Origin: Rhodobiaceae bacterium
GTDB lineage: Bacteria; Pseudomonadota; Alphaproteobacteria; Parvibaculales; Parvibaculaceae
Assembly: GCA_003330885.1 (NCBI GenBank)
Contig: CP030277.1
Location: 2,778,001 to 2,842,000, forward strand
Direction of reading: 5' to 3'
Length of the DNA: 64,000 nucleotides
The notes under the pieces were generated by a model that was given only the letters and a program-made list of their open reading frames with translations, had not been told where the DNA came from and did not search any database. This document shows, piece after piece, positions 1 through 64,000 of this stretch. The position numbers and the translations under genes were made by a program. Position 1 is the stretch's first letter. Every line of letters begins with the position of its first letter.

Positions 1-1302
1 GAACGAAAATTCTTCGATGGCCATGAGCGGCGCATTCGCCCACTGTCCTCGAAGGTCAATTTCCGCCTTCATGCCCCAAAGCTCGGGCGTCGCCGTAAGG
101 AATTCACCGGAGACAACCCGCGTGAAGGGGTCTGCCTCAGAGCGCGCAAGGTTGGCATCACCGCGGGCACTTGCATGAAACCAGCGAAGCCCCTGGCGCA
201 GCTCTACGTTGCCAGTAAAGCTCCAGTCATCGACCACAACCTCACCTTCAAGCCCTGCATAAACTGTCCGCGTTTCATCTTTGCTCAGTGGCACAGCCCC
301 TTGGAACAGTTCACCTTTCAGGTTTGCTGCCTCAAACCCCAGATATCCCTCGAGAGACTTTTCTCGACGCTGGTAAATTGGATGCGTTACTTCAATGCCC
401 GCAGTCAGGCTCTCTGACGTTGACCCCAGGGTCGCAACAGCTCCAGAAGGTTCCGCCTCCGCATAGGACGCCCAAACACGCGCCGACAGTCCATCAACCG
501 TCAGCCCTCGGCTGTAAGCAATTTGACCACTTACCTGCTCACCTGACTCCCAGGTGTTAAAGGCGGCAAGCTCTAACTCGTCCCCGAGGGGGGCCCAGCC
601 AGGAACATGCGCAAAAAGCGTTGTGCCTTCACGGCCAAGGTTTTTCGATCCAAAGTTCTGAACATTCACGAGAACCCGGGGATCTTGCCTTTCCGCGTCC
701 GCAATCAGACGCATGGCGCCAGGGCCTTGTTTGCCACGAGCGATTGAAACCCGTGCTGCAAGCCCCGGGACATCGTTCAACTGCGCGACGGTGCGCTCTA
801 CATCATCAAGCGCCAGAGGTCCCTTGCCGTCCAAGGCCGACAATCGCGCCTCTGTCTGAGCTTTTGCAATCGCAGAAGACCCCAACACGGAGACGCCCTC
901 AACCCAGCCTTCGATGATCTGAAATCTCACGCGCCCATTCACGATTTCCTGCGGCGGCAGCACGACCCGGACGTAAGGGTAACCAGCATCCCGGAAGATA
1001 CCCTCCATCTCGGTGCCCAATGCCCGCAAATCATCCAGGGAAACAGGCCGGTTGAGATAGGGCTCTGCCGCTGCTTCTAACGTAGCATCTTCGACGGCAG
1101 AGGGTTCGGGCAGAGCACTCATACGCTCCAGCAGAACAGCGCTGAACTCAATGCTCGGACCGCCAGCCACCTCGGCGGACGGACCCGGCGCACCTGTCGC
1201 GTCTGTGCCCGACAGGCCCGATTCAAACGTGCTGCATCCAGCCACCATTAAAGAGAAAAATAATAGTGCGATACTCCGCACGGCCGCCCCCACATTCCAC
1301 AT
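1..1302 (-). CDS. Two-partner-secretion outer-membrane transporter, ShlB/FhaC/HecB (TpsB) family, N-terminal part
   Basis: The reading frame is open from an ATG at 1302 to the left edge, so the C-terminal barrel end is missing. The product starts with a hydrophobic signal ending in a lipobox-like VAGC. A POTRA-type domain follows, visible around the stretch GYPYVRVVLPPQEIVNGRVR and the IIEGWVEGV segment. After it come alternating strands typical of the 16-stranded ShlB barrel (VNVQNFGSKNLGREGTTLFA; LELAAFNTWESGEQVSGQIAYSRG in part). Family members sit in the outer membrane and export a large TpsA exoprotein. The TpsA partner is not in this window and may lie to the left. The lipobox is unusual for FhaC-like proteins but is seen in some relatives. 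An in-frame GTG at 1293 is an alternative start; neither start has a strong ribosome-binding site. Confidence 0.85.
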   Translation of the reverse strand, partial: MWNVGAAVRSIALLFFSLMVAGCSTFESGLSGTDATGAPGPSAEVAGGPSIEFSAVLLERMSALPEPSAVEDATLEAAAEPYLNRPVSLDDLRALGTEMEGIFRDAGYPYVRVVLPPQEIVNGRVRFQIIEGWVEGVSVLGSSAIAKAQTEARLSALDGKGPLALDDVERTVAQLNDVPGLAARVSIARGKQGPGAMRLIADAERQDPRVLVNVQNFGSKNLGREGTTLFAHVPGWAPLGDELELAAFNTWESGEQVSGQIAYSRGLTVDGLSARVWASYAEAEPSGAVATLGSTSESLTAGIEVTHPIYQRREKSLEGYLGFEAANLKGELFQGAVPLSKDETRTVYAGLEGEVVVDDWSFTGNVELRQGLRWFHASARGDANLARSEADPFTRVVSGEFLTATPELWGMKAEIDLRGQWANAPLMAIEEFSF

Positions 1303-1808
1303 CCATTTTCACGCTAGGATGATTGGAAAACCTCAGGTTTACGCGTTTACCTGAAGGCGGAATTGTACAAAAGATTGCCCGCGAGAGTCGGTCCAAAGTT
1401 AACTTTTGGTTAATCGGACCACGGCTGAGCTTTTTGCCACACACATTGAAGGCGATAAGGCAAACCTATGACAAAGCACTGAAGCTCATGGAAAACTCGC
1501 CTAAGGCCATCGCCGTTTCGTTTAGAGACAGATTGACATCTTTAAAACAGCCGCCAAGCAGGTTGCTTCGCCACGCATGAAATAAGATACCATTAAGTAT
1601 CTTTAACCGAGACCTCGCAATCCAATGGACAGTGGACACGAGAAGTCATTTCTGACCCGTGCCCTGTAAGGCACAGAAATCCTAATCATACCCCTGTGAT
1701 TGCGGAATAATTGTCATAAGTGAACGTTTTCCGCGTCTGCCGCGTACAATAAGACATGTAAGGTTGGCGTTAACCGGCCATCCCCTGTCGCAAGTAAGGC
1801 CGCTACCC
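1303..1808. other. Intergenic region between divergent tpsB and the RND operon
   Basis: About 500 bases without a convincing gene. It is AT-richer than its surroundings and must hold the promoters of both divergent units. One imperfect hairpin lies at 1648-1680 (ATTTCT...GTGCC, loop CTGTAA, GGCACAGAAAT). It could be an operator or a leader structure for the efflux operon. No obvious regulator gene is adjacent. An 85-codon frame at 1323-1580 begins at TTG and has no recognisable features. Confidence 0.5.
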
Positions 1809-3314
1809 ATGACTTCCCCCAAAGTGGTTTACCTAACCGCTGCGCTTATCCTGTCAGGATGCACCCTTGGACCGGACTATGAGCGAGGCACCGCCTTGTC
1901 GACGATTCTCGGTTTGGACGGGTCCATAGCTGACCCGACAGCGTTCACCGCTGCACCCGATCCAGCATCAATAGCGGCGGAGAGCATTTCTCATTGGTGG
2001 GAACGGCTGGGTGATCCGGGCTTGGCCCCTCTTGTTGCAGAAATGTTGTCGAACAACAAAGACCTGGCGATCTCGCTCGCCCGCGTTAGACAAGCCCAGG
2101 CAAGCCTTGAAAATGTCGCCGGAACACGCCTCCCGAGCCTTGACCTCAACCCAAGCGCCACCCGTTCCTTCACAACGAACAGCGCCGGCGACCGGACTTA
2201 CGCCAACAATTTTTCCGTTGGCACAACGCTCTCCTGGCAGACGGACCTTTTTGGCAGACTACGGCGGAGTGAGAGGTCGCAAGCTGCCAATCTTGCGGCA
2301 GCTGAGGCTGACTGGCAGGGATTGATACACACACAAATCGCTACACTGGTGCGGACACGGGTGGCTCTCGCAACTCTTGAACGACGCCTCGCCGCCACCC
2401 AGGCGATAGCAGAAAGCCGGCGTGCGACGCTAAATGCTGTTGAACGTCGATACCGCGCAGGGCTTGAAAGCACCAATGCCGTCGATCTGCATGGCGCTCG
2501 GGAGAACTACACATCAGCTCTTGCGGACATTCCATCACTTGAGAACGATATTGCAGCGACTACAACCAGCCTGCATGTATTGCTTGGGCGTATTCCGGGC
2601 GCCAGCCCGCTCAACATGGACACGCTGGCGAACGTCCCTCCCCCCCAGGATGTACCTGTTGGCGTCCCAGCCTCTCTGCTAGATCGGCGGCCAGACTTAC
2701 GAGCCGCCGAATTCAGGTTGGAAGCAGCAACCGAGAATGTCGGCGTTGCGATCGCCGACCTTTACCCCAACCTCACGCTCACAGGCAGCCTGAGCTCCAG
2801 CGATACATCAACCGCAAATCTGTTCGATGTCACAAGCCTAGCAGGCTCTCTGATGGCACAGATCGCTCAGCCTTTGTTTGACGGCGGCGCGCGCCAAGCG
2901 ACGGTAAGACAACGCGAAGCGCAAATGGCTGAGCAGGCAGCTGCCTATGCCGGAAATATTCTGACGGCAATAAAGGAAGTCGAAGATGCACTCGTCGCAG
3001 AACGCAAGTCAGCCGCCCGATTGGTCCAGCTGGAAAGCACGCTGCGCGAAGTGCGATTGGCGGAGACAAGCTCCTTTGATCGATTCCGCCGCGGCATCGG
3101 GTCTTACGAAAGACTATTGGAAACACAGCGGCGCCTGCAGAATGCAGAACAGACGCTTTTGATCGAACAGCAAAACAAGTGGAATTCGCGCATCGACCTT
3201 TTGCTCGCACTTGGCGGTGATTGGTTAGACGCAGCGCCCGAGCAAACACCAATTGACACACTCTCGCTTGAAACGAGCACACAGGAAAGTGGGACACATG
3301 AAACGCATTCTTGA
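1809..3314 (+). CDS. RND efflux outer-membrane factor lipoprotein (NodT/OprM/TolC-like)
   Basis: Outer-membrane channel of a tripartite RND pump. The ATG at 1809 puts a short signal peptide directly before the lipobox LILSGC and the family hallmark CTLGPDYER. A TTG frame start at 1764 would add 15 non-signal residues. Two outer-membrane-efflux repeats are visible: the first around SHWWERLGDPGL and long alanine-rich helices, the second from the ALLDRRPDLR-type motif (here SLLDRRPDLRAAE) onward. The length of 501 residues is normal for NodT-type proteins. The 3' end overlaps the adaptor gene by 17 bases, so the two are co-transcribed and probably coupled. The substrate cannot be told from sequence. 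Confidence 0.93.
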   Translation: MTSPKVVYLTAALILSGCTLGPDYERGTALSTILGLDGSIADPTAFTAAPDPASIAAESISHWWERLGDPGLAPLVAEMLSNNKDLAISLARVRQAQASLENVAGTRLPSLDLNPSATRSFTTNSAGDRTYANNFSVGTTLSWQTDLFGRLRRSERSQAANLAAAEADWQGLIHTQIATLVRTRVALATLERRLAATQAIAESRRATLNAVERRYRAGLESTNAVDLHGARENYTSALADIPSLENDIAATTTSLHVLLGRIPGASPLNMDTLANVPPPQDVPVGVPASLLDRRPDLRAAEFRLEAATENVGVAIADLYPNLTLTGSLSSSDTSTANLFDVTSLAGSLMAQIAQPLFDGGARQATVRQREAQMAEQAAAYAGNILTAIKEVEDALVAERKSAARLVQLESTLREVRLAETSSFDRFRRGIGSYERLLETQRRLQNAEQTLLIEQQNKWNSRIDLLLALGGDWLDAAPEQTPIDTLSLETSTQESGTHETHS

Positions 3315-4524
3315 TCCGATTACAAGACGCTTCTCAAGAGAAGCCGCGGATCCAACCGATCGCGCAGAAAATGTCGGGCGTCTGCAACTTATCCTCGTTG
3401 TCTCATTCTTCTTGTTTGCGGTTGCGGTATCAAGCCTGCTGTCTGGAACAGACCGCACGCCTACGCTCAAAGATGAAGAAGAGTTCGCCCCACTGGTGAA
3501 TTCGACGATCGTCAATCCCGAAACACAGCGAATTGAAATTGTTGGCAGCGGAGCAGTCAGCAGCCAGGTCGACGTTCAAATAATCCCACAGGTACAGGGC
3601 AGGGTGGATTGGTTGAGCGCAGTCATGCGTCCAGGCGGCTCATTTCTAAAAGACGAAGTCCTGTTCCGCATCGAAGCCCGCGACTTCGAACTGGAGGTCG
3701 AGCGTCGACGCGCGGAGGTGGCGAGCGCCAGAACCAATTTGCAGCTGGAAGAAGCGGAGGGCCTCGCCGCTACAAGGGAATGGGAAGAAATCACCCCAGG
3801 TGAGCCGGTCCCAGATCTTGTCGCACGCAAACCACAGATCCGAGACAGGCGCGCGGCACTCGCCTCCGCCCAGGCTCAGCTTGCCCGTGCACAACTCGAC
3901 CTGGACCGAACGAATTTCTCATTACCCTTCAACGGGAGAGTTGTCTCCAGCAATGTCGAGCTGGGCCAATTTATGGCCACCGGCCAGTCCTACGGGTCCG
4001 TCTATTCGCTGGACGGGCTTGAGGTCACGGTGCCCCTGGCGGACAAAGACCTGAAATGGCTTCAACCGCTCGACAATGTTGAGGCGATCATCCAGACATC
4101 TTACCTCGGTGTGGATCGGGTGATCCGGGCAAGAGCTGCACGCGTATCTGCACAACTGGATGCTCAGACACGATTTGCCTCGGTAATTGTATCCCTAGGC
4201 GAAAACGCTGGCACCAAAGACACGCTACCTCTCGTCCCTGGCGTTTTTGTCTCCGTGACATTTTTTGGGCCAGAGCTCGACAATTTGGTCACGGTGCCCA
4301 CAGCCGCTGTTCAGGAAAACGGGAAGATATGGACAGTCGTCGATCAACGATTGAAATCTGCCCAACCTGAGATTGTCCAAACCGGCCCCACAACCTCGCT
4401 AATCAGAGGACTGACTGCGGGCACAGAAATATTGCTGAGCAACCTTCCCGGTGCCGTTGAAAACATGGCGGTGCGTACCGTCGTAGCAACATCATCGACA
4501 ATCAACACAGTCGAGGCACGATAA
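3298..4524 (+). CDS. RND efflux periplasmic adaptor (HlyD/MFP family)
   Basis: Membrane-fusion protein joining the inner-membrane pump to the outer-membrane channel. The start at 3298 is chosen because AGGAAAG lies at good spacing and the residues that follow form a basic N-terminus and one transmembrane anchor (ILVVSFFLFAVAVSSLLS). The lipoyl-like half-motif (VQIIPQVQGRVDWLSAV), a coiled-coil hairpin (about residues 110-200, rich in E/R/A and containing FSLPFNGRVVSSNVELGQ) and beta-barrel strands are visible. Of about 408 residues, it is the usual size. The next gene begins one base after its stop. Confidence 0.92.
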   Translation: MKRILDPITRRFSREAADPTDRAENVGRLQLILVVSFFLFAVAVSSLLSGTDRTPTLKDEEEFAPLVNSTIVNPETQRIEIVGSGAVSSQVDVQIIPQVQGRVDWLSAVMRPGGSFLKDEVLFRIEARDFELEVERRRAEVASARTNLQLEEAEGLAATREWEEITPGEPVPDLVARKPQIRDRRAALASAQAQLARAQLDLDRTNFSLPFNGRVVSSNVELGQFMATGQSYGSVYSLDGLEVTVPLADKDLKWLQPLDNVEAIIQTSYLGVDRVIRARAARVSAQLDAQTRFASVIVSLGENAGTKDTLPLVPGVFVSVTFFGPELDNLVTVPTAAVQENGKIWTVVDQRLKSAQPEIVQTGPTTSLIRGLTAGTEILLSNLPGAVENMAVRTVVATSSTINTVEAR

Positions 4525-4525
4525 C

Positions 4526-7500
4526 ATGCCCAGCGACTTTCCCAGCGAGTTCCCAAGCGAGTTCGAAGACCGCGCTCCAGCACAACCAAGAGGCATCATC
4601 CCCTGGTTCGTCAACAATCACGTTGCAGCAAACCTTTTGATGATGTTCTTGCTTTGCGCAGGCCTGCTTGCAGTCTCCAACATGCGCGCAGAAGTCTTCC
4701 CGCAGGTCGATCTGCGCACCATCAGCATCACCGTTGCCTATCCCGGCGCAACGCCGAACGAGGTTGAGGACGGCATCACCCGGCGCGTCGAAGAAGCAAT
4801 ATCGGGCATTGAAGGCATTGATCGTGTGCGGTCAACCGCGTCAGAAAGCGTCGGGGTGATTACCGCTGAACTTGATGACTTTATCGATGCAAGTACTGTG
4901 CTCGATGACATCAAGGACGAAGTAGACCGGTTGTCAGACTTCCCGCCCGCAGACGCCGAAGAGCCTGCCATTTCCAAATCAAGCCGGGCATCAAGCGTGA
5001 TGTCCCTGGTGGTTTTCGGTCTGGGAGGAGAACGGGCAATCCGCGAAAACGCTGAGCGCATCCGAGATGATCTTCTTCAGGTCAACGGACTCTCACTGGT
5101 CTCTCTCAGCGGCGTACGCGGTTATGAACTTTCTATCGAAGTCAGTGAAGAGACACTGCGCAGATATGGTTTAACCCTGCGAGAAGTTGCAAGCGCCGTG
5201 TCAAACTCATCCCTCGACTTGCCCGCAGGCTCGATTAAAACCGATGCAGGCGAGATTCTGCTGCGGACAGCCGGCAGACGGTTTACCGGTCGAGAGTTCG
5301 AAGACGTCGTGATCCGCTCTAACATAGACGGCTCCCTTCTTCGCCTTGGCAATATCGCAACCATCAATGATGGGTTCGTGGAAGATGACCTGGAGAGCCT
5401 CTTTAACGGGCAACCCGCTGCAAAGATCAACATTTCCCGCACAGGCGACCAGGACGCCCTCGAGATCGAAGAGAAGGTAAAAACCTATCTTCAAACTCTT
5501 ACGCTGCCTGCAGGTTTGGAAATCGACATCTCCGAGAGCCAGACTGACATCCTGCGAGACCGCATCAGCCTCCTCATCCGCAACGCGCTACTTGGTTTCG
5601 CGCTTGTCTTTCTTTCGCTGGTTCTTTTTTTGGACCTCAAGCTCGCATTCTGGACAAGCATGGGGATCCCCATCTCCTTCCTTGGCGGCCTGATGATAGC
5701 TTCCCTGTTCGGAGTCACCATTTCTATGGTGAGCTTGTTTGCCCTCATCGTCGTGTTGGGGATCGTCGTTGATGACGCCATCGTCGCAGGCGAAAACATC
5801 TTCGCCGCCCAAGAAGCCGGCTTGCAAGACCAGAAAGCGTCTCTCGCTGGCGTGATGGGGATCGCGGCCCCTGTAACCGTTGGCGTGACGACAACTATGG
5901 CAGCCTTTGCGCCGCTTCTGTTTGCCTCAGGCATTTTGGGACAGATCATGGCGCCCGTGCCCCTCATCGTGATCGCCGTGCTCTTGGTCTCTCTTTTCGA
6001 GGCCTTTTTCATCCTGCCCGCCCACCTTTCCAATTCAAGCCGATGGAGCCGGGGTATTCTGGAGCGCATTCAAACGCGTGTCGGCGGCGCGCTTCACTCA
6101 TTCACGGAAAGGGTCGTCCGCCCCACTGTGACGCGATGTGTTCAATTCAAATATGCGACTTTTGCTGGGAGCATTGGTCTTCTCATCATCATGTTTGGGC
6201 TCTTTCAAGGCGGATATGCCCGCTTCATTTTCTTCCCTCATCTCGAAGGTGACCGCGTAGCTGCATCCCTGACAATGCCCGAAGGCACCCCATTTGAAAC
6301 AACCCGTGCAGCGACACAACAGATCATCAACGCAGCTGAACGTATTCGCAGAGACATTGACGCCACGACACCAGAGGGAACCGACAGTGTTCTTGCAAGA
6401 ACATCGGTGACCGTCGGCCAACAATCCTCCTCGGGCGGGCCGGGGGGCGGGAGCAGTTCAAATGGCTCAAACATCTCGCGGGTAATCCTGGAACTGCCTC
6501 TGGGTGATGCACGTGTAATCTCAGCCCGCGAACTGGAACAGAGATGGCGCAAAGAAATTGGCGAGATCCCTGGCGCAGAATATCTTGGCATTCAAAGCTC
6601 GCTCTTTTCCAATGATCCGCCAGTTGAGATCCAACTGCGCCATGCCAACGAAGAAACAGTTCTGATGGCAACTGAACGGTTGAAGCTGGAACTCGCGTCG
6701 GTCAGCGGCGTAGAAGAAGTCCAGGACAATCTGGATGTTGGCAAGAGGCAGCTGGATTTTGAACTGACCGCCGCAGGGCTAGCCGCTGGTCTCACGACCA
6801 ATGATCTTGCCAGACAGGTACGTCAGTCCTTCTACGGCGAGGAGATTGAGCGCATTCAGCGTGGCCGTGACGAAATCAAGGTTCTCGTCAAATACCCATT
6901 GGAGGAACGCCAATCCCTGTCTGAAGTCTATGACATGCGCATTCGTTTGGCAGATGGCTCTGAAGCGCCACTCCTCACCGTCGCGAGACTGTCTGAATCG
7001 CGCGGCTATTCCTCCATTCAGCGTGTAGACGGACGACGCATTGCGTCGGTGACCGCAGAGGTCAACGAAGCTGAAACCACACCTAACAATGTTATCGCAC
7101 TCATTGAAACAGACATCATGCCGCGAATGATGAGAGACATTCCGGGCCTCTCCTACTCGAAGGAAGGCGACGCCCGCAACCAGTCTGAAGACTTGGCCGC
7201 TCTGGGCCAGGGCCTCCTGATTGCGCTCTTTGTAATTTTCGTGATGTTGGCGGTTCAGCTCCGCAGCTACATCCAGCCCTTGGTTATTCTGACCGCCGTC
7301 CCCTTCGGTTTCCTCGGCGCTATCCTCGGCCACATGATCATGGGCCACGGCCTGTCCTTTGTCTCAATCTTTGGGATGGTGGCCCTGTCAGGCGTGGTGG
7401 TGAACGACAGCATCGTGCTCGTGGACTATTACAACAAACTGATCGAACAAGGCGTCGAAGAAAGCCAGGCGGTGGTCGATGCAGCCGTGCGGCGTTTTCG

Positions 7501-7690
7501 CCCCATCCTGCTCACGACGACAACCACCGCGTTGGGACTTCTGCCCATGCTGCTGGAGACGAGCGTTCAGGCGCAGTTCCTGATCCCCATGGCCATCAGC
7601 CTTGCCTTCGGGATTGTCGTGGCGAGTGTGATGATCATCCTGCTGGTACCAGCACTCACTATGATCGTTGAGGAATGGCGTGTTAGATAA
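4526..7690 (+). CDS. RND superfamily efflux pump, inner-membrane permease
   Basis: Proton-driven exporter of 1054 residues with the RND plan of two six-helix halves, each with a large periplasmic loop after its first helix. TM1 is NNHVAANLLMMFLLCAGLLA and is followed by the conserved EVFPQVDLRTISITVAYPGA. TM4 carries the proton-relay aspartates in VVLGIVVDDAIVAGENI, and the second half has FGMVALSGVVVNDSIVLVD. The periplasmic loop has a glycine/serine-rich stretch (SSSGGPGGGSSSNGSN, about residues 634-649) that looks like a flexible linker. The sequence type resembles AcrB/HAE-like pumps rather than metal pumps, but the substrate is unknown. It is the last gene of the operon; the next gene is convergent and begins 14 bases away. 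Confidence 0.94.
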   Translation: MPSDFPSEFPSEFEDRAPAQPRGIIPWFVNNHVAANLLMMFLLCAGLLAVSNMRAEVFPQVDLRTISITVAYPGATPNEVEDGITRRVEEAISGIEGIDRVRSTASESVGVITAELDDFIDASTVLDDIKDEVDRLSDFPPADAEEPAISKSSRASSVMSLVVFGLGGERAIRENAERIRDDLLQVNGLSLVSLSGVRGYELSIEVSEETLRRYGLTLREVASAVSNSSLDLPAGSIKTDAGEILLRTAGRRFTGREFEDVVIRSNIDGSLLRLGNIATINDGFVEDDLESLFNGQPAAKINISRTGDQDALEIEEKVKTYLQTLTLPAGLEIDISESQTDILRDRISLLIRNALLGFALVFLSLVLFLDLKLAFWTSMGIPISFLGGLMIASLFGVTISMVSLFALIVVLGIVVDDAIVAGENIFAAQEAGLQDQKASLAGVMGIAAPVTVGVTTTMAAFAPLLFASGILGQIMAPVPLIVIAVLLVSLFEAFFILPAHLSNSSRWSRGILERIQTRVGGALHSFTERVVRPTVTRCVQFKYATFAGSIGLLIIMFGLFQGGYARFIFFPHLEGDRVAASLTMPEGTPFETTRAATQQIINAAERIRRDIDATTPEGTDSVLARTSVTVGQQSSSGGPGGGSSSNGSNISRVILELPLGDARVISARELEQRWRKEIGEIPGAEYLGIQSSLFSNDPPVEIQLRHANEETVLMATERLKLELASVSGVEEVQDNLDVGKRQLDFELTAAGLAAGLTTNDLARQVRQSFYGEEIERIQRGRDEIKVLVKYPLEERQSLSEVYDMRIRLADGSEAPLLTVARLSESRGYSSIQRVDGRRIASVTAEVNEAETTPNNVIALIETDIMPRMMRDIPGLSYSKEGDARNQSEDLAALGQGLLIALFVIFVMLAVQLRSYIQPLVILTAVPFGFLGAILGHMIMGHGLSFVSIFGMVALSGVVVNDSIVLVDYYNKLIEQGVEESQAVVDAAVRRFRPILLTTTTTALGLLPMLLETSVQAQFLIPMAISLAFGIVVASVMIILLVPALTMIVEEWRVR

Positions 7691-7703
7691 GGGGGCAGAT
7701 CGC

Positions 7704-8831
7704 TTAGTTCGGCGTTACACGCAGAACCTTGCCACCTTCGCCGTCCGTCAGAATGTAGAGTGATCCATCCGGCGCCATCTGCACGGCACGGATACGGCTT
7801 TCAAGTTCCGCGAAGAGGATCTCCTCGCCGACAATGTCGCCGCCTTCAAGATCAATCCGGCGTACATCGCCTGGAACCAGCCCAGCAATCAAAAAGTCGC
7901 CACTCCATGCAGGAAAGAGACTGCCGCTATAGAGTTCCAGATTGGCTGGGGCAATTGACGGCACCCAATATTTCAACGGCTGCTCCATGCCCGCCATTTC
8001 AGTAAACGGCGAGATACGTGCGCCGGAATAGTCAATGCCATACCCGATCACCGGCCATCCGTAGTTCTTACCCGGTTCAATCAGGTTGATCTCATCGCCA
8101 CCTTGCGGCCCATGCTCATTCATGTAGACAGCGCCATCATCCATGATGAAGAGACCCTGCGGACTGCGATGACCATACGAATAAATTTCTGGCTTCACGC
8201 CTGCCTCACCAACAAACGGATTGTCCGACGGCACGGTGCCATCATCATTCAGCCGAATGATTGATCCAAGCGTATTGGAAAGAACCTGTGCCTGTTCGCG
8301 ATAGTTAAATCCATCACCGGTGGTGAGATACAACGTGCCATCAGGCGCGAACGCAATCCGCCCGCCATAGTGAACCGGCGTATCTTTGAGAGGCGTCACC
8401 TCATAGATAACCTCCAGGTCATTTAACGCCGTCCCATCAAAGGTGGCCCGAGCGACACGAGTCGCGTTAGCACTCGGCTCACCTGCTGCATAAGAGAGAT
8501 AGAGAAGTTTGTTTTCTGCAAAGTTTGGATGCGGGACCACATCAAACAATCCGCCCTGACTTGCACGGTAAACCTCAGGCACACCAGAAATGGGCGTTAC
8601 ATCAAGCTGGCCATCACGGATCGCCCGCAGCTGCCCGTCAAGCTCTGTTATGAGGATCGTCCCATCATCTAGAAAAGCGGCGTTCCAGGGAAACCCGAGT
8701 CCCTCAGCCACAGTTTCAACCTGATACGATGCAGAAGGCTCTGCCAGCGCGACACTTCCCAAGGGAACAAGCGCAACCAGCGCGGCCATTCCCGGTCCTG
8801 CCCACAATCGCAGGTTTGAGCTTTTCATCAT
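7704..8831 (-). CDS. PQQ-dependent sugar dehydrogenase (soluble aldose dehydrogenase, YliI/Asd-like)
   Basis: Six-bladed beta-propeller dehydrogenase, probably periplasmic, oxidising an aldose or similar alcohol with PQQ. The signal peptide is KSSNLRLWAGPGMAALVALV...ALA. Typical blade motifs are present: GLGFPWNAAFLDDGTILITE, HYGGRIAFAPDGTLYLTTGD, SYGHRSPQGLF and EHGPQGGDEINL. These carry the histidines and acidic residues that bind PQQ and calcium in the family. The start at 8831 has AAGGGGA six bases upstream; an upstream GTG (8852) would only add seven residues. It is convergent with the RND operon and divergent from the small membrane protein at 8930. Confidence 0.9.
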   Translation of the reverse strand: MMKSSNLRLWAGPGMAALVALVPLGSVALAEPSASYQVETVAEGLGFPWNAAFLDDGTILITELDGQLRAIRDGQLDVTPISGVPEVYRASQGGLFDVVPHPNFAENKLLYLSYAAGEPSANATRVARATFDGTALNDLEVIYEVTPLKDTPVHYGGRIAFAPDGTLYLTTGDGFNYREQAQVLSNTLGSIIRLNDDGTVPSDNPFVGEAGVKPEIYSYGHRSPQGLFIMDDGAVYMNEHGPQGGDEINLIEPGKNYGWPVIGYGIDYSGARISPFTEMAGMEQPLKYWVPSIAPANLELYSGSLFPAWSGDFLIAGLVPGDVRRIDLEGGDIVGEEILFAELESRIRAVQMAPDGSLYILTDGEGGKVLRVTPN

Positions 8832-8929
8832 GGCCGATCCCCTTCTCATCACAGATAAGCTTGTTCTTTACGTTGTCTAATCATGTGACCATACTCCCCC
8901 AAAGATCAATAGACGATGGGGAAGAGATC

Positions 8930-9376
8930 ATGAGCTATGTGCGCCCGATAGGCAGTTTTTTTGCCGCGGTGATTGTCGCAATAATTCTGGGGTCAATCGC
9001 TTCTACACATTTCGTGCTGGGCGCTCTGTCAGACCTCGGGACCGATATTTCATTCTCCGACCGTCTTGCCATGACATTGCAGGATATTGTCGGCATCGCC
9101 CCCTTGTACGGAGCGATCATTGGGACCGGGCTTCTGGTGGCCTTTGTTGCCGCCATCTTCGTGTCAAAGCTCGCACCCAACTTGAGGTGGTTCGTCTATC
9201 TGGTTGCCGGTGGCGCAGCGGTTGGCGTGACGCTGATCACCCTGCAAACAGCCTTTGGCGGCATCATGCCCATCTCTGGCGCCCGCTCGACCGGTGGATT
9301 CCTTGCCCAGATCGCCGTCGGAGCCATTGCGGGATATGTCTTCGCGACCCTTAGCAACAAATCCCAATCCGCCTGA
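8930..9376 (+). CDS. Small integral membrane protein of unknown function (four helices)
   Basis: I do not recognise a named family. The 148-residue product has four hydrophobic segments: about 7-30 (GSFFAAVIVAIILGSIAS), 60-82 (AIIGTGLLVAFVAAIFV), 90-112 (VYLVAGGAAVGVTLITL) and 122-142 (FLAQIAVGAIAGYVFATL). The segments are short and glycine/alanine-rich. The ATG at 8930 is preceded by GGGGAAGAG. Longer in-frame starts exist upstream but overlap the promoter region of the divergent dehydrogenase and encode non-membrane sequence. A strong hairpin follows the stop. Confidence 0.75.
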   Translation: MSYVRPIGSFFAAVIVAIILGSIASTHFVLGALSDLGTDISFSDRLAMTLQDIVGIAPLYGAIIGTGLLVAFVAAIFVSKLAPNLRWFVYLVAGGAAVGVTLITLQTAFGGIMPISGARSTGGFLAQIAVGAIAGYVFATLSNKSQSA

Positions 9377-9390
9377 CCGAAATAGAAAAC

Positions 9391-9425
9391 GGCGGCCTCG
9401 CAAAAGGCCGCCGCTCGAAATTTTT
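9391..9425. terminator. Bidirectional rho-independent terminator
   Basis: Perfect 8-bp stem GGCGGCCT / AGGCCGCC with a six-base loop, lying between two convergent genes. The + side is followed shortly by ATTTTTAT and the minus side by GTTTTCTATTT, so it can serve both the membrane protein gene and cysNC. Confidence 0.8.
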
Positions 9426-9438
9426 ATCTTGTAGCTGC

Positions 9439-11349
9439 TCAACGAGCAGACAGATATCCATTGCTCTCAAGATAATGGATGATCTGGTCTGCCGCTTCTT
9501 CAGCAGAGACTTCATCGGTTTTCACTTCGATCTCAGCTGCTTCCGGTGCTTCATAGTCAGAATCGATGCCGGTAAAGTTCTTGATCTCGCCGGCCCGAGC
9601 CTTTTTGTAAAGGCCTTTCGGGTCGCGCTCCTCGCAGAGTTCAAGGGATGTGTTCACGAAAATCTCGATGAATTCGTTCTCGTCCACCAGTCGACGCGCC
9701 AAGCGGCGTTCGCTGATAAAGGGAGAGATGAACGACACCAGCACAATAAGACCAGCATCCACCATCAGTTTGGATGCTTCGCCAACACGGCGGATATTTT
9801 CCACCCGGTCAACATCCGTAAAGCCAAGGTCCTTGTTCAAGCCATGGCGCACATTGTCGCCATCAAGCGTGTAGGTATGCCGACCGCGGTCATAGAGCTT
9901 TTGCTCCACAAGATTGGCAATCGTCGATTTTCCTGACCCACTTAGGCCTGTGAACCAGAGCACAGCGGGCTTCTGGTGTTTTTGTTCAGCACGAGTCTCT
10001 TTGTCTACTTTCAGTTCCTGCCACACAACGTTCTGCGCGCGACGTAGAGAGAAGTCGAGCATACCAACACCAACTGTTTCGTTGGTGCGTCGGTCGATAA
10101 GAATAAAGCTGCCCGTGTCCTTGTTCTCGGCATAAGGATCGTAGGCAATGGCCTGGTCCAAACTGATATTGCAGACACCGACTTCATTAAGCTCCAGCGT
10201 CTTGCCTGCCTGTTGCTCAAGCGTATTCACGTTGACCTTGTGTTTCAGGTCAGAGATCGATGCCGATACAAGCTTATTGTGGATCTTCATGTAATATTGT
10301 CGACCCGGCAGCATTTCTTCTTCGCGCATCCATAGAAGGTGCGCAGCAAACTGATCCGAGATCAGCGACGGTACCTGCCCGCCACAGATCACATCACCGC
10401 GACTGACATCCACCTCATCTTCAAGCGTCAGCGTCACCGATTGACCGGTCTGCGCTTCCTCCAGGTCACCGTTCGCCGTAACGATGCGAGCAACTTTGCT
10501 GCGGGATGCTGACGGCATAACGATGACATCATCGCCTACTTTGATGGTACCGCCCGCTATCGTGCCGCTAAACCCGCGAAAATCGAGGTTAGGACGGTTC
10601 ACCCATTGAACCGGCAAACGAAATGGTTGACCCGCAGCTTCGCCATCGACCTCAATTTCTTCCAGCTCCTGAAGGAGCGCCGGACCCTTGTACCAAGGTG
10701 TGTCATCGGGACTTGGGACAGTGATGTTCGCCCCTTTGAGCGCCGACACAGGAATACATTTGATCGTGGAGAAATTCAGTTGCGCTGCAAACTCCCGATA
10801 AGCCATTTCGATCTCATTGAAAGTCTCTTCAGAATAATCAACAAGGTCCATCTTGTTGATCGCAACAATTACATGCTTGATGCCCAGAAGAGACGCAATA
10901 TAGGAGTGACGGCGTGTCTGCGTGAGCATGCCTTTGCGCGCATCCACAAGAATGATTGCAACATCTGCAGTAGACGCACCCGTCGCCATGTTGCGAGTGT
11001 ATTGCTCATGTCCCGGCGTATCGGCGACAATGAACTTGCGCTTGTCTGTCGAGAAGAAACGATACGCAACATCGATCGTAATGCCTTGCTCACGCTCTGC
11101 GGCAAGACCATCAACAAGAAGCGCAAAATCAAAATCATCGCCCTGGGTGCCAAGCTTTTTGCTATCAGCCTCAAGCGCTGCCAGCTGATCTTCAAAGATC
11201 AGCTTTGAATCATAAAGCAGGCGACCGATAAGCGTACTTTTCCCATCATCCACGCTGCCGCAGGTGAGGAAGCGCAGAAAGCTCTTGTTTTCCTGCGCGT
11301 CGAGATAGGCTTCGATATCTGTTTCGATGAGAGCCGATTGATGTGCCAT
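9439..11349 (-). CDS. cysNC: Bifunctional sulfate adenylyltransferase subunit 1 / adenylylsulfate kinase (CysNC)
   Basis: Sulfate activation enzyme. The GTPase half drives formation of adenosine phosphosulfate with CysD, and the C-terminal kinase phosphorylates it to PAPS. N-terminal GTPase motifs are [18 protein letters not shown] (G1), [12 protein letters not shown] (G3) and NKMD (G4), followed by EF-Tu-like barrels. The APS kinase domain begins near residue 450 with the P-loop [18 protein letters not shown] and continues with [16 protein letters not shown]. The length of 636 residues is normal for the fusion. The start codon shares one base with the cysD stop (TGATG), so translation is probably coupled. 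Confidence 0.97.
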
Positions 11350-12251
11350 CAGAAATAACCCTCCTGCTTCTTCTTCTCCATGGATGCGGCGGCATCATGG
11401 TCAATCATCCGCCCCTGTCGCTCAGAAGATGTGGTCAGCAACATTTCTTGAATAATTTCCGGCAGCGTGGCGGCTTCAGATTCGACAGCCCCCGTCAGCG
11501 GGTAACACCCAAGCGTGCGGAACCGAACTGACTTCATCTCGGGCTCCTCGCCATCCGCCAATTTCATGCGGTCATCATCAACCATGATCAGCTGACCATC
11601 ACGCTCCACGACAGGGCGTTTGGCGGAATAGTAGAGCGGAACGATGTCGATTTTTTCTTTGTGGATATATTGCCAGATGTCGAGCTCAGTCCAGTTCGAG
11701 ATCGGAAACACCCGTAAGCTTTCACCGGGATGCATGCGCGTATTGTAGAGATTCCAGAGCTCTGGCCGCTGGTTCTTCGGATCCCAACGATGCTGTTCGG
11801 ATCGGAAAGAGAATATCCGCTCTTTCGCCCGCGACTTTTCTTCGTCGCGCCGCGCACCACCAAAAGCTGCATCAAACTTGTATTTATCGAGCGCTTGTTT
11901 CAGCGCATCGGTCTTCATGATCTGAGTGTGAAGTTGAGACCCATGCGAGAATGGCCCCACGCCCTGGGCAACACCTTCCTGGTTCGTATGCACGATGAGA
12001 TCTAGTCCGTATCTCTCAGCCACCTTGTTGCGAAATTCGATCATCTCGCGAAACTTCCAGGTCGTATCCACATGCAAAAGCGGGAATGGCGGCTTCGATG
12101 GATAGAACGCCTTCATGGCCAAATGCAGCATAACGGCTGAGTCTTTGCCGATGGAATAGAGCATCACTGGATTTTCACAGGCCGCAGCTACTTCGCGGAT
12201 GATGTGAATGCTCTCGGCTTCAAGCCGTTCGAGGTGGGTAAGCGCCCGCAT
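11349..12251 (-). CDS. cysD: Sulfate adenylyltransferase subunit 2 (CysD)
   Basis: Catalytic ATP-sulfurylase subunit of the PAPS-reductase-like PP-loop family. The PP-loop is [19 protein letters not shown], and the downstream stretches [20 protein letters not shown] and [15 protein letters not shown] are diagnostic. The 300-residue length matches the family. It is first in the cysD-cysNC operon. No clear regulator binding site could be assigned in the 198-base gap upstream, which is AT-rich and shared with the divergent ABC-F gene. Confidence 0.97.
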
Positions 12252-12449
12252 TTATTCAGGTCCTGATCACAAGGGTCTAATGTCAAAAGCACCTCGAAAA
12301 CTCCGAAGGTGCCTTGTTGCAGACTATATGCGCCGATTGAAACCACACTTCAAGGGCGTAATCTATTTTTATTACCATTATTTTTATGTAGATAAAGAAA
12401 GTGGTCCTGTGCTCTTACAAAATGAAGGCTGAGCGGCTATAGGGCGCCC

Positions 12450-14270
12450 ATGGCACCTCCTCTTTTGACACTACAGAACATTCATCTGACTTTTGGTGGA
12501 ACACCGCTTCTCACAGGCGCAGACCTGACGATCGAAGCAGGCATCCGCTTATGCCTCGTTGGCAGAAACGGCTCGGGGAAATCGACCCTGCTCAAGATCG
12601 CCGCGGGTCTGGTTGAACCAGATGAGGGGGAACGGTTCATTCGACCCGGCGTAACAATGAGGTATCTGCCGCAAGAGCCGGACTTTACGGGCTACTCTTC
12701 CACGCTGGATTTTGCCGAAGCAGGTCTCACCGACGGAGATACCCATTATCGCGCACAATATCTGTTGAGCGAACTGGGCCTTAGCGGTGACGAAGATCCC
12801 TCAAACCTGTCGGGCGGGGAAACAAGGCGCGCAGCGCTTGCGCAAGCACTAGCACCAGAACCCGATATTTTGATGCTGGATGAGCCAACCAACCATTTGG
12901 ACTTGCCCGCCATTGAATGGCTTGAAAAGGAATTGGCTCAGACTCGCACCGCCCTCATCCTGATTAGTCATGACCGCCGGTTCCTGACAACGCTTTCAAC
13001 ATCAACCGCATGGCTGGACAGAGGCACCACCCGTCGCCTGGGCAAAGGCTTCGGCGAGTTTGAGGCATGGCGCGATCAGCTACTGGAAGAAGAAGAACGC
13101 GACGCTCACAAAATGCAGCGCAAGGTCGCCCGCGAAGAACATTGGCTGCGTTATGGCGTCACTGCGCGGCGCAAGCGCAATGTGCGCAGGCTTGGCGATC
13201 TACGTCAGCTGCGGGAAGACGCCGCAAAGGCGCGCAGTGAGCTCAACAGGGGAACGGCAAAGGTCGACCTAAACGCACAGGAAGGCCGCCTCTCTGGGAA
13301 GCTCGTGTTTGAAGCAGAAGAAATCTCAAAGAGCTTTGGCGACAGACCAATCATCAGCAACTTCTCGACGCGGATCTTGCGTGGCGACCGAGTTGGCATC
13401 ATCGGTCCGAACGGCGCGGGTAAAACAACGCTGCTCAATCTGTTGACCGGTAAACTGGCACCCGATTCCGGCACCGTACGCCTCGGCACCAACCTTGATA
13501 CCGTCACGCTCGACCAAAAACGTCAGAGTCTGCCAGAAGGCACAACGCTAAAGGACGCACTGACCGGCGGTGGAAAAGACATGATCATGGTGGGCGACAC
13601 CCAGCGCCACGTCATCTCCTACATGAAGGATTTCCTGTTCTCACCTGAGCAAGCCAGGACCCCCATTACAGAACTCTCCGGTGGCGAAAAGGGTCGGCTG
13701 ATGCTGGCCCGCGCATTGGCAAAGCCGTCCAACCTGCTGATCCTCGATGAGCCCACAAATGATCTAGACTTGGAGACATTGGACCTTCTCCAGGAAATGC
13801 TCGCCTCCTATCAGGGCACCGTTCTCCTCGTCTCCCATGACCGCGACTTTCTTGATCGCTTGGTGTCGTCCGTCATCAATGCAGAGGGCAAAGGGCTCTG
13901 GCAGGAATATGCAGGCGGCTATTCCGACATGATGCACCAACGGAAGTCGGCGGGGGGGATGCTTGAAGAACTGGGCACCAAGGCTGCCAAGCAAAATACG
14001 TCCACCGGAAAATCAGCACCCCCGCGCGCCAAGCTCTCCTTCAAGCACAAGCACGCACTGGAGACGTTGCCAAAAGAAATGGCGAAGCTCGAAACCCAAA
14101 TCCAAGAACTAAAAGACACCCTCGCGAAACCTGACTACTTCGCCAAGGACCCGGAAGGCTTTCAAAAGACCGCTGCAAACCTTGAAACGGCTGAAACCAA
14201 CCTCGTGAAAATGGAAGAAGAATGGTTGGAGCTGGAGATGAAACGCGAAGAAATTGAAGGAAGTGCATAA
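12450..14270 (+). CDS. ABC-F family ATPase (Uup-like)
   Basis: Soluble protein with two fused ABC ATPase domains and no membrane segment, as in the ABC-F ribosome-associated ATPases. Walker A motifs are GRNGSGKST and GPNGAGKTT. Signature motifs are LSGGETRRAAL and LSGGEKGRLM. Walker B motifs are ILMLDEPTNHLDL and LLILDEPTNDLDL. A charged inter-domain linker (about 215-270) and a C-terminal coiled-coil arm (about 530-600, ALETLPKEMAKLETQIQELK) fit the Uup subgroup, which is linked to ribosome assembly and DNA transposition phenotypes. The start at 12450 has no strong ribosome-binding site but is the only one that keeps the intact first domain. Confidence 0.92.
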   Translation: MAPPLLTLQNIHLTFGGTPLLTGADLTIEAGIRLCLVGRNGSGKSTLLKIAAGLVEPDEGERFIRPGVTMRYLPQEPDFTGYSSTLDFAEAGLTDGDTHYRAQYLLSELGLSGDEDPSNLSGGETRRAALAQALAPEPDILMLDEPTNHLDLPAIEWLEKELAQTRTALILISHDRRFLTTLSTSTAWLDRGTTRRLGKGFGEFEAWRDQLLEEEERDAHKMQRKVAREEHWLRYGVTARRKRNVRRLGDLRQLREDAAKARSELNRGTAKVDLNAQEGRLSGKLVFEAEEISKSFGDRPIISNFSTRILRGDRVGIIGPNGAGKTTLLNLLTGKLAPDSGTVRLGTNLDTVTLDQKRQSLPEGTTLKDALTGGGKDMIMVGDTQRHVISYMKDFLFSPEQARTPITELSGGEKGRLMLARALAKPSNLLILDEPTNDLDLETLDLLQEMLASYQGTVLLVSHDRDFLDRLVSSVINAEGKGLWQEYAGGYSDMMHQRKSAGGMLEELGTKAAKQNTSTGKSAPPRAKLSFKHKHALETLPKEMAKLETQIQELKDTLAKPDYFAKDPEGFQKTAANLETAETNLVKMEEEWLELEMKREEIEGSA

Positions 14271-14350
14271 GCTGCACTCCAGCCAGACTCGGAATGCAAC
14301 TCATCTTGTGAAAGAATGCCTCCAACAAAATTTATCGCCCGGGAGGCCCC

Positions 14351-15370
14351 ATGTCCAGCAACGTCAATCGCCAGTTCCGCCTTAAAAGCCGCCCTGTCGG
14401 CAAGATCAAAACCAGTGACTTTGACCTCGTTGAAGAGCCGGTTCCAACACCCGGCCCAGGCGAAGCTGTCATTCGGAACCTTTATCTCAGCCTCGACCCG
14501 ACCAACCGCATCTGGATGTCAGACATGGATCAGTACATGCCGCCGGTTGAAATCGGTGCCGTCATGCGCGGTGGCGGCATCGGGAAAGTGGTTGCCTCCA
14601 ACTCCGATGCTTACAAGGTAGGCGACACGGTGAGCGGTCTCTTGGGATGGCAAGACTATTATGTCGCTGGTCCAAACGATGAAATCCCTGTGGGCGTCCT
14701 TCCCCCAGAGCTACCTGTGGGTCTGCCAACCATGTTGGGTGCCTGCGGCCTCACCGGCCTCACCGCCTATTTCGGACTGCTTGAACTTGGCCAGCCCAAA
14801 GCCGGAGACACTGTTGTTGTGTCCGCCGCTGCTGGCGCCGTCGGTTCCGTTGTCGGACAGATCGCAAAACTCAATGGATGCCGTGCCGTAGGCATTGCCG
14901 GCGGCCCCGATAAGTGCAAATGGATCGTAGAAGAACTTGGCTTCGATGCCGCTGTTGATTACAAGGCGCCCGATTGGCGCGAGCAACTCGAGGCCGTGAC
15001 ACCAGACGGCATTGATGTGAATTTTGAGAATGTCGGGGGTGAAATCATGGAAGCCGTCATGGCGCGGATGAACCTGTTCAGCCGCATGCCTCTTTGCGGC
15101 ATGATCTCCGGCTACAACACAGATGAGCCCATGCGGGGCGACTTCTCTCCAATCCTCATGCGACGGGTCAACGTCCGCGGTTTCATCGTGACCGACTTCC
15201 TGGAGAAGTATGCAGAAGCAACCATGGAGCTGGCGACCTGGGTCGCAACCGGAAAGATCAAAAGCCAGGAAACCATTGTCGAGGGACTGGAGAACGCCCC
15301 AACTGCTGTGAACAAACTGTTCGAAGGCGAAAACCTGGGCAAGCTGGTCGTGAAGATCGCCGACGAATAA
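14351..15370 (+). CDS. NADP-dependent oxidoreductase, zinc-independent MDR family (CurA/PTGR-like)
   Basis: Medium-chain reductase that in its family reduces activated carbon-carbon double bonds (prostaglandin, curcumin or enone reductases) with NADPH. The N-terminus QFRLKSRPVGKIKTSDFDLV and the SLDPTNRIWMSD motif are typical of this subgroup. The Rossmann motif is AAAGAVGSVVGQIAKLNG, followed by GIAGGPDKCKWIVEELGFD. Zinc-binding cysteines of alcohol dehydrogenases are absent. GGGAGG precedes the start. It is probably a single gene: the next gene is preceded by a palindrome and begins 105 bases later. Confidence 0.9.
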   Translation: MSSNVNRQFRLKSRPVGKIKTSDFDLVEEPVPTPGPGEAVIRNLYLSLDPTNRIWMSDMDQYMPPVEIGAVMRGGGIGKVVASNSDAYKVGDTVSGLLGWQDYYVAGPNDEIPVGVLPPELPVGLPTMLGACGLTGLTAYFGLLELGQPKAGDTVVVSAAAGAVGSVVGQIAKLNGCRAVGIAGGPDKCKWIVEELGFDAAVDYKAPDWREQLEAVTPDGIDVNFENVGGEIMEAVMARMNLFSRMPLCGMISGYNTDEPMRGDFSPILMRRVNVRGFIVTDFLEKYAEATMELATWVATGKIKSQETIVEGLENAPTAVNKLFEGENLGKLVVKIADE

Positions 15371-15419
15371 AGAAAAGTCGGAAAAGCCCGGAGTCAGCCG
15401 AATTCCAGAGGCTGGCAAA

Positions 15420-15460
15420 TGTCGATCATGAAAAAATATCTACTTTTTTCATGATCGACA
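15420..15460. promoter_or_regulatory. 17-bp perfect inverted repeat upstream of the XRE-cupin gene
   Basis: Two perfectly complementary 17-base arms (15420-15436, TGTCGATCATGAAAAAA, and 15444-15460) flank a seven-base spacer TATCTAC. The repeat ends 15 bases before the ATG of an XRE-cupin regulator, covering the expected promoter. An autoregulatory operator is the likely reading. As RNA it would also fold strongly, but it has no terminal U-run, so a terminator for the preceding gene is less likely. Confidence 0.65.
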
Positions 15461-15475
15461 TGATATTTTCACCGG

Positions 15476-16066
15476 ATGAATAAAGCGGGCGAAATTGAAC
15501 AGGAAACGCAGCAGGTCGCCGAGGCGATCGGCAGAGATGTCCGAGCCCTACGACGTGCGAGAGGGCTCACGCTGCAGGCGCTCGCGGACAAGATCAATCG
15601 ATCTGTGGGCTATGTGAGCCAGATCGAACGGGGCATTTCGAACCTAGGTGTCGACGATCTGCGGAAGCTCGGCGCCGCGCTGAACGTACCAATAGGCTTT
15701 TTTCTCGAGCATCATGATGCCGATCCAGCCGACAGAGGCATCGTTGTCAGAGCGGAAGCTCGACGGAAAGTCGGCAGCCGTGAAGAAGGCTTCAGCGAGG
15801 AACTGCTCTCACCGGATATGACGGGCAGTTTCGAAATGTTGCGCACCGAAATTGCGCCCGGCGCCACAAGCAAACATCTCATTCATCGCCCCACTGAAGA
15901 AGCAGCCTTCCTCGTGAGAGGCGCTTTGGAAATTTGGGTCGAGGACCGGCACTACAAATTGGAGCCTGGAGACGCGTTCCGCTTCCACGATCAAAATGTC
16001 CGCTGGCACAATCCAACAGATGAACCCGCAATCCTTGTGTGGGTTGTCGCACCACCTGTCTATTAA
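15476..16066 (+). CDS. XRE-family transcriptional regulator with cupin sensor domain
   Basis: One-component regulator of 196 residues. The N-terminal helix-turn-helix spans about 20-75 (VRALRRARGLTLQALADKIN; SVGYVSQIERGISNL), and the C-terminal cupin_2 barrel about 115-190 (HLIHRPTEEAAFLVRGALEI; GDAFRFHDQNVRWHNPTDEP). Relatives such as PuuR control polyamine or amino-acid catabolism. It lies 14 bases before the flavoenzyme gene on the same strand and probably regulates that operon. The ATG has no good ribosome-binding site and lies close to a possible -10, so a very short leader or leaderless start is possible. Confidence 0.9.
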   Translation: MNKAGEIEQETQQVAEAIGRDVRALRRARGLTLQALADKINRSVGYVSQIERGISNLGVDDLRKLGAALNVPIGFFLEHHDADPADRGIVVRAEARRKVGSREEGFSEELLSPDMTGSFEMLRTEIAPGATSKHLIHRPTEEAAFLVRGALEIWVEDRHYKLEPGDAFRFHDQNVRWHNPTDEPAILVWVVAPPVY

Positions 16067-16080
16067 TCAGGACAGATCGC

Positions 16081-18555
16081 ATGACCGCCCAACTGCCTCA
16101 AGAGGCATCCATCATCATTGTCGGCGGCGGCGTCATTGGCTGCTCCCTCGCCTACCATCTAGGCGAGCTAGGCCAAAAGGATGTTCTGCTTCTCGAACGC
16201 AAACAACTAACGAGTGGCACCACTTGGCACGCTGCGGGGCTCGTCGCTCAATTGCGCGCCACCCGCAACCTGACACAGCTCGCAAAATATTCCGCCGACC
16301 TCTATGCCAACCTTGAGGCAAAAACAGAACTGGCCACTGGTTACAAACAGACCGGGTCTGTTTCGCTGGCTCTTACCAAAGAGAGGCTCGAAGAGCTGAA
16401 GCGCAATGTCGCCATGGCTTCCATCTTTGGCGTGGAGGCTGAAATGCTCTCCCCTGCCGAATGCCTGCAGCTCTACCCGCACCTCAATCTTGAGGGCGTT
16501 GAAGGCGGGGTTCATGTTCCAGGTGATGGACAAGCAGATCCTGTCAACGTAACGATGGCACTCGCCAAAGGCGCGCGCATGGCCAGCGTGCGAATTATGG
16601 AACAGGTAAAAGTCACCGGCATCACTCAAGCTGATGGTCGTGTCACGGGCGTTGAAACAGAACACGGGGTCGTTAAAACACCGATCGTCGTGAACTGCGC
16701 CGGCATGTGGGCCCGCGATGTAGGGAAAATGGCGGGCGCTAAGGTTCCTCTTCACGCGGCAGAGCATTTTTATGTGGTAACTGAACCCCTTGCTGATCTT
16801 GCCCCAGACCTGCCCACTCTGCGTGTGCCAGACGAAGAAGCCTATTTCAAAGAAGACGCAGGCAAGCTCCTCATCGGCGCTTTTGAGAAAAAAGCAAAAC
16901 CCTGGGGCATGGAGGGAATTCCTGAGAGTTTCTGCTTCGACGAACTGCCCGAAGATCTCGATCACTTCACGCCGATATTGGAGAAAGCCATTGCACGTCT
17001 ACCAATGCTCGAGCAGGCGGGCATTGCAACTTTCTTCAACGGCCCGGAGAGCTTCACCCCCGACGATCGCTATCTTCTCGGCGAAATGCCTGAACTGAGA
17101 AACTTCTACGTCGCGGCGGGGTTCAACTCCATCGGCATTCAATCAGCAGGCGGCGCAGGCAAAGCCTTGGCGGAATGGATCGTCGCAGGCCATCCGCCCT
17201 TTGATCTCTGGGATGTCGACATTCGCCGCATGGCGCCTTTTCAGAACAACAAAACCTATCTGTTCAACCGAACGAAAGAGTCTCTTGGTCTGCTCTATCA
17301 GGACCATTTTCCCTATCGCCAATATGAGACGGGTCGAGGCGTCCGCCGCTCGCCGCTCCACTCACGTTTGGAAGCGCTGGGCGCCTGCTTTGGCGAAGTG
17401 GCCGGGTGGGAACGCCCAAACTGGTATTTGAATAAGGATCAGCTCAAATCTGGCAGGGAGCCCGCCTATGACTATTCATGGGGTCGGCAGAACTGGTTTG
17501 AAAACGCCGCCGCTGAACATCACGCGGTCAGAAACGGACTCGCCTTTTTTGATCTTTCGTCATTTGCGAAATTCCGCATCGAAGGACGCGACGCAAAAAA
17601 CGTCCTCCAACATGTCTGCGCCAACGACATTGATGTTGAACCTGGACGCATCGTTTACACACAATGGTTGAACGAGCGCGGCGGCATAGAAGCAGACCTC
17701 ACTGTAACCCGCCTTACCGACACCTCTTTTCTCATTGTCACAGCACCAGGCGTTCACCAACGGGACTGGAATTGGCTCACCTCTCACATCCCTGAAGACG
17801 CTCATTGCATTGCGACCGATGTCACTTCAGGCGAAGCAGTTATCGCCCTAATGGGACCAAAGTCACGCGACTTCCTGCAAACGCTCACACCAGACGATTT
17901 GTCCAATGAGGCGTTTCCTTTCGGCACCGCCCAGACCATCGAACTCGGCATGGGAGCGGCGCGTGCCCATCGCATCACCTATGTGGGCGAACTGGGCTAC
18001 GAACTTTATGTCTCGGCAGACATGGCGCTCCATGTTTTCGATACGCTCTGGGAAGCAGGCCAGGATTGGAACCTCACCCCTGCCGGCATGCATGTGCTCG
18101 ATGCCTGCCGCATCGAAAAAGGGTATCGACACTTCGGTCACGATATTTCAGACGAAGACCATGTCGTTGACGCGGGCCTTGGCTTCGCCGTTAAAACCGA
18201 CAAGGCTGAAACAGCTTATGGGCATTTCATCGGGCGCGACGCCGTTCTGCAGGTAAAAGCCGAGGGGCCAAAAAGTCGTTTGCTGCATTTCCAGCTGAGC
18301 GACCCAGAGCCCCTGCTCTTTCACAATGAGCCCATCTATTGCGACGGGCAGCAGGTCGGCTATCTGACCTCGGGAAATTACGGGCATACCCTCGGCGCCG
18401 CCGTCGGTATGGGCTATGTCCCGCGCGCGCCGGGTGAAAAGCTCAGCGACCTGGAAGCAAAGTCCTATGAAATCGATGTCGCCGGGAACCTGATTCCCGC
18501 GACGGCATCCGTAAAACCACTATATGATCCAACCTCCGCTCGCGTCCGTGGGTGA
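16081..18555 (+). CDS. FAD-dependent dehydrogenase fused to a GcvT-like folate domain (dimethylglycine/sarcosine dehydrogenase type)
   Basis: Oxidative N-demethylase-like flavoenzyme of 824 residues. The N-terminal DAO domain opens with the dinucleotide motif IIIVGGGVIGCSLAYHLGEL. It carries SGTTWHAAGL, where family members attach FAD covalently to the histidine. The second half, from about residue 430, is an aminomethyltransferase (GcvT) fold with a C-terminal barrel (VGELGYELYVSADMALHVFD; GLGFAVKTDK; SGNYGHTLGAAVGMGYV). In dimethylglycine and sarcosine dehydrogenases this part passes the methyl-derived one-carbon unit to tetrahydrofolate. AGGACAG precedes the ATG at 16081. The real substrate is unknown; the neighbours suggest catabolism of an N-methylated amine or amino acid. 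Confidence 0.88.
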   Translation: MTAQLPQEASIIIVGGGVIGCSLAYHLGELGQKDVLLLERKQLTSGTTWHAAGLVAQLRATRNLTQLAKYSADLYANLEAKTELATGYKQTGSVSLALTKERLEELKRNVAMASIFGVEAEMLSPAECLQLYPHLNLEGVEGGVHVPGDGQADPVNVTMALAKGARMASVRIMEQVKVTGITQADGRVTGVETEHGVVKTPIVVNCAGMWARDVGKMAGAKVPLHAAEHFYVVTEPLADLAPDLPTLRVPDEEAYFKEDAGKLLIGAFEKKAKPWGMEGIPESFCFDELPEDLDHFTPILEKAIARLPMLEQAGIATFFNGPESFTPDDRYLLGEMPELRNFYVAAGFNSIGIQSAGGAGKALAEWIVAGHPPFDLWDVDIRRMAPFQNNKTYLFNRTKESLGLLYQDHFPYRQYETGRGVRRSPLHSRLEALGACFGEVAGWERPNWYLNKDQLKSGREPAYDYSWGRQNWFENAAAEHHAVRNGLAFFDLSSFAKFRIEGRDAKNVLQHVCANDIDVEPGRIVYTQWLNERGGIEADLTVTRLTDTSFLIVTAPGVHQRDWNWLTSHIPEDAHCIATDVTSGEAVIALMGPKSRDFLQTLTPDDLSNEAFPFGTAQTIELGMGAARAHRITYVGELGYELYVSADMALHVFDTLWEAGQDWNLTPAGMHVLDACRIEKGYRHFGHDISDEDHVVDAGLGFAVKTDKAETAYGHFIGRDAVLQVKAEGPKSRLLHFQLSDPEPLLFHNEPIYCDGQQVGYLTSGNYGHTLGAAVGMGYVPRAPGEKLSDLEAKSYEIDVAGNLIPATASVKPLYDPTSARVRG

Positions 18556-18580
18556 GCGACTACCGATAGGGAGACGAGAT

Positions 18581-19429
18581 ATGACCGCAACAGGCTTTCA
18601 GGTGAAACGGGTAACCGGATCACTTGGTGCAGAAATCTCCGGTGTGACGTTGAACAATCTATCGAACGAAGATTTCGATGGAATTTGCACAGCTTTTGCA
18701 GACCATTCGGTCCTTGTCTTCCGCAATCAAGAGCTGACGCATGATGAACACGTCACCTTCGCACGGCGCTTTGGCGACCTGGAAGTCCATCCGATTGTTA
18801 ACGGCATGGACGAGCGCCCCGAGATGATCAAGATGCTGAAGCCCGCAGGTGAGTCTGCGAGCTTCGGGGTCGGCTGGCACACGGACAATTCCTTCTTTGA
18901 AGAGCCCAGCATGGGCTCCATCGTCTACAGCCATGTGGTGCCACCTCACGGCGGCGACACACTCTTCGCCAATCAATATCTGGCCTATGAACGCCTGTCC
19001 TCAGGCATGAAACGCATGCTGGACGGCATGAACGCTGTCCACTCCGCAAAATATGCCTACACGTCAGATACGGCGGAAGAAAAATACGAAGGCAAGACAG
19101 CCATCACCTACAAGCGCTCAGACTCAGTCTATGACGAGGTCATCCATCCGATCGTGCGCACGCATCCGAATACGGGACGCAAAGCCCTCTACGTGAACCC
19201 CATGTTTACGATCCGCTTTGAAGACATGAGTGAAGAAGAAAGCAAACCTCTCCTCGACTATCTCTATGCCCATTGCACAAAGCCTGAATTCTGCTGCCGC
19301 GTGCCCTGGGACCCCAAAATGGTCACCATGTGGGACAATCGCTGCGTGCAGCATTATGCGGTCGACGACTATGTAGAGTATGAGCGCCTTCTCTATCGCG
19401 TGACGGTGAATGGCGAGAAGCCGGTATAA
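18581..19429 (+). CDS. TauD/TfdA-family 2-oxoglutarate-dependent dioxygenase
   Basis: Fe(II)/2-oxoglutarate hydroxylase of 282 residues. The facial triad is visible as H100-x-D102 in GWHTDNSFFEEPS and H258 in RCVQHYAVDDY. R273 (YERLLYRVTV) is the expected 2-oxoglutarate-binding arginine. The start at 18581 has GGGAGACGAG at good spacing; an in-frame start at 18524 overlaps the previous gene and adds a non-homologous leader. The gene follows the flavoenzyme by 25 bases and is very likely co-transcribed. Family members hydroxylate taurine, phenoxyacetates or betaine precursors; which one applies cannot be read here. Confidence 0.92.
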   Translation: MTATGFQVKRVTGSLGAEISGVTLNNLSNEDFDGICTAFADHSVLVFRNQELTHDEHVTFARRFGDLEVHPIVNGMDERPEMIKMLKPAGESASFGVGWHTDNSFFEEPSMGSIVYSHVVPPHGGDTLFANQYLAYERLSSGMKRMLDGMNAVHSAKYAYTSDTAEEKYEGKTAITYKRSDSVYDEVIHPIVRTHPNTGRKALYVNPMFTIRFEDMSEEESKPLLDYLYAHCTKPEFCCRVPWDPKMVTMWDNRCVQHYAVDDYVEYERLLYRVTVNGEKPV

Positions 19430-19430
19430 A

Positions 19431-19485
19431 GTGTTTCCAGGAAAAGTGGCCAATCAGACTTGGCCGGTTTTCTGTCCGGAAACAC
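19431..19485. repeat. REP-like palindromic repeat, copy 1
   Basis: 55-base imperfect palindrome with end arms GTGTTTCC / GGAAACAC and inner arms GGAAAA..TGGCCA / TGGCC..GTTTTC. Two further copies occur at 49238-49280 and 58205-58259, where the end arms read GCGTTTCC / GGAAACGC. The paired T-A for C-G change here keeps the stem, as expected for a structure-conserving repeat. It sits between the dioxygenase stop and the amidotransferase start. Confidence 0.8.
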
Positions 19486-19502
19486 GGTAAATGAAGAGTC
19501 CC

Positions 19503-20345
19503 ATGAGCGAGAAACTTCTCATCATTGACGGGTATGACAAACCCGGCCGGGAAAACCTCGGCAGGGCTGGCTGCACATTGGCAGGCACCCTCTACGAGCG
19601 CATGATCCGTCGCTTCCTGCCCGACGCAAAGATCACAATCCTGCACCCGGCAGATCCGGATGAGGCACTGCCAACTGGCACCGCCCTCGCGAACTTTGAT
19701 GCAGCGCTTTGGACAGGCTCAAGCCTCACCATCTACCACCAGACCCCTGATGTAACACGCCAAGTCGATCTTGCCCGGGCACTCTATGCGGCGGGAACGC
19801 CAAGTTTCGGCAGCTGTTGGGCGCTGCAGATCGCTGCACTTGCTGCAGGGGGCACCTGCCGCCTCAACCCAAAAGGTCGAGAGTTTGGCATTGCCCGAAA
19901 AATTGCGCTGACAGATGCAGGCCGCGCCCATCCGCTCTATGCGGGCAAAGCCCCTGTCTTCGATGGCTTCACCAGCCACTTTGACGATGTGGAAAGCCTG
20001 CCCGCGGGCAGCATCCATCTGGCAGGAAACAACATCACGCCGGTCCAGGCCGCCATCGTCACCCACGAGGGCACCCCCTTCTGGGCCGTGCAATATCATC
20101 CTGAATATGATCTACGCGAAGTTGCCGCACTGACCCGCTTCCGCAAAGACGGCCTGGTAGACACCGGCTACTTCGCTGACAGCGCCGCCGCAGATAGTTT
20201 CATCACTGAGCTTGAAACATTGCACGCAGACCCCTTGCGCAAGGACATTGCATGGCGTCTCGGCATTGATCACGATGTCATAGACCCCGACACCCGCACA
20301 CTTGAGGTCAAGAACTGGATCGCAAATATCTTACGCCAGAACTAA
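19503..20345 (+). CDS. Class I glutamine amidotransferase-like protein
   Basis: GATase1 fold of 280 residues. The nucleophile elbow is FGSCWALQIAALAAGG and the C-terminal catalytic pair is in VQYHPEYDL, completing a Cys-His-Glu triad. The N-terminus is SEKLLIIDGYDKPGRENL. No partner synthetase domain is fused, so it may act alone as a gamma-glutamyl hydrolase or with an unlinked partner. It follows the flavoenzyme and dioxygenase on the same strand, which suggests handling of a gamma-glutamylated or amide intermediate in the same pathway. An upstream ATG at 19491 would add four residues. Confidence 0.85.
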   Translation: MSEKLLIIDGYDKPGRENLGRAGCTLAGTLYERMIRRFLPDAKITILHPADPDEALPTGTALANFDAALWTGSSLTIYHQTPDVTRQVDLARALYAAGTPSFGSCWALQIAALAAGGTCRLNPKGREFGIARKIALTDAGRAHPLYAGKAPVFDGFTSHFDDVESLPAGSIHLAGNNITPVQAAIVTHEGTPFWAVQYHPEYDLREVAALTRFRKDGLVDTGYFADSAAADSFITELETLHADPLRKDIAWRLGIDHDVIDPDTRTLEVKNWIANILRQN

Positions 20346-20351
20346 TCTGGT

Positions 20352-21176
20352 CTAATCGCGGATGCGTAGGATCACTGACTGGCTCGCACTCGCCATCAAT
20401 TCTCCATTCTCCGCAAACAAGTGCATCCGGCCATGGGCGAACCCATTGTGCACCCCGTGAATCCGGATATCCAACAGCACCCATTCTGTCTCAACGATCT
20501 TGCGAATTCGGATCGTATTATCGAGACTGTTACCGCCAGCGTCACGCCCAATGGCATTGCCGATGGCTGAGGGTACAAAGTCCGCCATCACCGCGAGCGC
20601 GCTGGAACTCATGGGCAGATCTTCACGCATCCGCGCCCACAAGACGACATGGCCGTCTTCGCTCAAGCCGCCTTTCTTGCGCTCTTCCCCATAGCGGCCT
20701 TTCACCACACGCACATCAATGCGGCCATGCAGGTCTTCACGGTCTTCACGCCAATGATCAACTGGCGCGCAATCTTGCGGCGGCACGACGTCAGGCTTCT
20801 CAGCCCATTGTGCAGAATATTCACTCGGGCGTTCACCCAACGCTGCGTTCACCGTGAATATTTCACGGTCACCAACATGCCCCACAACCCGCGCCTGGGT
20901 GTTGTACTTGCCATGAACCGGAACCAACACATCCAGGTCGACAATGTCACCAACCCGCGCAAAGGAGAGATATTGCGCCGCCGCCCAAACAGTTGGGCGC
21001 CCAGTCGTCTCTTCAATCGCGCGGATCGAAGACGCAAGGCCAACGCCGCCGAACAGGAAGAGGTTTCCTGGAGGACCAACGCTCAGCTTGTCTTCGACAG
21101 GCAGGAAGTAGCGGTTTGGGTTGTGAGTGGGCTGAAGATCAAAGAGATGGTCTGTGGAAGCGGCAATATCAGGCAT
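20352..21176 (-). CDS. Acyl-CoA thioesterase-like protein (double hotdog, TesB-type)
   Basis: The 274-residue protein has two hotdog halves. The N-terminal half contains LFLFGGVGLASSIRAIEETT and VWAAAQYLSFARVGDIVDLD; the C-terminal half contains ADFVPSAIGNAIGRDAGGNS and the WVLLDIRIHGVHNGFAHGRM strand, resembling TesB's W-x-L-hydrophobic pattern. This fits hydrolysis of acyl-CoA thioesters, but the exact substrate is unknown. It is convergent with the amidotransferase (six-base gap) and 92 bases downstream of the sulfatase-modifying enzyme, on the same strand. Confidence 0.8.
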   Translation of the reverse strand: MPDIAASTDHLFDLQPTHNPNRYFLPVEDKLSVGPPGNLFLFGGVGLASSIRAIEETTGRPTVWAAAQYLSFARVGDIVDLDVLVPVHGKYNTQARVVGHVGDREIFTVNAALGERPSEYSAQWAEKPDVVPPQDCAPVDHWREDREDLHGRIDVRVVKGRYGEERKKGGLSEDGHVVLWARMREDLPMSSSALAVMADFVPSAIGNAIGRDAGGNSLDNTIRIRKIVETEWVLLDIRIHGVHNGFAHGRMHLFAENGELMASASQSVILRIRD

Positions 21177-21268
21177 TAAGTCTCACTCAAACAGGAGGGG
21201 GAGAGGGGGAATTGAGCGACTACCTAACCATTCCGGCGGTGAAATTCAAATTTGGCGACACCCAGACC

Positions 21269-22204
21269 TTACGGCTTGGTCATTGCCACTGTCCTGAAAC
21301 CAATATGGTCGGTCCCAAGATCCACCTCCTGGGGATGGCGCGCCGCCGGCCGATAGCGGCGACAATAGTTGGGCGCACAGAGGTAAGAGCCGCCTTTCAT
21401 CAAACCAATTGACGCATCAGGTGCTGCATAAGGGTCCGCCGTCCACTCCCAGACATTTCCGATCATGTCATAGAGGCCATAGCCATTTGGCGGGTAGCAG
21501 CCAACCGGCGCACGGCCCACAAAGCCATCAGCCCCTTCATCGTTGAACGGGAAAAAGCCCTGCCAATTGTTGGCGAGATATTCCCCGTCGGGCTCACGCT
21601 CTTCGCCCCAGGCATATTTTGCGCCATCAAGGCCACCGCGCGCCGCATATTCCCACTGAACCTCTGTTGGCAGTGTGCGACCTTTCCATGCGGCGTAGGC
21701 AACAGCATCTTGGTAAGCAACTTGAACGACGGGGAAATGTTCACGTCCCACAATGGTGCTGCCTGCCCCCTCCGGCTGCCGCCAATTTGCTGTGTCGGCA
21801 TAAGACCACCGGCCTTCAGCATTGTTCTCAGGGACATGAAACACCGCGGCGCCGGGTGGCACGACACCGTCAATTCCCGCTTCCGCAACCGTCACATATC
21901 CGGTTGCGTCCACAAACTCAGCAAACTCCGCATTGGTGACTTCGGTCGCGTCAATCCAGAAGCTCTGAACTTCCTCACGGCGCACCGGTCCTTCTTCGGA
22001 ATAGATGCCGCCCGCACCCATATCGAAAGAACCCCCTTCGATGAAGACCATGCCCGAGGTCTCGGGCACGATTGCCTCAGGAGACAGACAGCTCACCCGT
22101 TGATCAACTGGACCTGAGGACGGCCAAGCCAGATAGGCGACCGCCCCCAGAAACAAAGCCCCCAGTGCAACCGCGCTAGTTTTGCCAATAGACGAATTCA
22201 TCAT
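21269..22204 (-). CDS. Formylglycine-generating enzyme, membrane-anchored (SUMF1/FGE family)
   Basis: Converts the active-site cysteine of a sulfatase to formylglycine. From the ATG at 22204 the protein is 311 residues, with an N-terminal hydrophobic anchor at about 9-27 (TSAVALGALFLGAVAYLAW) and then the FGE-sulfatase domain (MVFIEGGSFDMG; LPTEVQWEYAARGG; YDMIGNVWEWTADPY). The C-terminal GGSYLCAPNYCRRYRPAARH holds Cys276 and Cys281 at the spacing of the two catalytic cysteines of human and actinobacterial FGE, so it looks catalytically competent, unlike cysteine-less relatives such as PvdO. The start overlaps the sulfatase 3' end by 29 bases, so the pair is translationally linked. A longer frame start at 22303 lies deep inside the sulfatase gene and is unlikely. 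Confidence 0.88.
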   Translation of the reverse strand: MMNSSIGKTSAVALGALFLGAVAYLAWPSSGPVDQRVSCLSPEAIVPETSGMVFIEGGSFDMGAGGIYSEEGPVRREEVQSFWIDATEVTNAEFAEFVDATGYVTVAEAGIDGVVPPGAAVFHVPENNAEGRWSYADTANWRQPEGAGSTIVGREHFPVVQVAYQDAVAYAAWKGRTLPTEVQWEYAARGGLDGAKYAWGEEREPDGEYLANNWQGFFPFNDEGADGFVGRAPVGCYPPNGYGLYDMIGNVWEWTADPYAAPDASIGLMKGGSYLCAPNYCRRYRPAARHPQEVDLGTDHIGFRTVAMTKP

Positions 22205-23846
22205 CTTCTTTAAGCGGCTCTGCCAGGGTTTTGTCAACATAGACCGGCATCGCATTCGAAGATGGCCAGATTGGCTCGGCCTGATCCGCCTTGTGGGCAT
22301 CAAGTAACGCGGTCAGTTCAGCAAGCTTGGCAGGTTCTGCATCCAACAGGTTTGTCGTTTCGCTTGGATCTTCTGCCAAGTGGAAAAGCCACTGCTTACC
22401 CTGAAGGCCTGAGACCTGCAGCTTCCAACCATCCTTCAAAACGGATCTATATTCCCCGTCTGACCAGAAGAGCACGTCATGAGGCTTACCTTCAGCCTCT
22501 CCGACAACGAAGGGAACAAAGTCAACGCCATCCATCACACGGTCCGTTGGCATTGCACCGCCCGCCGCACCCGCCGCTGTCGCAAAAAGATCGATATGTG
22601 CAACGGGCTCATCATAGACGGTGCCCGGCGCAATGCGTTCAGGCCAGCGGGCAAAGAAGGGAACATGTGTACCGCCTTCAAACAGAGTGAGCTTCCAGCC
22701 GCGATAAGGCGTGTTGAGATCATCAAGCCCCACATACCCGGCCCCACCATTATCGCTTGTGAAAATCACCAATGTGTTCTCGTCCAGACCATTGTCTTTC
22801 AACGCCTGCATCACCCGGCCAACTGACCGATCCACCGCGCGCGTCATCGCGGTGTAAACACGCAAACGATGATCTTCAATATGAGAGAGTGCATCATAGT
22901 CAGACCTCAACGCCTGCAACGGCGTGTGAATGCCCCAATGTGCGAGATAGAGAAAGAAAGGTTGGTTGCGATTGTTCTCAATCACTTTCACCGCTTCATC
23001 GGTGTAATAGTCGGTGATATAGCCACGCGGTTCGAAACGCTCACTGTTATTGAAGGTCGACGCATATTGCATATTTGGCCAAAGGAACCGGTCAATCGGA
23101 TCAAAGTCCTGATAGGAATTCACCACATCCGGGTGATCTTCCGGCAGGTAAAGTCCGCTCGCCATGAGCAAACTGTCGTCAAACCCCTGCTCAATAGCGC
23201 TGCTGCCATTGGTGTGGCCAATATGCCATTTGCCGATATGCGCTGTGTAGTAGCCAGCTTCCTTCAGCATCTCAGCAACTGTGATTTCGCTTGTCGGCAT
23301 GCCAAGGTCCTGAAAGCTGGGCACCTCAACATCGGTGTCGAAAGCAAGAGTGGGGTGAGGTCTGTCAACTCCGAGATTCTCGGCGACGAACCCGACAAGG
23401 GACACCATGCCAGGAGGGGTCGGCGTAAACTCAAAGCCAAAACGGCTGGCATATCGACCCGTCATGATCATGGCGCGAGACGGCGCACACACGGCATTTC
23501 CAGCATAACCATTTGTAAACGCAACACCTTCGTGGGCCAGCGCATCAATGTTAGGCGTCTGCATATCAGAACCCGACGCACCACCACCGTAATAACTAAT
23601 GTCATTGAAGCCCATGTCATCTGTGACAATGAAGATAATGTTGGGAGGACGCTCTGATGGCGTGGCGGTGGCAACGTCCGGCCCCTTGGGCCAAACCACA
23701 TCCTGATTTGGACCGACAGGGTTCATGAAGCTTTGAAGAACACCGGGAGCTTGAAGGACGATCTCCACCCGGTAAACCCAGCCAACAGCGATCAGCACAA
23801 GTAGCGCGACACCAACACCGCCAAAAACCTTCTTCAACATTTTCAC
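22176..23846 (-). CDS. Formylglycine-dependent sulfatase, membrane-anchored
   Basis: Type I sulfatase of 556 residues hydrolysing a sulfate ester. The N-terminal hydrophobic segment (VALLVLIAVGWVYRV, about 13-27) is an uncleaved anchor or signal. Metal-binding residues are in IIFIVTDDMGFNDISYYGG. The modification motif CAPSR is at 120-124, followed by AMIMTGRYASRFG as expected for the C-x-P-x-R signature. The HIGKWHIGH segment and the SDNGG segment (IFTSDNGGAGYVGL) complete the active site. The product should work outside the cytoplasm. It sits in an operon with its maturation enzyme downstream and an unknown membrane protein and GST upstream. Confidence 0.95.
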   Translation of the reverse strand: MKMLKKVFGGVGVALLVLIAVGWVYRVEIVLQAPGVLQSFMNPVGPNQDVVWPKGPDVATATPSERPPNIIFIVTDDMGFNDISYYGGGASGSDMQTPNIDALAHEGVAFTNGYAGNAVCAPSRAMIMTGRYASRFGFEFTPTPPGMVSLVGFVAENLGVDRPHPTLAFDTDVEVPSFQDLGMPTSEITVAEMLKEAGYYTAHIGKWHIGHTNGSSAIEQGFDDSLLMASGLYLPEDHPDVVNSYQDFDPIDRFLWPNMQYASTFNNSERFEPRGYITDYYTDEAVKVIENNRNQPFFLYLAHWGIHTPLQALRSDYDALSHIEDHRLRVYTAMTRAVDRSVGRVMQALKDNGLDENTLVIFTSDNGGAGYVGLDDLNTPYRGWKLTLFEGGTHVPFFARWPERIAPGTVYDEPVAHIDLFATAAGAAGGAMPTDRVMDGVDFVPFVVGEAEGKPHDVLFWSDGEYRSVLKDGWKLQVSGLQGKQWLFHLAEDPSETTNLLDAEPAKLAELTALLDAHKADQAEPIWPSSNAMPVYVDKTLAEPLKEDDEFVYWQN

Positions 23847-23865
23847 CCTCCCCGGGTAGTCATCG

Positions 23866-24486
23866 TTAGCGGCGAACCACTGCGTTCAACACACCTGCAA
23901 CACTCAACAACACGAAAAACAAAAGCACCCTCGGATCGGTCAGGAACAGTCTGTCTTCAATTGGAAACGCAATCGTCTTTTCAAGGGACGCTGTTTTGAA
24001 ATCATGTCGTCCTGAAAAGGCAGGATTGATCGTGATCTCCATCATGTCGCGCCGGGAGCGATATCGCATTGCCGCACCTCTGGTCCACACACGGGCATTC
24101 TCTATACCCACAACGTCGAGCGCATCGGATACCGCAGAGCCAACCATCACGGGATGCGACGCACGGCTAAGAAGTGCCGGCCACATATATTCCATGTATT
24201 TGGCCATCACATCATCAGAGCTGTCACTCGGCTCGACGCCTTCAACCGGGTCCGGCGTGTCTTTCATATGAATGGCATTGATCATCAGAAAGTCGTTGCC
24301 GGTGTCAGACTCCAGAAATGCCCTTACCCGAGCGAGCACCTCTGCGTCACCGCCACGTTCTTCAAACGCGGACATGTAGCGATCAACTTCTTCCTGAGTC
24401 AGCGGACCACCAAAACTTGTGTACCAGAAGAAGAACACCGCATAGAGAAGGGCTGGAACGAGCCAAACCATCAAACGAAGCGACAT
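23866..24486 (-). CDS. Unknown two-helix membrane protein in the sulfatase operon
   Basis: Not recognised. The 206-residue product has a hydrophobic helix at each end (about 5-24, LMVWLVPALLYAVFFFWYTS, and 183-202, VLLFFVLLSVAGVLNAV). About 155 residues lie between them, rich in charged residues, and probably project outside the membrane. The central domain includes an AMRYRSRRDMMEITINPAF strand pattern. It sits 20 bases upstream of the sulfatase and 12 bases downstream of the GST gene, so it is clearly part of the operon. A membrane partner of the sulfatase is one reading, but nothing in the sequence proves it. Confidence 0.75.
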   Translation of the reverse strand: MSLRLMVWLVPALLYAVFFFWYTSFGGPLTQEEVDRYMSAFEERGGDAEVLARVRAFLESDTGNDFLMINAIHMKDTPDPVEGVEPSDSSDDVMAKYMEYMWPALLSRASHPVMVGSAVSDALDVVGIENARVWTRGAAMRYRSRRDMMEITINPAFSGRHDFKTASLEKTIAFPIEDRLFLTDPRVLLFFVLLSVAGVLNAVVRR

Positions 24487-24497
24487 GGATTATTCCT

Positions 24498-25526
24498 TTA
24501 AGCGAAGAGCTTCTCGCAACCGGTTCCGGCTAGAACCTCGTCAACAAGCTTGCGGTCGGCATCAGCCAATGCTGCATGTTCATCCCGAAGCCATTGAAGG
24601 CACTTGCCCTGATAAGCAAATGGCTTCTGCACCCACCGCGCCCCATCGATTTCAGTCTCGACTGTGTCAGCGCCTTCCATCAGCGCCTTGGCATTCGCGA
24701 GAAGTGCTGGAACATAATAAGATCCGACTTCTTTGAAGAGATTGATCAACGTTTGCGGGATCGCATCGCGTTTGGTCCAGGCGCTTTCATCTGCATCAAG
24801 CCCACTCAGGTCATCGACCATATCTACCCACGCATAGACGGCCGGGGCTTTGTCGAGGGTGAGTTGCATCGGTGTCGGATCAAATGTCGCAAGCTGCGTC
24901 AACTGCCCATACATGCCAAAGTCACTGCTTGCCGGGCGTGCCCCAAACAGGAAGGAGGACTTCTCAAAGTGCGAACGCATCACACCGAGATAGCGTTCAT
25001 AGCTCGCCTCAATGACTGGGGCTGTTTCATTGCTGGACCCAACAACATGCAGCCGTGAAATCTGACGGTCTGCAAAAATTCCGCCGAGCTTAAGCGCTTC
25101 TTCTTCTGCCTGTGGCTTCAATGTCCAACGTGGCAGGATAGCCGATGCCTTATCTATATCTGCCTGGAAGTGCCAACGATAATGGAACATGGGCTTGGTG
25201 AGCCATTCGTCGGCATAGTCTTCCAGCAGATAGTCAAGAAACGCGATCGCAGGGTCGGTCGGAATAACCGACCGTCCTTCGAACTCGTTTTCGAAGCGTC
25301 GGATCAGCGGCGTGCTATCGACAACCGCTTCCATATCGCCAGACGCATTCGGCAAAAAAAAGGTAGGCAGAAGCATCACCTTTGGCGCGGGCATACCCTC
25401 AGGCAAACCATCCCGGTTCATGTGCAGTCTGTAAGGCAGATGACGATACCGCATCACAGCCAGCATCTTTCGTGTGTAGGGAGACCCTGGCGCTCCCATC
25501 AAAGTGAGCGGTGTCGAAACTGTCAT
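24498..25526 (-). CDS. Glutathione S-transferase family protein
   Basis: 342 residues, longer than the usual 200-230 of simple GSTs. The N-terminus LMGAPGSPYTRKMLAVMRYR is a thioredoxin-fold GST start with the S-P-Y-T residues near the expected active site. The all-helical C-terminal domain contains SSFLFGARPASSDFGMYGQL, the conserved GST motif that has an aspartate at a helix N-cap. The extra length is between and after these parts. It is the first gene of the operon running through the membrane protein, sulfatase and FGE. What it conjugates or isomerises is unknown. Confidence 0.82.
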   Translation of the reverse strand: MTVSTPLTLMGAPGSPYTRKMLAVMRYRHLPYRLHMNRDGLPEGMPAPKVMLLPTFFLPNASGDMEAVVDSTPLIRRFENEFEGRSVIPTDPAIAFLDYLLEDYADEWLTKPMFHYRWHFQADIDKASAILPRWTLKPQAEEEALKLGGIFADRQISRLHVVGSSNETAPVIEASYERYLGVMRSHFEKSSFLFGARPASSDFGMYGQLTQLATFDPTPMQLTLDKAPAVYAWVDMVDDLSGLDADESAWTKRDAIPQTLINLFKEVGSYYVPALLANAKALMEGADTVETEIDGARWVQKPFAYQGKCLQWLRDEHAALADADRKLVDEVLAGTGCEKLFA

Positions 25527-25631
25527 GCAAACCTCCCATGCGGTCGGAGCCGGCTAAAGCCACTCCACCATTATTTTGTTCCCGTCAGCGTAGAAGTTGG
25601 CATTAATAGTGTCAATTCTTTGTTTGTCCAC

Positions 25632-25654
25632 AAAAAAACCCGCCAAAGAGCGGG
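25632..25654 (-). terminator. Rho-independent terminator
   Basis: On the minus strand GCCCGC, loop, GCGGG is followed by a run of seven T. It ends the transcript of the SnoaL-like gene before the GST operon begins. Confidence 0.85.
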
Positions 25655-25681
25655 CTTTCTCGATTGTTCTGCTTGAAACGC

Positions 25682-26116
25682 TTAAGCAGCTTTCATTTTT
25701 TCCAGCATCGCGCCCATGGCAGCATGGACAGCATTGACCGCCTGAAGGGGGCGGATCATGACCTTGAATTCGATGATTTTGCCGTCATCATTGCAGGTGA
25801 TGATGTCGACACCATTCACATATTTGCCGTCCATCTCGGTCTCAAACTCAAGCATGGCGTGATTTCCAGCGAGAATTTCCTTGGTGTATTTGAATTCGCC
25901 GGAATTCTCAGCAGGCTTGTCTTCACCAGGCGTTCCCTGGCCACCAAGCGTACCGCCTGCCGCACGCAGATAAGCCAAAGTCAGGTCCTTGCCGACCTGC
26001 GGCTTGAAGACGATAGGCGAAATAAAGACGCACTCATCAGCGATCAGCGCCTCAAGCCCCCCCGACTTCTTGCCGATGATGTATTCGTGCCAATCAGCAA
26101 TGCATTTCTCAATCAT
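25682..26116 (-). CDS. SnoaL-like / nuclear transport factor 2 family protein
   Basis: 144-residue single-domain protein of the NTF2-like fold. The cone-shaped fold starts with helices (MIEKCIADWHEYIIGKKSGG) and continues with strands such as DECVFISPIVFKPQVGKDL, HAMLEFETEMDGKYVNGVD and KIIEFKVMIRPLQAV. This is the pattern of ketosteroid-isomerase/SnoaL-like small-molecule enzymes. No catalytic residue assignment is safe. It stands alone, with its own terminator and a 318-base upstream gap. Confidence 0.82.
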   Translation of the reverse strand: MIEKCIADWHEYIIGKKSGGLEALIADECVFISPIVFKPQVGKDLTLAYLRAAGGTLGGQGTPGEDKPAENSGEFKYTKEILAGNHAMLEFETEMDGKYVNGVDIITCNDDGKIIEFKVMIRPLQAVNAVHAAMGAMLEKMKAA

Positions 26117-26434
26117 CTCTCAACCCTTTCAGATAGCGGCGTATCACCCACGTGGTTCTGGCGGGACAATAGCCCAGCAGGTCGAACGTACGCGCGTCGC
26201 TAGTCGAACAAAAATGTACAGCAAACTTTCGCCGGATCGCTGGCAGCCGCGGGGCTGTGCCTATCTTTTCCTTGCATTTGATGGCGGCAGAGACCGTCCA
26301 CCATAAAACTCGCCAATGCCCGGCAAGCACATCTTGATTTTCCGACCATTAATGATGATATTATCATTAATGAATTAAGTCACATAAGGCCGGACTGAAA
26401 AATCAGGCCTTTCAGGTGAAAAACGGAGCACACG
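26117..26434. other. Intergenic region between SnoaL-like gene and divergent TetR
   Basis: 318 bases with no supported gene. It must hold the promoters of both divergent genes. The only clear structure is the inverted repeat at 26347-26372 described separately. Nothing else recognisable is seen. Confidence 0.5.
26347..26372. promoter_or_regulatory. Probable TetR operator (10-bp inverted repeat)
   Basis: CATTAATGAT and its exact complement ATCATTAATG are separated by the six bases GATATT, 62 bases upstream of the TetR start. Size and symmetry fit a TetR-family operator. The surrounding sequence is strongly AT-rich compared with the flanks. Confidence 0.65.
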
Positions 26435-27079
26435 ATGGACCTCATGGAGCTGGAGCAGCCTTCGGTCAGCCGCGTAGAGCGCAAGCGCATGCGGGCACGT
26501 TCGCGCATTCTGGAAGCCGCCGAGGAACTCATGCGGGCGAGAGGTTTTGATGCAGTCAAAATCCAGGACATCACCGATGTTGCCGATGTTGGGCACGGGA
26601 CGTTCTACACGCACTTTAAGACAAAGATGGATGTGCTGGTTCCCATTCTCCGCACAAAAGCTCGCCAGTTAACCGACCAGCTTGACGACCTAACGCGGGA
26701 TATGACAGATCCAGCCAACGTCGTTTCGGTTAGTGTCAGACACATGCTGACTGAGATCTCCAAAGACCCGCTATGGACCTGGTTTCTCTTTAAGTCCGAC
26801 CTTCCGATGGACCAAATCCGAGAAGCAAGCGGTGCGAGCGCAAAGCGCGATATTCAAATGGGTGTCGACGCAGGTCGTTTCATCGCACACGACGAAAAAA
26901 CGCTTGAACCGTTCTTGCTCGGTGCCCTCGCCGGTGTCATTCGCGACAAGTACGAGACAGGTCTCAATCAAGCCATTATCGAGAACTGCGCTTACATTCT
27001 GCTTTTAGTCCTTGGCCTGCCAAAAGAAGAAGCGCGCAAACTATCCTGCACGCCCCTCCCACCACTCTCGGCGGAGTGA
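26435..27079 (+). CDS. TetR-family transcriptional regulator
   Basis: 214 residues. The N-terminal DNA-binding domain (about 20-70) reads RSRILEAAEELMRARGFDAV and IQDITDVADVGHGTFYTHFK, which is the canonical TetR helix-turn-helix. The C-terminal ligand domain is unassigned. An inverted repeat lies just upstream. The gene is convergent with the P450 gene (four bases between stops) and divergent from the SnoaL-like gene; either could be a target. Confidence 0.93.
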   Translation: MDLMELEQPSVSRVERKRMRARSRILEAAEELMRARGFDAVKIQDITDVADVGHGTFYTHFKTKMDVLVPILRTKARQLTDQLDDLTRDMTDPANVVSVSVRHMLTEISKDPLWTWFLFKSDLPMDQIREASGASAKRDIQMGVDAGRFIAHDEKTLEPFLLGALAGVIRDKYETGLNQAIIENCAYILLLVLGLPKEEARKLSCTPLPPLSAE

Positions 27080-27083
27080 AAAT

Positions 27084-28340
27084 TCAGCCCTTGATTTGAA
27101 CAGGCAGCTGCTCGAAACCCTTCACAAAGTTGGAGAGGACCCGCACCGGCTCCCCAACAACTTCAATGCGGTCAAAACGCTTCATGATCTCTTCCCAGAG
27201 AACGCGCAGCTGCATTTCCGCCAGGCGGTTACCAACACAGCGGTGAATGCCAAAACCGAAGGAAAGGTGTTGGCGCGGCCGCTCTCGATCGATGATGAAC
27301 TGATCGGGGTTTTCAATCGCATCGCCATCTCGGTTTCCCGAGACGTACCACATCACAACCTTGTCGCCCTTCTTGATCTGTTTGCCCCCAAGCTCTGTGT
27401 CTTCAAGGGCGGTGCGACGCATATGGGCCAAAGGCGTCTGCCACCGAATAATCTCCGGCACCATCGTCTCAATCAGACTGTGATCCGCACGCAGCTTGTC
27501 ATATTGCTCAGGGTGCTCGTTCAGCGCCAGCAAGCCACCGGTGATGGAATTACGCGTCGTGTCATTCCCGCCAACAATCAGAAGAATGACATTGCCGAGA
27601 TATTCCATCGGCTCCATATTTCGCGTGGCTTCCCCATGGGCAAGCATCGAAATGAGATCTCCATTGGGTTCTGGCGAATTGACACGCTCATTCCAAAGAC
27701 GCGTGAAATACTCTGCGCACTCCATAAGAATTTCGCGCCGCTCATCCATTGACGAGATAAGTGGGCCGTTAATGTCTGCTGTCGCCACATCAGACCAATA
27801 GGTCAACTTGCGCCGATCTTCCCAAGGAAAATCAAACAGGGTTGCCAACATCTGTGTCGTAAGCTCAATCGACACACGATCAACCCAGTTGAATGTTTCA
27901 TTCCGAGGTAATCCATCAAGGATTTTGCCGGCCCGCTCCCGGATGACCCCTTCAAGGATCGCGAGGTTGCCCGGCGCGACAATGGGGCTCACCGTCTTGC
28001 GCTGCTCATCATGTTTCGGCTGATCCATCGCGATAAACATGGGCAGCTGAAAATCAGCCATTGGGTCGCGAATTGTAATCCCGCCAAGACCGGACTCAGA
28101 TGAGTAGATGCCGTGATTGGTATCCACCTTCATAATGTCATTGTATTTCGTGACCGACCAATAGGGCCCATAGTCACTCTCGGCGCAGTAGTGAACCGGG
28201 TCTTCATTCCGCAGCCGTTCGAAATAGGGCCAGATCGCATTCTCTTTAAAGAGATGCGGCTGACCGACATTGATTTTATCAAGCGGCAATGAATAGGCGT
28301 CGTCGGACGCGGCATCAGGCATAATGGCAGCTTCGCTCAT
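27084..28340 (-). CDS. Cytochrome P450, CYP153-like (alkane/fatty-acid omega-hydroxylase type)
   Basis: Bacterial class I P450 of 418 residues. The I-helix oxygen-activation motif is GGNDTTRN (257-264), the ExxR motif EIIR (296-299), and the heme loop FGFGIHRCVG has its ligand at Cys368. The stretches LLIVGGNDTTRNSITGGLLA and KKGDKVVMWYVSGNRD closely resemble CYP153 enzymes, which hydroxylate terminal carbons of alkanes and fatty acids using a ferredoxin and reductase. GGAGGAA precedes the ATG at 28340; the longer frame start at 28466 has no such site. A 2Fe-2S ferredoxin gene lies 11 kb away at 39218 and is a possible partner. Confidence 0.9.
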   Translation of the reverse strand: MSEAAIMPDAASDDAYSLPLDKINVGQPHLFKENAIWPYFERLRNEDPVHYCAESDYGPYWSVTKYNDIMKVDTNHGIYSSESGLGGITIRDPMADFQLPMFIAMDQPKHDEQRKTVSPIVAPGNLAILEGVIRERAGKILDGLPRNETFNWVDRVSIELTTQMLATLFDFPWEDRRKLTYWSDVATADINGPLISSMDERREILMECAEYFTRLWNERVNSPEPNGDLISMLAHGEATRNMEPMEYLGNVILLIVGGNDTTRNSITGGLLALNEHPEQYDKLRADHSLIETMVPEIIRWQTPLAHMRRTALEDTELGGKQIKKGDKVVMWYVSGNRDGDAIENPDQFIIDRERPRQHLSFGFGIHRCVGNRLAEMQLRVLWEEIMKRFDRIEVVGEPVRVLSNFVKGFEQLPVQIKG

Positions 28341-28562
28341 CGTTTGGTTCCTCCATTCAGCGGTGCGCCGTGCGCCACTCACTGACCCCAATAAACTCGC
28401 TAAAGACAAATTGCGAATTACACATACTAACCACGTAAAACGCGTGGTGCAGCGATCAAATTTCACTATCCCCTGATCGTTTTCGAACGCTGGTCAACCA
28501 GCAACGCTGGACTAATGACATTAAGCATGCCAAAAATTACGCGGTATGCAGGGAGACGCTCA

Positions 28563-29945
28563 ATGTTGGAACCATCAAAAAAAGACAATCCAAACCCTTC
28601 GCTGACGGTTGATCCGCCTAAACCGGTTCGCCTTATCATGTCTTTCATGATGAACCGAATGATGGATCCCGCCCGTTTGCAGAAACAATGGGATGCCGCG
28701 GAAGCTGAGCGACAAGCGTTAGGCACTCCTCACAAAGTGGAATATTTCCACCAACTTGATGATCCCTACAGCCATTTGAGTGCCCAAAAGCTGGCCGACC
28801 TGGGCGCAGCCTATGACATTGAGATCGTGCCCCACCTCATCAACGCCACCGGCGGGAAAAACCAGCCCTATCCCGAAGATCTAGCTGCTTATGCAAGACG
28901 AGACGCCGCCGCTGTCGGCCCCCACTACAAAGTTGGCTTCCCCGGCAATGCAGGCACGCTGCCAAACGAAGAGGATCGGCTGCTTGCAGCACGGATTTTG
29001 GCCGCAGCAAGCCCAGCTGAATTTGTCGACCGGGTCGCACCCGTCAGCGAGTTGCTATGGGTGGGAGATCACAACGCTTTGCAGGCACTGGCCGATGAGC
29101 TGGGAACAGTGAGCGAAAAGGAAGCGCTTAAACGTCTTGCTGAGGATTCTGAAATGCTCCAGAAGGAAGGCCACTATTCCGGCGGCACCTTCCGATATGC
29201 TGGTGAATGGTTCTGGGGCATTGACCGTCTCTACCATCTGGAAGCCCGCCTCAAAGAACGTGGCGCACACAAAGAGGGCGCTGCAGCAGTTGCCGACCGC
29301 CCACCACTTGATTGGGGCCCCACCAAAGACACCGGCACCATAACCCTCGAGGTTTTCCCCTCTCTGCGCTCTCCCTACACAGCTATCATCTTCGACAAAG
29401 CCTGCGAGCTTGCTGATGCAAGCGGCGTAAAGCTTGTTGTCCGCCCCGTACTGCCAATGGTCATGCGCGGCGTCCCAGGAACACAAACCAAAGGCCGCTA
29501 TATTTTCAGCGATACGAAACGAGAAGGCGAAGCGATAGGTGTTGGGTTTGGACCCGTTTATGACCCTATCGGGGAACCTGTCCGAAGGGCTTACTCCCTC
29601 TTTCCCTGGGCTGCGTCCCAAGGCAAAGGCAGAGAGCTGCTGAGCGCCTTCCTCGATGCCGCATTTAGACAAGCCGTCCGTATCGACACGGATCGTGGCA
29701 TGAAAAAGGTCGTAGAAGCGGCGGGCCTCTCCTGGAAAGAAGCAAAACCACAACTAGGGACCGACGATTGGAAAGCAGAGGTCACGGAAAACCAGCGCGT
29801 GATGGCCGAAGATATGCAGCTTTGGGGCGTGCCGAGTTTCAGGGTATCAGGGCCCGGGTCAGCGCCCGACTTCACCACCTGGGGCCAGGATCGTTTGTGG
29901 CTGGTTGCAGCAGAGATAAAAAAACGGATCGCTGACAAAAGCTAA
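28563..29945 (+). CDS. Tandem DsbA-like / 2-hydroxychromene-2-carboxylate isomerase-like protein
   Basis: About 460 residues containing two thioredoxin-like DsbA-family units. The first begins near KVEYFHQLDDPYSHLSAQKL and the second near ITLEVFPSLRSPYTAIIFDK. Each has the DPYS / SPYT turn that replaces the C-x-x-C in HCCA isomerases and kappa GSTs. The C-terminal unit keeps MQLWGVPSFRVSG, the cis-proline loop. No disulfide-active cysteine pair is seen. The start at 28563 has AGGGAGAC at good distance; the longer one at 28515 does not. It is divergent from the P450 gene. The fused pair is unusual and its reaction is unknown. Confidence 0.78.
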   Translation: MLEPSKKDNPNPSLTVDPPKPVRLIMSFMMNRMMDPARLQKQWDAAEAERQALGTPHKVEYFHQLDDPYSHLSAQKLADLGAAYDIEIVPHLINATGGKNQPYPEDLAAYARRDAAAVGPHYKVGFPGNAGTLPNEEDRLLAARILAAASPAEFVDRVAPVSELLWVGDHNALQALADELGTVSEKEALKRLAEDSEMLQKEGHYSGGTFRYAGEWFWGIDRLYHLEARLKERGAHKEGAAAVADRPPLDWGPTKDTGTITLEVFPSLRSPYTAIIFDKACELADASGVKLVVRPVLPMVMRGVPGTQTKGRYIFSDTKREGEAIGVGFGPVYDPIGEPVRRAYSLFPWAASQGKGRELLSAFLDAAFRQAVRIDTDRGMKKVVEAAGLSWKEAKPQLGTDDWKAEVTENQRVMAEDMQLWGVPSFRVSGPGSAPDFTTWGQDRLWLVAAEIKKRIADKS

Positions 29946-30035
29946 CCTTTCAACCCGCACTTAGTCCTGTCCAATTCTTTGCTTGTGCTTGCCCCCCAGT
30001 CCCCTTAAGTGAGCAGACTGGGCTGGGAGACACGC

Positions 30036-31469
30036 GTGAGCGACAAACACAATAAAAACAAAGACCGCGCCGCGGACGAAGAGAAGCCAGAGCTCGCCTC
30101 TCCCCTTCTCGATCTGCGTGAACGTGGTCCCAACGCGCTAGCTCCTGCGCCTCAGTCTCTCGGCATATGGGAACTCGCCTGGCCAACCATTGTGGCATCC
30201 GCCCTTCAGACCATGGTGCGTTGGGCCGACTTCATGATGGTGGGCGACTTAGGCGTCGAAGCCGTTGCCGGTGTCGGTGCAGCCGGACAGATCTATTGGA
30301 TGATCCAGACCCTGGTGATGGCCTTGTCGACGGGCCTTGTCGCCATTCTCGCCCGCGCGATCGGAGGCGGCAACCGCCAGGAAGCCGATCTGGCACTTCG
30401 CCAATCCATCATTATGGGCATCGTCTTTGGCCTGGCCTCCTGGTTCGTCGTACTCCCAATTCTTGAGCCCATGATCGGCATTATGGGCGTCACCGACGGC
30501 GTCATCGCCTATGGCAGCGATTATCTGTTCTGGCTTCTAGTAGGGAATGTCCCCTTTGTGCTGGGGTTCATCTTCGCTGCCGCCTTGCGCGCAGCAGGCG
30601 ATGCCCGCATGCCGCTTTACATCGGAATTCTCGCCAACCTTCTGAACCTGTTTCTCAACTGGGTGCTGATCTACGGCAACCTTGGCGCCCCTGCACTTGG
30701 CGTCGCAGGCGCAGGCATGGCATCAGCGATCGCCATGTTTGTCCAGCTCGCGGTTTACTGGATCATGTGGTCGCGCGGTCTTCTGCTCCTCAAACCACTG
30801 CTCAAAGGCTTTCGTTTTGATTGGGGCATGAGCCGCCGCATCCTGCATATCGGCTACCCTGCCTCTATCGAAGGCATGGTCTTTCAAATCGGTATCCTAA
30901 GTTTCATGGCGCTGATGAGCGTCTATGGCACAGCTGAATTCACCGCCTATCAGATCGGCGTACAGATCCTCTCCATCTCCTTCCTGCCCGGCAACGGATT
31001 CTCAATCGCCGCCTCCACCCTCGTTGGACAGCACCTCGGGGCAAATGACCCTGATGCTGCGATGCGGTCAGGCTGGCGGTCTCTGGTCATGTCCATGCTC
31101 TTTATGGGCGCACTGGGCGCCGCATTGATTGCTATGGCCCCTATGCTCGCAGGCTGGTTTATCGACGATGCAGAAGTCATAGCGCTCACGGTCGACTTCA
31201 TTTGGATATTGGGGATTGCCCAACCTTTGATGGCCATCGAATTTGTCATCGCAGGTGCATTGCGCGGTGCCGGCGATACACGTTTCCCGCTTTTTGCAAT
31301 TTTCACGGGCCTGTTCGTGTTTCGTGTCTTCCCTGCAATGCTGATCGTGCTCTATTGGGAAGGCTCGATCCAACTGGTCTGGTCCGTCTTGCTGCTGGAC
31401 TATCTGATCAAAGGCATCATGCTCGCTGAGCGGTTCCGCCGCGGCAAATGGAAAACAATCAAAGTTTGA
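30036..31469 (+). CDS. MATE-family efflux transporter
   Basis: Multidrug and toxin extrusion transporter of 477 residues with twelve predicted helices. Typical segments are IWELAWPTIVASALQTMVRW with ADFMMVGDLGVEAVAGVGAA (helix 1-2), FIFAAALRAAGDARMPLYIG, NLLNLFLNWVLIYG, FLPGNGFSIAASTLVGQHLG and FVIAGALRGAGDTRFPLFAI, repeating the MATE motif in both halves. The GTG at 30036 is preferred for its GGGAGA site six bases upstream; a GTG at 30009 adds nine residues. The stop is immediately followed by the convergent CoA transferase stop, with no gap. Confidence 0.93.
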   Translation: MSDKHNKNKDRAADEEKPELASPLLDLRERGPNALAPAPQSLGIWELAWPTIVASALQTMVRWADFMMVGDLGVEAVAGVGAAGQIYWMIQTLVMALSTGLVAILARAIGGGNRQEADLALRQSIIMGIVFGLASWFVVLPILEPMIGIMGVTDGVIAYGSDYLFWLLVGNVPFVLGFIFAAALRAAGDARMPLYIGILANLLNLFLNWVLIYGNLGAPALGVAGAGMASAIAMFVQLAVYWIMWSRGLLLLKPLLKGFRFDWGMSRRILHIGYPASIEGMVFQIGILSFMALMSVYGTAEFTAYQIGVQILSISFLPGNGFSIAASTLVGQHLGANDPDAAMRSGWRSLVMSMLFMGALGAALIAMAPMLAGWFIDDAEVIALTVDFIWILGIAQPLMAIEFVIAGALRGAGDTRFPLFAIFTGLFVFRVFPAMLIVLYWEGSIQLVWSVLLLDYLIKGIMLAERFRRGKWKTIKV

Positions 31470-32684
31470 TCAGTTGCCGGTAAGGATGCCTGCTTCCTGC
31501 ATGGCCGCAATCTCCGCATCCTCCATTCCTGCTTCTCGTGCAATCTCAGAGGAATGCTGCCCATGTGCCGGACAAGGCTGGTCAATATGAGCCTGCCTGC
31601 CCGCCAATTGGACAGGCGGTTCAGCCACCCGTATCTGTCCCAACAAGGGATGCTCTTCAAAACCAAGAGCGCCAACCGCTGCCACTTGCTCGTTGGCGAT
31701 CACCTCATCGGGGAAGAGGCAAGCGGCACACGGAACATCATGTGCCTTGAGTTGAGCTAACGCGTCCTCCGTGGAGAGGTGAGAAAATGCGCCATCAAGC
31801 TCCCTCAGCAGCACCGCGACATTGGCACTACGAGCAAAAATCGAATTGAATCGGTCGTCTTCCATGATCTCGGGGCGATTAATAACAGTTGAAATGCCCC
31901 GCCAATGATCATCCGTCGCTGCCGCAATCGAAATATGCCCGTCTGCGGTTGCCGACACGCGGTAATAGTCCGCCATCGGGGCAAAGTCGGTAACATCGTC
32001 TGCGAGCAAGGTCTGGCGCATCATGCCGTCGGGCCATAGGAAAAAGAGACAGGACTGAAGCATTGAGAGATCAATATGCTGCCCCTCGCCAGTTGAGGCC
32101 CGCGCCAGAAGCGCCGCTGTGATCCCCTGCGCCACCGTGTAGGCGGTAATCTTATCTGCAACCAGCGTCTTCATATATTCCGGCGCCCCACCCTCAGCTT
32201 GCACGCCCGTGTAGCCCGTCAGAGCCTGGATCACATGGTCATAAGCCGGGTCCTGCGCCTTGGGACCTTCTTTACCGAACCCAGTAATAGCGGCATAGAT
32301 GAGTTTAGGGTTCGCAGCACGAAGCTTGTCGCTTCCCAGATTTAAGCGTCGCATAACGCCGTCGCGATAGTTGTGCACCAGCACATCAGCGCCAGCTGCG
32401 AGGCGTTGCAGCAGGTCCTGACCTTTTGGGTCTTTGAGGTTGACCGCCAAGGCCCGCTTGCCACGGTTGCAGTTCGCAAAGAGCGCTGAGATGCCGTTCT
32501 TCTGACTACCGATAAACCGCATCGGATCACCGATACCGACAGGCTCAACCTTGATGACATCGGCACCTTGCGCCGAAAGCATCATGGATGACAAAGACGC
32601 CGTCACCATGGTCGATAATTCGATGATACGAACGCCCGCGAGAGGCTTGTCCGCTGTTACCTGTTCCACCATCACGTCACCCAT
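31470..32684 (-). CDS. CaiB/BaiF family class III CoA transferase
   Basis: Formyl-CoA-transferase-like enzyme of about 405 residues moving CoA between carboxylic acids. The conserved N-terminus KPLAGVRIIELSTMVTASLS and the motif DVIKVEPVGIGDPMRFIG are typical. The catalytic aspartate lies in DPAYDHVIQALTGYTGVQ. The GEGQHIDLSMLQS motif follows the family pattern GQGQxVDxSL. The ATG at 32684 or the one at 32672 (with GGGTGA upstream) are both plausible starts; the frame is open to 32726. It may feed on products of the hydroxylases nearby. Confidence 0.93.
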   Translation of the reverse strand: MGDVMVEQVTADKPLAGVRIIELSTMVTASLSSMMLSAQGADVIKVEPVGIGDPMRFIGSQKNGISALFANCNRGKRALAVNLKDPKGQDLLQRLAAGADVLVHNYRDGVMRRLNLGSDKLRAANPKLIYAAITGFGKEGPKAQDPAYDHVIQALTGYTGVQAEGGAPEYMKTLVADKITAYTVAQGITAALLARASTGEGQHIDLSMLQSCLFFLWPDGMMRQTLLADDVTDFAPMADYYRVSATADGHISIAAATDDHWRGISTVINRPEIMEDDRFNSIFARSANVAVLLRELDGAFSHLSTEDALAQLKAHDVPCAACLFPDEVIANEQVAAVGALGFEEHPLLGQIRVAEPPVQLAGRQAHIDQPCPAHGQHSSEIAREAGMEDAEIAAMQEAGILTGN

Positions 32685-32742
32685 TTTCACAAATGATAGG
32701 AATAGCGCACCTATAGACGCAAGCATTGCCTCGAAAAGGAAT

Positions 32743-32770
32743 GGGGCTAACAGATTTCCCTGTCAGCCCC
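32743..32770 (-). terminator. Probable terminator hairpin of the autotransporter gene
   Basis: An 11-bp stem with one mismatch (GGGGCTGACAG ... CTGTTAGCCCC on the minus strand), downstream of the autotransporter stop. It is followed by ATTCCTTTT rather than a pure U-run, so termination is likely but not certain. Confidence 0.6.
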
Positions 32771-32815
32771 ACAACTGAACAAAAGCCGCTTTTACACCAT
32801 GATGGTCAGGCCAGG

Positions 32816-35800
32816 CTAAAACTGCCAGCGCGCCTTTATGGTCAATGTATTTCCGAGATAACGGTCTCTAAATTCGGAGTCATAGTGAATTTCACCGCTG
32901 AACCCATCAACATCCAAGAATTTCAAACCAGCCCCTAGATTAATCGAGTCTCGCGCCGGTGTCGCGCCACGGGTGGTAAATGGTGAGCTACCAAACGCAA
33001 ACTGCGAGACAGAATTGGGGGCATCTGCTTTCATCTCATGAAACCAGCCCAGCCGAAACTCCGGCGAGATCTTTCCGCCCCCATCCAGCTCATAGCTTTT
33101 CGACGCGCGTGCAAGCAACCCGGCTTTGAGAGACTCATCGCGGTTTTCATTCACCGACAAAGCAGTCGTTGGTGCCCCTGTCTCAGTGTACGCATCTTGG
33201 CGCGACTGCACATAGTCAAGAGACACAGACGGTGTAAACAAGACATCGCCTATGTTGAGAGGATATCCAGCACTTGCTCCTACCGAAAACACATCGCCAT
33301 CAAAGTCTGCCGTTGGCGTCTCACTCAACGCGCCAACATTGACAGATCGACGAGCGTCAAACTGCTGGAACGCATATCCGACTTGCGATTGCACATACCA
33401 AGGATCACCGTGATAGATGCCATATAGCGTCGCTTGATAGCTATCCACGTCGGTGCGATTCCTGGACAAAGTTCCACGGCCATCGACACGGGTTTGTCCG
33501 TAGCTGAGGGCAGCACCAGCAACCAAATTATCGGCAAATTTTGTATCAACGCCAACTGCCACACCGCCGCCAACGGCAGAGAAACCTTGAACGCTGCGTC
33601 GTTGGTCCTGAAGTGCGTTAAATCCATAAGCCTGACCCCAAACACCAATTGGCGCCATCAAATCTTCCCCAGCAGCCACGCCCGTCTCACCAGTGAGCAA
33701 GGCGTTCTGAACACCTTCCGCACGGGCGTTTACAGTAGTAGATGCCCCGCCCTGAGCGGCACTAGCACCCTGTGAAGCCCCGCCACTTACATCTGGTGCA
33801 AGCTGGGTCAACGCGACCTCAATCTCTGCAGCTGTAGGGATCGACAACAACTCGGCAAAGAGTGTTTGACCTTCCGCTTGACCGGTCGGGCTCGCAAACT
33901 CAACAAGCCTGTCGACAATATCACCGGCGGCCACACCAACTGCTAAATTTTCAAGCACAGTTCCGGCGGCGGCACCTGGGTTGGCAACGAGATAGACATC
34001 CGATGCCAGACCGTTAATCAGAATTGAGTCGCCGCGGAAAAGTCCGAAATCAACATCGCCAGCCGATGAAACGAGTATGCCGGTACCCACAGAGGCTGCA
34101 GGGCCACCATCCTCACCGCCGCTTGTGATGAAATTGTAACGTGCACCATCAGATACTGTTACACCAGCAGCGATGGTTGGGATCACACGAGCGCCACTCG
34201 CAATGGTCACCGTTCCATCATTGATGATCTGACCAAGCATCTCTGATCCAGTAACCGTTACCTCTGTCTGACCAGCACGAGAGTCGTTTGGTCCGTCTGC
34301 TGTGATTGTTGTCGCAAGCGTTCCCCCGGCAACAACAGAAACACTCCCGGTGCTCCCAGCAGGACCAGAAGACAGACTCAGCGTGCCTCTCCCCAAGTCA
34401 AGTGTACCATTGACAGTCAAATCGCCTGACAGCCGATTTCCCGTTTTCCCAGCAAAACCCGCTCCAGCGAAGGTCGTCCCTGCATCTGGGATCAACGTAA
34501 GTTTTGCGCCAGACCCAATCGTCGAGTTCGCCACATGGTAGGAAGCGCCATTGGTACGCAGATCCGACTCACCGCTGAGGAAATTGAGCGCCTTCAACCC
34601 TGCGCTGTCCGTCCCGACACTCTGATTGATATCCGTTTCAAACAGATAGTTGACGGTCCCCGTCCCATCCTGAGTTGTCCGTAGGTCAGCCGATAGCTGA
34701 GAGAAAAAAACATTGTTGTTGAGCGCCGCATTTACCGGGTCGTGTCCAACTGACAAGGCCGCGTCGCCCGTGAAAGTCAAATTTCCAAAGTTGAGGGCGA
34801 TGTCTACGGACGATCGATCACCTGGTACAGCACCGAGAGAGCTCGCCACCGCGCCGTTCAACCGACTATCAGACGAAACCTCAATAGAACTACCCACCCG
34901 TGAGAGGATTGATCCATTTACCACCCCACCAGCCATCCGAAATATGTCGGACGCATTGCCAAGCAAGATATCGCCCTGCACAGTTCCAGTGTTGGTGAAA
35001 ATCACACCACCTCCAGCAACACCACTCGGACGAATAAACGCGAAACCAGACTGATCTCCTGCAGAAATTGTCCCATGGTTCACCACTTGTCCTGCTGTGG
35101 CACCCGGGCCGATCTCACCGATGACAATTGTACCGGTAAGAGGCCCAGGCATCCCCTGGATGACACTTCCTTCATTGTTGATAATTGAAAGGGATGTTGG
35201 CGTATTGGGCCCGAAGAGACCTTTGCCTATGCCAATAGTGAACACATTAGGTGCGGTGCCGCTCATAACGCCAACCGCATCAGCATCAATACCATTGGTG
35301 ATGTTAATCGCGCCGGCTGTGTCAATTCCGATAGCCGTCGGGCCTAGGATTTCACCTTGAAAATTGTTGACGGTCACATCACCACTTGTATTCGTGGCAA
35401 AAAATGCGGCCCCAAATTGCTCGCCGTGGTGAACAATTGACCCTGCGCTGTTGGCCGACCCCTGATTAAACGTGATGTCGCCTGATTGCCGAGGTTGTCC
35501 GAAAAATCCACCCGCAAAGACTGCCGCAGAGCCACTAGGAACCAGCTGATCAAAGGTCGCAATTACTGAAGACGAAGCAGTTGATCCCGCCGTTGTGCCG
35601 TTGTTGATAGTCAACGCACCTGGTTGGCTTATGGAAATTGCAGATGCATTGTTTGAATCTGTGCCAATGAACCCATCATTGGTGATTGTGTCAACAGACG
35701 CTCCAACAATAGAGCCAGAAAGGATGCCATGGCCAAGGATACCATTGCCTCTGTTGACAATACCTGCACCTCGCTCAATCACTATTGATGTGTTGGGAAC

Positions 35801-36055
35801 TCCAACGACCAGCTTTTGAGTATTGGTTGCGTTCGGGGGGATTGCGCTTGTTGTCGGACTAACGGGTTGCTCACTCGCCTCAACCGTGCAGTCGCTAGCG
35901 AGAATTATATTGCCATCAGGCGCTCCTCCGAGGGCCGATGGGGCACCTACACATATCTGCGCAGCTTGCCCCTCACTTGCCAAAACAATGGCCGTTAACG
36001 CAACAGAGCTCGCCAGCACAAATTTGTGCCGACGCAAAAACTCACTGAAACTCAT
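32816..36055 (-). CDS. Type V autotransporter (large outer-membrane/surface protein)
   Basis: 1079-residue autotransporter. The ATG at 36055 follows AAGGGGGGA and gives a clean signal peptide (FVLASSVALTAIVLASEGQA, cut after A-Q-A type site). The passenger (about 35-800) is a long low-complexity beta-helix type sequence rich in N, G, S, T and V, with repeated GTVTNNG-like turns. The C-terminal barrel starts near GVWGQAYGFNALQDQRRSVQ and ends in TIKARWQF with the terminal phenylalanine needed for assembly. No protease or adhesin motif is recognisable in the passenger, so the role (adhesion, aggregation) is inferred from the family. The left-edge TpsB is a separate secretion system. Confidence 0.9.
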   Translation of the reverse strand: MSFSEFLRRHKFVLASSVALTAIVLASEGQAAQICVGAPSALGGAPDGNIILASDCTVEASEQPVSPTTSAIPPNATNTQKLVVGVPNTSIVIERGAGIVNRGNGILGHGILSGSIVGASVDTITNDGFIGTDSNNASAISISQPGALTINNGTTAGSTASSSVIATFDQLVPSGSAAVFAGGFFGQPRQSGDITFNQGSANSAGSIVHHGEQFGAAFFATNTSGDVTVNNFQGEILGPTAIGIDTAGAINITNGIDADAVGVMSGTAPNVFTIGIGKGLFGPNTPTSLSIINNEGSVIQGMPGPLTGTIVIGEIGPGATAGQVVNHGTISAGDQSGFAFIRPSGVAGGGVIFTNTGTVQGDILLGNASDIFRMAGGVVNGSILSRVGSSIEVSSDSRLNGAVASSLGAVPGDRSSVDIALNFGNLTFTGDAALSVGHDPVNAALNNNVFFSQLSADLRTTQDGTGTVNYLFETDINQSVGTDSAGLKALNFLSGESDLRTNGASYHVANSTIGSGAKLTLIPDAGTTFAGAGFAGKTGNRLSGDLTVNGTLDLGRGTLSLSSGPAGSTGSVSVVAGGTLATTITADGPNDSRAGQTEVTVTGSEMLGQIINDGTVTIASGARVIPTIAAGVTVSDGARYNFITSGGEDGGPAASVGTGILVSSAGDVDFGLFRGDSILINGLASDVYLVANPGAAAGTVLENLAVGVAAGDIVDRLVEFASPTGQAEGQTLFAELLSIPTAAEIEVALTQLAPDVSGGASQGASAAQGGASTTVNARAEGVQNALLTGETGVAAGEDLMAPIGVWGQAYGFNALQDQRRSVQGFSAVGGGVAVGVDTKFADNLVAGAALSYGQTRVDGRGTLSRNRTDVDSYQATLYGIYHGDPWYVQSQVGYAFQQFDARRSVNVGALSETPTADFDGDVFSVGASAGYPLNIGDVLFTPSVSLDYVQSRQDAYTETGAPTTALSVNENRDESLKAGLLARASKSYELDGGGKISPEFRLGWFHEMKADAPNSVSQFAFGSSPFTTRGATPARDSINLGAGLKFLDVDGFSGEIHYDSEFRDRYLGNTLTIKARWQF

Positions 36056-36253
36056 CAAACATCCCCCCTTAAAACCCCGCGTCTCACTAAAAACAAAACC
36101 GTCGCCTTTACAAGAGAATTTTCGTTTTCTCGCGGATTTGCGGCCCGCTTTGGTTAATGGCACCTCCCCCAAGCTCGCTCCTCAACGCGCATTTATGGTA
36201 AATCCACTAGATTTCCTGCCTTAAGCAGTTTGATCCCGCGGGCCAAACGCTAA

Positions 36254-36283
36254 AAAGGGCCGAGCGAAATTCGCTCAGCCCTT
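36254..36283 (-). terminator. Rho-independent terminator
   Basis: On the minus strand AAGGGC-T-GAGCGA, loop, TCGCTC-G-GCCCTTTTT forms a long stem with a mismatch and ends in a T-run, 30 bases past the stop of the beta-barrel gene. Confidence 0.8.
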
Positions 36284-36313
36284 CAGTCAAGATCACTCAA
36301 TGAGATGCCGCGA

Positions 36314-36991
36314 TCAGAACGCGTATTTCAGGCCAAGAGAAAGTCCGAAAGACGAATACTCTGAGTCCAATTCAACGTTGCTGACAGGAGCCGGGCCACC
36401 AAAGCGATTGAGCTCTGGGTCTTGCGCCAGGTCGAAATAGCGCGCGGTGCCGACAATGGAGAGTTGCTCCGTAATCGGCACAGCAGCACCTGCGAGCAAC
36501 TGGTAAGCAAAGACCGTGTCGTCATCGTTGATATTGGCGACAGGACCATAGCGAACAGACGCATCAATATCGGCAAAACCAACACCGACCCCAACGAAGG
36601 GGATGATGTCATCTGAGAATTGGGTGAAATTCCATTTGCCGTTCACGAGTACGCTAAAAACAGATTCGTCGCCAACTGGCGATTGTGGGTTCCCATTAAA
36701 ATTCAGGCTGTCCACATCGTTTTCGCGATAAGCTGCCTCCAGCTCAATTGCTGGCTGACCATATTCCCCTGCAGCAAACGCGTAACCAACGCTGCCCGTG
36801 TAAAATATGTCATCATCAAACTCAATGTCGACATTCCGGTTAGGACCTGTGCTGTCTTGGTCATCGGCAAAGTTGTAGCCAACATCAGCTCCTACATAGA
36901 AGCCTTCGTTCGCCGCCTGTACGGATGTTGCCGCCAAGAGGCTCGCGCCGAACATGAGTGCAGCGCCTGTGTTTATAATCGGTTGGGTCAT
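36314..36991 (-). CDS. Outer-membrane beta-barrel protein (OmpA/Omp25-like 8-strand type)
   Basis: 225 residues with a cleavable signal (MFGASLLAATSVQA) and then alternating strands such as GFYVGADVGYNFADDQ, IFYTGSVGYAFAAGEYG, FVGVGVGFADIDASV and FAYQLLAGAAVPITEQLS. It ends in SSFGLSLGLKYAF with the C-terminal phenylalanine of outer-membrane barrels. This is the porin-family/OmpA-like transmembrane domain plan. Loops are acidic. It sits upstream of the autotransporter on the same strand, with 258 bases and a terminator between them, so it is a separate transcript. Confidence 0.88.
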   Translation of the reverse strand: MTQPIINTGAALMFGASLLAATSVQAANEGFYVGADVGYNFADDQDSTGPNRNVDIEFDDDIFYTGSVGYAFAAGEYGQPAIELEAAYRENDVDSLNFNGNPQSPVGDESVFSVLVNGKWNFTQFSDDIIPFVGVGVGFADIDASVRYGPVANINDDDTVFAYQLLAGAAVPITEQLSIVGTARYFDLAQDPELNRFGGPAPVSNVELDSEYSSFGLSLGLKYAF

Positions 36992-37125
36992 TTGTTCCCC
37001 CGTTTTCCGGCCAGCGGCTTACATGCCGCAACGGAGAGGGTGTCGCACATAGTTTAGAACACTTCTAATCACGACAACGTGCATGCGATAACAAGTGCGT
37101 CAGATCTTGTGAGCCAAGCCGTCTC

Positions 37126-37881
37126 CTATGAAGTGACGGCCTTTTCGCGAATATGCGCAGTGAATGTCGGCTTGCCACCAGATGTAACCTTGGTAATCGT
37201 CGCTTCGACAGGAAACTCGGTGCCATCTTTGCGAAGTCCCACCACAGCACCACGTTCATTCATGAACCGCGATGCCTGTTTTGATTTGGCGAAGTCCTCA
37301 ATCTCCTTGCCGTGATGTTTTCGAAACCGGTCAGGCAGCAGCATATCAAGTGACTTGCCCATGACCTCTTCTGCCGAGTAGCCGAACATTTTCTCAGCTG
37401 TAAGATTGAAGAAAGTGATGTGTTGTGCCGCATCAACAGAAATGATGGCGTCTGCCGCAACAGCTAGAATGCGGGACATCAAAAGATGTCTTTCCTTCGT
37501 ACGCACCATCTCATCCCGCCGCGCGGAGTGATCCCGCACTGAAATAATGAAACGCTTTTCGCCGTCAAAGGTGGCTTCAGATACGCGCACGTCGACGGGC
37601 ATCTCAAGCCCGTCTTTCGTGCGGCCAGTTAGGTCAAGATAGCGCGACTGGTTTTGCAGCCCTTCTCCCGCCCAACGCGTGAGCCATTTCATGGGGTCAG
37701 CTCGTTGTCCAGGTTGACGCGGGACCAGGGTCTGTATCTCCGCACCCTCCAGTTCCGCTGCTTTGTACCCAAGCAGGTCTTCAAGTGCCCCGTTTACATA
37801 GACGATGCGGCCATCAGGTGTAGAAACAACAACGGCTTCCGGAAGAGAAGCAACCAGTGTCTCATAAAACGCGCCATCCAT
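37126..37881 (-). CDS. PAS-domain sensor protein without an output domain
   Basis: About 251 residues comprising two PAS domains, the first at about 5-125 (EAVVVSTPDGRIVYVNGALE; LGYKAAELEG; KRFIISVRDHSARRDE) and the second at about 135-250 (ADAIISVDAAQHITFFNLTA; MFGYSAEEVMGKSLDMLLPD; KDGTEFPVEATITKV). No histidine kinase, GGDEF, EAL or DNA-binding part follows, and the frame ends soon after the second PAS. It must signal through a partner encoded elsewhere or act as a soluble ligand or redox sensor. The ATG at 37881 has GAGG eight bases upstream. Confidence 0.85.
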   Translation of the reverse strand: MDGAFYETLVASLPEAVVVSTPDGRIVYVNGALEDLLGYKAAELEGAEIQTLVPRQPGQRADPMKWLTRWAGEGLQNQSRYLDLTGRTKDGLEMPVDVRVSEATFDGEKRFIISVRDHSARRDEMVRTKERHLLMSRILAVAADAIISVDAAQHITFFNLTAEKMFGYSAEEVMGKSLDMLLPDRFRKHHGKEIEDFAKSKQASRFMNERGAVVGLRKDGTEFPVEATITKVTSGGKPTFTAHIREKAVTS

Positions 37882-37943
37882 CACAACCACCTCATGTTCT
37901 AAAGACCTTTACCACCTGCATTCCATCAGACAGTGAATGTACC

Positions 37944-37961
37944 CGCGGGCTTAAGCCCGCG
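37944..37961. terminator. Perfect 18-bp palindrome after the diiron-protein gene
   Basis: CGCGGGCTTAAGCCCGCG is a complete palindrome 11 bases past the minus-strand stop. It would fold as a GC-rich hairpin but has no U-run, so it is a weak terminator candidate at best. Confidence 0.45.
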
Positions 37962-37971
37962 AGCGCAGTTC

Positions 37972-39087
37972 TTATTCCGCAGCCGCGACGTTTGCGTCCG
38001 CATCGGGGTTTCCACCTTCCATCGCTTCCAAGACACTCAGGTCTTCGCTGATCGGAATCCCGGCTTCTTCATAGAGCGGACGTGTCCGTTCCGTCACTAG
38101 GCCAACACGCGCGATCGCTGGCATCATCAGATCTTCCAGCGCATGGATCTGGCCCGGGGGCAGGGCTTGAGAAATGCCCATCTCTTCCGCCTCTTCCATT
38201 CCTTTGAAGAAGTCGTCCTGATCGATGCCGCAATTATCCAGCACCATCAGGAAGCCAGGATCAGCACGCGACGCAAGAGACCCGCCCTGCATCTGTGCTG
38301 ACGCCAATACATTGACCGCATCAAACGCAAACTGCGCCATTTCTTCCCGGTCATCTTCGTGCATCTCTGCAAAGACAGGACCCAGATACACATGACCAAA
38401 GGAAACATGTCGGGATTCGTCGCGCATCACGTTGAACGTAAGCTTCTTCAAAAGCGGGCAACTGGTTGTACGATACATATTGTTGAAGGCGCCAAGCGCT
38501 AAGCTCTCAACAATCATGTTCATGCCAATCATCACCTTTTCATGACGGTCTGACTGAAGTGTCGCGTCAATCAACGCCTTGAGCCACGGAGACATGGGGT
38601 AGGTCATCGCGATCTTTTCGCAATATTTGGCATAGACCTCCACATGACGCGCCTCATCCATCGTCTGCGTCGCAGCGTAAAGTTTAGCGCCCGCATCCGG
38701 GACAGAGTGAGTGACGCACGCCGCCGTCATCAGCGCACCTTGCTCTCCGTGCAGAAACTGCGACAGAAGTTGAGCTGTTGAGTGCGCCGTAAAGGTTTCC
38801 TTCTGCGATTTGGAGAGCTTCTGGAAGAACGGGATCTTGTGATAAACGCTTGAGCTCTCCGCAATCAGCGGGTTTGACGGATCGACTTCATGATCCCACG
38901 GCAGCAACTCATCTGAGTCCCACTGGTTCTGCTTCGCGCGCTTATAAAGGTCTTCGACTTTGTCTTGACCGAATTCGTAAGCAAACGACCAGGCAATATC
39001 CATCGGGTTTTTATAAATGTCGTCGGGGTTCATCGTGACCTTCCAGTCACCCTTCTCAACCACATTTGTATTTTGGGGTGCAGTCAT
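37972..39087 (-). CDS. Ferritin-like diiron protein (putative oxygenase/desaturase-like)
   Basis: 371-residue R2-like protein. The carboxylate-bridged diiron ligand set is visible as E115 (HGEQGALM), E145 and H148 (MDEARHVEVY), E194 (MIVESLALGAF), and E224 and H227 (RDESRHVSFG), that is two E-x-x-H motifs each preceded by a helix glutamate. Such proteins activate oxygen for hydroxylation, N-oxygenation or desaturation and need an electron donor. A 2Fe-2S ferredoxin gene lies 130 bases upstream on the same strand, and both genes have the same 18-base sequence upstream. The substrate is unknown. A good candidate for a lipid or hydrocarbon oxygenase. Confidence 0.85.
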   Translation of the reverse strand: MTAPQNTNVVEKGDWKVTMNPDDIYKNPMDIAWSFAYEFGQDKVEDLYKRAKQNQWDSDELLPWDHEVDPSNPLIAESSSVYHKIPFFQKLSKSQKETFTAHSTAQLLSQFLHGEQGALMTAACVTHSVPDAGAKLYAATQTMDEARHVEVYAKYCEKIAMTYPMSPWLKALIDATLQSDRHEKVMIGMNMIVESLALGAFNNMYRTTSCPLLKKLTFNVMRDESRHVSFGHVYLGPVFAEMHEDDREEMAQFAFDAVNVLASAQMQGGSLASRADPGFLMVLDNCGIDQDDFFKGMEEAEEMGISQALPPGQIHALEDLMMPAIARVGLVTERTRPLYEEAGIPISEDLSVLEAMEGGNPDADANVAAAE

Positions 39088-39151
39088 TCATTCCTCCTGT
39101 GCGCCATATGGGCGTCATGCGTCTCGCTAATCACCCGGCCGACACGCCAAT

Positions 39152-39171
39152 AATGACGCCTGCGTCATTTT
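39152..39171. promoter_or_regulatory. Shared operator-like palindrome, copy 1 (diiron gene promoter)
   Basis: AATGACGC-CT-GCGTCATT is a perfect 8-bp inverted repeat 65-82 bases upstream of the diiron-gene ATG. The 18-base block TGACGCCTGCGTCATTTT recurs exactly at 39615-39632 before the ferredoxin gene. It is a strong candidate for the binding site of the adjacent TetR regulator. Confidence 0.7.
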
Positions 39172-39217
39172 TTGATTTGACGTGAATCAAATGGGTGAAT
39201 TTTCTTTTGGAGAAAAC

Positions 39218-39538
39218 TCAATACTGGCGCTCAGGCATCAGCACCGTCATGCCTTCGAGCTCATCAGATACTTTGATCTGGCAACTCAGCCGACTGGTCT
39301 CGTTCACATCAAACGCAAAATCGAGCATGTCTTTTTCAAGCTCATCAATGGGCCCTACCTTTTCCGCCCATTCTTCCGGGATGTAGCAGTGACAGGTGGC
39401 GCAGGCACAGGCCCCGCCACAATCCCCGTCGATCCCCGGCACCGTGTATTTTATGGCGCCTTCCATGAGGGTCAGGCCGTTGGTGACATCCACCTCATGT
39501 TCGGTCCCGCCAAACTCCACAAACTTGATTTTCGTCAT
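39218..39538 (-). CDS. 2Fe-2S ferredoxin (adrenodoxin/putidaredoxin type)
   Basis: 106-residue electron carrier. Cluster cysteines are C40, C46 and C49 in GDCGGACACATCHCYIPEEW, plus C86 in RLSCQIKVSDEL, the C-x5-C-x2-C-x(36-37)-C pattern of P450-serving ferredoxins. The C-terminal MTVLMPERQY is also typical of this group. It probably donates electrons to the diiron protein and may also serve the CYP153-like P450. It has its own upstream copy of the operator-like sequence and is separated from the diiron gene by 130 bases. Confidence 0.93.
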   Translation of the reverse strand: MTKIKFVEFGGTEHEVDVTNGLTLMEGAIKYTVPGIDGDCGGACACATCHCYIPEEWAEKVGPIDELEKDMLDFAFDVNETSRLSCQIKVSDELEGMTVLMPERQY

Positions 39539-39614
39539 GCAACCACCGCTCCCAAAGATCCTGGAAAAAGCCAGTTCAGAGCCCTTTCACCAATTAATTG
39601 GCGCAACACTAACG

Positions 39615-39632
39615 TGACGCCTGCGTCATTTT
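39615..39632. promoter_or_regulatory. Shared operator-like palindrome, copy 2 (ferredoxin / TetR intergenic)
   Basis: TGACGC-CT-GCGTCA palindrome lying between the divergent ferredoxin and TetR genes, with the TTTT extension identical to the copy at 39154-39171. It lies 77 bases upstream of the ferredoxin ATG and 45 bases upstream of the TetR -35 box. Confidence 0.7.
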
Positions 39633-39676
39633 CTTTGACTTGCGTCAAGAGCCGTCACACCATCCCAATGTTGCTG

Positions 39677-39705
39677 TTGACAACATCGAGGCCGTCCATT
39701 AGAAA
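39677..39705 (+). promoter_or_regulatory. Sigma-70-type promoter of the TetR-desaturase operon
   Basis: TTGACA (39677-39682), 17-base spacer, TAGAAA (39700-39705), about 28 bases before the TetR ATG at 39734. Confidence 0.6.
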
Positions 39706-39733
39706 TGTAGTCACCGACAACATGGAAGTTCAA

Positions 39734-40336
39734 ATGACCTACCACCACGGCAACCTGAAACAGGCTCTTCTCGACAGAGCAGCAGAAGTGATCGCTGACC
39801 AGGGAATAGAAGCCTTAAGTTTGCGCGCATTGGCGAGAGATGTCGGTGTGTCTCATGCAGCACCTGCCAGACATTTCAGAGACAAGAAGGCGCTCTTGAG
39901 CGCGCTGGCGACAGAAGGCTACCTAAGGTTCAGCGCTTATGTGACCAACGCAGCTGAACAGGCTGGGAGCGATCCCGTTGCCAGATATAACGCCATGGGC
40001 AGGTCCGTCATCCGCTTCGCCCTGACCCATCCAGCCTATTACACCACCTTCAATCATCCGGACGTAACACAGCAGGCAGATGAAGACCTGCTGAAGAGTC
40101 ACAGGGAATATATGGAGATTGTCATGCTGGCGGCAGCAGAAGCCCAAGCCGCCGGTTGGCAGCCTGATATCGACCCGCTCGTGCTCATGGCCTTTTCGTC
40201 TGCGGCGGCAACGGGCGCCGCAAACATGGTCACCAATAGACGCGGCAGCGACATATTTGAAGGCCGAGACCTCGAAGACCTCGCCGAACAAATTATCAAT
40301 CTTGTGGTCCCGCCCAGTGCGGAACTGTGCGTTTGA
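39734..40336 (+). CDS. TetR-family regulator with WHG-type C-terminal domain
   Basis: 200 residues. The start MTYHHGNLKQALLDRAAEVI is the typical opening of this TetR subfamily, and GGAAG lies five bases upstream of the ATG at 39734. The helix-turn-helix is LSLRALARDVGVSHAAPARHF with the recognition region RDKKALLSALATEGY. The C-terminal part (ALTHPAYYTTFNHPDV) matches the WHG dimerisation domain. It is divergent from the ferredoxin and diiron genes, which share an operator-like palindrome, and leads an operon with a micro-membrane protein and a desaturase, so it probably controls all of them. Confidence 0.93.
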   Translation: MTYHHGNLKQALLDRAAEVIADQGIEALSLRALARDVGVSHAAPARHFRDKKALLSALATEGYLRFSAYVTNAAEQAGSDPVARYNAMGRSVIRFALTHPAYYTTFNHPDVTQQADEDLLKSHREYMEIVMLAAAEAQAAGWQPDIDPLVLMAFSSAAATGAANMVTNRRGSDIFEGRDLEDLAEQIINLVVPPSAELCV

Positions 40337-40354
40337 GCACGGAGGAGACACTAA

Positions 40355-40546
40355 ATGGAACTCTTGAAAGCAATTTTCCCGTGGGGGCCTGTTCTCTTTG
40401 GCCTTGGGTTTCTTGCACCACTGATCGCCGCGATCATGACGAGCATCGGATTAACTGCGCCGCTCGGTCTTACCGAAATTCAAACAGGTCTGATCATCGG
40501 CGGCACCTGGGGTCTTATCGCAAAGTTCGGAGGACGGTGGATATGA
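40355..40546 (+). CDS. 63-residue double-helix membrane protein coupled to the desaturase
   Basis: Unknown small protein with two hydrophobic helices (about 9-31, PWGPVLFGLGFLAPLIAAIM, and 41-57, TEIQTGLIIGGTWGLIAKFG). It has a strong ribosome-binding site GGAGGAG before its ATG. Its stop overlaps the desaturase start as ATGA, so expression is coupled. It starts 18 bases after the TetR stop. Likely a membrane accessory subunit of the desaturase (inference from context). Confidence 0.78.
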   Translation: MELLKAIFPWGPVLFGLGFLAPLIAAIMTSIGLTAPLGLTEIQTGLIIGGTWGLIAKFGGRWI

Positions 40547-41442
40547 GTTTCACAGAAGCACAAAGTCCCGCAGCAGTGGGCAAAGACGAAGAGCGCCGCC
40601 TCTATCGCGAAGAAATCGCCATCGCAAAAAAGTATATTGGCCCTTTTCCGGTTGTGATGGCGCTCTGGTGCTTTTCCAACCTTCTCTGCTGGTTTGCACT
40701 TTGGCCCCTGGCGATCTTCGATGTCATTCCTCTATGGGCAGGCTTCATCATTGCCACGGCCAATGTAGCACTCTGTTATCTCCCCTCTCATGAAGCGCAA
40801 CACTCAAATTATGCCAACCCGGGTACACCCCTTCGCTGGCTAAATGAACTGATCGGCTATGTGTCAACGATCCCGCTGGTATTGCCGTTCAAGGTCGCGC
40901 GCTACACCCATATGCTTCACCACAAGCACACAAACGATCCAAAGCTCGATCCGGATTATGAAGTGATCGCGCCCACATGGCAGCAGGCGGTCCTCAAGAC
41001 AATCCGTCGTATGCAACCGGCTTTCCCCAACTCCTACGGCGTCGTTCTGTCAGAAAACGCGGACGATCCCGCGGCACAGCGCGCTGGCCTGGAAGGCATG
41101 GTGCAGTCTCTCGCCTATTGGGGCATTCTCTGCGCGCTTGCCTGGAGCGGCTATGCATTAGAGGCGGCCTTTCTGTGGTGGATCCCACGCATGCTCGGCA
41201 CCATCTACATCTCTCTTTTCCTCAGCTGGTGGCCACACCATCCGATGAATGAGATGGGGCGCTATCGCAACACGCGCTCGTTCAGCCACAAACTGGGAAA
41301 CATCGTGGCGTTTGGTATGGAAGACCACATCATCCACCATCTGCATCCCGGCATGCCGCTTAACCGCAACAAGGCAGCCTTTCGTGAACTGCGGCCAATT
41401 CTGGAAGCCCGCGGATGCCGCTTGGAAGATCACCACGGCTGA
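40543..41442 (+). CDS. Membrane fatty-acid desaturase/hydroxylase family protein
   Basis: 299-residue integral membrane diiron enzyme. Histidine boxes are HEAQH (83-87), HMLHHKH (123-129) and HIIHHLHPGMP (262-272), with hydrophobic helices between (VVMALWCFSNLLCWFALWPL; PLWAGFIIATANVALCYL; YISLFLSWW). This set fits fatty-acid desaturase-like enzymes (also carotenoid hydroxylases and ketolases). It lacks the NYxEHYG motif of AlkB alkane hydroxylases. GGAGGA precedes the ATG at 40543. It is last in the TetR-led operon; the adjacent ferredoxin is an obvious electron donor candidate. Confidence 0.88.
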   Translation: MSFTEAQSPAAVGKDEERRLYREEIAIAKKYIGPFPVVMALWCFSNLLCWFALWPLAIFDVIPLWAGFIIATANVALCYLPSHEAQHSNYANPGTPLRWLNELIGYVSTIPLVLPFKVARYTHMLHHKHTNDPKLDPDYEVIAPTWQQAVLKTIRRMQPAFPNSYGVVLSENADDPAAQRAGLEGMVQSLAYWGILCALAWSGYALEAAFLWWIPRMLGTIYISLFLSWWPHHPMNEMGRYRNTRSFSHKLGNIVAFGMEDHIIHHLHPGMPLNRNKAAFRELRPILEARGCRLEDHHG

Positions 41443-41581
41443 CCACCTAAATTCCAAGCCTTACATGATCCGTATCAAAGCGAACTTGCAGCTTTTCGAC
41501 CACTCTACCTAAAGACGCGCATAGTGCGGCCACAAACGGGAACAAAACCGTCGGCCGGGTTTTATCGCAAAGGTGGTCATC

Positions 41582-42706
41582 ATGATTGGCGCAAGCCTCA
41601 CGCTTATCGAAGTCTTTGGAATCAAAATCAGGGTCAACATCAGCTGGGCGTTTATCGCCATCTTGTTGGCATGGGGGCTGGCTGAGGGCTATTTCCCTAC
41701 CATCCACGAGCAACTTCCCCACGCGACCTATTGGTGGATGAGCATTGTTGCCGTCCTGGGTCTGTTCGCGTCCATCTTATTGCATGAGCTTGCCCACTCG
41801 CTGGTGGCCCGTGCTTACGGCATGGAAATCACGGGCATCACACTCTGGCTGCTCGGCGGCATTGCGGAACTGAAGGGCGAACCTCCATCGCCAAAAGTCG
41901 AACTCCTCATGGCCATTGCAGGTCCGGCAATGAGCGTCTTCCTCGGCACTCTGTTTTGGTTGAGTGCCGGAGCCTTGGAAGCTTTCGTGTCTGTCGCCAC
42001 CGTTTTGAGTTATCTCGGCATGCTCAATCTCATTCTGGCCGCCTTCAACATGGTGCCAGCCTTTCCCCTCGACGGCGGCAGGGTCGCCCGCGCCATCATC
42101 TGGATGCGCACCGGAGACTATCTGGCAGCAACGAAGAAAGCCGCGCGCATGGGGTCACTCTTCGGCTTGGGGCTCATTATAGTTGGACTGATGGGCTTGG
42201 TAACCGGTGCAGGTTTCGCGAGCCTTTGGTGGGTCGTGCTTGGCATGTTCGTGCGCTTTGCAGCCGACTCTTCAAACTTCCAGGCACAGACCAAGAATGT
42301 GCTCGCGCAGAAAGCGGTGCGGGAATTCATGACACCCAACCCCATTACCGTTTCCGCTGAAACCTCCGTCGCCGATCTGATCGCAAACTATATCTACCAC
42401 TACGACTTTGAGTTTTTTCCCGTCACGGATGGCGGGCGCATCGTCGGGAGCGTCAGCCTTCACGAGGCTCGGACGATCCCCTTGGACCGACACGAGCAAA
42501 CCCTGGTGCGCGAGATCATGAAACCGATCACTGCCGATGCTATTGCGAGCCCCGGCGACCTTGCAGCAAACATGATGACCAGAATGCAGGAGACCGGGGC
42601 CAGCCTGCTCATGGTGATGGATCGGGAAGAATTGGTGGGTGTGATCGCGACAAAAGACCTGCTCCGCATCGTCGCCATTCAATCAGCACTCGAACAACCA
42701 GAATAA
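41582..42706 (+). CDS. Site-2 protease family zinc metalloprotease with CBS domains
   Basis: 374-residue intramembrane protease of the M50B type. The zinc motif is HELAH (68-72) in the helix SILLHELAHSLVARAYG; the third ligand is D164 in NMVPAFPLDGGRVAR. Six or so helices precede two C-terminal CBS domains (about 250-370; REFMTPNPITVSAETSVADL, VREIMKPITADAIASPGDLA) that probably sense nucleotides. The ATG at 41582 has AAGGTGG upstream; a GTG at 41573 adds three residues. It could cleave a membrane-bound regulator; no anti-sigma factor is nearby. Confidence 0.92.
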   Translation: MIGASLTLIEVFGIKIRVNISWAFIAILLAWGLAEGYFPTIHEQLPHATYWWMSIVAVLGLFASILLHELAHSLVARAYGMEITGITLWLLGGIAELKGEPPSPKVELLMAIAGPAMSVFLGTLFWLSAGALEAFVSVATVLSYLGMLNLILAAFNMVPAFPLDGGRVARAIIWMRTGDYLAATKKAARMGSLFGLGLIIVGLMGLVTGAGFASLWWVVLGMFVRFAADSSNFQAQTKNVLAQKAVREFMTPNPITVSAETSVADLIANYIYHYDFEFFPVTDGGRIVGSVSLHEARTIPLDRHEQTLVREIMKPITADAIASPGDLAANMMTRMQETGASLLMVMDREELVGVIATKDLLRIVAIQSALEQPE

Positions 42707-42883
42707 TCGCATCTGGCAATCTGTCCTTTACGCTACGTCAAATCCCTGCTCACGCTTTCAATATGACTTTTTGTCAGTTTTTTGTTCACAGACGTCGGGC
42801 GAGGCTCTAACATTTCCCCATCGACATTCACGAATGGCGGCAGTGAGCCGCACCAACATTGAAATGACCCCGGGAGGTGCTCC

Positions 42884-44689
42884 ATGAGCGAGCAAGCAAC
42901 GAACGCAGCGATTGATTTCGATCCCAATGCCCTGCGCGACAAATATCGCGAAGAGCGGGACAAGCGCCTGCGCACTGACGGCAATGAGCAATATGTCGAG
43001 ATCAAAGGCCAATACGCCCACTACCTCGAAGACCCCTATGTGGAAGAGCGCATCGAGCGCGACCCGATGACCGACCAAGTCGATGTTGTCGTGATTGGGG
43101 GCGGCTTTGGCGGCCTGCTTGCTGGCGCGCGTCTGCGCGAAGCAGGTGTCAAAGACCTGCGCATGATCGAAAAAGGCAGCGAGTTTGGTGGCACCTGGTA
43201 TTGGAACCGCTATCCGGGCGCCGCCTGCGATATTGAATCCTATGTCTACCTTCCGCTTCTGGAAGAGACCGGCTTCATGCCTGTGGAGAAATATACCCGC
43301 GCACCAGAAATTCTTGAGCACTCCAAACGCATCGCGAAGAAATACGACCTCTACAACAATGCAGCCCTGCAGACAGAAGTCGAAGAAGTCCGTTGGGACG
43401 AAAGCCTGGCGCGCTGGATCATCAAAACCAATCGTGGCGATGCCATGAAGGCGAAGTTCGTCATCATGTCGAACGGCCCGCTGAACCGACCGAAACTTCC
43501 TGGCATCAAAGGCGTTGAAACCTTCAAAGGTCACACGTTCCACACCAGCCGCTGGGACTATAATTACACAGGCGGCAGTCCAACTGGCGGCCTCACGAAA
43601 CTCAAAGGCAAAAAAGTCGGCATCATCGGCACCGGCGCAACCGCCGTTCAATGTGTGCCGCATCTGGCGGAAGGTGCAGACGAGCTCTATGTCTTCCAGC
43701 GCACGCCATCTTCAATTGACGTTCGAGGCGACCGCGAAACAGATTGGGACTGGGCAAAGACCCTGGAGCCCGGCTGGCACAAGCACCGCATGGAGAATTT
43801 CAACATTCTCGTCTCCGGCGGCTTCGCAGAAGAAGACCTAGTGAATGACGGCTGGACAGAGATCATCCGCAACCTTCTCTTCATCGCAAGCCAGGGCGAC
43901 AATAAAAACCTGTCACCAGAAAAACTTGCAGAGATTGCAGAACTCGCTGACTTCAAAAAGATGGAGCAGGTGCGTGCCCGCGTCGATGAAGTCATCAAGG
44001 ACCCAGCCGTCGCAGAAGCGCTGAAGCCCTGGTATCGCCAGTTCTGTAAGCGCCCCTGTTTCCACGATGACTATCTCGCTGCCTTCAACAAGCCGAACGT
44101 CCATCTGATCGATACAGACGGCAAAGGCGTAGACAGGATCAACGAAACAAGCGTCTTCGCAAATGGCGAAGAGTTTGAACTCGACTGCCTGATCTATGCG
44201 ACAGGCTTTGAAGTCGGCACGGAATATACCCGCCGCTCGGGCTTTGAGCTTTATGGCCGTGGCGGTCAGTCGCTAACCGACACCTGGGCCGATGGTGTGC
44301 AGACACTCTATGGCATGCACGTACACAATTTCCCCAATGTCTTCATTATGGGCGGGGCACAGGCTGGCTTCACGGCGAACTACCCGCACCTTCTGGAAGA
44401 GCAGAGCAATCACATTGCCTGGCTGCTTGATGAAGCAAAGAAACGCCAGGCGTCCATCATTGAAGCCTCGGAAGAAGGTCAGTCCGCCTGGGTCGAAGAA
44501 ATCCTCGACAAGGCGGCCATGCGCACCAAGTTCCTGGAGGAGTGCACACCTGGCTATTACAACAATGAAGGCAAGGCCTCAGAGCGCACAGTTCAGAACG
44601 CGCCCTATGGCGGCGGGTCCGTCGAGTATTTCAAGATCCTCGACAAGTGGCGCAATGAAGGCGAGATGAGCGGGCTGGAGCTGAACTAA
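42884..44689 (+). CDS. Flavin-dependent monooxygenase, Baeyer-Villiger type (NAD(P)/FAD)
   Basis: 601-residue class B flavoprotein monooxygenase. FAD-binding GGGFGG (72-77) follows IGGG-type strand VVVIGGG. The BVMO fingerprint F-x-G-x3-H-x3-W is FKGHTFHTSRWD (214-225), and the NADPH Rossmann motif is GTGATA (249-254). It oxidises ketones to esters or lactones, or hydroxylates N/S. An N-terminal extension of about 60 residues is typical of steroid and cyclododecanone-type BVMOs. A ribosome-binding site (GGGAGG) precedes the ATG at 42884. A decayed copy of its last ~60 codons and terminator lies 1.3 kb downstream. Confidence 0.92.
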   Translation: MSEQATNAAIDFDPNALRDKYREERDKRLRTDGNEQYVEIKGQYAHYLEDPYVEERIERDPMTDQVDVVVIGGGFGGLLAGARLREAGVKDLRMIEKGSEFGGTWYWNRYPGAACDIESYVYLPLLEETGFMPVEKYTRAPEILEHSKRIAKKYDLYNNAALQTEVEEVRWDESLARWIIKTNRGDAMKAKFVIMSNGPLNRPKLPGIKGVETFKGHTFHTSRWDYNYTGGSPTGGLTKLKGKKVGIIGTGATAVQCVPHLAEGADELYVFQRTPSSIDVRGDRETDWDWAKTLEPGWHKHRMENFNILVSGGFAEEDLVNDGWTEIIRNLLFIASQGDNKNLSPEKLAEIAELADFKKMEQVRARVDEVIKDPAVAEALKPWYRQFCKRPCFHDDYLAAFNKPNVHLIDTDGKGVDRINETSVFANGEEFELDCLIYATGFEVGTEYTRRSGFELYGRGGQSLTDTWADGVQTLYGMHVHNFPNVFIMGGAQAGFTANYPHLLEEQSNHIAWLLDEAKKRQASIIEASEEGQSAWVEEILDKAAMRTKFLEECTPGYYNNEGKASERTVQNAPYGGGSVEYFKILDKWRNEGEMSGLELN

Positions 44690-44728
44690 GCTCAACTCAT
44701 CAGCACTGAAACGGCCCCCAAAACAATC

Positions 44729-44758
44729 AAGGGCGCTTCCAACGAAGCGCCCTTTTTT
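44729..44758 (+). terminator. Rho-independent terminator of the monooxygenase gene
   Basis: AAGGGCGCTT, six-base loop, AAGCGCCCTT and a T-run. A degraded relative is seen at 46137-46166. Confidence 0.9.
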
Positions 44759-44790
44759 GTGGCACGCAAAACGGTAGTGACACGCGCGAC

Positions 44791-45432
44791 CTAAGCGACC
44801 TGCGTTACGATGGTCTCCCGTGACTTGCGGACCTTTTTCATCGGCAGCAACCAGTCACCTGTTGGGTCACGGTACCCAAGCGGCAAAAGAACCACCGAGC
44901 GAAGCCCGCGTTCTTTTAAGCCCAGGATTTTATCAACTTCAGCAGGGTCGAAACCTTCCATGGGCGTGCTGTCGACTTCCTGCTCAGCGGCGGCAATGAG
45001 TGCAAATCCCAAAGCGATGTAAGCTTGGCGGGCGGCGTGGGCGTAATTGACCTCTGCATCCCGCGGCACATACATCGCTTTTAGATTGTCGTAATAAGCA
45101 TTCAGCATTGGAATCTCACCGCGCTCTTCCGTCATATGCTGCGTGACAGCATCAATGCGCTCCTCGGTGTAATTGTCCCAGGCAGCAAACACCAGAAGAT
45201 GAGAGCCGTCCGTGATCGGCGACTGATCGTGGGCAACTTTACGAATTTCGCCCAGCACATCCGGGTTCGTGACCACGAGTAGCTCAAACGGCTGAGTGCC
45301 GCTCGACGTCGGCGTCATGCGGACCGCCTCAACAATGGCATCAACCTTGTCCTGCGGCACGGGCTTCGTTGGATCCATTTTCTTCGTGGCGTAGCGCCAG
45401 TTCAGGAGGTCTTTGAGTGTCTTGTTGGTCAT
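44791..45432 (-). CDS. NAD(P)H-dependent nitroreductase family flavoprotein
   Basis: 213-residue FMN enzyme of the NfsB/MhqN-like type that reduces nitro groups, quinones or enones. N-terminal LLNWRYATKKMDPTKPVPQD and RMTPTSSGTQPFELLVVTNP are the conserved FMN-binding segments (S-S-G-T-Q). The C-terminal GLKERGLRSVVLLPLGYRDP is the usual glycine-rich FMN loop region. It is divergent from an HxlR regulator with a Cys-x2-Cys motif, an arrangement known for quinone/electrophile-responsive nitroreductase pairs. Confidence 0.93.
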   Translation of the reverse strand: MTNKTLKDLLNWRYATKKMDPTKPVPQDKVDAIVEAVRMTPTSSGTQPFELLVVTNPDVLGEIRKVAHDQSPITDGSHLLVFAAWDNYTEERIDAVTQHMTEERGEIPMLNAYYDNLKAMYVPRDAEVNYAHAARQAYIALGFALIAAAEQEVDSTPMEGFDPAEVDKILGLKERGLRSVVLLPLGYRDPTGDWLLPMKKVRKSRETIVTQVA

Positions 45433-45477
45433 TCTTCAGGTCCTATTGTGGGCATCGACAGAAAGCAGTATACTTTT

Positions 45478-45542
45478 GGTACCGAGGATATAATCGGAAC
45501 TGGTAGTTACCGCAAGAGGGCACAGGATTGACCCTCGGTTAC
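45478..45542. promoter_or_regulatory. Divergent promoter region with GGTA/TACC dyads (HxlR operator candidate)
   Basis: GGTACCGAGG (45478-45487) and its near complement CCTCGGTTAC (45533-45542) bracket a palindromic GGTAGTTACC (45502-45511). A -10-like TATAAT lies at 45489-45494. Placement between the nitroreductase and hxlR starts suggests a shared operator. Confidence 0.45.
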
Positions 45543-45557
45543 ACAGAGGGAACCAGC

Positions 45558-45920
45558 ATGCAGGACGCCCAACAATGCCCGGATTGCAAACGCATCAATG
45601 AGGTGCTGTCCCGCGTGGGAGATCGCTGGAGTGTGCTCGTCATCATCTCACTCGCCCAGTACGGAACCCTTCGCTTCAACGAACTAAAGCGGAACCTGGG
45701 CATCTCGCAGCGCATGTTGAGCCGCACCTTGCGCGAACTGGAGCGCGACGGTCTCGTCAACAGAACCCAATACTCAACAATCCCGCCCAAAGTGGAATAC
45801 ACGCTCACGCCGCTCGGCGAGTCCTTCCGCGAACCGGTTGCTCAGCTGGGAAATTGGGCGCTTGAGAATCTCGCAACCATCGATACCGCCCGTGAGGCCT
45901 ATGATGGACAGGCGGGATAA
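45558..45920 (+). CDS. HxlR-family transcriptional regulator
   Basis: 120-residue winged-helix regulator. The core is VGDRWSVLVIISLAQYGTLR and FNELKRNLGISQRMLSRTLR, followed by the wing GLVNRTQYSTIPPKVEYTLT. C7 and C10 (MQDAQQCPDCKR) near the N-terminus match the position of the sensing cysteine in YodB/HypR-like HxlR proteins. GAGGGAA precedes the ATG at 45558. It probably represses the divergent nitroreductase and itself. Confidence 0.92.
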   Translation: MQDAQQCPDCKRINEVLSRVGDRWSVLVIISLAQYGTLRFNELKRNLGISQRMLSRTLRELERDGLVNRTQYSTIPPKVEYTLTPLGESFREPVAQLGNWALENLATIDTAREAYDGQAG

Positions 45921-45931
45921 CCGCCTGCTGT

Positions 45932-46166
45932 ATGAAGGACGCGGCGCGTCGGACGCTTACAAAGAATGCTCAACAAGCTACAGCACAATGTAGGGGAGTC
46001 TTTAGGGCGCGCGTTTCAGAGGCACCCTATGGCCGCAGTTCCATCGACCATTTTAAGATCTTCGACAAATGGCCCCTGGTGGTGAGAAGAGCAGGCTGGA
46101 GCTCAACTAGAACACTCAGCCGTTACCGAAACAAACTCGGTCGCTTCTCATGAAGCGCCCTTTCAT
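45932..46166 (+). pseudogene. Decayed copy of the monooxygenase 3' end and terminator
   Basis: Reading through two frames gives KDAARRT..., KECSTSYSTM(stop)GS and VSEAPYGRSSIDHFKIFDKW. These align in order with KAAMRTKF, EECTPGYYNNEGK and VQNAPYGGGSVEYFKILDKW at the C-terminus of the BVMO encoded at 42884-44689. Nucleotide similarity goes on past the stop (GGAGCTCAACTAGAACACTC against GGAGCTGAACTAAGCTCAAC) into a decayed form of the terminator (TCGCTTCTCATGAAGCGCCC). It contains an internal stop and at least one frameshift. It is a non-functional remnant of a second BVMO gene or a duplicated 3' end. Confidence 0.8.
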
Positions 46167-46297
46167 TTAACCAAAAAGGTTCTTGGTGGCAGGACCGCCA
46201 GCACAACCCTCTCCAAAGCCACGGCCTCATCAAAACTCATAAGCCAGAAGTAAAGCGGACTGCGCTGGCTGCCCTTCCTTCTTGGCGAAGAAGAAAA

Positions 46298-46750
46298 CTA
46301 TTCATCGAGAAGCTGTCGAAATGACCGAATAAGCTCGTGTCTAGCTTCCCTGGTTTCATCCCATTTTGCACGCAGTTTGGCCCTATCGTCAGGTAGGTTG
46401 TGATTGTGCTTATCCCAAAATATTCGCCAATTATTAGGACCTACCACTTCTCGGTATTGGCGCAAAACTTCCGTACAAGCATTGTGATCGGCAACATGTT
46501 GCGAACACAACGCTTCAAAGCCTTTGTCAAAGGGGCGTGCATTCAAGCAACTGGGACTCTTTTCTCTGCAGGTCAATGCATCGTTTTTCGAAAGCGTAAA
46601 AACCTCGAAAATGCCAACCATCTCAACCAGACGGTCCACAGCCCGCTCTTTCCTGTCTTCATTGTTGAAGTGATTAGTCAAGAAACCGCCAACCAACACG
46701 CCTACTATTCCGCAAACACCGCCAATAAGAGCGCTCCGAACATCCGCCAT
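46298..46750 (-). CDS. Hypothetical single-helix membrane protein
   Basis: 150 residues, not recognised. One N-terminal membrane helix (about 7-24, LIGGVCGIVGVLVGGFLTN) is followed by a charged cytoplasmic or periplasmic part with four cysteines (CREKSPSC, LCSQHVADHNAC) and a basic/acidic C-terminal helix (RAKWDETREARHELIRSFRQ). The glycine-rich anchor resembles many small phage- or island-borne proteins. Base composition is AT-richer than the neighbourhood, and it lies between two decayed sequences, so a recent acquisition is possible. Confidence 0.6.
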   Translation of the reverse strand: MADVRSALIGGVCGIVGVLVGGFLTNHFNNEDRKERAVDRLVEMVGIFEVFTLSKNDALTCREKSPSCLNARPFDKGFEALCSQHVADHNACTEVLRQYREVVGPNNWRIFWDKHNHNLPDDRAKLRAKWDETREARHELIRSFRQLLDE

Positions 46751-46852
46751 CTACGATCCCCCGTGCCACCCTCGTCCAATTATCTGATATATATATTTCA
46801 CTATATATTTTGTGCTTTAGAAAGACAAATATTTTACCATAAGAGGTAATTC

Positions 46853-46923
46853 GGAGAGACAGGGATTCGAACTCTGGGTGCTGTTGCCAGCACACCGGCT
46901 TTCAAGATCGCCCCGTTCAACGA
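46853..46923 (-). pseudogene. tRNA-Ser fragment (3' two-thirds), anticodon loop TGA
   Basis: About 70 bases match the intact tRNA-Ser at 49116-49205 with only about seven or eight differences: T-arm CAGAGTTCGAATCCCTG, long variable arm GTGCTGGCAACAGCAC, and anticodon loop CTTGAAA (TGA). The anticodon stem is mispaired, the encoded CCA is missing, and the 5' acceptor and D-arm are replaced by unrelated sequence, so it should not make a working tRNA. The T-stem still pairs, suggesting fairly recent decay or breakage. Confidence 0.75.
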
Positions 46924-46956
46924 CATCAGTCTAGTTACGAGGCACTGCCAGCTGAG

Positions 46957-47505
46957 CTAGGTGGTTACCTGCCGTCGCACATCCATCGCCGTGTGAACAT
47001 GCCATGTCTCGCTGCCATCGACGCTCACGCCATGTTCCCAGGAGAAACTGTCTGAAGTGATCTCGAAAAAGCAAATACGCGATCGGATCGCCTGGCCCTC
47101 TGGCCCCGCATGGTCGCCCGTAAGGATCATCTCACCATCAATGCGGTTTCCAACAAAGTTGACGAGGCTGGGTATCGGCTGCTGCGCCCAAAGAAACACC
47201 ATTTCCCATTGCTCACTATCAACGCAATAGGTGCGAAGAGTGATGACCGCGCCAATCTCACCGTCTCCCGTTCTTGGAACGAAGCGGTCTTCAATCATTC
47301 GCCCGTCAAAAAGGGATTGCGCCGACCAGTGCGCTTCATGTTCCAGAAGCACACTGCCGTCTGGTGCATAGCGCACGACCTTTGCCTCCCACTCCCCAAC
47401 AAAGAAATCAAAATCATTGCCGTTGGGTCCAGGCCCTGCCGCATAGGCACGCGCAATCTCCAAGGGGTCATTGCCCGCCTTGGGCAGGACAGCTTTCTCA
47501 GTCAT
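46957..47505 (-). CDS. DUF1579-like conserved protein
   Basis: 182-residue soluble protein resembling DUF1579 / lipocalin-like proteins. The N-terminal FDFFVGEWEAKVVRYAPDGS and later strands ITLRTYCVDSEQWEMVFLWA and SRICFFEITSDSFSWEHGVS give a beta-rich barrel pattern ending in W-E-x2-x-S. No catalytic residues can be assigned. The ATG at 47505 has GGGAG at seven bases. Its 3' end runs into a sequence that looks like a tRNA D-arm (TAGCTCAGCTGGCAGTGC on the minus strand). Confidence 0.72.
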   Translation of the reverse strand: MTEKAVLPKAGNDPLEIARAYAAGPGPNGNDFDFFVGEWEAKVVRYAPDGSVLLEHEAHWSAQSLFDGRMIEDRFVPRTGDGEIGAVITLRTYCVDSEQWEMVFLWAQQPIPSLVNFVGNRIDGEMILTGDHAGPEGQAIRSRICFFEITSDSFSWEHGVSVDGSETWHVHTAMDVRRQVTT

Positions 47506-47591
47506 CAATTCGCTCCCGTCTGTGCACCAAAAGAGCTCGGCGCAATCACACGCTGTATCTCTCTCGTCGCTGTAACCTGCTCGTCACTCAC

Positions 47592-48002
47592 CTATTTGAA
47601 GGTGAAGGGTTGAGCCCCCTCCGCAACAGTGAGCTCAGAGGTTGAGCCGTCCGCACGTTGAAAAAAGTACGTGCCGGAATTCGTGTCGCGGCCGATCTGG
47701 TAACAAAGGACACCGTCGTCAGCCCAATCCTCACAATAAGATGCCGGTTCTTTGACGAACCAGGGAATGAGGCGCACGGGCATGCCTTCAATATTGACGA
47801 CCGTGATCCCGCTGCGATGATTGCGTTGGGCATAGCGGGTGTTTTCTGCACCAAACACGCCTGAAAGTGTATTCCCGCTTACCAGTTCGAGAATTTCTGA
47901 TGCTGAAAGCATCTCCTTCTCCGCACCATGTGCTGTGCCCATTGTGGCGAGAGCCATCGCGACACCGAACACCCAGGCACATCTCTGTTTATTTCTATTC
48001 AT
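47592..48002 (-). CDS. Small secreted protein of unknown function
   Basis: 136 residues with a clear signal peptide (VFGVAMALATMGTAHG-A), hence periplasmic. The mature part begins MLSASEILELVSGNTLSGVF, a pattern seen in some DUF995-like alphaproteobacterial periplasmic proteins, and contains a cysteine pair (SYCEDWADDGVLCYQIG) that could form a disulfide. The family assignment is tentative. It sits 43 bases downstream of the VOC-family gene on the same strand. Confidence 0.7.
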   Translation of the reverse strand: MNRNKQRCAWVFGVAMALATMGTAHGAEKEMLSASEILELVSGNTLSGVFGAENTRYAQRNHRSGITVVNIEGMPVRLIPWFVKEPASYCEDWADDGVLCYQIGRDTNSGTYFFQRADGSTSELTVAEGAQPFTFK

Positions 48003-48045
48003 GATCGTTCCCTCACATATCGGTTTGAATAAGTCGCAACACCAT

Positions 48046-48417
48046 TCAGGTCTTCACCAGACAAAACCCATTTCCAAAAGGGTCGGCACAATGGGCAAAA
48101 TCTGAACCATCAGACGTCACGTGCCCCTCAACAGTTCCACCATGTTCTTTCACCAGCTCCATTGCGGCGGGAACATTCTCCACGCCAAAGTCGAGATGAA
48201 CCGGGGTCCAATGTCTTTGGTAGCTGCGTTTATGATCAGCAGCCGCAACACTTCCCGCAGGCTGTTCCACCAGATTGATATTCACTCCACCAGCCGCGAC
48301 GACGGCCCAACCGTCTGAATATTTCTTCTTCATGTCGCAAGACAGCGCCCCGACATAGAAGTCCATCGCGCCTGTTAGGTCAGCGACGTCGATCGTCATT
48401 GAAATCTGATGTGACAT
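48046..48417 (-). CDS. VOC/glyoxalase-superfamily protein
   Basis: 123-residue single glyoxalase/bleomycin-resistance type module. It has the start SMTIDVADLTGAMDFYVGAL and the end DFAHCADPFGNGFCLVKT, which carry the beta-alpha-beta-beta-beta repeats and the D-P-x-G-N motif. Metal ligands are not certain. It is divergent from a CGNR regulator with repeated TAGACGGT motifs between them. Confidence 0.88.
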   Translation of the reverse strand: MSHQISMTIDVADLTGAMDFYVGALSCDMKKKYSDGWAVVAAGGVNINLVEQPAGSVAAADHKRSYQRHWTPVHLDFGVENVPAAMELVKEHGGTVEGHVTSDGSDFAHCADPFGNGFCLVKT

Positions 48418-48435
48418 GTTTCACTCTCCCGATTC

Positions 48436-48498
48436 TTACCGTCTATTTACCTTAGATGGTTATTCTGCAAATTACCAGCTAAATTCAATAGACGGTGA
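48436..48498. promoter_or_regulatory. Repeated TAGACGGT motifs between divergent VOC and CGNR genes
   Basis: ACCGTCTATT (48438-48447) is the exact complement of AATAGACGGT (48487-48496). A third, weaker copy (TTAGATGGTTA, 48453-48463) lies between. The arrangement fits binding sites for the divergently encoded CGNR regulator. Confidence 0.55.
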
Positions 48499-48510
48499 TA
48501 TAAACCCTTG

Positions 48511-49065
48511 ATGGATCACAACACGCTCAGCACAAAACTGCGCATAGGCAGTCCTCCCGCGCCGGGAAACCTCGCTCTGTTGGAGGGGTTTCTCAACACA
48601 TGGTCGGAGGAAATGGGCATTGATGACTTCGAAACAGCGCAATCAGCTGAGGCATGGCTACGAAGTGTCGACCTCTGGAGAGGCGCGCAAAAGCTCACTC
48701 AGGCGCAACATCAGAAATTGGTCAAATTCCGAAGTAATCTCCGTGCATGGATCCTGAATAAGGACCGCACGCAACCGCTCAACGAGCTGATCAGCGAGAT
48801 TTCGTTCCAGGCAGAATTCACCTCGACCGGTGAAGTTCAGTTCCAGTCAACAGGTGCGCCATTCCAACGCGCCTTAGGCTCGCTGATCGACCTGGTTTCC
48901 AAAAGCCAGCAAGATGGAACATGGGATCGCCTGAAATGTTGTGAGCTGCCAACTTGCGGTTGGGCCTTCTATGACTCAACGCGCAGTCGAACAAAGCGAT
49001 GGTGCTCCATGAAGACCTGCGGCTCTCGTCACAAGGCGCGCGAATACTACAAACGCAACCGCTAG
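48511..49065 (+). CDS. CGNR zinc-finger (ABATE-domain) transcriptional regulator
   Basis: 184 residues. The C-terminal ~45 residues form the CGNR zinc finger, with cysteines in LKCCELPTCGWAFYDSTRSR and KRWCSMKTCGSRHKAREYYK; the usual CGN(R/A) is C-G-S-R here. The N-terminal helical stress-related region (ABATE) is weak but present (PPAPGNLALLEGFLNTWSEE). It probably binds the repeated motif upstream of itself and regulates the divergent VOC gene. Confidence 0.87.
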   Translation: MDHNTLSTKLRIGSPPAPGNLALLEGFLNTWSEEMGIDDFETAQSAEAWLRSVDLWRGAQKLTQAQHQKLVKFRSNLRAWILNKDRTQPLNELISEISFQAEFTSTGEVQFQSTGAPFQRALGSLIDLVSKSQQDGTWDRLKCCELPTCGWAFYDSTRSRTKRWCSMKTCGSRHKAREYYKRNR

Positions 49066-49115
49066 CACCATGACGACGCCACTATCCGCTCTCAACTAAT
49101 CAGCAAAATGGAAAG

Positions 49116-49205
49116 TGGCGGAGAGACAGAGATTCGAACTCTGGGTACTGTTGCCAGCACAACGGTTTTCGAGACCGCCCCGTTCAACCACTCCGGCACC
49201 TCTCC
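49116..49205 (-). tRNA. tRNA-Ser(CGA)
   Basis: Full class II tRNA on the minus strand: acceptor GGAGAGG paired with TCTCTCC, D-arm region TGCCGGAGTGGTTGAACGGG, anticodon loop CTCGAAA (CGA), variable arm TGTGCTGGCAACAGTACC, T-arm CAGAGTTCGAATCTCTG, discriminator G and an encoded CCA. Confidence 0.95.
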
Positions 49206-49237
49206 GCATGAGACTGAACAATCAGTCTCTGGTCGAA

Positions 49238-49280
49238 GCGTTTCCAGGTGAAGTGATTACGGTTCACCGTCCGGAAACGC
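49238..49280. repeat. REP-like palindromic repeat, copy 2 (short form)
   Basis: GCGTTTCC-AGGTGAA ... TTCACCGTCC-GGAAACGC, 43 bases. Same end arms as the copies at 19431 and 58205 but a shorter, differently sequenced centre that still pairs. Confidence 0.75.
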
Positions 49281-49296
49281 GTCAGAAAAAACAGAA

Positions 49297-49328
49297 CGGT
49301 TCGCCTGACACTTGTCAGGCTTGAACCG
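49297..49328. repeat. Extended hairpin sequence next to tRNA-Ser
   Basis: CGGTTC-GCCTGACA-CT-TGTCAGGC-TT-GAACCG, an inverted repeat with 14 paired bases per arm and a two-base bulge. It is in the 290-base gap upstream of the QueG-like gene. No other feature was seen in that gap apart from the REP-like repeat. Confidence 0.6.
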
Positions 49329-49495
49329 GTCGTTTGGCGGCGGAATGTATCAGAAGCCGTGCCTGATTCAAGGCCATACCCACCGGCCACCCCTTCATAA
49401 TCAGCCAAACATCGCCCCTCTTGGCCGTGGTCTCTTGAATTAAATGCATATACATCTATATTTGAGACCGTTCAGATTGGCAAAGGTTCCAGATC

Positions 49496-50842
49496 ATGCG
49501 TTTAGACGATCACCCCACCGTCCTGAAAGTCAGGGCATCCGCCGCATCCAAGGAGCGGGACGAGCCGCTCAACACCACCTGGCTGAAGGAACTCTGCAGG
49601 AAGGCGGGCGCAGATGATGTGGGCCTCGTCTCCATTGATCGCCCGGAAATTGCGGACCAGAAAGCAGACATCCTTTCAATCCTACCGGAAACCAAAACGC
49701 TGATCAGCATTGTGTCGCGCATGAACCGGGACGCGGTGCGCACAGCAACGCGCTCCATCGCCAATCACGAGTTTCACGAAACCTATCAATCGGTGAACGA
49801 GGCCGCCCGACATATCGTAAAAGACCTGGAAGCCATGGGCATTCCCGCGGTGAATGCAGTCGCTGCCTTTCCCATGGAAGTGCAGGACTTTCCCGGCAAA
49901 AGCTGGCCGGTCTCCCACAAACCCATCGCGGAAGCCGCGGGCATGGGCAAGATCGGCTTTCATCGCAACGTTATTCATCCAAAGTTCGGCAATTTCATCC
50001 TGCTCGACACCATCCTCATTGGCGCGGCCGTCACCGACGACACGAAGCCTCTCGACTACAACCCTTGTGTTGAATGCAAACTCTGCGTCGCAGCCTGCCC
50101 GGTGGAAGCCATTGGCCCCGATGGCAGCTTTAACTTCTCCGCCTGTTACTCCCACAATTACCGGGAGTTCCTCGGCGGCTTTCTCGACTGGACCGAGCAG
50201 GTAGCCGACGCAAAAGACAAGCATGACTATCGCGAGAAGGTGAGCGAAGGCGAGGTCGTCTCCATGTGGCAGAGCCTCTCTTTCAAGCCAAGCTACAAAG
50301 CCGCCTATTGCATCTCCGTCTGCCCGGCAGGCGAAGACGTTATCAGCCCCTATCTGGAAGACAGGGTCGGATTTGCTGAGCGACATGTGAAGCCCCTGCA
50401 GCAAACCGCCGAAACCATATACGTCCTGCCCAACTCCGACGCAGAGACTCTGGTGCCCTCGCGCTTCCCAGCGAAGTCCGTCAAACAGGTTCGCTGGAAC
50501 GTTGGCGCGAAGGATATCTTCAGCTATCTGTTCAACATCACCCTTACATTCCAGCGCCGTAAAGCAGGCGACCTGAACGCCACCTACCATCTGCGCCTCA
50601 CTGGCGACATGCCTCTTGAAGCAACGGTCACCATCGCCAAACGGCGGATTGAAATTGAGTTTGGCCTTACAGGCGACCCTGACTTGACCATTGATGCAAC
50701 GTCAGAGGCCTGGATGGGTGCCTTCGAACAGGGTTTTGAATTGGAAAGTGCGATCAAGACCGGAGACATAAAACTGGAGGGACCCCGCGATCTGTTCCAT
50801 CGTCTCGCAGACTGCTTCCCTACCTATGGCGACATCAACTAA
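49496..50842 (+). CDS. QueG-like 4Fe-4S protein fused to a SCP2 sterol-carrier domain
   Basis: 448 residues. The N-terminal ~180 follow the epoxyqueuosine-reductase/reductive-dehalogenase fold (HKPIAEAAGMGKIGFHRNVI). Cluster cysteines follow as C191-x2-C194-x2-C197-x3-C201 (CVECKLCVAACP) and C217, C272 and C276 (AYCISVCPAGED), enough for two 4Fe-4S clusters. The C-terminal ~100 residues (ATYHLRLTGDMPLEATVTIA; GDPDLTIDATSEAWMGAFEQ) are an SCP2 lipid-binding domain. A true QueG has HEAT-like repeats there instead, so this is not a tRNA-modification QueG. It may reduce a bound lipid or sterol. A MarR gene follows 11 bases later. Confidence 0.8.
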   Translation: MRLDDHPTVLKVRASAASKERDEPLNTTWLKELCRKAGADDVGLVSIDRPEIADQKADILSILPETKTLISIVSRMNRDAVRTATRSIANHEFHETYQSVNEAARHIVKDLEAMGIPAVNAVAAFPMEVQDFPGKSWPVSHKPIAEAAGMGKIGFHRNVIHPKFGNFILLDTILIGAAVTDDTKPLDYNPCVECKLCVAACPVEAIGPDGSFNFSACYSHNYREFLGGFLDWTEQVADAKDKHDYREKVSEGEVVSMWQSLSFKPSYKAAYCISVCPAGEDVISPYLEDRVGFAERHVKPLQQTAETIYVLPNSDAETLVPSRFPAKSVKQVRWNVGAKDIFSYLFNITLTFQRRKAGDLNATYHLRLTGDMPLEATVTIAKRRIEIEFGLTGDPDLTIDATSEAWMGAFEQGFELESAIKTGDIKLEGPRDLFHRLADCFPTYGDIN

Positions 50843-50853
50843 GGTTGGCCCGC

Positions 50854-51351
50854 ATGACCACACATCAAAATAGAACCACACAGCAAGCCATTCACATTGG
50901 ATCGTCTTGCGCCTGTTTTGCCGTCCGCAAAATGACACGGGCGGTGACGCAGCTCTACGACCACCATCTCTCGGAAGCCGGTCTGCGGATCACCCAATTC
51001 ACATTGATGAACGCCATCTCCGGCTTTGGCCAGGTGCCCGTCTATGTGTTGGCGGAAGAACTTGTGATGGACAGAACAACCCTGACCCGCAATCTGAAGC
51101 CTCTGATCAAAGCAGGGCTCGTTGCCAGTGTCCCAGATGAAAAAGATGCCCGTGTGCGCAACCTCTCGCTCACGCTTGATGGGGCCGAACGCTTGAAGAC
51201 CGCAACCCCCTATTGGGAACGTGCTCAGGCGGAATTTGTCGAGAAGGTCGGAGAGAAATCCTGGGCGGAAGTCTCGCAAGGAATTTCTCTGATCGACCGC
51301 GCATTAAGCAACGGTCCGAGGCCTTCAGATCGTTTGATCGCGGCAGGCTGA
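50854..51351 (+). CDS. MarR-family transcriptional regulator
   Basis: 165-residue winged-helix regulator with the MarR core (AGLRITQFTLMNAISGFGQV; LAEELVMDRTTLTRNLKPLI; VPDEKDARVRNLSLTLDGAE). C19 and C21 in SSCACFAVRK near the N-terminus may respond to oxidants. It is 11 bases downstream of the QueG-like gene, so co-transcription and feedback control of that gene are likely. A hairpin follows its stop. Confidence 0.92.
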   Translation: MTTHQNRTTQQAIHIGSSCACFAVRKMTRAVTQLYDHHLSEAGLRITQFTLMNAISGFGQVPVYVLAEELVMDRTTLTRNLKPLIKAGLVASVPDEKDARVRNLSLTLDGAERLKTATPYWERAQAEFVEKVGEKSWAEVSQGISLIDRALSNGPRPSDRLIAAG

Positions 51352-51353
51352 CC

Positions 51354-51377
51354 AAAAAACCGCGCTGGCGGTTTTTC
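51354..51377 (+). terminator. Rho-independent terminator
   Basis: AAAAACCGC, loop GCTG, GCGGTTTTT immediately after the MarR stop. It separates the QueG-like/MarR unit from pcs. Confidence 0.85.
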
Positions 51378-51400
51378 GTCTTTCTCTTTAGTTTGGTCGG

Positions 51401-52153
51401 ATGCAGAGCGAAGAACATACGCCGCTGCGCCGCGCGCGCGCCTGGGCCATCCACCTCTTTACAGCTTCCGGGGTCATCCCGGGTCTGCTGGCAATAGAAG
51501 CAACCTTTGCCGGTGACGGACGCATGGCGCTCCTTTGGCTGGGCCTCGCACTTATCATCGACGGACTGGACGGCCCGCTAGCACGGCGCTTTGAAGTGAC
51601 ACGCTACACGCCAAGGTTTGACGGTGCCATTCTCGACCTGGTGATTGATTATCTCACCTACACAGCCATCCCAGCCCTGATGATCTGGCAGCTAGACATG
51701 GTGCCCGACGGATGGGGCCTTGCCGCCGCCAGCTTTGTGATGCTGACGGCCCTTTATTGCTTCGGCAATCGGGACATGAAGACAAACGATAACTATTTCG
51801 AAGGTTTTCCCGCGACCTGGAACCTGGTTGTGCTCTGCTTCTTCCTTTTGGATAGCGGACCGATGACCAATATTGTCGTAATCGCTTTTCTTGGTGCCCT
51901 GACATTCACCCGCCTGAAGTTCATTCATCCCTTTCGGGTTGTGCGACTGCGCCTGATCACAATCTTCATGACTGCCACCTGGGGTCTCAGCAGCACCTGG
52001 CTTCTGATCGCAAAGAACGACGCGCCACTCTTGGACAGCGAGCCTGCAGCCTTTGCCGCCTGGCTCTTTTCATCTCTCTACTTTGTGGGCTTTGGCATCG
52101 TCCGGTCGTTCCAACAGAACATTGAAAGCGCAAAGCCTCCGGCAGGCAACTAA
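51401..52153 (+). CDS. pcs: Phosphatidylcholine synthase (CDP-diacylglycerol-choline phosphatidyltransferase)
   Basis: 250-residue membrane enzyme that makes phosphatidylcholine directly from choline and CDP-diacylglycerol. The Pcs-specific catalytic stretch is IDGLDGPLARRFEV followed by PRFDGAILDLVIDYLTYTAI, with D57, G58, A61, R62, G75, D79 and D83. The later CFGNRDMKTNDNYFEGFPAT is also typical of Pcs. About eight membrane helices can be seen. Its stop overlaps the convergent DUF5666 gene stop. Phosphatidylcholine by this route is a feature of many alphaproteobacteria and some gammaproteobacteria. Confidence 0.92.
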   Translation: MQSEEHTPLRRARAWAIHLFTASGVIPGLLAIEATFAGDGRMALLWLGLALIIDGLDGPLARRFEVTRYTPRFDGAILDLVIDYLTYTAIPALMIWQLDMVPDGWGLAAASFVMLTALYCFGNRDMKTNDNYFEGFPATWNLVVLCFFLLDSGPMTNIVVIAFLGALTFTRLKFIHPFRVVRLRLITIFMTATWGLSSTWLLIAKNDAPLLDSEPAAFAAWLFSSLYFVGFGIVRSFQQNIESAKPPAGN

Positions 52154-53775
52154 GGGGCCGGCGCTACACGCACTGCTGCCGGCAGTTGCGCAGGCAAAAC
52201 GCCCCGGTCTGTAAGAAGGTCTCTAAGCCGTGCGCGCGTTGCAAGCGGCAAAGATTTGGGATCGAACCCTTCATGCTTGACTGCATGCCGCAGTCTCAGC
52301 AGGCCAACAACTGCCGCCAACTCATGACGAGCACCGATAAATTGAGCAGGATCAACACCAGCCTCCTGCAGCCGCATTTTGATCGCCTGCAGCTGAGGCA
52401 TCTGCGCGGAGTCAAACTCGCCCTCTTCGATCAACTCTCCGATAGCCTCATGGCGCTCAAGGAAGAGGCCGAAACGCTCCGGGTCAAATCTCTGAATGCC
52501 GTTGGCGGTGCCATCAGCACCACCCATTTCCATGAGCACAGAGAGCTGATCGGCAGTAAGAGGCCGGGCAGCGTTAAGGAAACCGGTGGGCAGTCCCTTC
52601 GCTGCGACAAGCGCCCTTACCTGTTCGATATTAGGCAAAGTGGTCGGGTCAATCGTTAGCGGATCACGGCCTCTGGCTTCCATCTGACCTCGTAGCAGAT
52701 CAGGGATATCACCTGCTTGAAAACTTTCCCCGTCCAACGCCCAAGGCAGATTGCGCAGAAGGCCCGGGATCTGAATACGTGGCTGCGGGCTGATGGACAT
52801 GTCATCTGAGAGCCAGCGCCCTCTAAAGAGGGCTGCAGGCAACCCTTCACCAGAGAAACGCGGAGCCAGTCCTTCCGGCAGCGTCCAGTTATGACCCGCA
52901 ACATAGTTGAGTCCGGAGGCGTTCGATGCCACGAACCCCTGAACCAACAGATCCGACATACGCCCGCCAAAAGGATCTTTCGGCGCTTTGACAAAATCAG
53001 TGACTTCGAAAGCGCGCGCCCGGAAAACCCCACGAAGCAGAATCTCATCACCTATGTTGATGGTGCGCCCATTGATAAGCGGACGGTCGAACTGCAAGCC
53101 ACCGAGCGCCAACCCTTCCCCGTCGGCTGGCAGGGCTACACCGCGAACAAATGCGCCACGCGACGCTGGTACAGGATCAATACGGGTTGCAACGACCTGC
53201 TCATCCGGCCCCCTCAATCCACTCACCCTCACCCATTCGTCTAGGAGTGGCAGACGATCAGTCTCTGCCACCTGGATGATCTGACCGAGCACAGTGATGG
53301 TGCGAGCAGTCTCGTCAACGTCACTAACCGGCCCCATGGCAGCGTGTTGAACTTCAACCAGCTTGGCTTGATACCGCTCTCCCATAGGGCGGGCTTCAAC
53401 GGCAACAACTTGGCCAATTGCAAAATCGGCTGGCGTCCCAGCAACACCATCTACAACAACCGGGGTCTCATCTTCATAGTCAATATGCACGCCGTTAACG
53501 ACAATGCTGCCAAAGGCTGTGATGACGCCAAAGATACCAGTACCACCGACACCTTCGTCGCCACCGCTTGCTTGCGCAACGTCTGAGACAAACCCAGTCC
53601 CACCGACACCTTCGTCACGATCACGGTCACGCCCATCAACATCGGTAAAACCTGTGCCACCAACACCCGCGTCCGGCGCTGAGGTACCGGAGGGCGCCAT
53701 GGCAACGGGCCCGAGCCCTGCGCATCCAGAGAGGACACTGGCAACAAGAAGGAAAGTGAGAACACGGATTTTCAT
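52150..53775 (-). CDS. DUF5666-containing lipoprotein with GVGGTG repeats
   Basis: 541 residues. The lipobox is ASVLSGC (C18). GVGGTG occurs three times at a 19-residue period (37-42, 56-61, 75-80). It is followed by DUF5666-type beta-strand modules, first IFGVITAFGSIVVNGVHIDY and several OB-like repeats (RTITVLGQIIQVAETD; LALGGLQFDRPLINGRTINI). The C-terminal ~200 residues are helical. Role unknown. The start codon overlaps the DUF6502 stop as ATGA, so they are expressed together; DUF5666 and DUF6502 proteins commonly occur as neighbours. Confidence 0.85.
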   Translation of the reverse strand: MKIRVLTFLLVASVLSGCAGLGPVAMAPSGTSAPDAGVGGTGFTDVDGRDRDRDEGVGGTGFVSDVAQASGGDEGVGGTGIFGVITAFGSIVVNGVHIDYEDETPVVVDGVAGTPADFAIGQVVAVEARPMGERYQAKLVEVQHAAMGPVSDVDETARTITVLGQIIQVAETDRLPLLDEWVRVSGLRGPDEQVVATRIDPVPASRGAFVRGVALPADGEGLALGGLQFDRPLINGRTINIGDEILLRGVFRARAFEVTDFVKAPKDPFGGRMSDLLVQGFVASNASGLNYVAGHNWTLPEGLAPRFSGEGLPAALFRGRWLSDDMSISPQPRIQIPGLLRNLPWALDGESFQAGDIPDLLRGQMEARGRDPLTIDPTTLPNIEQVRALVAAKGLPTGFLNAARPLTADQLSVLMEMGGADGTANGIQRFDPERFGLFLERHEAIGELIEEGEFDSAQMPQLQAIKMRLQEAGVDPAQFIGARHELAAVVGLLRLRHAVKHEGFDPKSLPLATRARLRDLLTDRGVLPAQLPAAVRVAPAP

Positions 53776-54620
53776 CAGCCCTCTCCTTCCTTGTTTTCAG
53801 GCTCATCTTGTTCAGCGTGGAAGTAGACACCAAACGTCATCCGATGACGGCCATCACCACGCGCACGGTCTTCTGTGGCAAGCTCTAGTGCGTGCTTGTT
53901 CGCTTCACGAACGGCTTCAGCACCAAGCTCCTGCGCAAGCAGGCGCAGCTTCTCGATTGAGGCATCGGTAAGCCCCCAATAGAACGTCGCCCGGTCAATA
54001 AAGCGTGGGTCCTGTCCTTCGAGATTATGCAGACCAGCTGATATATGGTCGCGAAGGTTCCGGCCAAAAAAGTGAAGGGCTTCCACCTCGGCTTCTGGCG
54101 TTGCGAACGCTTCGGTATTGAGCTCGACAAAACCATCATCCCTTCGCAAGACCACATTGAGCCGTAGCCAGTCATCCAACACAGCTCGAGACCGCACATC
54201 CTGGCTCACCTCACCCACAAGCTCCTCGAAGCTGGGAGAGCCGTCGGACCGTTTTTCAAACAAGGGAAGCGGGCTGCCATCTTCCTGGGCGAAGGGCGCG
54301 CGTCCCATCCAGATCCCGATCAGCTTTGACCCCATTGACGCAGCACTCGGCGGGCGAGGCGCATCACTAGGGCTTTCTAAGAGACGCTTCACATCCTTGC
54401 GGTGAACGCCGCTCATCACACTGATGGCACTTTGGGTCACGCGTCCGGTCTTCGCAGCCTCCAATCGCGCTGCGTCGACATAAAGCGCCTTCAGTTCTTC
54501 AACAACCTGGGGGAGTTGGACGCCCCGGCGAACCAAACCGCGGACGAGCGGCCGCAATATGGTGCGCACAGCTCCGATAAGCGGCCCTGTTGGCCCTTCT
54601 TTTTCCAGGATTTCCCCCAT
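53775..54620 (-). CDS. DUF6502-family protein (helix-turn-helix-like N-terminus)
   Basis: 281 residues. The N-terminal ~90 residues look like a DNA-binding fold (RPLVRGLVRRGVQLPQVVEE; VTQSAISVMSGVHRKDVKRL). The C-terminal part is a conserved domain with LHFFGRNLRDHISAGLHNLE. The function is not known. Two copies of a GTGGG-N7-CCCAC palindrome lie just upstream and could be its own operator. It is first in a two-gene operon with the DUF5666 lipoprotein. Confidence 0.85.
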   Translation of the reverse strand: MGEILEKEGPTGPLIGAVRTILRPLVRGLVRRGVQLPQVVEELKALYVDAARLEAAKTGRVTQSAISVMSGVHRKDVKRLLESPSDAPRPPSAASMGSKLIGIWMGRAPFAQEDGSPLPLFEKRSDGSPSFEELVGEVSQDVRSRAVLDDWLRLNVVLRRDDGFVELNTEAFATPEAEVEALHFFGRNLRDHISAGLHNLEGQDPRFIDRATFYWGLTDASIEKLRLLAQELGAEAVREANKHALELATEDRARGDGRHRMTFGVYFHAEQDEPENKEGEG

Positions 54621-54643
54621 ATTTGGAGACTACCCGAAATTTT

Positions 54644-54660
54644 GTGGGAAAACTACCCAC
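54644..54660. promoter_or_regulatory. Operator-like palindrome, copy 1 (GTGGG-N7-CCCAC)
   Basis: GTGGG-AAAACTA-CCCAC, 24 bases upstream of the DUF6502 start, spaced 29 bases (centre to centre) from the second copy. Confidence 0.6.
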
Positions 54661-54672
54661 ATTTTTGTTGAC

Positions 54673-54689
54673 GTGGGATTATTTCCCAC
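54673..54689. promoter_or_regulatory. Operator-like palindrome, copy 2 (GTGGG-N7-CCCAC)
   Basis: GTGGG-ATTATTT-CCCAC; same half-sites and spacer length as copy 1 with a different spacer sequence, which argues for protein recognition of the half-sites rather than duplication. The palindrome symmetry in this copy extends by one base (GTGGGA/TCCCAC). Confidence 0.6.
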
Positions 54690-54700
54690 ATAAGTTGATC

Positions 54701-54855
54701 GTGTTGCTGACGGTGTTAGCAACACCTGGTGAGCACTAGGCCCCTGTCGGCACAGTTTCCTTCTGGCCGGTCAGCATCCTCACCCCTTGGGTCTATGTTT
54801 TATTAGGTTGGGCTGGAGGAGTCGCAAGCACCTCCGGCCCACTACTTTTTCCACT
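54701..54855 (+). ncRNA. Possible small RNA or leader with two hairpins (tentative)
   Basis: The gap between the DUF6502 and GST genes holds a perfect 8-bp hairpin (GTGTTGCT / AGCAACAC, 54701-54725). It also holds a strong terminator-like hairpin (GGGCTGGAGG / CCTCCGGCCC, about 54810-54842) followed by ACTACTTTTT on the + strand. No + strand gene ends here, so the terminator-like end could belong to a short untranslated RNA. The second hairpin could instead serve the minus-strand GST gene. Confidence 0.25.
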
Positions 54856-54870
54856 CAATAATTCAGATAT

Positions 54871-55686
54871 TCATGCTCGCAGGTTGCCAGCGTCGGCGCG
54901 CTCCAGGATCTCTGCGTAATGCGCACCAAGATCAGGGGCAAAGGCCGCATGCCCAAGACAGGAACTCAGATGGGCCATGGCACGGGGAAAGCGATCTTCG
55001 AGGCTCTCGTCAAATAGAGGGACAAGCCCTGTCTCTTCTAGGACGGATCGGTTGTAGTGAGACAAGGCGAATTCAACCATCTCAGCGGCAAAGCATACAT
55101 CGGCAAGTGAGATCTCATCGCCAACAAGATAGGCGCGCCCCGCCAAGGCATTTTCAATACCGGTCATGTAAGTATCGACAGCTTTCTCAGTCGCGTCATA
55201 GAGATCCTGCGATATCGATTTGCCCGCCAACGTTAAAAGGTACTTCTGCGTGTCGCGGGCAAAGACCAGACTGACATCCAGAAAACTGTCGATCCGCGAC
55301 GCTTCATAAGCATCCCGCCCATAAATCGGATGATCATTTTTGCTTAGCCGAGCAACCGCCCTCGCGATGCTGTTGGATTCGAAAATTCCCACCTGACCGT
55401 CCGGACTGAAGGCTGCGGGAACTGTGCCGAACGGATGCGCTTCAAGAAACGCATCCGTCTTATGAAGCACGCCGGCAAAGCCAGTCCTGGCCTCCCGCAT
55501 TGTCGGCGACCCAGGTGCCTTGTCGGCATTGGTCAAAGGGCGGGCGTCTGCATCCCAAAGCCAATCAGCAAGCTCGCGAGGCTTAGCGCCACGCACCTCC
55601 ACCTCAACATCACAGAGCCGCGCTGTGACTGTCGCTTTATAGATGCGGGGGTTCGGGAGGTAGGAGAAGAGACGAAGATCAGCCAT
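54871..55686 (-). CDS. Glutathione S-transferase family protein
   Basis: 271 residues. The thioredoxin-like N-terminus (LRLFSYLPNPRIYKATVTAR) has the TFGTVP-like proline motif as HPFGTVPAAFSPDGQ, followed by ESNSIARAVARL. The C-terminal helical domain has RAYLVGDEISLADVCFAAEM, the conserved GST aspartate motif. The layout resembles eEF1B-gamma-like GSTs. It is divergent from a TetR gene, which may regulate it. Confidence 0.88.
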   Translation of the reverse strand: MADLRLFSYLPNPRIYKATVTARLCDVEVEVRGAKPRELADWLWDADARPLTNADKAPGSPTMREARTGFAGVLHKTDAFLEAHPFGTVPAAFSPDGQVGIFESNSIARAVARLSKNDHPIYGRDAYEASRIDSFLDVSLVFARDTQKYLLTLAGKSISQDLYDATEKAVDTYMTGIENALAGRAYLVGDEISLADVCFAAEMVEFALSHYNRSVLEETGLVPLFDESLEDRFPRAMAHLSSCLGHAAFAPDLGAHYAEILERADAGNLRA

Positions 55687-55767
55687 TGGATTGTTTTCCG
55701 CACGTAGGTTCGAAAATGGAACCTGGGTACAATAGGCCGGATATCAACCTGCACCAGATCATTCATC

Positions 55768-55795
55768 TTGCGCTTGGCCGCATTTTTTATATAAT
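55768..55795 (+). promoter_or_regulatory. Promoter close to the TetR start (leaderless candidate)
   Basis: TATAAT at 55790-55795 with a weak TTGCGC 16 bases upstream. A start of transcription seven bases downstream of the -10 would fall at the ATG (55803). No ribosome-binding site is present. Confidence 0.45.
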
Positions 55796-55802
55796 CACCA
55801 TT

Positions 55803-56390
55803 ATGCCAAAAAAGGTCAACCATAAGGAAAGACGCCGCGCGTTCGCTGAAGCCGCCATCGAAGTCATTGGGAAACAGGGCTTGGATGCTGTTCGGCTTGT
55901 GGATGTCGCCCGCGTTGCAGGTGTCACCACCGGAAGCCTCACCCACTATTTCAATGATAAAGACCAGCTGATTGCGGCAGCGCTGGAAGAAGTCATTGCG
56001 CAGGCGCACCATCGCGGAAACGAGGCCGCAGGAAGCCTGTTCGAGGCCACAGCAGCCTTCCTGCCTCTTGATGACGATGGACAACTTGCAGCCCGCGTCT
56101 GGCTTGCCTTTTTTGATCAGGCGCTCACCAGCGACACCCTCGCCGACATTCACCGGCAATATTACGACGAGTTTCAGTCAACTCTCGTTGCACGACTTTC
56201 AAAAGAGAGCAGCGCGCCGAAAGAACGTCTCACCATGCTGGCAGACGCCATTATTGCCATTGTCGACGGCCTGCTGGTTCGAGCGACCCTCGATCCAAAA
56301 GGCTGGCCTGCGCAAAAACAACTCGATCACCTGAACCTGATGCTTCGCTCCTTGCTGGGCGACACAATGAGAGTGGAGGAAATCCTATGA
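55803..56390 (+). CDS. TetR-family transcriptional regulator (BetI-like)
   Basis: 195 residues. The helix-turn-helix part reads RRRAFAEAAIEVIGKQGLDA and VRLVDVARVAGVTTGSLTHYF, typical of TetR proteins with a BetI-like C-terminus (ARVWLAFFDQALTSDTLADI). The longer open frame from 55686 adds no recognisable sequence. Its stop overlaps the PhyH start as ATGA, so the two are co-translated, and it is divergent from a GST. Confidence 0.92.
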   Translation: MPKKVNHKERRRAFAEAAIEVIGKQGLDAVRLVDVARVAGVTTGSLTHYFNDKDQLIAAALEEVIAQAHHRGNEAAGSLFEATAAFLPLDDDGQLAARVWLAFFDQALTSDTLADIHRQYYDEFQSTLVARLSKESSAPKERLTMLADAIIAIVDGLLVRATLDPKGWPAQKQLDHLNLMLRSLLGDTMRVEEIL

Positions 56391-57295
56391 CCACACCCAA
56401 AGTAGAAACTCTGCCGGCAACGGCCACCAAAGATGAGATCATGGCCGTCATCAATCGCGACGGCGCGGTCATCCTGAAAGATGTGCTGAGCCCTGAGCAG
56501 GTCGCCACCCTGAACGCTGAAATCGGCCCCTATGTGGACGCCACAGAAGAAGGAAGAGACGATTTCACTGGTCGCCACACAACCAGGACGGGGGCTTTGG
56601 TCGCCCGCTCAGCAATGTGTCGGGAAATGGTCATGAACGAGAACATTCGCGGCGCCGTAGCGGACTTTCTGCTGCCAAATTGCGAGGCCTACCAACTTCA
56701 CCTGACACAGGTAATCCGCATCAAACCCGGTCAACCCGAGCAATCTATCCACCGCGACCGCTGGGCCTGGGGCAAATACCTGCAGGGAATTGAGCCACAG
56801 CTCAACACAATCTGGGCCGCCACAGATTTCACGAAGGAAAACGGCGCAACTCAGGTGGTTCCAGGTTCAATCACCTGGCCCGATGACCGCGTCGCCAAGC
56901 CCGAAGAGATCGGCTACGCCGAAATGTCGGCTGGTTCTGTCCTGATTTACACCGGATCTGTCTTCCACGGCGGCGGCGCCAACAAGTCCAATGGAGACCG
57001 GGCCGGCGTCAACATTACCTACACCCTGGGCTGGCTCCGTCAGGAGGAAAACCAGTATCTGTCCTGCCCACCTGAGATCGCCAAAGACTTCGATCCGGAG
57101 CTTCAGGCACTGCTTGGCTATGCCATGGGCTCCTATGCCCTGGGTTATTTCACGCCGCCGCTGCCAGCCGGTGCGGGTCCAGAAGTGGTGCCCCCAGAAT
57201 TCGCTCTTGGGGTCAAAAGCTCAGGCTCCGCATTTGGATCTGCAGAACTTCTGGAGGCTGTCTCCAATAGTGGCCCTGTCGAAAAACAGGCGTAA
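56387..57295 (+). CDS. Phytanoyl-CoA dioxygenase (PhyH) family protein
   Basis: 302-residue Fe(II)/2-oxoglutarate oxygenase. The facial triad is H122-x-D124 (QSIHRDRWAWG) and H194 (VFHGGGANKS), with R205 (GDRAGVNITY) as the 2-oxoglutarate ligand. It probably hydroxylates a lipid-like or small secondary metabolite; the substrate is unknown. It follows the TetR gene with a 4-base overlap and precedes the rplU promoter. Confidence 0.9.
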   Translation: MTTPKVETLPATATKDEIMAVINRDGAVILKDVLSPEQVATLNAEIGPYVDATEEGRDDFTGRHTTRTGALVARSAMCREMVMNENIRGAVADFLLPNCEAYQLHLTQVIRIKPGQPEQSIHRDRWAWGKYLQGIEPQLNTIWAATDFTKENGATQVVPGSITWPDDRVAKPEEIGYAEMSAGSVLIYTGSVFHGGGANKSNGDRAGVNITYTLGWLRQEENQYLSCPPEIAKDFDPELQALLGYAMGSYALGYFTPPLPAGAGPEVVPPEFALGVKSSGSAFGSAELLEAVSNSGPVEKQA

Positions 57296-57350
57296 GCGCC
57301 AAACGCTTGAAAAACCGGCAAAAACGGCCTCTAAACCTGCCCGAATCCGG

Positions 57351-57378
57351 TTGACAGCCCCTGCGCCACGGCTATAGT
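57351..57378 (+). promoter_or_regulatory. Sigma-70 promoter of rplU-rpmA
   Basis: TTGACA (57351-57356), 16-base spacer, TATAGT (57373-57378). A near-consensus housekeeping promoter in the gap before rplU. Confidence 0.85.
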
Positions 57379-57390
57379 GCGCGCCACTCA

Positions 57391-57433
57391 CAGCGGTCCC
57401 CGACCTCCATCCGGATTGTCGGCAGGGCCGCTG
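57391..57433 (+). promoter_or_regulatory. 5' leader hairpin of the rplU transcript
   Basis: CAGCGG-T-CC-CCGAC pairs with GTCGG-CAGGG-CCGCTG, just after the expected transcription start, followed by a T-rich stretch. It may be an L21-binding leader (autoregulation is known for ribosomal operons) or an attenuator. The function is inferred from position only. Confidence 0.45.
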
Positions 57434-57459
57434 GATTTTGTTTTGCATGGAATTTCAAG

Positions 57460-57777
57460 ATGTTCGCAGTTATCCGCACTGGCGGTAAGCAATATCGGGT
57501 CGCTAAAGACGACGTGATCAAGGTCGAAAAACTCGGCGGCGAAGCCGGCGACAAGGTCGATCTGACCGACGTTCTGATGGTTGGCGGTGAAGGCACTGAC
57601 ACAAAAGTCGGCGCACCTCTGATCAGTGGCGCTTCAGTGAAAGCTGAAATCGTCGAACAGGGCCGCTCGCGCAAGATCACGGTCTTCAAAAAGAAGCGCC
57701 GTCACAATTATCGCCGCACAGCCGGTCATCGTCAGCACGAGACGCTGCTGAAAATCACGGACATCGCTGCAGGCTAA
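57460..57777 (+). CDS. rplU: 50S ribosomal protein L21
   Basis: 105 residues. [20 protein letters not shown] at the N-terminus and the basic [20 protein letters not shown] segment are diagnostic of L21, which binds 23S rRNA in the large subunit. It is followed by rpmA in the usual order. Confidence 0.98.
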
Positions 57778-57810
57778 CGCCGGCGCGGTCCAAGAAGGAG
57801 TTAGAGAAAA

Positions 57811-58092
57811 ATGGCTCATAAAAAAGCAGGCGGTTCATCCCGTAACGGTCGCGACAGTGCTGGACGTCGTCTTGGCGTCAAGAAATCTGGCGGCCAGGCA
57901 GTGATCGCGGGCAACATCATTATTCGCCAGCGCGGCACCAAATGGCACCCGGGTGAGAATGTTGGCATGGGCAAAGATCACACGATCTTTGCAACCGTTG
58001 AAGGCACAGTGAATTTCCGCACCCGCTCAGGCGGCCGGACCTATGTCTCCGTCCTTTCATCGGACGTACCGGCAGCGAAAGCAGCAGACTAA
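57811..58092 (+). CDS. rpmA: 50S ribosomal protein L27
   Basis: 93 residues. [20 protein letters not shown] is the diagnostic N-terminus that reaches the peptidyl-transferase centre. It follows rplU by 33 bases and is followed by a strong terminator. Confidence 0.98.
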
Positions 58093-58144
58093 ATAGCAGG
58101 GGCCATCGTCACCTGCGGGTGGCGAACAGACCTGAAGATTTCGA

Positions 58145-58177
58145 GAGAGAGATGGTTCGCCATCTCTCTCTTTTTTT
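58145..58177 (+). terminator. Rho-independent terminator of rplU-rpmA
   Basis: GAGAGAGATGG, TTCG tetraloop, CCATCTCTCTC and seven T. Confidence 0.93.
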
Positions 58178-58204
58178 GTTCTCTCTCCAGACGCAGTTGA
58201 ATGA

Positions 58205-58259
58205 GCGTTTCCAAGAAAAGTGGCCAGGTCTGACTTGGCGGTTTTCTGTCCGGAAACGC
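58205..58259. repeat. REP-like palindromic repeat, copy 3
   Basis: GCGTTTCC ... GGAAACGC, 55 bases, with inner AGAAAAGTGGCCA / TTGGCGGTTTTCT arms as in copy 1. It lies between the rpmA terminator and the first acetyltransferase. Confidence 0.82.
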
Positions 58260-58285
58260 GAAAAAAGAATTTGGGAGGGACTACC

Positions 58286-58837
58286 ATGATTGCCGAAACA
58301 CTAAGTCTTGCAGGCGAAAAACTGACGCTGCGTCCTTTCACATTGGACGACGCACCACGCGTACAGGAACTCGTCAGCAACTGGAATGTGGCGTCAATGG
58401 TAGCGCGCATTCCCCATCCCTACCCCGAAGGAGCTGCAGAAGAATGGATCGCCGGTCACAATGAACGCCGGGCGGCTGGTGACAGCTGGCCTTTTGCCAT
58501 TGAGACAAAAAAGGCCGGGCTTGTGGGCACAATCGGTGTCGGCACGACCGAGAGCGGCTCTATGGAGATCGGCTACTGGATAGGGGAACCCTATTGGGGC
58601 AAAGGCATCGCCTCAGAGGCTACACGGGTCTTAGTTGAGTTTGCCTTCGACATTTTGGGCACCGCTCGTCTCGAAGCTGAATACTTTAAGGACAATCCAG
58701 CTTCGGGGCGCATCCTGACCAAAGTGGGCTTCAAGGAAACCGGTGAGGAGAAACGCTTCTGTCTCGCCAGAGGAGAAGAGCTAGACTGTATCGCCCTGGA
58801 GCTGACGGCCCCAGAGCATGAGAAGGCAAAGCGATGA
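58286..58837 (+). CDS. GNAT-family N-acetyltransferase (RimJ/RimL-like), paralog 1
   Basis: 183 residues; GGGAGGGA precedes the ATG at 58286. The acetyl-CoA site is in IGEPYWGKGIASEATRVLVE, and LEAEYFKDNPASGRILTKVG is the following conserved helix. It shares the substrate-side stretch VARIPHPYPEGAAEEWI with its two neighbours. In the family such enzymes acetylate ribosomal protein N-termini or small amines; the target here is unknown. The three genes lie between rpmA and obgE, a position often occupied by GNATs in alphaproteobacteria. Confidence 0.92.
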   Translation: MIAETLSLAGEKLTLRPFTLDDAPRVQELVSNWNVASMVARIPHPYPEGAAEEWIAGHNERRAAGDSWPFAIETKKAGLVGTIGVGTTESGSMEIGYWIGEPYWGKGIASEATRVLVEFAFDILGTARLEAEYFKDNPASGRILTKVGFKETGEEKRFCLARGEELDCIALELTAPEHEKAKR

Positions 58838-59349
58838 CCACGATCCTGACTACAGACCGCTTGCGCCTGCGCACCTTTGAGCCAGAGGACGCAGCTCTCG
58901 TAACCGACTATGTGGGCGACTGGGATGTCTGTTCCAAACTCACCCGAGTGCCTTATCCCTATACACGGGAGATGGCTGATCAGTGGATCGCAAGTCACGA
59001 TGCCTCCCCTGACATCATCTGTGCAATCGAGGTAGACGGCGCGCTCGCTGGGTGTATCGCGCAGGAGCAAGAATTCGGCTATTGGCTGGGCAAACCATTT
59101 TGGGGCAAAGGCGTCATGACCGAAGCGTCCCGCGCTTTCGTCTCCTATCTCTTTGAGGCAGAACACATGCATGACCTCGGCGCGTCCTTCTTCAAAGACA
59201 ATCCCGCGTCAGGCGTGGTGTTGGAACGCACTGGTTTCAAAGTGACCGGCGAAAGCAGAGCTTTCTGTCTGGCGCGCGACACAGAGGTTGAGCGCTATGA
59301 CGTCACAACAAACCGTCATGTCTGGGAAGACCTGAAAGAAAGCTGGTAG
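58834..59349 (+). CDS. GNAT-family N-acetyltransferase, paralog 2
   Basis: 171 residues, starting in an ATGA overlap with paralog 1. Acetyl-CoA motif region WLGKPFWGKGVMTEASRAFV, then LGASFFKDNPASGVVLERTG; N-terminal LTRVPYPYTREMADQWIASH matches the shared stretch of the family. Likely a product of local duplication. Confidence 0.9.
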   Translation: MTTILTTDRLRLRTFEPEDAALVTDYVGDWDVCSKLTRVPYPYTREMADQWIASHDASPDIICAIEVDGALAGCIAQEQEFGYWLGKPFWGKGVMTEASRAFVSYLFEAEHMHDLGASFFKDNPASGVVLERTGFKVTGESRAFCLARDTEVERYDVTTNRHVWEDLKESW

Positions 59350-59353
59350 GGAG

Positions 59354-59929
59354 ATGAAACGCGTCTTCACATTGCCTGCAGGGGGAGAACCCGTTCTGAC
59401 AACAGAACGGCTGACACTCCGTGCATTCAGACTGGAAGATGCAAACACCGTCTGTCACCTAGCTGGCGAATGGGAAGTGGCACGCATGATGGCACCTGTG
59501 CCCTACCCCTATCCGCTTTCATTTGCTGAAACTTGGATCGCAGGCCATCGTAAAGGCGCCGCTGAAGGCACTGACCTGACCTTCGCGATCTGGCAGGGCG
59601 ACAGGCTGATCGGTTCCATCAACATAGAAAACCGAGGAGATGACATCACGGGCATCGGCTATTGGATCGGCAAAGAATACTGGCGCAGGGGCTATGCAAG
59701 CGAAGCCGTCGCTGCAATCCTCAGCTATGCGTTCGGCGAGCTCGGCATTAACCTTCTTCTCACAGACCTCTTCGCTGACAATGTCGCATCTGCGCGAGTT
59801 CTGGAGAAGGCGGGCTTTACTTTTTCCCTTGAAAAGTCCGGATGGAGCGAAGCTCGACAGGAAACATGTCTTAAACGTGAGTATCGCTTGACCCCAGCGC
59901 GCTGGCAGGCTCAAAAGGGGCTACTATGA
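59354..59929 (+). CDS. GNAT-family N-acetyltransferase, paralog 3
   Basis: 191 residues. Acetyl-CoA region [20 protein letters not shown], then [20 protein letters not shown]; shared stretch [20 protein letters not shown]. It starts four bases after paralog 2 and overlaps the obgE start (ATGA), so it is tied to the housekeeping operon. Confidence 0.9.
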
Positions 59930-60975
59930 AGTTCCTGGACCAAGCAAAAATCTATATTCGCTCAGGCGACGGCGGCGCTGGCTCGATCAGCTTCCGGCGG
60001 GAAAAGTATGTCCAATTCGGGGGACCCAATGGTGGCGATGGCGGTCGCGGCGGCCATGTGATCGTGGAATGCGTCGACGGCCTCAACACGCTCATTGATT
60101 ATCGCTATCGTCAGCACTTCAAAGGCAAGACCGGCGTGCATGGCATGGGTCGCGACAGATCCGGTCCCAACGGAGAGGATTCAATCCTCCAAGTCCCTGT
60201 CGGCACACAAGTGTTCGAAGAAGACAATGAGACACTCATTGCCGATATGACGGAGGTGGGCCAGCGCGTTGTCCTTCTCCAGGGTGGCAATGGTGGTTTT
60301 GGCAACGCCCACTTTAAGACCGCAACCAATCAAGCCCCTCGTCATGCCAATCCTGGTCAGGAAGGCAAGGAGATGTGGATTTGGCTGCGGCTGAAGCTCA
60401 TCGCTGATGCTGGCCTTGTCGGCCTGCCTAATGCAGGCAAGAGCACCTTTCTCGCCGCCGTCTCACGAGCGAAACCCAAAATCGCCGACTATCCCTTCAC
60501 GACCCTCAATCCAAACTTGGGCGTCGTCGACATGGAAAATGATGGCTTCGTCCTCGCTGACATTCCCGGTCTCATTGAAGGCGCACATGACGGTGCAGGC
60601 CTCGGTGACCGGTTCCTCGGCCATGTAGAGCGCACTAATATTCTTCTCCATCTTGTCGATGGGACAGAGGAAGATGTCGTTGGCGCCTATCAGACCATCA
60701 AGGGCGAATTGAAAGCCTATGGGCATGGACTTGCAGAAAAACCCGTCATCGTGGCGCTTAACAAATGCGATGCGCTGACCGATGATGTTGTTGCCGAACG
60801 CAAAGCAGCGCTGGAAGAAGCAGCCGGCCAGGAAATCATGATCCTTTCTGGTGTGTCCGGCGAAGGCGTACGTCCCGTGCTCCACAAGCTGCTCAAAGAA
60901 ATCAATCTGCACCGCGGGAAAGAAGCCCAGCCTGAAGAAGACGAGGTGTCTGCCCCTCAAGGGTGGCAGCCATGA
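59926..60975 (+). CDS. obgE: GTPase ObgE/CgtA
   Basis: 349-residue GTPase involved in 50S assembly and stringent response. The Obg fold at the N-terminus is glycine-rich ([37 protein letters not shown]). The G domain has [19 protein letters not shown] (G1), [20 protein letters not shown] (G3) and [11 protein letters not shown] (G4). The C-terminal OCT domain of some Obg proteins is absent, as in many alphaproteobacteria. Its stop overlaps the proB start (ATGA). Confidence 0.97.
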
Positions 60976-62117
60976 ATTCGCGTCTAGAGCAGGCACACCG
61001 CATTGTCGTCAAAATCGGGTCGGCCCTTCTCGTTGAAAGCGAAACGGGCAAGCTGAACCGTTCCTGGCTTGACGCTCTCATGGACGACATCGCCGCGATG
61101 CGCGCGAAGGGACAGGACATTGTCATTGTCTCATCGGGCGCCATTGCGCTTGGCCGCCATGCTCTCGGTCTCCCTGCCGGGTCTTTGAAGCTTGAAGAAA
61201 GCCAGGCAGCTGCAGCAGCTGGGCAGATTCATCTGGCGCACGCTTTTCAGGAAGCCCTGGCTGAACGCCATCTGCCCACGGCCCAAGTGCTCGTCACTCT
61301 GGACGACACCGAAGAACGACGCCGCTATTTGAACGCACGCTCGACCGTTACGACGCTTTTGAAGCTCGGCGCTGTTCCCGTAATCAATGAGAATGACACC
61401 GTCGCCACCGCAGAAATTCGCTATGGCGACAATGACCGGCTCGCCGCGCGCGTTGCCTCCATGATCAGTGCCGATTGTCTTGTGCTTCTTTCCGATATTG
61501 ATGGGCTCTATACCGCCCCTCCAGGCGAGGCGAGCGCGAAACACATCCCCGAAGTCGCCCACGTCACGGCAGAGATTGAAGCCATGGCAGGCGATGCCGG
61601 ATCGGATCTGTCGCGCGGCGGCATGAAAACAAAAATCACCGCAGCGCAGATTGCCACGCAAGCCGGCTGCCATATGGTCATCACTAATGGCCGCAACACC
61701 CATCCACTGAAAGCCTTGTCGGAAGGGGCCCGCTGCACTTGGTTCGATGCCCATTCTGACCCCAACACGGAACGCAAACGCTGGATTGCCGGAGCGCTTC
61801 AGGCGTCAGGCGCGGTGCTGGTTGACGCCGGCGCAGCCAAGGCTCTCTCCGAAGGTAGGTCTCTTCTTCCTGCTGGTGTTGTCGACATTGAAGGCACGTT
61901 TGATCGGGGCGACGCTGTTCTTGTCAAAAACGGCAGCGGCGAAGAACTGGCCCGTGGCCTCTCCGCCTATTCCAGCGCAGACGCCAAGGAAATAGCCGGA
62001 CATAACAGCAGTGAAATTGAAGCCCTTCTAGGCTATCGTGGACGATCTGAGATGATCCACCGGGACGATCTTGTCCTCAAGAAAACCCTCAGAACCGAAG
62101 ACACCAACCCAAAGTAG
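60972..62117 (+). CDS. proB: Glutamate 5-kinase (ProB)
   Basis: 381 residues: first step of proline synthesis from glutamate. Amino-acid kinase motifs are [36 protein letters not shown] and [20 protein letters not shown], with [20 protein letters not shown] as the nucleotide lid region. A C-terminal PUA domain (about 285-375) is present. The ATG at 60972 lies in an ATGA overlap with obgE; an in-frame GTG at 60963 would add three residues. Confidence 0.97.
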
Positions 62118-62133
62118 AAATGGGGATAAGGCT

Positions 62134-63423
62134 ATGAGCATCGCCGACCTGAATGCAGCAAATGACGATATTGAGGCCATCATGGCAGATATCGGCGCGC
62201 GTGCCCGCGCTGCCGCAAAACAGCTCGCGACCATTCCGACCAAGCAAAAAGATGCAGCCCTTCTGGCAAGTGCCATGCTTGTGCGCGCAAATGCAGGCGA
62301 CATCTTGGAAGCCAATGCCAAAGACATGGAAGTTGGCCGCGCAAAAAATCTTTCAGCACCAATGATGGATCGCCTGATGCTGGACGATGCACGCATTGAG
62401 GCAATTGCCAAAGGCATTGAAGACGTCGCAGGCCTGAAAGACCCAGTTGGCGATGTGATGGCAGATTGGGAGCAACCCAGCGGGCTCAACATTTCCCGTG
62501 TCCGCGTGCCCCTTGGTGTCATTGGCGTGATCTATGAAAGCCGCCCCAATGTAACCGCAGATGCCGCAGTTCTTTGTCTGAAAGCGGGGAATGCAGCTAT
62601 CCTTCGCGGCGGCTCCGAAAGCTTTCATTCAAGCCGCGCCATTTTCGAATGCCTCGAAGAAGGCATGGCAGCCGCAAACCTGCCTGACGGCGCCGTTCAA
62701 ATCGTACCAACAACAGACCGCGCGGCAGTTGGCGAAATGCTCAAAGGCCTGGACGGCAATCTCGACCTCATCATTCCACGCGGCGGGCGGTCACTGGTCG
62801 AGCGCGTACAGAACGAAGCCCGCGTTCCTGTCTTCGCGCACTTGGATGGTATTTGCCACGTCTACGTAGACCGTGATGCCGACACTAAGATGGCACAGGA
62901 AATTGTTGTAAACGCCAAGATGCGTCGCACGGCCATTTGCGGTGCCGCAGAAACAGTGCTTATCGACAAGGCTGGCGCTGACAAAAACCTCGCACCTGTT
63001 ATTGCAAGCCTGATCGACGCAGGTTGTGAAGTCCGCGGCGACGATGCTAGCCAGGCTGCTGACGCCCGCGTAAAGCCTGCAACGGATCAGGACTATGGGA
63101 CTGAATTTCTCGATGCGATCATATCCATCGCTGTCGTAGACGATGTGAAAGACGCGATGCACCACATCAGCGAGCACGGCTCGGACCACACCGATTGCAT
63201 TGTGACCGATAACGCCGAAACCGCAGCACGCTTCCTCAATGAAGTTGATAGCGCCATCGTCCTGCACAATGCGTCCACACAATATGCCGACGGCGGAGAG
63301 TTTGGCATGGGCGCAGAGATCGGAATTGCCACTGGCAAGTTTCATGCGCGCGGACCTGTTGGCCTGGAGCAGCTCACCAGCTTTAAGTATCAGGTGCGCG
63401 GCAGCGGCCAGGCCCGTCCGTAA
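62134..63423 (+). CDS. proA: Gamma-glutamyl phosphate reductase (ProA)
   Basis: 429 residues: second step of proline synthesis, giving glutamate semialdehyde. Family motifs are [56 protein letters not shown] and [20 protein letters not shown], with the catalytic cysteine in [16 protein letters not shown]. The ATG at 62134 has GGGGATAAGG upstream; the frame start at 62071 lies inside proB and is rejected. Confidence 0.97.
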
Positions 63424-63432
63424 CGCCGCACC

Positions 63433-64000
63433 GTGAAACTCCCTCTCGCAACCAGTCCAGGCCTGAAAGTTGGGTTGCTCGGCGGCTCGTTTAACCCCGC
63501 CCATGAAGGCCACAGACTTGTTTCTTTGATGGCGTTGCGCCAATTGCAGCTTGATCAGGTCTGGTGGCTCGTCTCACCGCAAAACCCCCTCAAATCGGAA
63601 AGCGATATGGCACCGCTTGACCAGAGACTGAGGGGCGCAGAAAAGCGTGCGGCTCATCCAAAAATCATCACCACCGATATTGAAGCTCATCTTGGCACCC
63701 GCTTCACGGTCGATACCGTGGCAGCCCTTCAGCACCGTTACGCCCAGGTTCACTTCGTATGGCTCATGGGTGCCGACAATATGATCCAGCTGCCCCGCTG
63801 GGCGAAATGGCGTGAGCTGGTTGAAACCATCCCCATGGCGATCTATCCCCGCCCGGGTTTTAACTTGAAGGCCCGCCTGTCACCTGCCGCCACAACCTAC
63901 AGATCCAGCTGGTTAGACGCGTCCGATGCCGCACGGCTTCCTAGACTTAAAGCACCGGCCTTTTGCTTCCTGGAAGGTCCTCAGAATCCAATTTCTGCCA
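63433..64000 (+). CDS. nadD: Nicotinate-nucleotide adenylyltransferase (NadD), C-terminal end cut by the window
   Basis: Starts at GTG 63433 and stays open to the right edge (about 189 residues shown). The nucleotidyltransferase motif is LLGGSFNPAHEGHRLVSLMA, followed by WWLVSPQNPLK and VHFVWLMGADNMIQLPRWAKW, as in NadD enzymes that make deamido-NAD. The order proA-nadD is standard in alphaproteobacteria. The end of the protein lies outside the window. Confidence 0.95.
   Translation, partial: MKLPLATSPGLKVGLLGGSFNPAHEGHRLVSLMALRQLQLDQVWWLVSPQNPLKSESDMAPLDQRLRGAEKRAAHPKIITTDIEAHLGTRFTVDTVAALQHRYAQVHFVWLMGADNMIQLPRWAKWRELVETIPMAIYPRPGFNLKARLSPAATTYRSSWLDASDAARLPRLKAPAFCFLEGPQNPISA

Follow-up and report, generated by a model that had tools for sequence, protein, structure and literature searches.

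Does the formylglycine-generating enzyme (FGE) encoded beside a membrane-anchored sulfatase in this genome act inside the cytoplasm or beyond the membrane? A biochemical paper on FGE places the prokaryotic enzyme in the reducing cytosol (PMC4505483). Searches of open-access literature yielded no account of a bacterial FGE that is periplasmic or anchored in the membrane. The locus lies within the window, the 64,000-nt stretch of DNA analyzed here, which originates from a complete 3.86 Mb genome. The minus-strand gene order is GST-like protein, two-helix membrane protein, sulfatase and FGE, with the following features.

21269..22201, minus strand: predicted FGE catalytic protein, 310 aa from the conserved ATG; PF03781; catalytic Cys pair in GGSYLCAPNYC
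22121..22180, minus strand: coding part of the FGE N-terminal transmembrane anchor, about residues 9-28 from ATG 22204
22088..22090, minus strand: Cys39 codon (numbering from ATG 22204), a clade-specific Cys directly N-terminal of the catalytic domain
21497..21499, minus strand: Cys236 codon (APVGCYPP), proposed disulfide partner of Cys39
21362..21379, minus strand: FGE codons 276-281, catalytic Cys276 to Cys281, equivalent to human C336/C341
22176..23840, minus strand: predicted S1-type sulfatase, 554 aa from ATG; N-terminal membrane anchor; FGly motif CAPSR
22176..22204: overlap of the sulfatase 3' end and the FGE 5' end, 29 nt, or 26 nt from the second ATG
23866..24486, minus strand: two-helix membrane protein, the same neighbour within the genus only
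24498..25526, minus strand: GST-like protein (GST_N_3), a constant neighbour within the genus, also next to the orphan sulfatase in the relative G010

The FGE reading frame ends at 21269 and starts at either ATG 22204 (311 amino acids) or ATG 22201 (310 amino acids), the latter being the more likely because one relative (L015) lacks the first methionine. The 29-base gene overlap described in the sequence-only reading is borne out from ATG 22204 and shortens to 26 nt from the conserved second ATG. A profile search matches residues 49-306 to PF03781 (E 6.7e-75), and the best PDB match in a sequence search is human FGE. The motif GGSYLCAPNYC conforms to the GGSxxC....C pattern and holds Cys276 and Cys281, five positions apart (numbering from ATG 22204); these are the two catalytic cysteines noted earlier, which, with the surrounding motif, are invariant across the aligned FGE set. 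The AlphaFold model of the 310-residue protein (pLDDT 90.6) exhibits the FGE fold, with human and bacterial FGEs as its best structural matches (1y1j, TM 0.88 by target length); aligned by structure, it is 43% identical to human FGE. These properties identify the protein as a canonical FGE, with a predicted copper- and O2-dependent conversion of cysteine to formylglycine (FGly). It resembles ER-resident human FGE (SUMF1) in catalytic domain, cysteine pair and motif, and shares fold, catalytic cysteines and presumed copper/O2 chemistry with the cytosolic FGEs of Streptomyces coelicolor and Thermomonospora curvata (2q17/6muj, 5nxl/6s07).

The adjacent protein matches PF00884 in a profile search (E 5e-56). 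Its frame ends at 22176, and its start is probably ATG 23840 rather than GTG 23846, which the earlier reading had used; the CAPSR motif placed there at residues 120-124 holds when counted from GTG and occupies residues 118-122 from ATG. The closest solved relatives by sequence are S1 carrageenan sulfatases (6prm, S1_19, S1_16; E 5e-78), from which the window protein is set apart by its N-terminal membrane anchor. It is a type I (S1) sulfatase by sequence relationship, and the mature protein is predicted to contain FGly. No polysaccharide-degradation genes were recognised among the flanking genes scanned around the pair, and an Rfam scan of the region gave no matches. Elsewhere in the window, positions 28515-29945 encode a 476-residue protein with a DSBA-like domain (PF01323) at its C-terminus.

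When 40 genomes of the order were searched, most proved to carry a strong FGE homologue. Anchor retention in homologues, on which the sequence-only reading had made its membrane-anchored enzyme depend, was examined in 30 order loci: the N-terminal hydrophobic stretch and the Cys motif are kept in 29, and the remaining locus, L038, is truncated N-terminally. In 27 of the 30 (the window copy counted), the gene directly upstream encodes a sulfatase sharing 50-100% identity with that of the window, and the search for a conserved gene pair that had been proposed thus shows anchored FGE and anchored sulfatase kept together across the order. Given a correctly picked FGE start, the two genes always overlap or lie no more than 30 nt apart; the larger gaps in L019, L021, L031 and L042 arise from a downstream Met taken as the start.

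The GST and two-helix genes, noted earlier as lying directly upstream, are indeed present there but adjoin the pair within the genus only, as judged from 12 neighbourhoods. Since this adjacency is so limited, the gene neighbourhoods mark the sulfatase and FGE pair as the conserved unit. Membership of the GST and two-helix protein in the unit was rejected, as outside the genus they are not adjacent in the loci checked; both probably lie outside it. The two-helix protein (23866-24486) has no Pfam match and yields a poor structure model (pLDDT 65.6); it is genus-specific and carries an invariant GAAMRYRSRRDM stretch. The relative G010 carries an ortholog of the window sulfatase (L169, G010:C21) with a GST directly upstream; no FGE was found in this nearly complete genome, which leaves that sulfatase copy an orphan.

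Both proteins had been described as beginning with a hydrophobic anchor, and hydropathy supports this for each. In the FGE the helix spans approximately residues 9-28 by hydropathy and residues 6-25, ahead of the domain, in the AlphaFold model of the 310-residue form. A Lys precedes the helix and net negative charge follows it, an N-in, C-out arrangement. Pairwise comparisons among five sequences, that of the window and those of four close relatives, show 58 changes of anchor residues, none involving D, E, K, R, N, Q or H; dN/dS over the anchor is below 1, and the synonymous rate over the anchor is also below that of the domain. Among anchored or signal-bearing members of the wider clade described below, the N-side of the helix carries the higher charge in 30 of 36, the two sides are equal in 6 and none is reversed, and this positive-inside pattern favours placement of the catalytic domain outside the cytoplasm. 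The genus alignment contains no ATG between helix and FGE domain, apart from the Met in the GM(V/I) motif of the domain, and the intervening stretch has only scattered GTG/TTG codons. That the FGE starts solely at an internal codon beyond the helix is unsupported, given the anchor in 29 of 30 homologues and the linker lacking ATG.

To place the enzyme among its relatives, FGE homologues from named genomes, 289 alphaproteobacteria and 397 Pseudomonadota genomes were sorted by N-terminus, with export calls based on hydropathy thresholds and inspection of the N-termini. In a tree of 114 FGEs, exported and cytosolic enzymes part almost completely, and the same separation is seen in the tree of the phylum sample. 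Inside the exported clade, two enzymes, L107 and L146, carry a cytosolic label but are lipoproteins slightly below the hydropathy threshold, and the exported FGEs that fall outside it in the 114-FGE tree are L159 and human FGE. By this tree placement, the window FGE falls within a deep clade of exported bacterial enzymes bearing a transmembrane anchor, a lipobox or a signal peptide. Its sister is a cytosolic clade that includes the actinobacterial enzymes, which have no export signal. The earlier statement that aerobic bacterial FGEs are usually cytosolic requires qualification, as exported forms are not rare: 33 of the 80 FGE loci in the 397 Pseudomonadota genomes (approximately 40%) look exported, a count that takes in L235, L236 and L244, for which a wrong start had been chosen.

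Clade mates in Sphingomonadales, Hyphomonadaceae and other groups are lipoproteins with clear lipoboxes, and such enzymes, judged by this signal, should not be cytoplasmic. Examples are L071, L081, L084, L092, L122, L148, L153 and L154, which lie near a sulfatase 48-57% identical to that of the window. The sulfatase near a lipobox FGE is sometimes on the opposite strand, and proximity has therefore outlasted rearrangement. A second, smaller lineage of anchored FGEs, without the Cys pair, was observed in the phylum sample (L278, L283, L290 and L291, three of them from one family).

The exported FGEs also differ from cytosolic ones in two cysteines, which in the window FGE are Cys39, immediately ahead of the domain, and Cys236, within APVGCYPP. 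Their co-occurrence in the first set gives a Fisher p of 4e-16, which is pooled across mostly one clade and for that reason is not independent evidence; phylogenetically independent pairs for export versus Cys236 are few. Within the exported clade, equivalents of both cysteines are present in 31 rows, neither in three (L230, L277, L296) and a single one in none, with the cysteines of L235, L236, L244 and the added order rows read directly from the sequences. The cytosolic FGE clade is without the pair. Such joint retention or loss suggests a Cys39-Cys236 disulfide and fits an oxidising compartment, and the genome encodes DsbB. The structural disulfides of human FGE use other cysteines, which are absent from the window FGE.

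The location of the FGE is mirrored by that of neighbouring sulfatases. Counting sulfatases with a CxP(S/T/A/G/N)R motif and a visible N-terminus, 20 of 21 near exported FGEs are exported compared with 8 of 20 near cytosolic FGEs (Fisher p 2e-4, small samples), and the remaining one of the 21 (L298) has a Tat/lipobox-like start. The other set gave 12/12 exported sulfatases near exported FGEs versus 6/23 near cytosolic ones. Near cytosolic FGEs, seven sulfatases (L088, L108, L114, L118, L256, L269, L276) have twin-arginine-like starts, assigned by pattern and by eye in small samples; their N-termini are consistent with export after folding. The sulfatase neighbours of the cytosolic clade are mostly cytosolic or Tat-like. 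Lipoprotein-like sulfatases were also observed near exported FGEs (L072, L136).

Among the PF03781 proteins of the genome, the window FGE alone possesses the catalytic cysteines. The others are an EgtB-like protein and L002 (G000:C1:90382-91131), an exported FGE-fold protein without catalytic cysteines. Radical-SAM sulfatase maturases (anSME, AtsB) generate the same formylglycine product on sulfatases but are cytoplasmic enzymes unrelated to FGE. A search of the genome with TIGR03942 gave no anSME match, and anSME was accordingly rejected as the real maturase; the single SPASM match, L140, is of the radical-SAM/SPASM type but is not hit by TIGR03942.

The genome encodes eleven sulfatase-domain proteins, of which five, that of the window included, are exported CxP[ST]R sulfatases. 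Exported sulfatases of this type number 2-5 in FGE-bearing relatives versus none (G002) and one (G010) in complete FGE-less relatives, the single G010 protein being the orphan copy of the window sulfatase. Two further sulfatases, L011 (~1681201-1682286) and L043 (~615323-616336), both on G000:C1, carry CAPSR/CSPSR without an export signal and look cytosolic. No maturase is evident for them in a genome that has neither a cytosolic FGE nor an anSME match; either they stay unmodified, or they are served by another system, or some FGE acts inside the cell. Three PF00884 proteins with CMPxR (L012, L044, L045) also look cytosolic, and together with the relatives L171, L173-L175 and L211-L220 they form a set of cytosolic PF00884 proteins with CMPAR or CMPNR. 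CMPAR relatives occur in the FGE-less genomes G001 and G002, and CMPxR proteins therefore do not track the window FGE; they may use an unmodified Cys.

Taken together, the locus is considered likely to encode a two-gene unit of sulfatase and maturase that works outside the cytoplasm. The sulfatase would leave the cytoplasm unfolded through Sec and remain anchored in the inner membrane. The FGE, fixed there by an N-terminal helix of its own, would place its catalytic domain in the periplasm, be active there, probably be held by the Cys39-Cys236 disulfide, and presumably be loaded with copper in that compartment. At the outer face of the inner membrane it would oxidise the CAPSR cysteine to formylglycine before the sulfatase folds. 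Its substrate would be the window sulfatase and probably also the other exported CxP[ST]R sulfatases of the genome. The earlier suggestion of maturation on the outer side of the membrane gains support from the order-wide pair, the exported clade, and the topology and cysteine evidence, all of it drawn from sequence. The counter-evidence consists of the cytosolic L011 and L043 in a genome without cytosolic FGE, of G010, which has the sulfatase without the FGE, and of the reduced synonymous rate over the anchor.

The two cytosolic CxPSR sulfatases, present in a genome with no other FGE, would be explained if the anchored FGE turned its catalytic domain to the cytoplasm and modified the sulfatase before or during export, an arrangement that agrees with the description of biochemically studied bacterial FGEs as cytosolic (PMC4505483). 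It is nevertheless very unlikely, as the positive-inside pattern predicts N-in, C-out with 0/36 reversed, the clade mates are lipoproteins rather than cytoplasmic proteins, the clade-specific Cys pair is retained or lost jointly, and the neighbouring sulfatases are exported. L011 and L043 would also be accounted for by dual localisation, in which most FGE is exported and a minor form, initiated at an internal codon such as a linker GTG or the ATG52 of the GMV motif, stays in the cytosol to act on the sulfatases there. ATG52 sits where several cytosolic FGEs start; however, the residue it encodes is conserved in the FGE fold whether the enzyme is anchored or cytosolic, which makes the codon uninformative, no clear Shine-Dalgarno sequence precedes it by eye, and the linker GTG positions are not all common to relatives. 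We regard dual localisation as improbable.

That the protein is exported but has no FGE activity appears extremely unlikely. Periplasmic FGE-fold proteins with other jobs are known: PvdO and PorK/GldK share fold and location with the window FGE and are not FGEs, and the genome itself has an FGE-fold protein without catalytic Cys (L002). Against this reading stand the invariant catalytic pair and motif in the aligned set, the level of identity to human FGE in the structural alignment, and the repeated pairing with a CxPSR sulfatase; PvdO and PorK/GldK also match the window FGE far more weakly than true FGEs do. The cytosolic bacterial FGE subgroup is characterized by the absence of an export signal, whereas that of the window FGE is conserved. 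This absence is a feature of the subgroup and no requirement for being an FGE, as human FGE is exported.

The extracytoplasmic unit favoured here is analogous to human FGE, a secretory-compartment enzyme that acts on exported sulfatases; human FGE relies on ER retention, in contrast to the transmembrane or lipid anchor of the window FGE clade. The new element is the compartment and the broad exported FGE lineage, the chemistry being already known. With moderate confidence, we propose that bacteria possess two ancient, compartment-specific formylglycine pathways, a cytosolic FGE for sulfatases that remain inside or depart already folded through Tat, and an exported, disulfide-stabilised FGE that acts in the periplasm on sulfatases exported by Sec. 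If this is true, the periplasmic exported lineage would be the equivalent of the eukaryotic ER system, and a widespread lineage of this kind would shift some of the activation of bacterial sulfatases into the oxidising periplasm. Such a lineage would give a natural setting in which to study copper FGE away from the cell interior, and perhaps a means of attaching aldehyde tags to proteins that are secreted or periplasmic. Prediction of sulfatase competence from genomes would then require that the location of the FGE, as well as its presence, match the sulfatase.

Follow-up and report, generated by a model that had tools for sequence, protein, structure and literature searches.

The DUF6502-DUF5666 locus

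The window, i.e. the whole stretch of 64,000 nucleotides analysed here, contains a two-gene operon on the minus strand that is preceded by two palindromes. Its first gene encodes a DUF6502 protein, the next one an exported DUF5666 protein, and both genes overlap by one base. The features are as follows:

53775..54620, minus strand: DUF6502 gene, 281 aa, proposed autoregulator (PF20112, E 2.4e-24)
54375..54434, minus strand: codons of the predicted helix-turn-helix, residues 63-82, with the recognition region SGVHRKDVKRLL
54111..54341, minus strand: codons of the second, winged-helix-like domain, residues 94-170 (predicted structure)
52150..53775, minus strand: gene of the DUF5666 protein, 541 aa, exported partner with lipobox LSGC at codons 53722-53733 (PF18914, E 4.3e-09)
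53650..53667, minus strand: GVGGTG peptide copy 1 in the DUF5666 gene, after the lipobox
53593..53610, minus strand: GVGGTG peptide copy 2 in the DUF5666 gene
53536..53553, minus strand: GVGGTG peptide copy 3 in the DUF5666 gene, adjoining the first DUF5666 core
54644..54660, no strand: operator 1, GTGGG-N7-CCCAC, gene-proximal, half-sites GTGGGA and GTGGGT
54673..54689, no strand: operator 2, GTGGGA-N5-TCCCAC, gene-distal
54668..54696, plus strand: divergent promoter-like element TTGACG-N17-TAAGTT, read by eye, with operator 2 as its 17-bp spacer

The original prediction had named both protein families and a doubled GTGGG-N7-CCCAC motif in front of their operon, and it was correct on both points. 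The DUF6502 protein reaches 86.1 bits against the PF20112 profile (cut-off 27) over residues 15-272 and belongs to this family. A pattern search of the window identified the palindromes GTGGGAAAACTACCCAC (54644-54660) and GTGGGATTATTTCCCAC (54673-54689), both exact and 29 bases apart from start to start. When one mismatch is allowed, the window contains four matches compared to 2.24 expected, and four were reached in 14 of 100 shuffles, so that one-mismatch counts on their own are unremarkable. In the entire genome of 3,862,255 bases, the exact motif occurs in only four places: the two operators, one site within a tRNA-Ser gene and one within an open frame. The reversed control pattern is found in 7 places of the same genome, which means that the motif is not common genome-wide. 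The oddity of the locus is the presence of two exact copies 29 bases apart before one gene. Both palindromes are kept in the close relatives (L005-L007) and in most of nine aligned sequences from the same order. In the close relatives, the stretch between them reads GTCAAYAAAAAT or similar. A chance palindrome was rejected based on the genome count, an inverted-repeat scan and the family-wide upstream counts given below. 

Operator 2 is adjoined by an inverted repeat, GTGTTGCT...AGCAACAC (54702-54726), which is partly conserved in relatives. Elsewhere in the window (58220-59929), three consecutive frames that appear GNAT-like by eye, i.e. acetyltransferase-like, are located just before an Obg-like GTPase gene.

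Predicted structure of DUF6502

Two AlphaFold models of DUF6502 (mean pLDDT 69.1 and 70.4, pTM 0.38 and 0.39) agree in a four-helix N-terminal domain with a helix-turn-helix (HTH), a winged-helix-like middle domain, a helical C-terminal part and two final strands. The predicted HTH comprises helices 63-70 and 74-82, and the mean pLDDT of this stretch is about 85-90. Among 14 relatives, 18 positions are invariant including SxMxGVHRKD of the HTH. For the N-terminus, which had been described as HTH-like and for which a structure comparison had been proposed, a DNA-binding fold of the HTH type is predicted. The low overall confidence of the models (mean pLDDT 69-70, pTM below 0.4) counts against an autoregulator, and so does the lack of a sequence match between DUF6502 and solved DNA-binding proteins. 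The original prediction noted that such a role was not known to be established for this family. No mention of DUF6502 or PF20112 was found in the literature searched; DUF5666 is named in it.

Putative operators upstream of DUF6502 genes

DUF6502 was sought in five overlapping genome samples. In the lineage of the window, 15 of 385 genomes sampled at class level, 21 of 398 at phylum level and 9 of 40 at order level contained it; in the lineage of genome G605, it was found in 99 of 369 at class level and 47 of 120 at family level. From 200 ORFs, 198 had an N-terminus and upstream DNA, and 180 were left after dereplication at 85%. The 400 bases before the family match were scanned. GGGA-N5-TCCC, which corresponds to sites of 17 bp, is present in 53 and GGGA-N6-TCCC (18 bp) in 47 of these 180 upstream regions. 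Each of the remaining spacings between 0 and 20 occurs in at most four regions. 

The exact GGGA-N5/6-TCCC core was detected in 99 of the 180 regions, in none of 180 coding controls and in 4 of 175 regions 700-1100 bp further upstream; shuffles yield about 1. When a TGTG half-site variant is added as third class and the two GGGA classes are allowed one mismatch, 120 of 180 genes have a site (coding controls 0/180, shuffles 0.95 expected, further upstream 3 of 175). An unbiased inverted-repeat scan peaked likewise at gap 5, with 76 of 180 regions versus 23.7. The other 60 genes lack a recognisable site at one mismatch, and this counts against autoregulation. A scan for the motif upstream of other DUF6502-DUF5666 operons had been proposed as a check. 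Judged from this distribution, the motif goes with the DUF6502 gene throughout the Proteobacteria.

Among exact half-sites, GTGGGA (36 sites) and ATGGGA (7) are the most frequent; GTGTGA, ATGTGC and GAGGGA are rarer. The paralogues of G605 differ in their half-sites (TTGGGA, RTGGGA and TTGGGT). At GGGA-N5 sites, the recognition helix of the adjacent protein carries His in 51 cases, one residue was unread, and one Thr protein has both spacings. At GGGA-N6 sites, it carries Thr, Ser, Asn or Tyr in 46 of 46 cases. A rule by which this residue sets the spacing was rejected: The pattern largely tracks two clades, and 17-bp TGTG sites occur beside clade-B proteins whose residue is Thr or Asn (L049, L101, L112, L113). 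The pairing is kept as an apparent association at the level of clades. No residue was found that explains GGG versus TGTG half-sites.

The exported partner and its GTG peptide

A DUF5666-like ORF is visible at 112 of 180 DUF6502 loci. 106 such ORFs are located downstream on the same strand, mostly directly downstream. In one family sample, in which the draws for DUF6502 and DUF5666 show the same handles, DUF5666 is present in 36 of 47 genomes with DUF6502 versus 8 of 73 without it (Fisher 3e-13). 

The linked DUF5666 proteins share a short glycine-threonine-glycine (GTG) peptide with a consensus of about G-[I/V/L]-G-G-[T/S]-G-I. In the segment that connects the signal sequence to the first DUF5666 core, GTG is found in 119 of 130 linked versus 2 of 19 unlinked proteins, and one of these two (L293) is an internal stretch. 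GTG or GSG is present in this segment in 125 of 130 linked proteins. The Fisher test of linked versus unlinked proteins left out 13 unknown rows, none of which has GTG, as well as rows in which no signal was seen, namely 9 linked ones, all with GTG, and 3 unlinked ones, none with it; for a lipobox-based comparison, only proteins with a confident lipobox were taken. The mean copy number of the peptide is 2.61 beside His-type and 1.08 beside Thr/Ser/Asn/Tyr-type regulators. 

The peptide is not confined to DUF5666. GTG occurs in 16 of 31 downstream signal-bearing non-DUF5666 ORFs, spurious frames included, compared to 10 of 311 other signal-bearing ORFs from the same loci. Ten non-DUF5666 partners were scanned: Four contain domains (DUF4382, fn3/Calx-beta, chitobiase-C/fn3-associated, CarboxypepD-like), and six match no family. 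Since partners of unrelated families carry GTG, the common element is the short peptide and not a fold. At L178, many GISVGD repeats replace GIGGTG in the non-DUF5666 ORF downstream of DUF6502, perhaps as a variant peptide. The gene divergent from DUF6502 (e.g. at L008, L020, L037, L112, L171 and L194) often encodes a varied secreted protein or lipoprotein, mostly without GTG. At L092, L095 and L108, which are among the beta-type loci, it resembles by eye a CPBP-type membrane protease.

The shared peptide may be a signal for a DUF6502 switch. The chances are about even that it has instead a purely structural, sorting or cell-surface role and that linked DUF5666 proteins are just one subfamily. 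In many cases, a GTG copy lies right next to the first DUF5666 core, glycine-rich lipoproteins are common, and no route is known here that would bring an exported peptide back to the cytoplasm. However, GTG is largely missing in the unlinked DUF5666 proteins, also in those from the same genomes, and is carried by exported partners as unrelated as DUF4382, fn3/Calx-beta, CarboxypepD-like and no-family proteins. Should the peptide be the ligand, it would be part of a widespread peptide- or secretion-sensing switch without mention under DUF6502 in the literature searched. One short peptide ties the DUF6502 regulator to DUF5666 and other exported proteins.

Promoter geometry and proposed autoregulation

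In the 18-bp class, the spacer bases together with the next T can be read as a -10 box: T (67%), A (65%), T (51%), A (57%), T (48%), then T. At 25 of 41 sites, at least four of six positions agree with TATAAT. A TTGACA-like -35 box (at least five of six) is located 16-17 bp from this in-operator -10 box in 19 of 41 cases, and at any other distance in at most two. In this class, the operator wraps the putative -10 box of the promoter in front of DUF6502. In 24 of 41 cases, 6-8 bases separate this box from the first in-frame ATG, which suggests that these DUF6502 messages are leaderless.

In the 17-bp class, a divergent -35 box begins 5 or 6 bases ahead of the site in 14 of 52 cases, so that the operator fills the 17-bp spacer between -35 and -10. 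The divergent element TTGACG-N17-TAAGTT in the window has the same arrangement as this class in relatives. Its -10 box is weak (three of six), and no divergent coding gene follows it in the window. A generic promoter scan of the region detected neither this element nor a promoter directed towards the operon, and the unplaced gene-ward promoter counts against autoregulation.

Features observed in the sequence form the basis for autoregulation: the motif is family-wide, it is concentrated at DUF6502 promoters, it overlaps promoter elements, and the operon includes a GTG-bearing exported partner. DUF6502 is very probably an unrecognised DNA-binding autoregulator, probably a dimeric repressor that acts by promoter occlusion. 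A DNA-binding autoregulator was what the original prediction had proposed, and the comparison across the family (exact core at 99, any site class at 120 of 180 genes) together with the predicted HTH supports it. Not part of that proposal were the arrangement at the promoters, the two spacings and the peptide of the partner. A DUF6502 dimer would probably bind the palindrome via its N-terminal HTH. As the palindromes are situated inside promoters, bound DUF6502 would most likely block RNA polymerase and thereby repress its own operon and, where present, the divergent gene. Polymerase occlusion is the most likely mechanism as far as this arrangement can tell. In the window, the two operators would constitute a doubled switch ahead of the DUF6502-DUF5666 operon. 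From these data, we infer direct binding by DUF6502, its dimeric state and repression over activation; the partner peptide or pre-protein would be its putative ligand.

It is unlikely that DUF6502 acts at these sites as an activator, or as a dual regulator like HetR, and is switched off by the peptide of its partner. HetR, which has been described as activating genes (PMC4192349), is first in one of two Foldseek searches (see below), and some 17-bp sites are located 100-160 bp upstream of the gene, a position where an activator could act. By contrast, the -10 box lies within the operator in the 18-bp class, and the spacer of a divergent promoter is taken up by many of the 17-bp sites, which favours repression at those promoters.

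Sites distant from DUF6502 bear on the question of who binds the palindrome. RTGGGA-N5-TCCCAY was searched in 49 genomes with DUF6502, where the alpha genomes had been chosen for having DUF6502 and most beta and gamma genomes because the motif had already been seen there. 45 of the 70 sites found are, by coordinates, immediately upstream of a DUF6502 gene. The 50 genomes searched that lack DUF6502 have 12 sites, spread over 8 genomes. Good sites distant from DUF6502 in a few genomes (G327, G1152, G247) count against the autoregulator and mean that either a small regulon or another binder exists. We regard it as quite improbable that the palindrome belongs to an unlinked, different transcription factor with DUF6502 as just one of its targets. 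Sites at some other genes and in 8 of the 50 genomes without DUF6502 would fit such a factor. Yet the number of sites is 1 to 4 in most genomes, with DUF6502 as their main location, half-sites differ among paralogues of one genome, and the DUF6502 gene itself encodes a predicted HTH. 

Distant sites were inspected in 17 of 20 regions, with L247-L249 left out. A large regulon was rejected: L234, L231, L237 and L238 are plausible targets, the others are coding or chance, and no common function is apparent. In L234 (G327), the site at 4037 precedes an open frame with glycine/aspartate-rich repeats; in L237 (G247 contig 38), a doubled site (3930 and 3971) precedes another open frame. From G1152, L231 has an operator-like site before or beside a lipoprotein gene, and L230 has one distant from DUF6502. 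L234, L237, L231 and L230 are possible further targets.

That the palindromes are RNA hairpins or terminators and not protein operators is highly improbable: two terminator-like elements were called in the window region, one of them operator 1 followed by T's on the plus strand, but the half-site sequence is fixed with only two spacings among 180 genes, the sites coincide in part with -35 and -10 boxes, and the 18-bp sites are at or before the probable transcription start.

An autoregulatory role would be the first function for DUF6502, a family that 99 of the 369 genomes sampled from one class contain, and its DNA site is defined and easily tested.

Comparison with known regulators

HTH autorepressors of the LacI, TetR and MarR types have a palindromic operator that overlaps core promoter elements of their own gene and often of a divergent one. 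DUF6502 is similar in that its palindrome overlaps the core promoter of its own and often of the divergent gene and that an HTH is predicted. Unlike them, it belongs to none of these families (Pfam, NCBIfam search), and it has two fixed spacing classes in one family, one of which encloses the -10 box. A weak NCBIfam match in the HTH (E 0.04, well short of the curated cut-off) is PRK09834, "DNA-binding transcriptional regulator", which we take to be IclR-type. IclR domains are among the structural neighbours of DUF6502 residues 92-172; the domain order and the C-terminal part of DUF6502 are unlike IclR.

Another parallel is HetR. HetR binds the 17-bp site GAGGGGTCTAACCCCTC at hetP, which reads GNGGG-N7-CCCNC, and reportedly requires GGG-N5-CCC (PMC4192349). 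Its inhibitors PatS, PatX and HetN all contain RG(S/T)GR (PMC7761841). Its fold has been termed unique, with the hood domain as the part to which PatS binds (PMC7476756). DUF6502 proteins are likewise about 280-300 aa long and have, in the predicted models, the same domain order of N-terminal HTH, second domain and C-terminal part. Further similarities are palindromic GGG...CCC sites, of 17 bp as at hetP (PMC4192349), autoregulation, which is proposed for DUF6502, and a partner with a G[TS]G-core peptide, to which RG(S/T)GR corresponds on the HetR side (PMC7761841). The differences are that DUF6502 sites are GGG-N7-CCC or GGG-N8-CCC and not GGG-N5-CCC (PMC4192349), that the partner peptide GxGG(T/S)G has no flanking arginines, that the partners are long exported proteins or lipoproteins, and that DUF6502 is found in Proteobacteria whereas HetR is the heterocyst regulator of cyanobacteria.

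The models were compared with HetR, whose fold consists of HTH, flap and hood. In Foldseek, model 1 retrieved HetR at ranks 1-6, full length but weak (E 0.035-0.45), and model 2 only at rank 24 (E 1.4). With VIA, an aligner used for a second look, HetR reached Z 6.5 with both models (rmsd 6-9 over 154-179 residues), a value that is common; with model 2, HetR was tied at the top, spanning two domains. Homology was also sought by sequence, and phmmer, hmmsearch, hhalign and hmmscan gave nothing usable: Five DUF6502 proteins did not match the HetR profiles PF03574 and PF18460 at E 10, and hhalign gave a probability of 0.3% with a HetR profile built from two near-identical sequences. Two tblastn matches of HetR in plasmids (E 8-9) were taken as chance, and neither HetR nor DUF6502 had a match in viral contigs. 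The kinship suggested by the models is a lead, not a result, and DUF6502 was not filed as HetR.

It is conceivable, if rather doubtful, that Proteobacteria have in DUF6502 and its partners a counterpart to HetR and PatS/PatX, in which DUF6502 represses its own operon and G-x-G-G-[T/S]-G at the start of the exported partner is the ligand. The peptide, either processed or within a pre-protein awaiting export, would bind the C-terminal part of DUF6502 and alter DNA binding. Such a switch would detect whether its own product is being secreted, or else a peptide that cells share. With the peptide as ligand, DUF6502 would possibly be a relative of a regulator whose fold has been called unique (PMC7476756), and if the counterpart holds true, HetR would not be an isolated cyanobacterial invention.
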